A stretch of DNA of 33,609 nucleotides from Pseudomonadota bacterium (GTDB taxonomy: Bacteria > Pseudomonadota > Gammaproteobacteria > Pseudomonadales > Halieaceae): NCBI GenBank assembly GCA_015222725.1, contig JADFVW010000148.1, positions 1-33,609 of the forward strand. Direction: 5' to 3'. Under the pieces are notes generated by a model, which was not told the DNA's origin, made no database searches, and saw only the letters and a list, made by a program, of their open reading frames with translations. Made by a program: the position numbers and the translations under genes. Shown here in pieces: positions 1 through 33,609 of this stretch (position 1 is its first letter; each line of letters opens with the position of its first letter).

Positions 1-572
1 ATTACATACACCGCTACCTGGGGGAGGTAACACTGCCTGCCACCATGAACTGTGAGCCCAATTCGGAATTTTTCAAGCTGCCCGACCTCAAGGAGATGAC
101 GGATGCCGCCCTGGCTCATCTCTCCCACGAAAACCCCAGAGGATTTTTCCTCATGGTCGAGTCTGCCTCAATCGACAAGCAATCGCATGAACGAAAACCC
201 TGCGGATCGATTGGCGAAGTAGAGCAGCTGAACGAAGCACTGGAAAGTGCCCTGACGTTTGCCTCGAAAAATCCGCGCACGCTCATCCTGGTCACTGCCG
301 ATCACGCCCAGGCGGCCCAACTCACCCCCAATGAGAGCTTGTTTGCGCAGTACCCTATTCCCGTTTATACACCCGGTAAACTTGCCCGCATCAATACCCC
401 CGAGGGCAGCGTAATGGCCGTCAACTATGCCACCAACAACTTTCCCTACGAGGAGCACACAGGCGCCAATGTACCGGTGTTCAGCAATGGCGAAGGCGTG
501 GGAATTGTGCCGCCGTTTATACAACAGGCAGACATTTTTCGACTAAGTCGGGACTATCTCAAGCTGGACTAG
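1..572 (+). CDS. Alkaline phosphatase, C-terminal part (5' truncated by window edge)
   Basis: Frame stays open upstream of the listed ATG at 45 to the window start (YIHRYLGEVTLPATMNC...). Motifs FFLMVESASIDKQSHE and LILVTADHAQAAQ are typical of the alkaline phosphatase metal site. Confidence 0.85.
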   Translation, partial: YIHRYLGEVTLPATMNCEPNSEFFKLPDLKEMTDAALAHLSHENPRGFFLMVESASIDKQSHERKPCGSIGEVEQLNEALESALTFASKNPRTLILVTADHAQAAQLTPNESLFAQYPIPVYTPGKLARINTPEGSVMAVNYATNNFPYEEHTGANVPVFSNGEGVGIVPPFIQQADIFRLSRDYLKLD

Positions 573-1588
573 GCAATATCTTGCGCCCAGTCCTCATCAA
601 TATGCCCCGCGCGTGCCAGCCAGGAAATGGTGTCGGCCAGGCTATCCTCGAGGGGCATGAATTCAAGCTTTAACTCATCCCGCACTTTGCGGTCGTCCAC
701 ATACACCCACTGGCTGGCGTAGGTGACACCCTCTCGGGTCAAGGGTGTCTCAATAGGGAAAAACCGCGCTGCAAAATCTACCGCAGAGCCGAGTTGCCGC
801 AGCACGGCACCGGGTATTTTTAACTTGCGCAGTTTTCTCCCTGTAATCCGGTCCAGCAGTAAACCCAGCTCTTCCCAGCTGCGAAAGTGTCCCGCCACCA
901 GGTAGGGGCCGGTTTTATGCTGCTCCAGCATCAGAACATGCGCCCTGGCGAGGTCGCGTACGTCGATAAACTGCGCGCCGGTGCTGGTATTGACGAAACT
1001 CATATTAAAAAAGATGGCGAAGGCCTCGTTACCCTCGCTTAGCCCGGGATCATCGGGTCCAATGACACCGGTTGGATAGCTGGTAGCAATTCTGGCTCCA
1101 CCCTCAACCAGGCCCCCTACGAATTTAGCGCTATCGGCTTTGGAACGGCCATAGGGTGTGTCGGGCTCGGCCAGTGGCGTAGTCTCATCAATTACCGGTG
1201 CAAAGGGATCAAAATAAGCGGTGGAACTTGAGACATGGACGATAGAGTGTATGCCCATCTCGACTGCGGTACCGATTACCAATTCAGTTCCCGTGACATT
1301 CGTTCGATAAATAAGCTCAGCTTTATTTTTGTCCAGCGATACGAAGGCCGCAGTATGAACAACAGCATCACAGCCTTGCAGAGCAGCTTCTATTCCCACT
1401 TTATCGGTAATTTCACACACAGCACAATCCGAAGTATCCACCCCGTGCGGATGATAAAGGCCTTCCATTTTCTTTTTATTACGCACACCAAAACGAATGC
1501 TGTGGCCGGCATCCAGCAATGCCATTACGGTGTGATACCCGATAAAACCGGTTGCACCGGTGACCAGCACATGCATGCTCTTAGTCAT
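569..1588 (-). CDS. NAD-dependent epimerase/dehydratase (extended SDR, dihydroflavonol-4-reductase-like)
   Basis: N-terminal Rossmann motif VTGATGFIGYHT; HVSSSTAYF and YGRSK active-site motif. Confidence 0.85.
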   Translation of the reverse strand: MTKSMHVLVTGATGFIGYHTVMALLDAGHSIRFGVRNKKKMEGLYHPHGVDTSDCAVCEITDKVGIEAALQGCDAVVHTAAFVSLDKNKAELIYRTNVTGTELVIGTAVEMGIHSIVHVSSSTAYFDPFAPVIDETTPLAEPDTPYGRSKADSAKFVGGLVEGGARIATSYPTGVIGPDDPGLSEGNEAFAIFFNMSFVNTSTGAQFIDVRDLARAHVLMLEQHKTGPYLVAGHFRSWEELGLLLDRITGRKLRKLKIPGAVLRQLGSAVDFAARFFPIETPLTREGVTYASQWVYVDDRKVRDELKLEFMPLEDSLADTISWLARAGHIDEDWAQDIA

Positions 1589-2355
1589 TATAAATTGATC
1601 CAGCTATTGAGTGCCTTCAACCTGAACTGTGTACCGCGGTGGCTAAGAATTATCGAGTCTGACAGAATTTCATCAAGCTGCAGCCCATCCTTCAGACGGG
1701 CACCCTGGCGAACTACCTCACCATTAAGAGTGACTGAAGACTGGGACGAATTTCCGGAAAAGTCATGCTTGCTATAATATAACGTGGGAACCCGGTCTTT
1801 GACCTGCTGTGATAATTCGGAGAGAAAAGGCGCCGGGTGTTCGGCCAATTCCACGTTCTCTGCTTCCCGCCTGGCCAGGGCAATCATCTTTTCTATATCG
1901 ATCACCTGCTCGGTGGCTGTTTCAGGCGATTTAGCAGGCGCCGTTTCGGCTTGCACTGCAGCAGGAGCGTTTTTCTCTTTCCCCTTTGCATAGAGATCTG
2001 CAACTGCGGCGCTTTCGGGCGGGAGACTTACCGCGGCTGCGGGCAGCTCAGGGATCAATTCATTAACGGGCATCGCTTTCGTTGCCCTCTGCGGCGCGCC
2101 GACCAGGGCTTCTTCGACAGGCTTCACAGAGGGGACATTTACAGTGGGCGCGGTGACAGTATTATTATCGCCCTTAAACAACAGCCAGCCGATAACACAC
2201 AGCGCGACAAGCAGCCCCAGCCAGGGCAGTAAGCGACGCCATGTGTCTGTTTGCGGCGTGGGCACCGGGCTGTGCTGCGCTTGAATCCCGGGAACACGGC
2301 CCTTCTCATCGCGCTCTTGCTGGGATCGGTTAAGTGCATCAAGTATCAGGGACAT
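1588..2355 (-). CDS. gspB: GspB-like general secretion pathway accessory protein
   Basis: N-terminus MSLILDALNRSQQERDEKGRVPGIQ, a single TM segment, a Pro/Ala-rich linker and a C-terminal periplasmic domain; directly follows the gspA-like ORF. Confidence 0.75.
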   Translation of the reverse strand: MSLILDALNRSQQERDEKGRVPGIQAQHSPVPTPQTDTWRRLLPWLGLLVALCVIGWLLFKGDNNTVTAPTVNVPSVKPVEEALVGAPQRATKAMPVNELIPELPAAAVSLPPESAAVADLYAKGKEKNAPAAVQAETAPAKSPETATEQVIDIEKMIALARREAENVELAEHPAPFLSELSQQVKDRVPTLYYSKHDFSGNSSQSSVTLNGEVVRQGARLKDGLQLDEILSDSIILSHRGTQFRLKALNSWINL

Positions 2356-2368
2356 GGGTCAAGAACCC

Positions 2369-4048
2369 TCATTGTAGGCCGGCCTCACGAAATTTATTTT
2401 GTAACTGTTCCAGCGCCACCGTATTGCCCGCATCTATGCCCAGCAATTCATTCAACTTGAGCAGAGTTTGTCTGCCGACCACGCCATCGTCTGCCAACCC
2501 ATACTGACGCTGAAACAAAATTACCCGCTGCTGCAGGGCAGCGTTGAAATCATTAGCGGTAAGTGTTTCAGCCTGGCCATCCAGTTGGGAAAAAAGCACA
2601 GCCACTTCTGCAACGACGGGGCTTGTATCACCTATAGACAGAGGGCCAACAAAGCCCCCGGGCGGACGCCACAAAAAGCGGTAGCTGCCAGACCACGCGG
2701 GCCCCAGGTCTGCCAGATCTGTCTCTACAATCCCATTCACCCCAAGAACCATGGCAGACCGACCCCGTATTCCCAGCAGTAGGACGCTGGCCGAAAATCG
2801 CTGGGCCGTTATCATATCGAGTATCAGAGGTCTGTCGAATTGCTCCAGGTCTCCCCAGGTTTGTGCTGCCTCTGTTACACAGGAAACACCTGCCTGCTCA
2901 ATGCGGCCGGAACAAATATCTTCCGGTAGTGGATTGGGTGAAGCCAGAGCCCACAATTCAGACAGTGCTTTTTCCGGGGGTAGCAACCAGGCTGGTGGCT
3001 TATTCTGTATTGAGGTCTCAACGGATAGTTGCCCGGGTTCACCCGCAGTCCGGTCTGGCAATTTACTTGCCGACTGTTCGGGCTTGCTTTGTACCACGGC
3101 TTCGCCCGAGCTCGCAGTTTGCAGCCAGTCCATGCCCGGCACTGGCAACAATCCGGTTATTGCACCTCCCGCAAGCCCCAGTAGCAAAATAGTCAGTAAT
3201 AAGATGGGGCGCAACCAGGTTTTCTGCTCCTCTTTCTGCCCCATAACCTCTTTCGCAGCAAGCTGCAGCATCTGGCGATCGGCCTGCAACTTATTCTGTC
3301 CGTAGGCACCTAACAGGATGCGGTCACACAGCACATTGATCAGACGCGGAATACCGCGAGTGCGCTTAAACAGCTCCCTGACTACCGAGTCGGGGAAAAT
3401 GACTCTGTCACCCGCCAGCCCGGCAACGGACAAACGGTGACGTATATAGGCGCGGGTCTCCTCCAGGTTCAGGGGTTCAAGGTTATATCTGGCAGTGATT
3501 CTCTGGTTTAGCTGACGCAGCTCCGGACGATCTAATAGCTGGGCCAGCTCGGGTTGCCCTATCAATATAATCTGCAACAATTTCTGGTTATTGGTCTCCA
3601 GGTTGGTCAGCAGCCGGATCTGTTCCAGCACTTCAAAATCCAGGTGCTGCGCTTCATCGATCATCACAACCGTGTTGCGCCCACGGGCGTGATTTTCCAG
3701 CAAAAAAGTATGTAATTGGTCGGTCAGCGTTTTAAGGCTGGGTGCCTGCGGGTCATACTGGATTCCCAGCTCGTCACACACGCTGGCGAGCAACTCCAGA
3801 GCATTGAGGGCGGGGTTGAGAATAATTGCAACATCGGTAGCGTCCGGCAGCTGCTCCAGCAGGGCGCGGTTAATTGTCGTCTTGCCTGTACCCACCTCAC
3901 CGGTAAGCAGGATAAAGCCACCCCCGGACCCCACACCGTAAAGCAAATGTGCCAGGGCATCCCGGTGACGGGTGCTCATAAACAAATATCGGGGGTTAAC
4001 CGCGATAGAAAAAGGTGCTTCGTTCAAGCCGAAATATTGATGATACAT
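2369..4048 (-). CDS. gspA: GspA/ExeA-like AAA ATPase with C-terminal peptidoglycan-binding domain
   Basis: MYHQYFGLNEAPFSIAVNPRYLFMS N-terminus, Walker A GEVGTGKTT, Walker B VVMIDEAQ, one TM segment, C-terminal VILFQRQYGLADDGVVGRQTLLKL. The ORF track starts at 4066; the internal Met at 4048 matches the usual family N-terminus. Confidence 0.85.
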   Translation of the reverse strand: MYHQYFGLNEAPFSIAVNPRYLFMSTRHRDALAHLLYGVGSGGGFILLTGEVGTGKTTINRALLEQLPDATDVAIILNPALNALELLASVCDELGIQYDPQAPSLKTLTDQLHTFLLENHARGRNTVVMIDEAQHLDFEVLEQIRLLTNLETNNQKLLQIILIGQPELAQLLDRPELRQLNQRITARYNLEPLNLEETRAYIRHRLSVAGLAGDRVIFPDSVVRELFKRTRGIPRLINVLCDRILLGAYGQNKLQADRQMLQLAAKEVMGQKEEQKTWLRPILLLTILLLGLAGGAITGLLPVPGMDWLQTASSGEAVVQSKPEQSASKLPDRTAGEPGQLSVETSIQNKPPAWLLPPEKALSELWALASPNPLPEDICSGRIEQAGVSCVTEAAQTWGDLEQFDRPLILDMITAQRFSASVLLLGIRGRSAMVLGVNGIVETDLADLGPAWSGSYRFLWRPPGGFVGPLSIGDTSPVVAEVAVLFSQLDGQAETLTANDFNAALQQRVILFQRQYGLADDGVVGRQTLLKLNELLGIDAGNTVALEQLQNKFREAGLQ

Positions 4049-4189
4049 GGGGGATATTATGCCCAAGCCCGCAGGGCAATGCTATGCAAACCCCAAGTCG
4101 CTACCCAGGCCAATTTGTACAAAGCTACTTGTAGACAAAAGGGGCCGGATCCATCCACGACGACAAGGGCACAGTGATCTGTGTCAATC

Positions 4190-4741
4190 TTAAGTTGGCA
4201 TGTCCTTACACGAGGTCAGCATTTCAAGCGCCCCATCACACCACTGCAAAAATTGCTCCCCGTGCTGTGTTCCCCAGTCCAGGGCCAGATAAATACCTTT
4301 CCGACGAATGGGCAGGGTCTCGGGGTTTTCGTAGTGACCCCGGCGAATTTTTTCGTAGAGGTAGAGACGTTGCATCACTTGTTCACGGCGCCGCTCCAGC
4401 TCGCTGATCAGCTGTGGAACATTGTCACTACTGAGGTTATAGAGCTTTACAAACAGGTCGTCTTTGGCCTCCTGTACCCGACTCTCTTCATATACCCATT
4501 TGTCCATGGCAGCGCGACCGGCGGGGGTGATTGCATATAAAATTTTCCTGGGTTTCCCCACCTGGGGCACTGACTTACTATCCAGAAGCTTCTTTTGTGA
4601 TAATTTTTTCAGTTCCTGGTAAATCTGCTGGTGCGTTGCACGCCAGAAGAAACCCAGGGATGCATCGAAGGCCCGGGCAAGCTCGAAGCCGGACATATCA
4701 TCCTCCAGCAGAGCGGTCATTATTGCGTGTTGCAGTGCCAT
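4190..4741 (-). CDS. PadR family transcriptional regulator
   Basis: MALQHAIMTALLEDDMSGFELARAFDASLGFFWRATHQQIYQELKKLSQKKLL winged-helix PadR signature, then a C-terminal helical domain. Confidence 0.85.
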   Translation of the reverse strand: MALQHAIMTALLEDDMSGFELARAFDASLGFFWRATHQQIYQELKKLSQKKLLDSKSVPQVGKPRKILYAITPAGRAAMDKWVYEESRVQEAKDDLFVKLYNLSSDNVPQLISELERRREQVMQRLYLYEKIRRGHYENPETLPIRRKGIYLALDWGTQHGEQFLQWCDGALEMLTSCKDMPT

Positions 4742-4901
4742 TCAATTTCTCTCTCAGGTCAGCCGCCACAGTTCAGCCAAAGCATAGCCAATAAAAGCAC
4801 TGTCTTGCAACTATTTGCAACAAATCTCAGTAAGGCTTGTTGTCGGAGATTCAAAGCTGGTAGCCTTGTACGGACAACATTAACCTCAAAGGTAACTCAC
4901 C

Positions 4902-5297
4902 GTGACATCACTGCCTACTGAACTGGAAATGCTGCTCTGGTCCGCAATCCTATACATTATCCAGGTACTGCTTCCCGCAACCGCCATCGACGCGAAGGAA
5001 GGCATGGCCTTTGGCCTCAGCAATCGCGATACCCAACCCTCCACCAGCCCCTGGGTTGCCCGGGCCGAGAGGGCAGTACGAAATATGCAGGAGAGCTTAT
5101 TGCCGTTTGCCTGTCTTGTACTTGTGGCCCACACCAGCGGGAGTACCGGTGAGGCAAGCGCCATGGGCGCCACCTTGTTCTTCTTCTCGCGACTGCTGTA
5201 TGCAGTTCTCTATCCGGCCGGGATTACGGTATTTCGTTCTCTGGCCTGGTTCGGCGGTATTATCGGAATGGGAATGATTGTCTACCAGATAATCTAG
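4902..5297 (+). CDS. MAPEG family membrane protein
   Basis: About 131 aa, four hydrophobic segments; NRDTQPSTSPWVARAERAVRNMQESLLPFACLVL and FSRLLYAVLYPAGI resemble the MAPEG family. Confidence 0.8.
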   Translation: MTSLPTELEMLLWSAILYIIQVLLPATAIDAKEGMAFGLSNRDTQPSTSPWVARAERAVRNMQESLLPFACLVLVAHTSGSTGEASAMGATLFFFSRLLYAVLYPAGITVFRSLAWFGGIIGMGMIVYQII

Positions 5298-5330
5298 GCG
5301 TTCCGCGTCATAGACAGCAATTCACGGCTG

Positions 5331-6431
5331 TCACAGTTCAGAGAACTTAACCACCCTGGCAGCCACCGGCGGGTGCTCCTGCGCGCCAATCCAGCGCCAG
5401 CACAGGGTACCCCTGTTGTGGCCCGCCGTTTCCACCCAATTGGGGTGGTCGGGCTGCTGGTGGGCCACGATTATTTTAACACTGCCGTCCTCTTCGTAGC
5501 TTGCGGTGTGTTTGTTGAAGTGAATTTTGTGATGCCGATAATCCAATGATTCCATCCACCAGTTTTGCAGGACAAAGTTCCAGGTCTGGCACTCCGGAAT
5601 GCTCTTTGCCTCGATGACCATGGCCTCGTCATCGGCCAGTTCCCAGGCACTGTGAAAATAGTAGATATTGGGGTCGCCGCCAATAGCCTGGCAGAAGTTC
5701 TGGTCTGCAGGAGCCACCTCGTTAGTGGTTGGCAAAAAGCCCTCCGCCCAAGCTTCAAACAATCCCGTTGTGTTTTTAACAAATTGAACAGCACCTTGCA
5801 GGGCTCTATCGAGCTTCTCCGGTGTGAGAGGCTCGGGACGGTCACCTTCCGCGCCCACGCGCACCATTTTAATCTCAGCCCGGGTTTCATTGTCCCTGTC
5901 CTGAAAGGTCTGCCTGACATTGATGGAGTTGGTTTCCGGCCCCATGGGCAGCCAGTTCCCGGCTTGCTTTTTTTGACTCACTATAACTTCGAGGCGACCG
6001 TCCGGGCCTATCTCCATATCGCGTGAATCCAGGAAGCCGTCGGTTTTCATACCGCCACCGGTACTGTAACGGTTTATCACTGTACCAAAGCCCAGGTAGT
6101 CGACAGTTCCCCGTGTGCCGGTGATTTTATAATCGAATTGCGGGTTTATCGAGGCGCTCTGGTAGTAGTTGTCCGGGTTATCGGCACCCATCTTTATGGT
6201 TTCATGCACCGGGCAGCGCAGTGACGGGAAAGAGGAGTCGCCAAATTCCAGGAAACTCTCCAGCCCGGCACGCAACATTCGGGTGAGATAGCGGTAGCCC
6301 TCGGCGCGAGTAAAGGCATCAATGGGGGCCGCCTCGGCATTCACCAGCTCCCCCGCCTCTTTTAAGGCATCGCAAAAATCTGCCCAGGTCTCGCCGCTCA
6401 ATACCCGTTGATTGAAATCCTGCTTCTCCAT
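5331..6431 (-). CDS. DUF1214-type domain protein
   Basis: 366 aa soluble protein; IEAKSIPECQTWNFVLQNWWMESLDYRHHKIHFNKHTASYEEDGSVKIIVAHQQPDHPNWVETAGHNRGTLCWRW resembles the DUF1214 C-terminal domain. Confidence 0.6.
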   Translation of the reverse strand: MEKQDFNQRVLSGETWADFCDALKEAGELVNAEAAPIDAFTRAEGYRYLTRMLRAGLESFLEFGDSSFPSLRCPVHETIKMGADNPDNYYQSASINPQFDYKITGTRGTVDYLGFGTVINRYSTGGGMKTDGFLDSRDMEIGPDGRLEVIVSQKKQAGNWLPMGPETNSINVRQTFQDRDNETRAEIKMVRVGAEGDRPEPLTPEKLDRALQGAVQFVKNTTGLFEAWAEGFLPTTNEVAPADQNFCQAIGGDPNIYYFHSAWELADDEAMVIEAKSIPECQTWNFVLQNWWMESLDYRHHKIHFNKHTASYEEDGSVKIIVAHQQPDHPNWVETAGHNRGTLCWRWIGAQEHPPVAARVVKFSEL

Positions 6432-6434
6432 TGT

Positions 6435-7592
6435 TTAATCCCCCATCGTTAAATTGTAGCGCACCATATAATCGCCAAATAGCGCCTGTACATCACGCTT
6501 TGAAATACCGTAGTCTTCCAGGCGATATTCGTGCCGGCCGTGTTTATCCTTTGCGTTATTAGCCAGCCATGTCGCCATAGCCAGCCTTGCATCCTCTTTC
6601 AGGCCCTTGCCACAAGCGCTGTAAATAGACTCGATGACCGGCCAGGGGTCACTGACAAAGTCATCGTGATATACATCCAGAAATTGACCGGGTCGCCCCG
6701 GTTCCAGACGCGCTCTAGCCTCTTCGAAGGTATGGGTGTAGACCTCCAGCATCTCCATCCAGTCCCGACCGATCACCGCCTTGTCGATATGATCTGAACC
6801 GCTTTTTCGCAACAGCTCGCTAAAGCTGCAACCAGAGGCGACAAAACTCATGGGATCCCGGTGGGTCTGCACGATAATAGCATCGTGATACTGCTGTAAA
6901 ATTGCGTCCAGCCCCAGCTGATGAAAGGGTGCTTTTAATATCCACTGTCCCGGCCTGTGGGACTGCAACAACTGCAGCTGTAAACGGTGGTAAGCATAGG
7001 CATCACTTTCGCACAGGTGTGCATACAACCAGTTTGCATAGCTGGGAATATGATACATGGCGGAATATTCGACCGACATAAAGCAGCGATTGAGTAACAT
7101 ATAGCACTCATCAGGCTCCTGCGCATCGATTAGGTGGGTCTTCAAAAAGCCCGGCAGGAATGTCTCTGTCAGGTTTACGCCCTCCTGCTGCCGGGCGATT
7201 CGCGGGTCGGTGGTGTAGGTTTCCATGCGCGGTGGAGGAATAGGGTTCTGGGCCTCCCACAGCCGCAGGGTGTGATTGGCCAGATCCTGGTTGAGCATAT
7301 GATGTAATGCCGTGGTGCCGGTGCGTGGCAGGCCGACAATAAAAACCGGTCGCTGTACCACTTCATCATGCACTTGTGGATGCCCGGCGATATAGTCCTG
7401 AATTTTGAGGCGATCACAGAGCCCCGAATTAATTCCCATGCCAGCACGAAACAGCCCGAAGTCATTGAGCCTCGCCTCACAGTTCAGTGCTTCAATAAGT
7501 CGCTCCAGTGGATCGTGAAAATCGGGGCTGCCAAAATCCTCCAGCCCGGTTTTTTCAATGGCATTGCGCACAAGCTCGTCTTTATTCAGCAC
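6435..7592 (-). CDS. Sulfotransferase family protein
   Basis: PAPS-binding-like FIVGLPRTGTTALHHML; HLIDAQEPDECYMLLNRCFMS; WILKAPFHQLGLDAIL; VQTHRDP. Confidence 0.88.
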   Translation of the reverse strand: MLNKDELVRNAIEKTGLEDFGSPDFHDPLERLIEALNCEARLNDFGLFRAGMGINSGLCDRLKIQDYIAGHPQVHDEVVQRPVFIVGLPRTGTTALHHMLNQDLANHTLRLWEAQNPIPPPRMETYTTDPRIARQQEGVNLTETFLPGFLKTHLIDAQEPDECYMLLNRCFMSVEYSAMYHIPSYANWLYAHLCESDAYAYHRLQLQLLQSHRPGQWILKAPFHQLGLDAILQQYHDAIIVQTHRDPMSFVASGCSFSELLRKSGSDHIDKAVIGRDWMEMLEVYTHTFEEARARLEPGRPGQFLDVYHDDFVSDPWPVIESIYSACGKGLKEDARLAMATWLANNAKDKHGRHEYRLEDYGISKRDVQALFGDYMVRYNLTMGD

Positions 7593-7709
7593 CGCTGCTC
7601 TCTACACATTTATTATTTATCAGGCCGATCAGCCTAGCAGCACTTTATCTCTCTCGCCAGAAGGTGCATTATTTGCCCTTCCTAAAATCCATAGAAAAAG
7701 GTGAATGGT

Positions 7710-8579
7710 ATGAAAATTGGACTAATACCGGCAAACGTCGGCTTAAAATCGGTCGAGCAAATGGTGGGCATGGCGCAGCTGGCGGAGTCCCTGAATTTTG
7801 AATCTGTGTGGACCTTTGAACACGTGATGGTTCCCCTGGACTATACGTCCAAGTACCCCTACAGCAGTGACGGAAAGATGGGCGGTGCATCCGACGCCAA
7901 TTTTATCGACCCCCTGATTGCGCTCAGTGCCATCGCCGCCAGCACCAAGACCCTGCGCCTGGGTACCGGCGTCAATATTGTCTCACAAGCCAACCCCCTG
8001 TTACTGGCCAAGCAGGCTGCCAGCCTGGATTTCATCTCAAATGGCCGCTTTATGCTGGGCGCCGGTATCGGTTGGCTACGCGAAGAGTTCGACGCCATGG
8101 GTGTTCCCTTTGCCCGCCGGGGCGCCCGCTTCGATGATTACATGGTGGCCATGAAAAAGGTCTGGGCCGGTGATGTGGTTGAACACCAGAGCGACTTTAT
8201 CAACTGGTCCGGATTCCAGAGCTATCCCCTGCCCGTACAGCGACCCGGCGTGCCGGTCATCATAGGCGGCTCCAAGGGCAAAATTTTTGAGCGAATTGCG
8301 CGGCACGGTGACGGCTGGTTTGCCCCGACTACCGATGCCGCATCACTGTCACCTATGCTGGACCAACTGAAATCTACCTGCGGAGAGCTGGACCGGGATT
8401 ACAGCAGCATTGAGATCACTTCCATGTGGAATAACCAGGGCGGCCTGGATGCTGTTAAAGCGTTTGAGGATATAGGCGTCTCGAGGTTGCTGGTTCCCCT
8501 GTTTGCACTGGGAGGAGCGCCGGCGGAGGGTATCGCTAAACTCGCTGAAGATATTATCGCTAAACTGCCCCCTTCCTGA
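7710..8579 (+). CDS. LLM class oxidoreductase (F420-dependent-type, TIGR03619-like)
   Basis: MKIGLIPANVGLKSVEQMVGMAQLAESLNFESVWTFEHVMVP; RLGTGVNIVSQANPLLLAKQAASLDFISNGRFMLGAGIGWLREEFDAMGV is a canonical LLM signature. ORF track start is 7701; Met at 7710 is the more typical start. Confidence 0.85.
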   Translation: MKIGLIPANVGLKSVEQMVGMAQLAESLNFESVWTFEHVMVPLDYTSKYPYSSDGKMGGASDANFIDPLIALSAIAASTKTLRLGTGVNIVSQANPLLLAKQAASLDFISNGRFMLGAGIGWLREEFDAMGVPFARRGARFDDYMVAMKKVWAGDVVEHQSDFINWSGFQSYPLPVQRPGVPVIIGGSKGKIFERIARHGDGWFAPTTDAASLSPMLDQLKSTCGELDRDYSSIEITSMWNNQGGLDAVKAFEDIGVSRLLVPLFALGGAPAEGIAKLAEDIIAKLPPS

Positions 8580-8602
8580 GGAGGGCAGTGCCGGGGCGAA
8601 AC

Positions 8603-10441
8603 CTAACTCAATGCACCGACCAGGTGATACATCCCCAATGCGCTGGCATAGGCAAACAGGCCGTAACCGATAAACATTTGTATCGGGAGTTTCCAGGACC
8701 CTGTCTCACGGGCCAACACCGCCAGGGTCGATACACACTGTGCGGCAATGGCAAAAAACACCAGTAGGGCAAAGCCGGATTCCACGGACAGGCCACTGGC
8801 CTGTACCCGCTCGGACAGGGAGATTACATTGTCCTGCGCACCCTCAATTCCAAACAGTGTTCCCAGCGTTCCCACGAAAACTTCCCGCGCCAGAAATGAC
8901 GCTATGATGGCGACGCCGTACTTCCAGTCCAGGCCAATCGGTGCAAAAACAGGTTCGATAATATGCCCCAGCACGCCCAGCCAGGACTCGCCCAGGTCGG
9001 CGCCGAAATTGGGAAAGTAGCCCAGGAACCAGACAACCATGGTCACCCAGAAGATAACCGGGCCGGCCTTGGTCACAAAATGCTTTGAACGCTCCCAGGC
9101 GCCCCGCAGCAGCGGCAACCAGGAGGGCATGCGATAGGGGGGCATCTCCAGTACAAAGGGCGCATCTTCGCCGTGATCGTCTATGGTCCTCGACACCAGG
9201 GCCGTCACCAGCAGGCCCGCCATAATACCCAGTAAATAAACCCCGAACATGGCCAGCCCCTGCAAGCCAACCCAACCACCCAGAACCGACTCAGCCGGAA
9301 TAAAAGCAGAGATCAGCAGGGCATACACCGGCAGCCTGGCTGAACAGGGCATCAGGGGAATGGCCAGGTAGGTCAGCCAACGCCGTCGGGGCGACTCAAT
9401 AGTTCGGGCAGCGTAAATTCCGGGAATAGCGCAGGCCACTCCCGACAGCATGGGAATAAAGCTCTTGCCGGTGAGTCCGAAGGCCCGTAACGGCCGGTGA
9501 CAGATGACCGCCGCGCGAGACAAATAGCCCGAGTCCTCCAGCATACCCACCATCAGCGTCAATACAAAAATCTGCGGCACAAACACCAGGAAAGCCCCCA
9601 GCCCACCGAATATCGCCTCGTCGATAAAATCAAAGGCAATGCTATTACTGATATGGGGCAGCACCAGGGAAGACAGCCACAGCAGGGAGTTTTCCACCGC
9701 GTCCATAACCGGTGCCGCCCAGGTAAAAATAGACTGGAACAGAAAATACATAATCAGCAGAAAGCTGACGCCACCGGTAAAAGAGCTGAGAAAAAAGGCA
9801 TCCGCCCGGGAGTGAGTTTTCAGCAGTAAATCACCCTTGGGGCCGAAATCTCGCGCGAGTTGCTCCGCCTCCCCCCTATAGGCATTCTCGTCCCGGCCGA
9901 TAATATCCGATGCCACAGCGGGCGCCGTGATATCGCCCGGGGTAGTGGCCAGAACCTTCTCGAGGGTCTCCAGGCCCTCCCCTGTCTTGGCAGACAGCGG
10001 CACCACGGGCATATTTATAGCTTTCTCCAGCCCCGCCGCATCGAAATCCAGATCGTGCTTATGCAATACGTCCTGCATATTCGCGGCAATAAGCAGCCGC
10101 TTGCCATACCGGCCGCACAGCTCCTGTAACTGCAGGGCAAATACCAGGCCCTTTTCCAGTCGAGTGGAGTCGACCACGCACAACACCGAAGAAACGTCGC
10201 CCTCATTCAAGGCGTGGGACAAGGCATCCAGGGCAATACTTTCCTCCCCGGAAATGGCATGCATGGAATACACACCGGGAAAATCAACCAGCTCAAGCTC
10301 GGGGTAGTGCCGACAGTGGCCACTGTGGGTACCCACAGTAATGCCTGGAAAGTTGGCTACTTTCTGATTTAATCCGGTTAATTTGTTGAACAGCAGGCTT
10401 TTTCCCGAATTGGGACTACCCACTAAAAGCACCTGGCTCAT
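8603..10441 (-). CDS. feoB: Ferrous iron transport protein B (FeoB, compact form of 612 aa)
   Basis: N-terminal G domain VGSPNSGKSLLFNKLTG, NFPGITVG, DFPGVYS; membrane part with GVACAIPGIYAARTI and LAREVFVGTLGTLFG; coupled to a feoA-like ORF. Confidence 0.9.
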   Translation of the reverse strand: MSQVLLVGSPNSGKSLLFNKLTGLNQKVANFPGITVGTHSGHCRHYPELELVDFPGVYSMHAISGEESIALDALSHALNEGDVSSVLCVVDSTRLEKGLVFALQLQELCGRYGKRLLIAANMQDVLHKHDLDFDAAGLEKAINMPVVPLSAKTGEGLETLEKVLATTPGDITAPAVASDIIGRDENAYRGEAEQLARDFGPKGDLLLKTHSRADAFFLSSFTGGVSFLLIMYFLFQSIFTWAAPVMDAVENSLLWLSSLVLPHISNSIAFDFIDEAIFGGLGAFLVFVPQIFVLTLMVGMLEDSGYLSRAAVICHRPLRAFGLTGKSFIPMLSGVACAIPGIYAARTIESPRRRWLTYLAIPLMPCSARLPVYALLISAFIPAESVLGGWVGLQGLAMFGVYLLGIMAGLLVTALVSRTIDDHGEDAPFVLEMPPYRMPSWLPLLRGAWERSKHFVTKAGPVIFWVTMVVWFLGYFPNFGADLGESWLGVLGHIIEPVFAPIGLDWKYGVAIIASFLAREVFVGTLGTLFGIEGAQDNVISLSERVQASGLSVESGFALLVFFAIAAQCVSTLAVLARETGSWKLPIQMFIGYGLFAYASALGMYHLVGALS

Positions 10442-10707
10442 GTGAATTGGCTCTTGGTACTCACCATCTCCGCTATCTGTTTTTCAAGAGAGTAAACGGC
10501 ATTGGCCACCCGATAGAGCTTGGGGGCACCCAGGCGGGGGGCGACCGTGCAGGAAACGCTGGCCCCGGGGCGAAACCCCAATTCTGTCAGGCGTACTTTA
10601 AAGCGCTGTTGCATGGCCTCGTCAAAGCCATTGATGACACAGCTCTCCCCCCTTCGCAGTTGCCACAGGGAGCCCCTTACAGAGTCATCTTTGCGTGTTT
10701 TTTCCAT
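10438..10707 (-). CDS. feoA: FeoA family protein
   Basis: GESCVINGFDEAMQQRFKVRLTELGFRPGASVSCTVAPRLGAPKLYRVANAVYSLEKQIAEMV is FeoA/SH3-like. Overlaps feoB by 4 bp. The listed start at 10752 would overlap a candidate Fur box; Met at 10707 is preferred. Confidence 0.85.
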   Translation of the reverse strand: MEKTRKDDSVRGSLWQLRRGESCVINGFDEAMQQRFKVRLTELGFRPGASVSCTVAPRLGAPKLYRVANAVYSLEKQIAEMVSTKSQFT

Positions 10708-10736
10708 GGGTAGAACCATAACAGATTTAATACGAA

Positions 10737-10751
10737 TAGTAATCCTTATCA
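10737..10751 (-). promoter_or_regulatory. Candidate Fur box upstream of feoAB
   Basis: Minus-strand TGATAAGGATTACTA compared with the 7-1-7 Fur half-site model TGATAATNATTATCA. Confidence 0.5.
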
Positions 10752-10773
10752 TTTAGATCCAGGTCAAGGTTTC

Positions 10774-10803
10774 TCGACCTGCTGCCCTATCACTGACTAT
10801 AAT
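10774..10803 (+). promoter_or_regulatory. Candidate sigma70 promoter of nhaA
   Basis: TCGACC (10774-10779), 18 bp spacer, perfect TATAAT (10798-10803), 33 bp upstream of the nhaA ATG. Confidence 0.45.
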
Positions 10804-10836
10804 GGCCGCTGTTTCTATCATGGGCTAACCCACATC

Positions 10837-12186
10837 ATGGCAAAAGGTATCAATTACGCACTCTGGGAAAGGTCATTTGACCGCATCCTGACACCCCTGG
10901 AAGAGTTCATCCACAGGCAGACAACCAGTGGTGTGTTGTTGATGATCTGCGCAGTTATTGCCCTGGTCATTGCCAATAGTCCCCTGCACGATTCCTACGA
11001 ACAGCTTTTGCACACCGAAATCGGTTTTAGCCTGGGTTCCATGCAGCTTTCCCTATCGATTCACCACTGGATTAACGAGGCCCTGATGGCCTTGTTTTTC
11101 CTGATTATGGGGCTGGAATTAAAAAGAGAATTGTTGGTCGGGGAGCTGTCCTCCCTGCGCCAGGCCATGCTGCCCATTATGGCCGCCGTGGGTGGTATGG
11201 TAGTCCCCGCCCTGTTTTACTTTGCGCTCAATGTCGATGGTCCCGCGGCCAAGGGCTGGGGCATTCCCATGGCCACCGACATTGCCTTCGCCATTGGCGC
11301 TTTAAGTTTGTTGGGTGCTCGCGTACCCAAAACGCTGGTCACTTTTCTTATCGCGCTGGCCATCGTGGATGACCTGGGTGCCGTGGCCGTCATCGCGCTG
11401 TACTATACCGAGTCAATCAATATGCAGGCCCTGCTCTACGCCATTATTTGCGGCCTGGCATTGATTGCCTGCAATATGCTGGGCGTGCGCCGCTCCCTGC
11501 CCTATGCGGTGATTGGCGGGTTGTTATGGAGCGCCATGCTGGCCAGCGGTATCCACGCGACCATCGCCGGTATTGTAGTGGCATTCACAATTCCCATACG
11601 ACCAAAATTCGAGCCCAGGCACTTTATCGCCAAAGTCGAAAAGCTCACCCTGAGCATGAAAAAGTCCGTGGAGGAAAACCCGGACATTATCCACAACAAC
11701 CGCTTTCGCAGCCTGGTGTCCTCTCTGAGCGACGGCGTTAGCCAGGTTCAGGCACCCGCGCAAAAAGCCGAGCACAAGTTACATTTGCCGGTTGCCTATA
11801 TTGTCATCCCAATCTTTGCCCTGGCCAACGCCGGTATTCCCATCGAACTTTCTGCCATTGGCCAGTATCTGGTGAACCCCATCACACAGGGTGTGCTGGC
11901 CGGGCTGGTTCTAGGTAAGCCCGTGGGTATCCTGGGCTTTACCTGGCTCGCCGTAAAATTGGGCTGGGCCGAATTACCCGAAGAACTGAACATGAAGCAC
12001 ATCCTCGGTGTAGGCCTTCTTGGAGGCATCGGGTTTACCATGTCCATCTTTGTTGCAGACCTGGGCTTCGCCGGCCTGCCGGAGGATTTACTGATGGCAA
12101 AAACCGGCATACTGCTAGCCTCTGCCATCGCCGGCCTGGCAGGTTACTTTTTGCTCATGTTCCTCACGCGTAACCACCAACCCTGA
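10837..12186 (+). CDS. nhaA: Na+/H+ antiporter NhaA
   Basis: LMALFFLIMGLELKRELLVGELSSLRQAMLPIMAAVGGMVVPALFYF; GWGIPMATDIAFAIGAL; ALAIVDDLGAVAVIALYYT are diagnostic NhaA motifs. Confidence 0.95.
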   Translation: MAKGINYALWERSFDRILTPLEEFIHRQTTSGVLLMICAVIALVIANSPLHDSYEQLLHTEIGFSLGSMQLSLSIHHWINEALMALFFLIMGLELKRELLVGELSSLRQAMLPIMAAVGGMVVPALFYFALNVDGPAAKGWGIPMATDIAFAIGALSLLGARVPKTLVTFLIALAIVDDLGAVAVIALYYTESINMQALLYAIICGLALIACNMLGVRRSLPYAVIGGLLWSAMLASGIHATIAGIVVAFTIPIRPKFEPRHFIAKVEKLTLSMKKSVEENPDIIHNNRFRSLVSSLSDGVSQVQAPAQKAEHKLHLPVAYIVIPIFALANAGIPIELSAIGQYLVNPITQGVLAGLVLGKPVGILGFTWLAVKLGWAELPEELNMKHILGVGLLGGIGFTMSIFVADLGFAGLPEDLLMAKTGILLASAIAGLAGYFLLMFLTRNHQP

Positions 12187-12203
12187 AAGTCGGGAGCCAT
12201 GCT

Positions 12204-13232
12204 ATGAGTTTGAGTCAATTTCTGCGCATAGCGTTGCTGCTTGTCTGCGGCTTCTGCACTTCCGCCTGGAGCCACGATAAAACGGATATCATTACCCTCT
12301 ACAACGGCGACAAACTTACCGGTGAATTTCAAAGCCTGTACGGGGGCGTTGTAAGTTTCAACACCGATGCCCTGGGTCTGGTCAAGATTGAGTGGAAGCA
12401 TGTCTCCCGTTTTGAAAGCATCTACCACTATGACATCCGTTTGAGTGACGGTACGCGGTACTACGCTGGCATTGACGAAACAGCCATTGCAGGTCAAATA
12501 AAAGTAAGCTCCTATGACAAGCAACACAGTATTGAAATGCTGGACATTGTGGAGTTGCGCGCAGTAGAGGAAAGCTGGATCGATCGCATCGAAATCTATC
12601 TGTCCGCAGGCTATTCCTATAACAAAGCCAGCTCAGTTGCACAGACAACGCTTAATACCGACATAAGCTACGAGGATGAAAATACACTCAACGCCCTTAC
12701 CGGGCGAACCACGCTGACAGACACCGATACCGGCACAACCAACAGTACAAAGTGGGACCTCTCACGAACAGTGTGGACCGATCGGTCGCAATTATTTCGA
12801 ACCTTCTACGGACGCTTTGAAACCAACGACGAACTGGCACTCGACTCTCGCTACACGGGAGGTGCCGGCCTGGGTCGTTATTTCATAGACACCCAGAAGC
12901 TGCGTTGGACCGGCACTGCGGGCCTACAGGTTTTGACGGAGCAATCGACAGGGGGTGATCGCCAGGAGAGCGTTGAGGCATTTATGTCAACCAGCTTCGC
13001 CGCCTGGAAATTCGACACGCCGGAGCTTGACCTCGAGCTGAAATTCAACCTCTACCCAAGCTTAAGTAAGACAAAACGCGTACGTGCGGATACCGATATA
13101 CGCATCCGCTGGGAGCTGGTAAAGGACCTGTTCTGGGATGTGACCGCCTTCGGCACCTACGACAACAAGTCTGGCGAAACCGAGCACGAGATAGACTATG
13201 GCATCACTACCGGCATCGGCTGGCAATACTAG
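12204..13232 (+). CDS. DUF481 family outer-membrane protein
   Basis: Signal peptide; NGDKLTGEFQSLYGGVVSFNTDALGLVKIEW; C-terminal beta-rich repeats ending in an aromatic residue (GIGWQY). Confidence 0.8.
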   Translation: MSLSQFLRIALLLVCGFCTSAWSHDKTDIITLYNGDKLTGEFQSLYGGVVSFNTDALGLVKIEWKHVSRFESIYHYDIRLSDGTRYYAGIDETAIAGQIKVSSYDKQHSIEMLDIVELRAVEESWIDRIEIYLSAGYSYNKASSVAQTTLNTDISYEDENTLNALTGRTTLTDTDTGTTNSTKWDLSRTVWTDRSQLFRTFYGRFETNDELALDSRYTGGAGLGRYFIDTQKLRWTGTAGLQVLTEQSTGGDRQESVEAFMSTSFAAWKFDTPELDLELKFNLYPSLSKTKRVRADTDIRIRWELVKDLFWDVTAFGTYDNKSGETEHEIDYGITTGIGWQY

Positions 13233-14905
13233 GATGACTCAGTAAAAACATGCACATCGCGCTGGGGGAAGGGGATGGAAATTCCCTCTTTGTCAAAACG
13301 CATTTTTATTTCACGGGTTATATCCCAATACACGTCCCAGTAGTCCTCGGTTTTTGCCCAGGGCCTGACAATAAAATTCACCGAAGATTCGCCCAGTGAA
13401 TGCAGTTTTATCATGGTCTCAGGTTTCTTCAATACCATTTCATGCTGGCTCAAAACATCGTGCATCACACGTTCGGCGTGCTCTATATCATCACCATAGC
13501 CAATACCAAATTCCAGATCCACTCGCCTGACCTTCTGTGCAGTAACATTCTTGATGACATCGCCCCATATTTTACTGTTGGGCACAACCAGCGTCTGGTT
13601 ATCAAAAGTCGTAATGGTGGTAGACACCAGATTCATATTTTTCACCAGACCCGAGGCACCGGTGACCTCGACAAAATCGTCTACGTCATAGGGTCGATAG
13701 ATTAGGATCATTGCGCCAGCTGCGAAATTACCCAGGGTATCCTGCAGGGCAAAACCAATAACGAATCCCGCCACACCCAGGCCAGCCAGCATGGGGCCCA
13801 GCGAAATACCTATCTGGGAGAGGGCCATGAATACACCCAGCACCATAACTACCCCGCCCGACATGGAAATCAATATATCCTTCAGCAATACCGATAAATC
13901 CAGGGATGTGTTTTCACAGCTCTTCTGCACCAGGCGTTTTGTCAGCCGCGATAAGAACCTGAATATCAGCAAGATGGCGAAGAATATGATTGTCTTGAAT
14001 AATATATCGGGAGAATTGGCAACAACCGCCTCTTTCACAACCTGAAGTCCGTCGGCAAGCACGCCCCGCAGAACACCCCGTTCGAGCATGTCAACTGAAA
14101 ACTCGCCGGAGCCCTTCAGCAATACCGCTTTGTACTCGGTAGTGTCAACATCCAGGCGCTCCAGAAGATTGATCGCTGTCTCCAACCGGGAGATATATAC
14201 CTTGTGCTGGAATGCGAGGCTTTTTAGTGAGGTATCAAGGTCGGCATTTGCCGGGTCGAGTTCCAACTGGGTCTGTAATTCCTGTAGCGTGGAATCGGCA
14301 AGCTCAACCTGCCCCGCCAATTTTTCGGTGTGTAGATAAAGATCCGCCTCCAGTTGCTCCTGCAAATCGTCTGAAGACAGCCCCAGTGTCTTGCGGGACT
14401 CAAAGTTCCTGATAAGTGCATCGTAGTAATCAAATCGAATAGACTCCAGGCTATAGATATAGAGGCTCATTGAAATGCGGGCGCCGCCCGAGAGTGAGTC
14501 CCGCTCTGCACGACTACGATCCAGCAGCGTCTTCAATTCAGCCAGGCGCTCAAAGACGGCTACACCGATGGTGGAAATATTTTTGCTGAGCACCTGTTCG
14601 GCACTTTTACGTTGCTCGCTGCCCCTGGGTAGAACTGCAACCCTGGCAACCAGTTTATCCACGTCAGACAGCAGCGCAAAGCTGCGCCCATCCAGCCGAT
14701 ACTGTAGCGCCTCATTGTTCGTTGAGCCTTTGTCCTGCCGAATTAGAGTCCGCAGCAGGCCCAGCTCCTCTATATCCTTGTCGATCACCCGGGACAGGGA
14801 CTCGATGCTTGAAACAGCCTCCTCCTGCACCATTTCAGCCGCAGTGGCAGACACCATCCCCATCACGACGAACATCAACAGCGGTATTAATCTATTCAGT
14901 CTCAT
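13229..14905 (-). CDS. MscS family mechanosensitive ion channel with long N-terminal periplasmic coiled-coil region
   Basis: LAGLGVAGFVIGFALQDTLGNFAAGAMILIYRPYDVDDFVEVTGASGLVKNMNLVSTTITTFDNQTLVVPNSKIWGDVIKN is a canonical MscS motif. ORF track start is 14932; Met at 14905 precedes a signal peptide-like N-terminus. Confidence 0.92.
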   Translation of the reverse strand: MRLNRLIPLLMFVVMGMVSATAAEMVQEEAVSSIESLSRVIDKDIEELGLLRTLIRQDKGSTNNEALQYRLDGRSFALLSDVDKLVARVAVLPRGSEQRKSAEQVLSKNISTIGVAVFERLAELKTLLDRSRAERDSLSGGARISMSLYIYSLESIRFDYYDALIRNFESRKTLGLSSDDLQEQLEADLYLHTEKLAGQVELADSTLQELQTQLELDPANADLDTSLKSLAFQHKVYISRLETAINLLERLDVDTTEYKAVLLKGSGEFSVDMLERGVLRGVLADGLQVVKEAVVANSPDILFKTIIFFAILLIFRFLSRLTKRLVQKSCENTSLDLSVLLKDILISMSGGVVMVLGVFMALSQIGISLGPMLAGLGVAGFVIGFALQDTLGNFAAGAMILIYRPYDVDDFVEVTGASGLVKNMNLVSTTITTFDNQTLVVPNSKIWGDVIKNVTAQKVRRVDLEFGIGYGDDIEHAERVMHDVLSQHEMVLKKPETMIKLHSLGESSVNFIVRPWAKTEDYWDVYWDITREIKMRFDKEGISIPFPQRDVHVFTESS

Positions 14906-15026
14906 TCCAACTCCCTCTTTGTAGGCGCGCATATTAGCAGAACCCGATAGCTTCGTTTAAACTAAGTGCCATAAGAAAACAGGCATCCTCGTCTCGAGGC
15001 TATTACAGCAATGAAAAACAACATAC

Positions 15027-17144
15027 ATGCCTAATTTAGCCTCAAATTCGGTAAAAGCCAGGTTCGCCACTAAAACAGCGATCAGCCTGACGCTCGCCTA
15101 TATGCTACCTATGGCTCTGGGGTGGCCGCAACCGCAAACTGCCGCCACCACGGTGATGTTGATTGCCGCCACTGGCATGGCCTCGGAATCCCTGCAAAAA
15201 GGTGTGTTACGGGTAATGGGAACGATACTGGGTGCTATTCTCGGGCTCTCGCTTATCGCCTTATTTCCCCAGGACAGAATGCTGTATCTGTTTTGCGTGT
15301 CAATTCTCGTCGCGGTGCTGTTGTATTTATACAACGCCTATCAGGGTGATAGCACGGTTTTCATGCTTGCCGCCGTCGTGCTGATGATGGTCTTCAATGG
15401 CGGCGATGCCGAGGGTGCCTTCCTCTATGGTGTGGACCGAACACTCCTGACCGCCTTTGGCGTCATTGTTTATACTGTCGTGGCGAGCCTGCTGTGGCCG
15501 GTCAAAGTGCAGGACAATACCAAAGCACTGGCTGGTGATGTATCTGCGGCTCACAGCGCAGCTTTCTCACAGTTGATCTCCCCCGATCCAATGGATGCCG
15601 GCTCGGTGGAACAACTACTGACAAAAAATGAACTGTTCCAATCGCACTTTGTGACCGTGCGAAACGATGCAGAGAAGATCGTGAACTACCAGGCAGAATG
15701 GGACAGCATTGCCAGTGGTTTTGAGACACTGGACGAAATTCTGGTACCGGCACTGCAAACCAGCTCGCTGGATAGGAGTGTATATGGCAAGCACATTCTG
15801 AACTACGACCTTGTGCTAGAGAATATTGAGAGGATGTTGGCGCTTGTTCAGGCCAACTGGAAGGAATCGACAGAGCAACCACAACTGCATTTCCTGGACC
15901 TGGAATACAATGCCAACAATCTACAGGGCGAGAGCCATATTAACGTTGCGGCAATCGTGTCCCGCGCCGACCTGCTGATAAAGCTACAGAGCACACTGCT
16001 GCAATTGTCTAAGGCCAGTAACAGCCTTTTATTTGACCAGCGTGGGTTTACTGCTACACAGGAGTTTCGCGGCAAGCCCAGCTTTATCTGGCTTGACCGG
16101 GAGAATTTCAAAACAGCTATCCGGGCATTTGTCACTTTCTGGATCGCCGTCGCGATATGGATCCAGTTTAATCCGCCCGGCGGCTTTATGTTCGTCACAC
16201 TGAGCACCGCACTGGTAGTACTGGTGTCCTACACGCCAGTTTCTCCCAAACTACTCTACATTCTCTTTACACTGGGTTTCTTGTTCGCTGTGCCGTCCTA
16301 CATTTTTCTATTACCGAATATGCACCACTGGATTGAACTGGCCATGTTTCTTTTCACCTATGCCTTTATCGGTTTTTACGTTTTCGCAGGCCCTGTTTCC
16401 ATTTTCTTTCTAATGGGCCTGATGACTCTGGGCATACAGAACACAATGAATTACAACTTCGATGTCATCCTGATTCTCATCCTGCTTTTTTACATGGTCT
16501 GTACAAGCCTGGTGATATCTGTGTATTTCCCCTTCACCAGTAAACCCCAACTACTCTATACCAGTTTCCGCCGCCGCTTTTTCACGACCTGCGAGAAAAT
16601 GATCGCCCAGGGTTCAAGTAAGGGCCACTATGGGAAAAGCAGGCTGTTGAGTATGCGACTCGTTGCCGCCACGGCACTCACCGCAAAGATGCGACAATGG
16701 GGTGCCATGATTGACGGCACATATTTTCCCGCTAACCCGGCGGAAAAAATCTCCAGTTTCAACCTGGCCTGCGCCGTGTTACTTGAGCAGCTGAAGATAC
16801 TGGCGCGGCAGGATGCTGTATTCAGCAATAATTCACTGATTGCCCAGGCCCGCACCGGGGCCAATAGCCGGTTGCTTGCCCGACTATGTAACAGCCTGGT
16901 CGACCCTGGGGCGCAATCACAAATTGAGTGCATCTTTGATGAAGTTACTGGCAAGTTGGGCAATATTGAATCGCGCCTGAGCACATTCCTGGGTGGTGAC
17001 TACCTTAAAACCTACCCGCCAAAAGAACTGACAGAGTTTTACCTCTACATCAATTTGCAGGCATCTATTCTCGCTGGCATAGTACAATGTCGCGACTCCC
17101 TGGAAGCACTGGACTGGGATCAATTGCAGGAAAAGAAATTCTAG
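15027..17144 (+). CDS. FUSC family / AaeB-like aromatic acid efflux inner-membrane protein
   Basis: Two blocks of TM helices: KTAISLTLAYMLPMALGWPQPQTAATTVMLIAATGMASESLQKGVLRVMGTILGAILGL, then a second block FKTAIRAFVTFWIAVAIWIQFNPPGGFMFVTLSTALVVLV. Confidence 0.85.
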   Translation: MPNLASNSVKARFATKTAISLTLAYMLPMALGWPQPQTAATTVMLIAATGMASESLQKGVLRVMGTILGAILGLSLIALFPQDRMLYLFCVSILVAVLLYLYNAYQGDSTVFMLAAVVLMMVFNGGDAEGAFLYGVDRTLLTAFGVIVYTVVASLLWPVKVQDNTKALAGDVSAAHSAAFSQLISPDPMDAGSVEQLLTKNELFQSHFVTVRNDAEKIVNYQAEWDSIASGFETLDEILVPALQTSSLDRSVYGKHILNYDLVLENIERMLALVQANWKESTEQPQLHFLDLEYNANNLQGESHINVAAIVSRADLLIKLQSTLLQLSKASNSLLFDQRGFTATQEFRGKPSFIWLDRENFKTAIRAFVTFWIAVAIWIQFNPPGGFMFVTLSTALVVLVSYTPVSPKLLYILFTLGFLFAVPSYIFLLPNMHHWIELAMFLFTYAFIGFYVFAGPVSIFFLMGLMTLGIQNTMNYNFDVILILILLFYMVCTSLVISVYFPFTSKPQLLYTSFRRRFFTTCEKMIAQGSSKGHYGKSRLLSMRLVAATALTAKMRQWGAMIDGTYFPANPAEKISSFNLACAVLLEQLKILARQDAVFSNNSLIAQARTGANSRLLARLCNSLVDPGAQSQIECIFDEVTGKLGNIESRLSTFLGGDYLKTYPPKELTEFYLYINLQASILAGIVQCRDSLEALDWDQLQEKKF

Positions 17145-17146
17145 AC

Positions 17147-18718
17147 ATGAAAGCCTACACTATAGCCATCGTGTTACTCATCGCCTGCATTTCCGGCTGT
17201 ACCACGGTCGGCCCCGACTACCAACAACCGGCCAGACCCGAGTTGCCTTCCCAGTGGAGTGCCGCGAACGTAGAGGCAGAATCTCTGGATGCAGCAAATT
17301 GGTGGAAACTGTTTCAGGACCCGGTTCTCAATAGCTTGATTGACCGTGGGGCCCGGCAGAACCTCAGCGTGGAGGCAGCCGGTCTGCGTATCGTTCAAGC
17401 CAGGGCAGCCCTGGGCATTAGCGATGCCTTGATTTTTCCACAGCAACAAAACGTATCTGGTAACCTGGCCAAGGTTTACCAGAATGAGCACTCCTTCAAC
17501 TCAGCCGGTATAGGGCTTGATGTTGGCTGGGAAATGGATATCTGGGGCAAATACGCCCGAGGCATAGAGAGCTCAGAAGCAAACCTCTATGCATCGATTG
17601 CCTCCTACCGTGACGTGCTGGTGACCATCACCGCGGAGATTGCTCGCAATTATATTAATTACCGCACCGCCCAGGAACGCACCTACCTGTCAAGACAGAA
17701 TATTGCGATTCAGCAGCGAGTGGTGGCAATGACCCAGACCCAGTTCGACTCGGGTAATGTGACTGAACTGGATGTGCAGCAGTCCAAAACACAACTCTAT
17801 GCAACCCAGGCCACCCTGCCGGGCCTCTCCATCGCACGCTTGCAGGCGCGAAATGCCATAGCTGTTCTGCTGGGGGTTCTACCAGCGGAAATTGCGCCCC
17901 TGCTGGTCCTGGAAAAAGATAAAAATGCTTCGACCTATGAACAACGCCTGATCCTGCCCGCCGCGGAGTACGACGCGCAGTCGGTTATTCCGGTTGCGCC
18001 TGATTTAGACACCAGCGTCAATTCTGCACTGGTACTGCGCCGCCCCGATTTGCAGGTAGCCGAGCTGCAAGCCCGGGCGCAAAGTGCCCGAATAGGGCAG
18101 GCGGAATCCGCTTTGTACCCGCAGTTTTTCCTGTTCGGCTCTATTGGCCTTAGCGACACCGTGCCCACAGACGGGAGTTTTAGCGCCTCGAATGCGGTAA
18201 CTGCGGCCATCGGCCCAGGTTTCAGCTGGAATATTTTTCAGTACGGTCGTATAAAAAATCAGGTTCGTATTGAGGACGCCCGTTTCCAGGAAAGCCTGAG
18301 CAATTATAACCAAAGCGTACTACAGGCCGTGCAGGAAGTTTCCAACGCGCTGATTGCCTACCAGTATTCCGTGGAACAGAGCGAGTATAACTTCGAGGGC
18401 GTAAGCGCCTCGATTCGAGCGTTTAATATATCCTCAACCCAGTACAACAATGGTCTGGTAACCTACCAGCGACTGTTGAGTACAGTAGAGAAAATGACCC
18501 TGCGCGAAGATGCCTATGCCGTCACCAAGGGAAATATCGCCAACCAGGTTGTAGCGTTATACAAGGCCCTGGGCGGAGGCTGGAAGCCCCACAATGACAT
18601 TCCCATCGTCAAACCAGAAACGGTAGAGAAAATGCGGGAACGAAGCGATTGGGGTGATTATCTCGGCACCGAGCGCCTGGCACCAGAGACTATTGGCAAG
18701 GAGCGCGAAGGTGAATAG
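17147..18718 (+). CDS. Efflux outer-membrane factor, NodT/TolC-like lipoprotein
   Basis: Lipobox ACISGC; GCTTVGPDYQQPARPELPSQWSAANVEAESLDAANWWKLFQDPVLNSLIDRG; OMF repeat EVSNALIAYQ. ORF track start 17087 overlaps the FUSC ORF; Met at 17147 directly follows its stop. Confidence 0.92.
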   Translation: MKAYTIAIVLLIACISGCTTVGPDYQQPARPELPSQWSAANVEAESLDAANWWKLFQDPVLNSLIDRGARQNLSVEAAGLRIVQARAALGISDALIFPQQQNVSGNLAKVYQNEHSFNSAGIGLDVGWEMDIWGKYARGIESSEANLYASIASYRDVLVTITAEIARNYINYRTAQERTYLSRQNIAIQQRVVAMTQTQFDSGNVTELDVQQSKTQLYATQATLPGLSIARLQARNAIAVLLGVLPAEIAPLLVLEKDKNASTYEQRLILPAAEYDAQSVIPVAPDLDTSVNSALVLRRPDLQVAELQARAQSARIGQAESALYPQFFLFGSIGLSDTVPTDGSFSASNAVTAAIGPGFSWNIFQYGRIKNQVRIEDARFQESLSNYNQSVLQAVQEVSNALIAYQYSVEQSEYNFEGVSASIRAFNISSTQYNNGLVTYQRLLSTVEKMTLREDAYAVTKGNIANQVVALYKALGGGWKPHNDIPIVKPETVEKMRERSDWGDYLGTERLAPETIGKEREGE

Positions 18719-18923
18719 CATTCCCCATGAACTCGCCCTTGGCGACGTGTTGCTCTCCCCTCTCCTGCCAGTTATTTCCGCATCGCTGCTCGCCACCTGG
18801 CTCACCACGATAATATTGAACAAATTACGCCTGTCACGCTACATCATGTTTCCCTCCCTTAGTTTCCTGGCGATAATGGCGGTATATTTTTTGCTGATGG
18901 ATGCGTACTGGGTAAAAATTTAG
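18711..18923 (+). CDS. DUF1656 small membrane protein (AaeX-like), GTG start
   Basis: In-frame GTG at 18711 overlapping the OMF stop by 8 bp; VNSIPHELALGDVLLSPLLPVISASLLATWLTTIILNKLRLSRYIMFPSLSFLAIMAVYFLLM has two TM segments; standard position between OMF and MFP. Confidence 0.8.
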   Translation: MNSIPHELALGDVLLSPLLPVISASLLATWLTTIILNKLRLSRYIMFPSLSFLAIMAVYFLLMDAYWVKI

Positions 18924-18926
18924 AGG

Positions 18927-19814
18927 ATGCTATCTTTGAAACTCCTTAAGAAATTAACACTGGGTATTATCAATCTCGCGCTAATTGCGGCGGTTGCCTA
19001 CTATGCCTACCAGTCCTTCGAGGACTACATCACCAACCCCTGGACCCGGGACGGCCAGGTGCGAGGGCATGTAATACAAGTTGCCCCCAGAGTCTCCGGC
19101 ATGATTACCCACATTGCCGTCATCGACAACCAGCTTGTCACACAGGGGGATCTGCTGTTTGAAATCGACAGCGAGCCCTTTGAGATCAGTATCTCGCAAG
19201 CCGAGGCCAACCTTAAGAGAGCCCGCATCAGCTCGCGATCCGCCAAAATTGAATACGATCGTCTGCAGGAAATATTTGCCAAAGACGCCGGCGCTGTATC
19301 GCAGAAAGACCTGAACCGCCGTGAGGCCAATTACCTGCAATCCCTGAGCCAGATCGATATAGCACAAGAGCAGTTGCGAGCCGCCAGGCTAAACCTCAGC
19401 TATACCCAGGTGCTCGCTTCAGTGGATGGCTATGTCTCAAATATCAACTTCCAGATAGGCACACAGGCGGTGACCAACTCCCCTATTCTCGCCCTGGTAG
19501 ACCGCAACAGTTTCTGGGTGTTTGGCTACTTCCGGGAGAGCCAGATCGGTGAATTTAAAATTGGCGATGCGGCCCGCGTCACACTTATGGCCTACCCCGA
19601 CTTACCACTACAGGGCCATGTGGAATCCCTGGGCTGGGGTATCGCCCCCTCGGATGGCAACGCGGGGCACAACCTGCTCCCCAGTATCAAGCCCGTGTTT
19701 CAGTGGATAAGGCTGGCCCAGAGAATTCCCGTGCGGATAAAACTCGACAAAGTGCCCGAGGGCGTTGAATTACGCTTTGGCCTCACGGCTTCCGTTATGA
19801 TTACAGGGCGATAG
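18927..19814 (+). CDS. HlyD/AaeA-like periplasmic membrane fusion protein
   Basis: N-terminal TM; NPWTRDGQVRGHVIQVAPRVSGMITHIAVIDNQLVTQGDLLFEIDSEPFEISISQAEANL; LNLSYTQVLASVDGYVSN. Confidence 0.92.
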   Translation: MLSLKLLKKLTLGIINLALIAAVAYYAYQSFEDYITNPWTRDGQVRGHVIQVAPRVSGMITHIAVIDNQLVTQGDLLFEIDSEPFEISISQAEANLKRARISSRSAKIEYDRLQEIFAKDAGAVSQKDLNRREANYLQSLSQIDIAQEQLRAARLNLSYTQVLASVDGYVSNINFQIGTQAVTNSPILALVDRNSFWVFGYFRESQIGEFKIGDAARVTLMAYPDLPLQGHVESLGWGIAPSDGNAGHNLLPSIKPVFQWIRLAQRIPVRIKLDKVPEGVELRFGLTASVMITGR

Positions 19815-19818
19815 AATT

Positions 19819-20484
19819 ATGGGGCGACTCAATGAAGACAATAATTTCCTCTACCTGGCGGCCTCTCTGCTGATTTTGCTTCTCGCTTCACCACTGGCGA
19901 ACAGCCTGCCCGAGGGCTTTGCCTATTGGATACTAAAGGCAATTATTACGGTCACCATCATTGTCTGTTACCTCAGCCTCAACTTTGGCAAACGGTGGCG
20001 AGTTTTCACCGGGGCTCTTGTCCTGTTTATGATTTCTTCCAGCATATTACGTGAGTACGGAAATCTGGGATCTGCCACCCTGCTGGACCTGGTAATTATG
20101 CTGGTGTTCTTTGTGACCGTCGCCTACTCAGCGGCCAGACGCGTACTGCTACGCGGCGCTGTAGACTTTAACAAAATAGTCGGGGCCTTCACTATCTATC
20201 TGCTATTAGGCCTGATTTGGTCGACCCTCTATCTTTTTGTGCTGGAAGTTTCGCCCACAGCTTTTAACGGCATGGAACATGTAAATTGGGCAGACAATTT
20301 CTCTACCGCAACTTACTTCAGTTACGTTACCCTGACCACACTGGGTTATGGTGATATCAGTCCGGCAGAACCCTTAAGTCGGGTGCTGGTTTTCCTGGAA
20401 GCCATGGCGGGAACATTTTATATGGCGGTCGTTATCGCCAGCTTGATTGGTTCGCATGTAAGCAAAAGAAATACTAACAACTAG
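19819..20484 (+). CDS. Two-pore-helix-type ion channel (potassium channel, Ion_trans_2)
   Basis: Pore and selectivity filter ATYFSYVTLTTLGYGDISPAEPLSRVLVFLEAMAGTFYMAVVIASLIG, plus several N-terminal TM helices. Confidence 0.85.
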   Translation: MGRLNEDNNFLYLAASLLILLLASPLANSLPEGFAYWILKAIITVTIIVCYLSLNFGKRWRVFTGALVLFMISSSILREYGNLGSATLLDLVIMLVFFVTVAYSAARRVLLRGAVDFNKIVGAFTIYLLLGLIWSTLYLFVLEVSPTAFNGMEHVNWADNFSTATYFSYVTLTTLGYGDISPAEPLSRVLVFLEAMAGTFYMAVVIASLIGSHVSKRNTNN

Positions 20485-20496
20485 GGGATAAGCACC

Positions 20497-21576
20497 ATGA
20501 ATGACAAGGAAGCAGATACAGGTTTCGACAAATTATTCGTACGCAATATGCTGGAGTCAGCACTGCGGATTGGGCTGGTTCTTATCCTGCTGTCCATGAC
20601 CTACGATATTATCAAGCCCTTTACCCTGCCGTTGCTCTGGGGAGCAATCATAGCGATCGCCGTATTCCCTATGGTCAGGTGGTTGCAGGGCAAACTGGGT
20701 GGGCGCCGCGGCCTCGCAGTGACGCTGCTCACCCTGTTTTTTATCCTGTCATTGGTTGTACCCAGTTACCTGGCCATGGAATCACTGGTCGGTGCAGTCA
20801 AACTTGTCTCTGCGAACCTGGATGAGGGCAGTCTTCAAGTGCCCGCTCCACCGTCTAGAATTGCAGAAATACCCATGATTGGCGAGAAGCTCTATGAGGG
20901 CTGGCACAATGCCAATAAAAACCTGGACGCGGTACTGGCTGAGATTCAACCGCAGATCAAAGCCCTGATTGGCAAAACAGCCTCCGCCGTGGGTGGCGGC
21001 TTGATGGGCGTCTTGATGTTCGTGGTCGCTCTGTTGATCGCAGGGGGCTTCATGGCCTATGCAGAGTCCACCGGCGACGCAGCCCATCGTTTTTTCGTAC
21101 GGATAGGCGGTAGTAAACCGGGTGGGGAATGGGCGGAGTTATGTGTGGCCACCGTGCGCAGTGTATTGCAAGGCGTAGTCGGTGTAGCTGTGATACAGGC
21201 GGCACTTTGCGCAATAGGCCTGTTCGCCATGGGCGTTCCCGGGGCACCTCTGTGGAGTGCAGTCATTCTATTTCTGGCCATTGCACAATTGCCGGCCCTA
21301 CTTGTCGTGGCGCCCCTTATCATCTGGGCCTACAACACCCAAGATGGAACGACAGCAACCATATTTGCAGTGTGGATGTTGTTGGCTGGGCTTAGCGACA
21401 ACATCCTAAAGCCTATGTTGATGGGCCGCGGGCTGGATATTCCCATGCCGGTTATCCTCATAGGCGCCATAGGCGGAATGCTCTCCGCAGGTATAATCGG
21501 CCTGTTCGCCGGCGCGGTGGTACTGTCCATTATGTACAAGCTGTTTGGTGAATGGTTGGCGCAGGAGTCCCACTAA
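20497..21576 (+). CDS. AI-2E family transporter (YdiK-like permease)
   Basis: About 359 aa polytopic; PFTLPLLWGAIIAIAVFPMVRWLQGKLGGRRGLAVTLLTLFFILSLVVPSYL; LMGRGLDIPMPVILIGAIGGMLSAGIIGLFAGAVVLSIMYKLF. Confidence 0.88.
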   Translation: MNDKEADTGFDKLFVRNMLESALRIGLVLILLSMTYDIIKPFTLPLLWGAIIAIAVFPMVRWLQGKLGGRRGLAVTLLTLFFILSLVVPSYLAMESLVGAVKLVSANLDEGSLQVPAPPSRIAEIPMIGEKLYEGWHNANKNLDAVLAEIQPQIKALIGKTASAVGGGLMGVLMFVVALLIAGGFMAYAESTGDAAHRFFVRIGGSKPGGEWAELCVATVRSVLQGVVGVAVIQAALCAIGLFAMGVPGAPLWSAVILFLAIAQLPALLVVAPLIIWAYNTQDGTTATIFAVWMLLAGLSDNILKPMLMGRGLDIPMPVILIGAIGGMLSAGIIGLFAGAVVLSIMYKLFGEWLAQESH

Positions 21577-21765
21577 CACTGTGATGCTTATTGAGCTTAC
21601 GACCCGGCGAGGTATGCAAATTTGAACCAATAGGCTGTGAGTCGAAAATACAGGTGGAAATTGGCCGTTTTCGCCCTGTTACGGCATGCGTGGGGAATTT
21701 ATTCTAGGCGAATTAGCAGTATAGTGACGCTATTATAATAAATATAATACTACAGGTGCCATACC

Positions 21766-24153
21766 ATGATAAAAAATACCCACGCCAGACAGATCGCACA
21801 CAAAACTGCACTTGCCACGGCCATTGCCCTGCTCACCACACCTGTGATGGCCCAGATGCAACTGGAGGAGGTAATTGTCACGGCGCAAAAGCGTCAGCAA
21901 ACCGTTCAGGACGTGCCGAGCTCTGTCACCGCTATTTCTGAGGAAATGCTCGAGAAAACCAACACCCGTGACTTCAGCGACTTGAACAGCATCACCTCGG
22001 GAATCACGATCACCGGTGGCGCTGACGGTTTCGGCAAAGTTATTCGAATACGGGGCGTGGGCACCAACTCCTATGTACCCTCCATACGCCCTGCAGTCGG
22101 TATCTTCCTGAACGAAGTCCCCCTGGGAGCCCCCGAATCCGCCTATAACAACATGGCCGATATAGAAAGAATTGAAATTCTCAAGGGACCCCAGGCAACA
22201 TTATTCGGCAAGGAAGTATCCTCAGGCGCTATTTCCCTGTTCACTAAGCGCCCCGACACCGAGGTTATGGAAGGTTATGTAGAGGGCAATTTTGGCAATT
22301 TTAACAGGCAAGAATACCGCGTGGGTGGAAACCTGCCAATGGGAGACCAATTTGGGCTTCGAGCGAGTATCTATAATAATCAGAGAGATGGCACGGTAAG
22401 GAATATATCGACAGGCCGCGATGATGGAGAGTCCGATGGCACCGGCTACCGGCTGCGATTCCTGTGGCAGCCATCAGACAGTTTCAATGCAATATTGAGC
22501 TATGAGGACCACCATATCGAGGTAGAGGGGAGCCAATCAGTAGCGCAGGAATATGGTGACCTGTACTACACATGGGAACAAAAGGTCTTGGGTATCACAG
22601 ATCCGGCTGACAGCAAGCTTAACATACTGGACCCCGCCGATCGCAAAACGGCACACTCAGCCAGCACAAGTCGCGACACCAAGACAAAAATCTGGAGCAT
22701 GAACATCGAGTGGGAGATCAACGACGAGTGGTCGCTGACATCAATTACCAGTGACCAGGACTACAAGACTTTTGTCGATGGACAGGATGGCAGTAACTTT
22801 ACCAGCTCAGAGGGGGTCAATGTTCCCGCAACCGCTGACACCTCCGTCGGCCCTTATAAAATTAATGATTTTTTTCAGGACTCCCGAACAGACAGCTTCA
22901 CACAGGAACTTCGATTCACCTATGAGAGTGAAAATTGGTCATCCATTATAGGTGCGTTCTATGCCGACACAGAGCTTATAAGCTACGTGCCTTTCAGCGT
23001 CATGATAGGTGCCATTAACCCCGACCTGATATTCAAAGCAGCCGGCGTTTCTGATATTACCGATGATGTTTCAGAGTGGGCCATATTTACCCACAATATC
23101 TACACCTTGCGAGAGGGCCTGGATATAACATTCGGCCTGCGCTATTCCGATGTTGAGAAAGACTATGTTGGCGGCCAGCTCACTGGCTGGGGACCACTGG
23201 CGGACCTGAACACACCACCGGTACCGATTACACCCTGGGGTGCCTCCATTCCCGGCTCAACTGACAGCTGGGATGAAATTACCGGCACGATAAAGGTAAC
23301 CTGGTGGCTGAACGACGAAGTGTCCTTATACGGAGGCTGGGACAGGGGTTTCAAGGCGGGTGGGCATAATGTCTGCAAAGGCACCGAAGACCTTCCGGAA
23401 TGTCCCGAGCCCTTCGATTCAGAGATTGCCGACAACTTTGAAGTGGGCTTCAAGGGACGCTTCCTGGACAACACCCTGGTCTGGAATGGTGCTGCCTTCT
23501 ACCAGACATACGACGACTATCAGGTCGACATACAGGATGATGAGGGAATAGGCCTCTCCATTCAGAACGCTGCCAAAGTTGAGATTCAAGGTGTAGAGAC
23601 TGAATTTCAATGGCTGGCAAGCGACAATCTATTGTTGGATGCCAACATTTCCTATATCGACGCTCGCTGGGACGAATATAAAAATGCCGGCTGTCTGCGC
23701 CCCCAGTACCAGGAAATTGCCTGTGAGGACGATGGTACCGGTAACTTCGTGCAAGACCTGAGCGGCAAACGCCTCAACTACAACAGCCCTCTGAGCGGCA
23801 ACCTCAACCTCACATGGAGTGACCAGTTTTCCAACGGGGTCAACTGGTATGCCCGGGGTGAATATGCCTATAGAGGCGACCGCTATTTCTTCCCCGATCT
23901 CGATCCAGACGTACGCGATGGCAGTTACTTCCTGCTCAATGCCAGCATTGGCTTCACCGGCGAAACGGGCAACTGGGATGTTATCTTGTGGGGCAAGAAC
24001 CTGACAGGAGAAGACTACCTGATCAGCGCCAGTCGCAACCGCGATGCAGGTAACCCAGCCTTCGGTCCAACCTCGATTGAAGGCTACCGTGTGTCGGCTG
24101 GAGAAGATGCCACCTACGGCGTCACGCTGAAATACCGTTTCGGTGGTGTTTAG
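21766..24153 (+). CDS. TonB-dependent receptor 1
   Basis: Signal peptide; EEVIVTAQKRQQTVQDVPSSVTAIS TonB box/plug region; RIRGVGTNSY; IERIEILKGPQATLFGKEVSSGAISLFTKRP; 795 aa with C-terminal YGVTLKYRFGGV. Confidence 0.95.
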   Translation: MIKNTHARQIAHKTALATAIALLTTPVMAQMQLEEVIVTAQKRQQTVQDVPSSVTAISEEMLEKTNTRDFSDLNSITSGITITGGADGFGKVIRIRGVGTNSYVPSIRPAVGIFLNEVPLGAPESAYNNMADIERIEILKGPQATLFGKEVSSGAISLFTKRPDTEVMEGYVEGNFGNFNRQEYRVGGNLPMGDQFGLRASIYNNQRDGTVRNISTGRDDGESDGTGYRLRFLWQPSDSFNAILSYEDHHIEVEGSQSVAQEYGDLYYTWEQKVLGITDPADSKLNILDPADRKTAHSASTSRDTKTKIWSMNIEWEINDEWSLTSITSDQDYKTFVDGQDGSNFTSSEGVNVPATADTSVGPYKINDFFQDSRTDSFTQELRFTYESENWSSIIGAFYADTELISYVPFSVMIGAINPDLIFKAAGVSDITDDVSEWAIFTHNIYTLREGLDITFGLRYSDVEKDYVGGQLTGWGPLADLNTPPVPITPWGASIPGSTDSWDEITGTIKVTWWLNDEVSLYGGWDRGFKAGGHNVCKGTEDLPECPEPFDSEIADNFEVGFKGRFLDNTLVWNGAAFYQTYDDYQVDIQDDEGIGLSIQNAAKVEIQGVETEFQWLASDNLLLDANISYIDARWDEYKNAGCLRPQYQEIACEDDGTGNFVQDLSGKRLNYNSPLSGNLNLTWSDQFSNGVNWYARGEYAYRGDRYFFPDLDPDVRDGSYFLLNASIGFTGETGNWDVILWGKNLTGEDYLISASRNRDAGNPAFGPTSIEGYRVSAGEDATYGVTLKYRFGGV

Positions 24154-24160
24154 ACGCTAG

Positions 24161-24232
24161 CCAGGACTGGACTGGGTGACGGAGCCCATTGAAAAGTCGA
24201 TTGAAGAAGCGGTTAAGTTCTACAGCCGTTGA
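24161..24232 (+). pseudogene. Possible 3' remnant of a coding sequence
   Basis: Open reading PGLDWVTEPIEKSIEEAVKFYSR* with no start codon, ending 1 bp before the SnoaL gene; reads like a C-terminal amphipathic helix. Confidence 0.3.
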
Positions 24233-24661
24233 TTACATCAGCCCCATCGCTTTAAGCTGTTCCTCCATAGCTGCCCAGCTCCAAAATGCACTCATACGCT
24301 GTATTTTTCCTTCATCGTTCAATTCGTAGATCGCCACCATTTCGACCTCGGTCTTTAAATCACCACCCATATTGTTAACGGCCGTTTGATGCACTGCACA
24401 GGCACGATCTCCACTGGGAATCCGCTTGTGCACCGTGAGAGTAATATTTGACGGCCCTATGACATCGTCCCAAAATTTTGAGATGGCCTCCTTGCCTACA
24501 TGGCCTTCTCCGGTGGCGTCAAAAGGAGAAATACCCACCGGATCCTGCACCACGGCATCGTTGGCATAAAGCACCAGCCAGCCCTCTTTATCACCCTGGG
24601 AGGCCAATCGAATTGAATCCATATTTGCCTGGATGGCGGGATGCTCTGAGTGTTCATTCAT
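24233..24661 (-). CDS. SnoaL-like / NTF2-fold ketosteroid-isomerase-like protein
   Basis: MNEHSEHPAIQANMDSIRLASQGDKEGWLVLYANDAVVQDPVGISPFDATGEGHVGKEAISKFWDDVIGP is a typical SnoaL fold. The listed start at 24724 is probably too long; a start near 24661 (MNEHSEHP) is preferred. Confidence 0.78.
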   Translation of the reverse strand: MNEHSEHPAIQANMDSIRLASQGDKEGWLVLYANDAVVQDPVGISPFDATGEGHVGKEAISKFWDDVIGPSNITLTVHKRIPSGDRACAVHQTAVNNMGGDLKTEVEMVAIYELNDEGKIQRMSAFWSWAAMEEQLKAMGLM

Positions 24662-24836
24662 GATGTTGTACTCCACAGGGATGGCTGTTACACGTAGTCT
24701 TGCTGTTCTACCGGGAACAATCAATATGAACGCGTCATCAAATACCGATTTTGGCCACTGCCAGATTACCGGTGTAAAGAACTATACCGACAGACTCCGA
24801 CGAAGAAGATACAATTGGCAGCACAGATGATCGAGT

Positions 24837-25721
24837 ATGAGAGAAACAATGAGAGAAACACCAGAAACCCGGTGGATTGAAGTAAGTGGTTGTGAGAACG
24901 CGAAACTCCTGACGGAATCCCTTGGCACTGGCCAACCGTTTATCTGGGCTCATTCCCTGCTGGGCAGCATGGCTCAAGACCTCGAAGGAGAAGTACTGGC
25001 ATGGCGAGAGCTAACCGATGTCGCCCGGGTTATTCGCTACGATGCCCGAGGCCATGGTTGTTCTGAGGTATTTGGCAAGCCGGAAGACTTTCGCTGGGAC
25101 AAGCTGGCAAACACCCTGTGGCAGGTAGCCGACACCTATACAGAGGACAAGGTCATTGTTGGCGGCGCATCCATGGGGTGTGCTACATCTCTCTATGCCG
25201 CTTGCCAGAGACCAGAGCAAGTCAAAGCAATGGTACTGGTTATTCCCCCGACTGCCTGGGAATTGCGCGCAAAAATGAAACGCAATTATAGTTTTATCGC
25301 CAAATTCGTTAATGTGACGCGAGGTCTGCCTTTTCGTTTGTTAAAGCTGATTCCCGCAGCCGGGGGGGATGCGGGATTCCAAAGACGCGTGATGTCTGTG
25401 ATGGCGCGGCACCTGGCAAAAGCAAACTATAAGGGAGTGGTCGGTGCCATGCGCGGTGCGGCCCTGTCTGACCTACCGCCACTCGAGGAGTTGAAGAAGC
25501 TGACTATGCCTGTGCTCATCCTGGCCTGGCCTGACGACCCTACTCACCCGCTTTCCATCGCCGAAAAACTGCACGACACGCTACCTAATTCACAACTTGA
25601 AGTGATAGAAAGCGCAGATGACCCGTATGCGTGGCCACAATTGGTTCGAGGCTTTATCACGTCTCTTCCCCGTGCACGCAATAGCGCTACAGCGTCGCGG
25701 GACAGAGCGAAGAAGCGATAA
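24837..25721 (+). CDS. Alpha/beta hydrolase
   Basis: Oxyanion region FIWAHSLLGS; VIRYDARGHGCSE; nucleophile elbow VGGASMGCA; LILAWPDDPTHPLSIAEKLHDTLPNSQLEVIE. Confidence 0.88.
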   Translation: MRETMRETPETRWIEVSGCENAKLLTESLGTGQPFIWAHSLLGSMAQDLEGEVLAWRELTDVARVIRYDARGHGCSEVFGKPEDFRWDKLANTLWQVADTYTEDKVIVGGASMGCATSLYAACQRPEQVKAMVLVIPPTAWELRAKMKRNYSFIAKFVNVTRGLPFRLLKLIPAAGGDAGFQRRVMSVMARHLAKANYKGVVGAMRGAALSDLPPLEELKKLTMPVLILAWPDDPTHPLSIAEKLHDTLPNSQLEVIESADDPYAWPQLVRGFITSLPRARNSATASRDRAKKR

Positions 25722-25735
25722 ATTCATCTCGAATA

Positions 25736-26386
25736 TTATAAAGTGCCATATAAGCGGTCGCCCGCATCCCCGAGTCCGGGGACGATATAGGCGTGATCAT
25801 CCAGCTTCTCATCCAGACCGGCAACATAGACCTTTATCTGGGGGTGTTTGTCCAACATTACCTGAACACCTTCCGGCGCAGCCACCAGAGCCATAAAACT
25901 GATCTGCTCTTCTGTGACACCGTGGTCCAGCAACACATCGACACCGGCAGCCGCGGAGTAACCGGTGGCCAGCATAGGGTCCACCAGGATGAAGGTACGC
26001 CCGGCAGCCGTTGGCAGCTTGCGTAAATATTCTACCGGCCGCTTGGTTTCTGGGTCGCGATACATCCCAATGTGACCCACTCGTGCAGAGGGCATCAACT
26101 CGAGCAGGCCATCGGCCATGCCCAGGCCCGCGCGTAAAATGGGTACGATTGCCGCTTTTTTCCCCTTTAGAACCTGGGCAGACATGGTGCAGATAGGTGT
26201 TTCAATTTCCTGCTCTGTCATGGGCAGCTGGCGCGTCATTTCGTAACCCATTAACAGAGCAATTTCCTTTAGTAACTGACGAAATGTTCGTGTCGAAGTG
26301 CTCTTACTACGCATATGACTGAGCTTATGCACAATCAGCGGATGGTCGAGAATATGTAAATTAGAGAACCGGGGATCGATAGCCAT
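25736..26386 (-). CDS. upp: Uracil phosphoribosyltransferase
   Basis: [110 protein letters not shown]. Near-canonical Upp. Confidence 0.96.
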
Positions 26387-26389
26387 CGC

Positions 26390-27790
26390 TTATACTCCTG
26401 TTGAAATTTTCTCCATCACCGCACCAAACAGCTCTTCATCGCTGGGCAAGGTTTTGGGTGTTGCCAGGGGCTTTGACACCCAGGTAATGTTGACAAGGTG
26501 GCGCCAGGTAATATTCTCGGTGGTCACATTACCACCCCAGCTGCCGCAACCCAATGAAAAAGTTTGCCGCATGCCATTCCACAGAGCACCGCTATTGGAT
26601 GACGCCTGCGGCTGATTGACCATAACACGGGAAGTTTTAGTTCCCAGGGCTAGCTCCAGGACATTTTGATCGCTGCTAGTGAACAGACCACAGGAATGGC
26701 CATAGCCCGAATACTCCTGAATGTTATTTGTTAGTTCAATCGCAGCCTTTAGGTTTTCTACCTTATACAGTGCCATGACAACAGAGAGTTTCTCGCCGGA
26801 AAACGGATGTTCTGGACCATACCCCGACTCGGGCACCATAATAAAACTTTTGTCCTGTGGGATTGATATACCTGCCAGTTCTCCAATCCGCTGGGCCGAC
26901 TGGGCAATAATATCAGGATTGAGGTGGCCGTCACTCCACAGGGTCTCTGCCAGCATCTGGTATTCGGTATCCGAGGCCAAATAGCCTCCCTGAGCCTGTA
27001 ATTTCTCCACCAGTTCGGCGTAGATATCCTCTACACCTATTACCGTGTTATCAGCAGAGCAGGACGCAGCCAGATCAAATGTCTTAGACGAATGAATTTT
27101 GGTAACAGCGTCGTCTATATCCGCAGTCTCATCCACGATAATGACCGCATTTCCAGCACCAACACCAAAGGCGGGAGTACCACTGGAATACGCAGCTTTC
27201 ACCATAGCACCGCCGCCAGTTGCCAGGACCACATCGACCTGCTTCATCAATTCGCCCGTGTGCTCCAGCGTCGGATCTTCCATATTGATAATCAAGTCGC
27301 GAGGTGCACCGCAGGCTTCCAGCGCATCGCGCATATACTCACACACCAATTGGCATGTCTTCTTGCCACGGGGATGGGGTGCGATAATAATAGCGTTGCG
27401 ACCTTTAACCGCTGCAATAGCCTTTACCACAGGGCTAGCCTCGGGATGCGTTGTAGGGGTCAACGCCCCCACCACACCGATAGGCTTGGCGATTTTTATC
27501 AAGTTGCGCTCGTCATCCGCTTCTATTACGCCGACCGACTTGTCGTGGATGATGTCGGCAAGCGCAGCGCGACATTTGCTGGCCATTTTAGTCAGCTTTC
27601 CCTCGTAGTTGCCAAGGCGGGTTTCCTCTACAGCCAGCCTGGCAATTTTTTCTGCAGGACCCGACCGGGCGACAGACCAGACCATAGCCGTGATCAGCTC
27701 ATCCACCTGCTCCTGGCTGTAGCCCTCGACAAGCTGCTGCGCAACGCGTGCCCGATCAGTCAGTATTTTGATATCTGCTTTCACATTCAT
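26390..27790 (-). CDS. CoA-acylating aldehyde dehydrogenase (sulfoacetaldehyde dehydrogenase SauS-like / AdhE-EutE-type)
   Basis: PIGVVGALTPTTHPEASPVVKAIAAVKGRNAIIIAPHPRGKKT; TGGGAMVKAAYSSGTPAFGVGAGNAVIIVDETADID; catalytic-Cys region FDLAASCSADNTVIG; SLGCGSWGGNVTTENITWRHLVNITW. RBS ggcggagg upstream of the ATG. Exact substrate not determinable. Confidence 0.8.
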   Translation of the reverse strand: MNVKADIKILTDRARVAQQLVEGYSQEQVDELITAMVWSVARSGPAEKIARLAVEETRLGNYEGKLTKMASKCRAALADIIHDKSVGVIEADDERNLIKIAKPIGVVGALTPTTHPEASPVVKAIAAVKGRNAIIIAPHPRGKKTCQLVCEYMRDALEACGAPRDLIINMEDPTLEHTGELMKQVDVVLATGGGAMVKAAYSSGTPAFGVGAGNAVIIVDETADIDDAVTKIHSSKTFDLAASCSADNTVIGVEDIYAELVEKLQAQGGYLASDTEYQMLAETLWSDGHLNPDIIAQSAQRIGELAGISIPQDKSFIMVPESGYGPEHPFSGEKLSVVMALYKVENLKAAIELTNNIQEYSGYGHSCGLFTSSDQNVLELALGTKTSRVMVNQPQASSNSGALWNGMRQTFSLGCGSWGGNVTTENITWRHLVNITWVSKPLATPKTLPSDEELFGAVMEKISTGV

Positions 27791-27817
27791 GAAATTCCTC
27801 CGCCACCCCGCCTATCT

Positions 27818-27847
27818 AAAAAAAAGCCCACCCAATCACGGGTAGGC
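27818..27847 (-). terminator. Rho-independent terminator downstream of TonB receptor 2 and 28 bp upstream of the aldehyde dehydrogenase start
   Basis: Minus-strand RNA GCCUACCC-GUGAUU-GGGUGGGC followed by UUUUUUUU: 8-bp stem with one G-U pair, 6-nt loop, 8-nt U tract. Confidence 0.85.
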
Positions 27848-27876
27848 ACAAACAAGCGTAAAACATAGGGACCCTG

Positions 27877-30246
27877 TTAAAAGTTTCTCCGCAGCGTCAA
27901 ACCGTAAGACCTCGGTCTGGCGTAAGACTCCTGGCTGGAACCATAGAAGCCAGAAACATCAAAACCGATTATCGCGTAATCCTCATCTGTCAGGTTATCT
28001 ACGTAGGCGGCAACATTCCAAAGATTGTCTCCATCAGCCCAACTCAACCTTGCTTTAACGTCGGTATAGCTGTCAAATTCATGCGCTGTGAAGTTACGGG
28101 CGTTGTGAAAAAACTCGGACTGATAATTCGCACTGACCTGTGCTGCAAGCCCCCCGCCGAACAAATCCCAGGTATAACGAATCAGACCAGAAACCTGCCA
28201 CTCAGGTGTAAATGGTGGCGCTGCATCGATGAAAATGTCAGAGGCGATCTGTAAGTCCTCGACCTCGGCATCGGTGTAAGACACACCGAACATCATTTCC
28301 AGATTGTCCGTTGGGCTGGTAATCAGCTCAATTTCAACACCCTTGTAGTTCGCATCTTCATTGGTCACCGAGCTACTGTTGTTGACAAAAGTGAAGGACT
28401 GGTAGTCTTCATAATCGTAGTAATACGCCGCCATATTAAGCTGCAGCAGTCCCTCCATCAGGGTCAACTTGGCGCCCACTTCGTAGGACAGCAGAACCTC
28501 CTCGTCGTAGGGCGAGAAGCCACCGAACAGTGGGGCATTAAAACTACCGGCTTTCACGCCGCGGTTGATACCCGCATAGTAAAGGGAGTCGTCAGTGGGT
28601 GTGTATTCCAGCTGGATTTTTCCAGACCACAGATCCTGGTCGTGATCTTCTTTCAATTGGTCAATGTCGAACAAGCCGTTACTTGTTTCAATTTTCCGGT
28701 CATCAGTATTAGGGAAGAATGTCACAACACCCTCAAAGGATTTATCTTCCTGAATCAGTCGTAAACCTGTAACCAGCACCAGGGTGTCCGTCAAAGAGTA
28801 GTCAAACTGCCCAAATATGGAGAGGGAATCGGTATTGAGCTCAGTAATAGTGTTTGCTTCCAGCCCCTGGATTCCGAACCAATCCTGGCTTAGTGGTGAG
28901 GCAGCCAGACCCTGGAGAAAATCAGTATCTATTCCCAGGTAGTAGACACCCGCCACCCAGGTGGTCTTGTCAGTCGTACCGTTAAACCTCAGCTCCTGGC
29001 TGAACTGGTCTATATCACCATCAGACTGGAATATCAGCGCGCCTGTGGCTGATTGATCTGAGTCCAGACCGATCACTCTGGTAAAATTCTTGTAGTCTGT
29101 TACGGAAGTAAAAGAGGCCCAGTCGAAGTCATACTTAAACTCTGCGGTAAGCCCTTCGGACTTCAGTTCGTTCTGGTCATCAAAGGCAAAATCCTTGTTA
29201 ACCCTGTCGCCCCTGCCATCGGGATTGGTGTTGCCGAAGAAGTCGCCGTTCACTACCGGACGCGTAACGCTGCCATCACCATTGCCATCGACACAGACAC
29301 CGGACTGAATAACATCACAGTTCATTGGGTCGTTGCGCGAGTAGATAACATCAATTACCTCACCGTTGGCACGGCGAACTTCAGTGGTCGCCGCCAACTG
29401 ATAGGGGCCCTCACTCTTGGTCGTGTCTGCGTAGTTGCCGCTTAGCAATAAACTGCCCCTATCACCGATATCAAACTCCAGGTGGCCACGGAATGCGAAG
29501 GTGTCGTCATTCCAACCATCCTCGCCACCGTTGGTTCCCGGATCGCCATTAAAATCGGTACCCGGGTACACATTTTTTAACACCTCGTCCTGTTGATTAG
29601 AAAGGAATGCAACCCGCGCCCGAATACCATCGGTAAGTGCACCGCCAATGGCGCCCTCTACACGAATCTGGCTAAAGGAGCCCGCAGTTGCTTCCAGATA
29701 ACCTTCCAACTCATCGGTAGGTTTAACGGTGATTGTATTAACCAGCCCGCCCGTCGCGTTGCGACCAAAGAGCGTGCCCTGAGGGCCTTTCAGCATTTCT
29801 ACCCGCTCGACGTCAAACAAGCCAAAGGTCTGTGCCTGAGTGCTAGCCAAATAGGTGCCATCGATATACACGGCCACAGGTGCTTCCGCCAGGTCGGCAT
29901 AGTCATTCTGTACCACACCGCGAATATTAAAGATTGCCCGCTGCCCGCCGATGTCACCCGCCATGGATATACCGGGTGTATAGGCAATTAAATCTGTACT
30001 GTCCTCGAACCCCAGGGCCTTCATCTGATCCCCGGTATAGGCCGTTATCGCGACACCAACATCAGTCAGAGCCTGCTCACGCTTCTGGGCGGTCACCATG
30101 ACTTCTTCAAGAAGTACATCGGCAAATGCCATACCCGCGGCCAGGGGAGATAGCCCCAGCACCATAGCTATTGACTGGCTAAGCAGGCGTTTTTTCATTC
30201 CGGTTTCGATATTCACTACTGAAGACCGTGCGGCTTTTCTATTCAT
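27877..30246 (-). CDS. TonB-dependent receptor 2, associated with the pyrimidine locus
   Basis: LLEEVMVTAQKREQALTDVGVAITAYTGDQM; FNIRGVVQNDYADLAEAPVAVYIDGTYLAS; VERVEMLKGPQGTLFGRNATGGLVNTITVKPT; C-terminal ...YGLTLRRNF with terminal Phe. RBS GGAGGGG before the ATG at 30246. Confidence 0.95.
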   Translation of the reverse strand: MNRKAARSSVVNIETGMKKRLLSQSIAMVLGLSPLAAGMAFADVLLEEVMVTAQKREQALTDVGVAITAYTGDQMKALGFEDSTDLIAYTPGISMAGDIGGQRAIFNIRGVVQNDYADLAEAPVAVYIDGTYLASTQAQTFGLFDVERVEMLKGPQGTLFGRNATGGLVNTITVKPTDELEGYLEATAGSFSQIRVEGAIGGALTDGIRARVAFLSNQQDEVLKNVYPGTDFNGDPGTNGGEDGWNDDTFAFRGHLEFDIGDRGSLLLSGNYADTTKSEGPYQLAATTEVRRANGEVIDVIYSRNDPMNCDVIQSGVCVDGNGDGSVTRPVVNGDFFGNTNPDGRGDRVNKDFAFDDQNELKSEGLTAEFKYDFDWASFTSVTDYKNFTRVIGLDSDQSATGALIFQSDGDIDQFSQELRFNGTTDKTTWVAGVYYLGIDTDFLQGLAASPLSQDWFGIQGLEANTITELNTDSLSIFGQFDYSLTDTLVLVTGLRLIQEDKSFEGVVTFFPNTDDRKIETSNGLFDIDQLKEDHDQDLWSGKIQLEYTPTDDSLYYAGINRGVKAGSFNAPLFGGFSPYDEEVLLSYEVGAKLTLMEGLLQLNMAAYYYDYEDYQSFTFVNNSSSVTNEDANYKGVEIELITSPTDNLEMMFGVSYTDAEVEDLQIASDIFIDAAPPFTPEWQVSGLIRYTWDLFGGGLAAQVSANYQSEFFHNARNFTAHEFDSYTDVKARLSWADGDNLWNVAAYVDNLTDEDYAIIGFDVSGFYGSSQESYARPRSYGLTLRRNF

Positions 30247-30289
30247 ATCCCCTCCAGGTATCTGGTTTGGCTCATTGTTTTTTATAATC

Positions 30290-30305
30290 TTGTCCAGATG
30301 GACAG
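30290..30305 (+). promoter_or_regulatory. RutR-like operator, site 1 (TonB receptor 2 promoter)
   Basis: TTGTCCAGATGGACAG; core TGTCCA-GA-TGGACA is a perfect 6-2-6 palindrome; resembles the RutR box TTGACCAnnTGGTCAA. Confidence 0.65.
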
Positions 30306-30312
30306 GTTCAAA

Positions 30313-30341
30313 ATGCTATTCTATGCTGTCTATATGGTCAA
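30313..30341 (-). promoter_or_regulatory. Candidate sigma70 promoter of TonB receptor 2
   Basis: Minus strand TTGACC (30341-30336), 17 bp, TAGCAT (30318-30313). Confidence 0.5.
30326..30341 (+). promoter_or_regulatory. RutR-like operator, site 2 (TonB receptor 2 promoter), overlapping the predicted -35
   Basis: CTGTCTATATGGTCAA, starting exactly 36 bp from site 1; right half-site TGGTCAA matches the RutR half-site perfectly. Confidence 0.65.
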
Positions 30342-30422
30342 GTATTAAATTGAAGAATATTTCTCCTTGCTGAAAGAAGTGCTAACCGACACCTCTACAA
30401 GTCTACACACCTGGGGCAAATT

Positions 30423-31928
30423 TCAGATATCACCCACAGCGTCTCCCGCTACTTGCTTGGCAACTCTGTTTCGCATCATCAGGTAATAGGTCACACTGGA
30501 AACGATGGCGCCAACAAACCATGCGTTGTCATAGATTCTCTGCCAGATTTCCGGTACACCTTCGAGAACGCCCGCTGCATTGAGAAAGCCGAGAACATTT
30601 GGGGCTATTCCAAGGGCAAGGGCAATCAGCGCACGGGGGTTCCAGCCCCCGCTGAACTCATAAGATTTCTCTCGCATATACAAATCGTCAATAGTGAGCT
30701 CGCATTTGCGAATAAAGAAATAGTCGGTAATCAAAATGCCCGCTATCGGACCAAGCAGAGACGAGTAACCCACCAGCCAGACAAACAAATAGGAACCTGC
30801 CGAGTCCAGCAGCTTCCATGGCATCATGGCGATACCCAGACCGGCAGTGATCAAGCCGCCCATTTTGAATGAAATTTTGTGCGGTGCCAGGTTGCAAAAG
30901 CCATTGGCCGGCGCGACTACATTTGCCGCCAGGTTAGTGGTCAATGTGGCGACAATTAACATACACAGCCCCAGCAGTGCAGCACCACCACCCAGTCGAC
31001 CCGCGACCTCCAAGGGGTCCCAGATTTCTTCGCCAAACACGGTTACGGTTGCCATAGTCACCGTCACGCTGATGAACGCCAGCAGCGCCATGGGCAGGGG
31101 CAGCCCGAGAGCCTGACCGATAATCTGATCCTTCTGGCTACGGGCGTAGCGGGTAAAATCGGGAATATTGAGTGTCAATGTCGACCAGAAACCAACCATA
31201 GCTGTGATTCCCGGCAGGAATACTCGCCAAAACTCTCCCTCCCTGGCACCACCCGGTACGAAAGCGGAGGGTTTTGCATACATGGCGTCAAACCCGTCGG
31301 CACTGACATAGGCCCAGTACAACATGCCAAAGCATATGGCCAGTAGCACCGGTGCGGCCAGAGTCTCCAGCCAGCGAATAGACTCCATGCCGCGCAGGAT
31401 AAAAAACACCTGTACCGCCCAGAAAGCCAGGAAGCTGATCAATTGTGCGAGGTCGATATCAAGAAATGGTATCGGTGTGCCAATAAACATGCCGCCGGAC
31501 AATCCATTTACAATTTGGTAAATGGCCGAGCCTCCCACCCAGGTCTGGATACCAAACCAACCACAGGCCACTAAACCCCTGAGAACACCGGGTAAACGTG
31601 CACCTACCGTACCAAAGGATGCCCGCAGAAGCACAGGGAACGGTATACCGTACTTAGCGCCGGCGTGGCCGATAAGTAACATGGGTACCATGACAATAAA
31701 GTTTCCCAGAAATACTGTCAGTATCGCCTGCCACCAGTTCATGCCCTGAGCAATTAAACCCGAGGCCAGCAGATAGGCGGGAACGCAAATGACCATACCA
31801 ACCCACAGCGCTGAGATATTTACCCAGTTCCAGGTTCGCTGGGCTTTGGTTGTCGGAGCGAGATCTTCATTCCAGAGGTAGTTTTCTGCACCTGCCGGTG
31901 GTGCTACTGATTGATCGGGAGCCTGCAT
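30423..31928 (-). CDS. NCS1 family nucleobase/hydantoin:cation symporter
   Basis: NEDLAPTTKAQRTWNWVNISALWVGMVICVPAYLLASGLIAQGMNWWQAI; AKYGIPFPVLLRASFGTVGARLPGVLRGLVACGWFGIQTWVGG; NIPDFTRYARSQKDQIIGQALGLP are diagnostic NCS1 motifs. Confidence 0.93.
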   Translation of the reverse strand: MQAPDQSVAPPAGAENYLWNEDLAPTTKAQRTWNWVNISALWVGMVICVPAYLLASGLIAQGMNWWQAILTVFLGNFIVMVPMLLIGHAGAKYGIPFPVLLRASFGTVGARLPGVLRGLVACGWFGIQTWVGGSAIYQIVNGLSGGMFIGTPIPFLDIDLAQLISFLAFWAVQVFFILRGMESIRWLETLAAPVLLAICFGMLYWAYVSADGFDAMYAKPSAFVPGGAREGEFWRVFLPGITAMVGFWSTLTLNIPDFTRYARSQKDQIIGQALGLPLPMALLAFISVTVTMATVTVFGEEIWDPLEVAGRLGGGAALLGLCMLIVATLTTNLAANVVAPANGFCNLAPHKISFKMGGLITAGLGIAMMPWKLLDSAGSYLFVWLVGYSSLLGPIAGILITDYFFIRKCELTIDDLYMREKSYEFSGGWNPRALIALALGIAPNVLGFLNAAGVLEGVPEIWQRIYDNAWFVGAIVSSVTYYLMMRNRVAKQVAGDAVGDI

Positions 31929-31952
31929 ATTTACTCTCTTTATTGTTTATTC

Positions 31953-31968
31953 TTGACTGCTTGATCAG
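31953..31968 (+). promoter_or_regulatory. RutR-like operator, site 3, overlapping the predicted -35 of the dihydropyrimidinase promoter
   Basis: TTGACTGCTTGATCAG; 6-2-6 inverted repeat related to sites 1, 2 and 4. Confidence 0.65.
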
Positions 31969-31981
31969 CTTGTCCTAGGAT
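31953..31981 (+). promoter_or_regulatory. Candidate sigma70 promoter of the dihydropyrimidinase gene
   Basis: TTGACT (31953-31958), 17 bp, TAGGAT (31976-31981). Confidence 0.5.
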
Positions 31982-32004
31982 ACACATGCTGACCATGTAG
32001 TCAA
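31977..32004 (-). promoter_or_regulatory. Candidate sigma70 promoter of the NCS1 permease, fully overlapping the opposing promoter
   Basis: Minus strand TTGACT (32004-31999), 16 bp, TATCCT (31982-31977). Confidence 0.45.
31989..32004 (+). promoter_or_regulatory. RutR-like operator, site 4, overlapping the predicted -35 of the NCS1 promoter
   Basis: CTGACCATGTAGTCAA; 12 of 14 specified positions match TTGACCAnnTGGTCAA; exactly 36 bp from site 3. Confidence 0.7.
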
Positions 32005-32019
32005 GTTATTGATTGGTGA

Positions 32020-33477
<1,458 letters not shown>

Positions 33478-33541
33478 GCCGACACATGAAAGGCGCTCAC
33501 CCCCCATCATCTATTTGGATCTATAAATAAGGAATATAACT

Positions 33542-33609
33542 ATGGATTTCGCAATATGTTTTAAAGGCTTTGTCAGCCCCGATCGCGCTCGCTACCTGGT
33601 AAAACAGGC
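33542..33609 (+). CDS. N-terminus of a probable LLM class flavin-dependent oxidoreductase (3' truncated by window edge)
   Basis: aaggaa RBS then ATG; MDFAICFKGFVSPDRARYLVKQ resembles the beta1-alpha1 start of luciferase-like monooxygenases. Only 22 codons are visible. Confidence 0.45.
   Translation, partial: MDFAICFKGFVSPDRARYLVKQ

Follow-up and report, generated by a model that had tools for sequence, protein, structure and literature searches.

A putative bidirectional promoter with a common -10 core between hydA and an NCS1 permease gene in a Halieaceae genome

The intergenic region separating hydA from a divergent NCS1 nucleobase permease gene, located in a 33,609-nucleotide stretch of a Halieaceae draft genome (contig JADFVW010000148.1 of assembly GCA_015222725.1; hereafter the window, its genome being G000), probably carries a bidirectional promoter of sigma-70 type that belongs to the 18-bp class and is controlled by a RutR-like repressor, and this reading best explains the locus as a whole. 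Two opposed promoters, TTGACT-17-TAGGAT on the + strand (31953-31981) and TTGACT-16-TATCCT on the - strand (32004-31977), were recovered by a consensus scan at the very positions given in the original prediction. Each matches the consensus at 9 of 12 bases; both -35 elements match at five of six positions and both -10 hexamers at only four (Table 1).

Geometry of the overlapping promoters

The hydA and NCS1 -10 hexamers overlap in five of their six base pairs, within TAGGATA, and thus lie, as had been proposed, on essentially the same base pairs; the palindromic centre TCCTAGGA is indeed present at 31973-31980. A single -10 core readable on both strands is the sequence signature of a bidirectional promoter. 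The predicted hydA and NCS1 transcription starts are 18 bp apart, point away from each other and both fall within the range foreseen for them (31965-31995). The term face-to-face normally designates promoters whose converging transcripts overlap; that description misleads here, as the predicted transcripts diverge (from 31970 on the - strand and 31988 on the + strand) and would share no sequence.

Table 1. Coordinates of the features at the hydA/NCS1 locus, in window positions
Feature	Position	Strand	Basis and remarks
hydA promoter -35, TTGACT	31953..31958	+	Consensus scan; doubles as O3 outer half-site; invariant in four genomes
hydA promoter -10, TAGGAT	31976..31981	+	Consensus scan; spacer 17
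Predicted hydA transcription start, G	31988	+	From geometry, 7 bp after -10
NCS1 promoter -35, TTGACT	31999..32004	-	Consensus scan; doubles as O4 outer half-site; invariant in four genomes
NCS1 promoter -10, TATCCT	31977..31982	-	Consensus scan; spacer 16
Predicted NCS1 transcription start, A	31970	-	From geometry, 7 bp after -10
Bidirectional -10 core, TANNNTA (TAGGATA / TATCCTA)	31976..31982	both	TATSCTA in four genomes
O3, TTGACTGCTTGATCAG, RutR-type, weaker	31953..31968	+	Pattern match; intact in G000 and G021 only
O4, TTGACTACATGGTCAG, RutR-type	31989..32004	-	Pattern match; intact in all four genomes
tonB2 operator, TTGACCATATAGACAG	30326..30341	-	Over promoter -35 (TTGACC, spacer 17, TAGCAT)
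Second tonB2 operator, CTGTCCATCTGGACAA	30290..30305	-	At predicted start
NCS1 nucleobase permease	30423..31928	-	TIGR00800 above cut-off; nearest solved structure Mhp1 hydantoin permease
HydA, dihydropyrimidinase / D-hydantoinase	32038..33477	+	TIGR02033 605.9 bits, cut-off 393
tonB2, TonB-dependent receptor	27877..30246	-	Probably in the same regulon
83 bp identical to the first 83 of contig C170	33527..33609	+	End of window; C170 bears the regulator

The arrangement exceeds chance expectation: the counted geometry (opposed promoters with a common TANNNTA, both -35 elements matching at no fewer than five of six positions and spacers of 16-18) occurs once in the window vs never in 60 shuffled windows; when the 109-bp intergenic region was shuffled 20,000 times, it arose in 4 cases, and it is absent from 1.26 Mb of other NCS1 loci. 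Since this geometry was defined after the site had been seen, conservation constitutes a better test than shuffling.

Conservation of the block and its operators

Divergent hydA/NCS1 pairs are also present in three relatives: G021 (L146) and G022 (L145), which belong to the same family but to different genera, and the Pseudomonadales MAG L035; the NCS1 identities are 86%, 80% and 86%, respectively. A family-wide search of 140 genomes yielded no further hydA/NCS1 locus beyond those of G021 and G022, and the arrangement is known from these four genomes only. In all four, a 52-bp block, TTGACT-N40-AGTCAA, is found at the orthologous place and with the same length; 32 of its 52 columns are invariant, vs 5 of 40 and 1 of 40 in the two flanks. 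The invariant positions comprise both TTGACT hexamers, the core TATSCTAGG with the exception of S, and O4 with the exception of its two central bases; the variable S is a base that is diagnostic for neither -10.

Each -35 is embedded in an operator, as anticipated: TTGACT forms the outer half-site of O3 or O4, and O4 covers the NCS1 -35 and is located at the predicted start of hydA transcription, O3 being its mirror image. Scored against the 16-bp consensus TTGACCAnnTGGTCAA, which we take to be the RutR-type motif, O4 matches at 12 of 14 positions, O3 at 10 and the site at the regulator gene (see below) at 12, so that all three can be classed as RutR-type operators; by comparison, random 16-mers match at 3.5 positions on average, with a 99th percentile of 8. 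The pattern TTGACYNNNTGRTCAR, drawn from O3 and O4 themselves, has these two sites as its only exact matches in the window. The symmetric two-operator picture first put forward holds in G000 and G021; it fails in G022 and L035, which retain both promoters and O4 and have lost the inner half of O3, the remnants of which match the RutR consensus at 6/14 and 8/14, respectively. The hydA -35 stays unchanged in the very genomes in which O3 is otherwise lost, and is therefore maintained for its role in the promoter and not just as half of an operator. Since O4 is kept in four of four genomes and O3 in two, O4 alone could repress both genes; judged by its conservation, O4 is the core operator.

The same comparison bears on whether the hydA-ward match is a promoter at all. 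If only the NCS1-ward promoter were real, the match towards hydA would be a by-product of the dyad and hydA would be read from elsewhere; the persistence of O4, and not of O3, in the four genomes would agree with such a situation, and any TANNNTA core yields a partial -10 on the opposite strand. However, the hydA -35 is invariant and equally distant in all four genomes, including those devoid of the rest of O3, and the consensus scan detected no other + strand promoter-like site matching at least 9 of 12 bases between 31000 and hydA, which makes a single NCS1-ward promoter quite improbable. The arms on either side of the core (31952-31973 and 31984-32005) form an 82% inverted repeat over 22 bp, as might be expected if the TTGACT...AGTCAA dyad served chiefly to bind some other factor and the hexamers resembled promoter elements only incidentally. 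Against this, G022 and L035 keep the -35, the -10 and the right operator although the inner left arm is lost, and sites of the right-arm type are encountered again, both upstream of the RutR-like gene and, in Woeseia, in the region separating tonB2 from NCS1; we therefore grant a dedicated site for another factor hardly any probability.

The RutR-like regulator and a wider operator set

On the sequence obtained by joining the window to contig C170, hydA is followed by a TIGR03842-family LLM oxidoreductase gene, a gene for a DMT_YdcZ protein and, on the opposite strand, the RutR-like gene (about 35032-35703, - strand, outside the window), which lies ~1.6 kb past hydA. The order in G021 (L147) matches, and the regulator is clustered with the hydA/NCS1 pair in G022 and L035 too. 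The assembly break at the end of the window thus hides the link between hydA and its regulator.

A TIGR03613 search of G000 returned one strong match, located on C170 (162 bits, E = 2.5e-47); as this score lies under the cut-off of 368, the protein can be called RutR-like but does not qualify as a RutR equivalog. Among PDB entries, it is best matched by E. coli RutR (E = 6e-39), and it carries a TetR_C_3 (YcdC-like) domain. In RutR, uracil is contacted by W77, Y97, W167, Q171 and Q179, while K52 and K62 are DNA-proximal lysines (PMC10891134); all five contacts and both lysines are conserved in G000, G021, G022, L035, Woeseia and G198. The regulator is, on the strength of these residues, a probable uracil-sensing repressor. 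A search of the whole G000 genome, performed with the O3/O4-derived pattern fixed beforehand, revealed an exact match, the operator TTGACTAAATGGTCAG, a short distance upstream of the gene for the regulator, where it forms TTGACT-17-CATAAT; other exact matches, on C212 and C402, are inside long open reading frames. In G021 and G022, the vicinity of the regulator gene yielded no operator with one mismatch or fewer, and autoregulation is thus not general.

The two tonB2 operators are 36 bp apart, which is the distance between O3 and O4, and the pair is repeated in G021 (L146). This tandem (30246-30341) suggests that a TonB-dependent receptor is placed under a pyrimidine regulator. The TTGAC of an operator coincides with the -35 of four G000 promoters, those of NCS1, hydA, tonB2 and the regulator; in the window, only 4 of 62 TTGAC are followed by TA...T at 16-18 bp, including those of three of these four promoters. 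On the reverse strand, the tonB2 -10 reads AATGCT and is devoid of the T of TANNNTA; the tonB2 promoter therefore looks one-way, a natural contrast to the hydA/NCS1 core.

Among the other NCS1 loci scanned (L036-L114, at most 72% identity), an operator with 0-1 mismatch was encountered in a Woeseia MAG only, and not at hydA. This single palindromic operator, TTGACCCTATGGTCAA (L039 9756-9771), is situated between tonB2 and NCS1 and offers a TTGACC -35 in either direction; both divergent genes could take their -35 from it. The Woeseia cluster also contains PreA, a probable PreT, a beta-ureidopropionase-like amidase and a RutR-like gene, a content that points to reductive pyrimidine degradation. 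When O4 plus the -10 was used as a pattern in 295 genomes of the order, the only exact match was that of G000; two matches with one mismatch belong to other genes. In G198, a TTGACC-16-TATCCT operator is found upstream of an amidohydrolase gene followed by a RutR-like gene; in G259, the match is upstream of a TonB-dependent receptor gene, beside a different TetR gene.

Proposed mechanism, competition and known systems

In the proposed mechanism, RNA polymerase would load on TANNNTA in either orientation, using the left TTGACT for hydA and the right one for NCS1. The RutR-like repressor, a TetR-family protein, would bind the 16-bp operators, in which the outer half-site, TTGAC, doubles as a -35 element; one dimer seated on O4, over the NCS1 -35 and the hydA start, could silence both genes, and O3, as its mirror image, would add to this repression in G000. 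Binding of uracil or a related pyrimidine would release the repressor and let both genes be expressed, one polymerase at a time. Repression common to the two genes, as originally predicted, is likely on the arrangement of the sites. Because the -10 elements overlap in 5 bp, a polymerase bound for one gene should exclude a polymerase bound for the other, and the mutually exclusive binding that had been proposed appears geometrically sound.

Several known systems share parts of this design. E. coli bidirectional promoters have a symmetric common -10 core and divergent starts 10-23 bp apart, 18 bp being the commonest spacing; at one of them, acrA/acrR, the TetR-family AcrR represses both directions (Warman, Grainger and colleagues; PMC12825309). 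The hydA/NCS1 locus resembles them by its symmetric -10 core, its functionally linked divergent genes and its predicted 18-bp spacing; it differs in that both -35 elements match at five of six positions and are operator half-sites, and in that its regulator is encoded outside the divergent pair. Tn10 tetA/tetR (PMC3037858) likewise combines a TetR-family repressor, two operators and overlapping promoters, with one operator able to shut both; there, however, the repressor is itself a divergent gene and three promoters are involved, whereas here the divergent pair consists of two catabolic genes, NCS1 and hydA, served by one -10 core, with the regulator past hydA. The E. coli RutR regulon (PMC10891134, PMC5343134) offers a related regulator that senses uracil, a 16-bp palindromic operator and pyrimidine-catabolism targets, but the pathway there is Rut and here hydA/NCS1. 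The E. coli rutA-rutR intergenic region holds one site (TGGACTAAACGGTCAA), and the same scan found no promoter matching at least 8 of 12 bases in it. RutR regulons for pyrimidine catabolism are known from 68 proteobacterial genomes, their motif changing with the taxon (PMC5343134). By analogy, the locus would behave as a bidirectional promoter of the acrA/acrR type, controlled by a TetR-family repressor and equipped with a Tn10 tet-like pair of operators; each single part is already known and it is their combination that is new.

This raises the question as to whether the permease and the hydrolase compete for polymerase. In the five E. coli bidirectional promoters that were tested, the two directions did not compete at basal strength, natural promoters of this kind being too weak for that; competition appeared only once one direction had been reinforced, a stronger -35 inducing it in most cases (PMC12825309). 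Since both -35 elements match at five of six positions here, competition after derepression is plausible. There is nonetheless an even chance that both promoters are real and that competition carries no physiological weight, the overlap being no more than a way of packing two jointly repressed promoters within 52 bp; such a reading concerns the competition claim alone and is compatible with a repressor-controlled bidirectional promoter. The behaviour of the E. coli promoters at basal activity and the weakness of the -10 hexamers would favour such packing, while the strength and conservation of both -35 elements, in light of the effect of a stronger -35 in E. coli, argue against it. A more elaborate version, in which the promoter would be tuned to compete, with a repressor on near-consensus -35 elements toggling between an off state and a fixed, mutually limiting permease-to-hydrolase ratio and a single O4 sufficing in relatives, is tentative and, in our estimation, rather unlikely. 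Most studies of bidirectional promoters concern E. coli, and those tested are too weak to compete without activation. The hydA/NCS1 promoter is natural, has strong -35 elements on both sides, is conserved across several genera and uses an apparent repressor half-site as its -35; it is thus a good test case for asking whether evolution uses polymerase competition to fix a transporter/enzyme ratio, and whether one operator can silence both directions.

In terms of pathway, neither PreA above cut-off nor a close beta-ureidopropionase was found in the G000 draft, which is 83% complete, and the exact substrate and inducer are therefore uncertain; beta-ureidopropionase adjoins NCS1 or tonB2 in G021, G022 and Woeseia. 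The TIGR03842-family oxidoreductase (F420-type LLM class; L150 1-1017) follows hydA in G000, G021 and G022, and a luciferase-like gene adjoins hydA in L035. Beside tonB2, the segment 25736-27790 encodes a uracil phosphoribosyltransferase and an acylating aldehyde dehydrogenase, for which the best model is sulfoacetaldehyde dehydrogenase, below cut-off; possible roles for these genes are uracil salvage and semialdehyde disposal.
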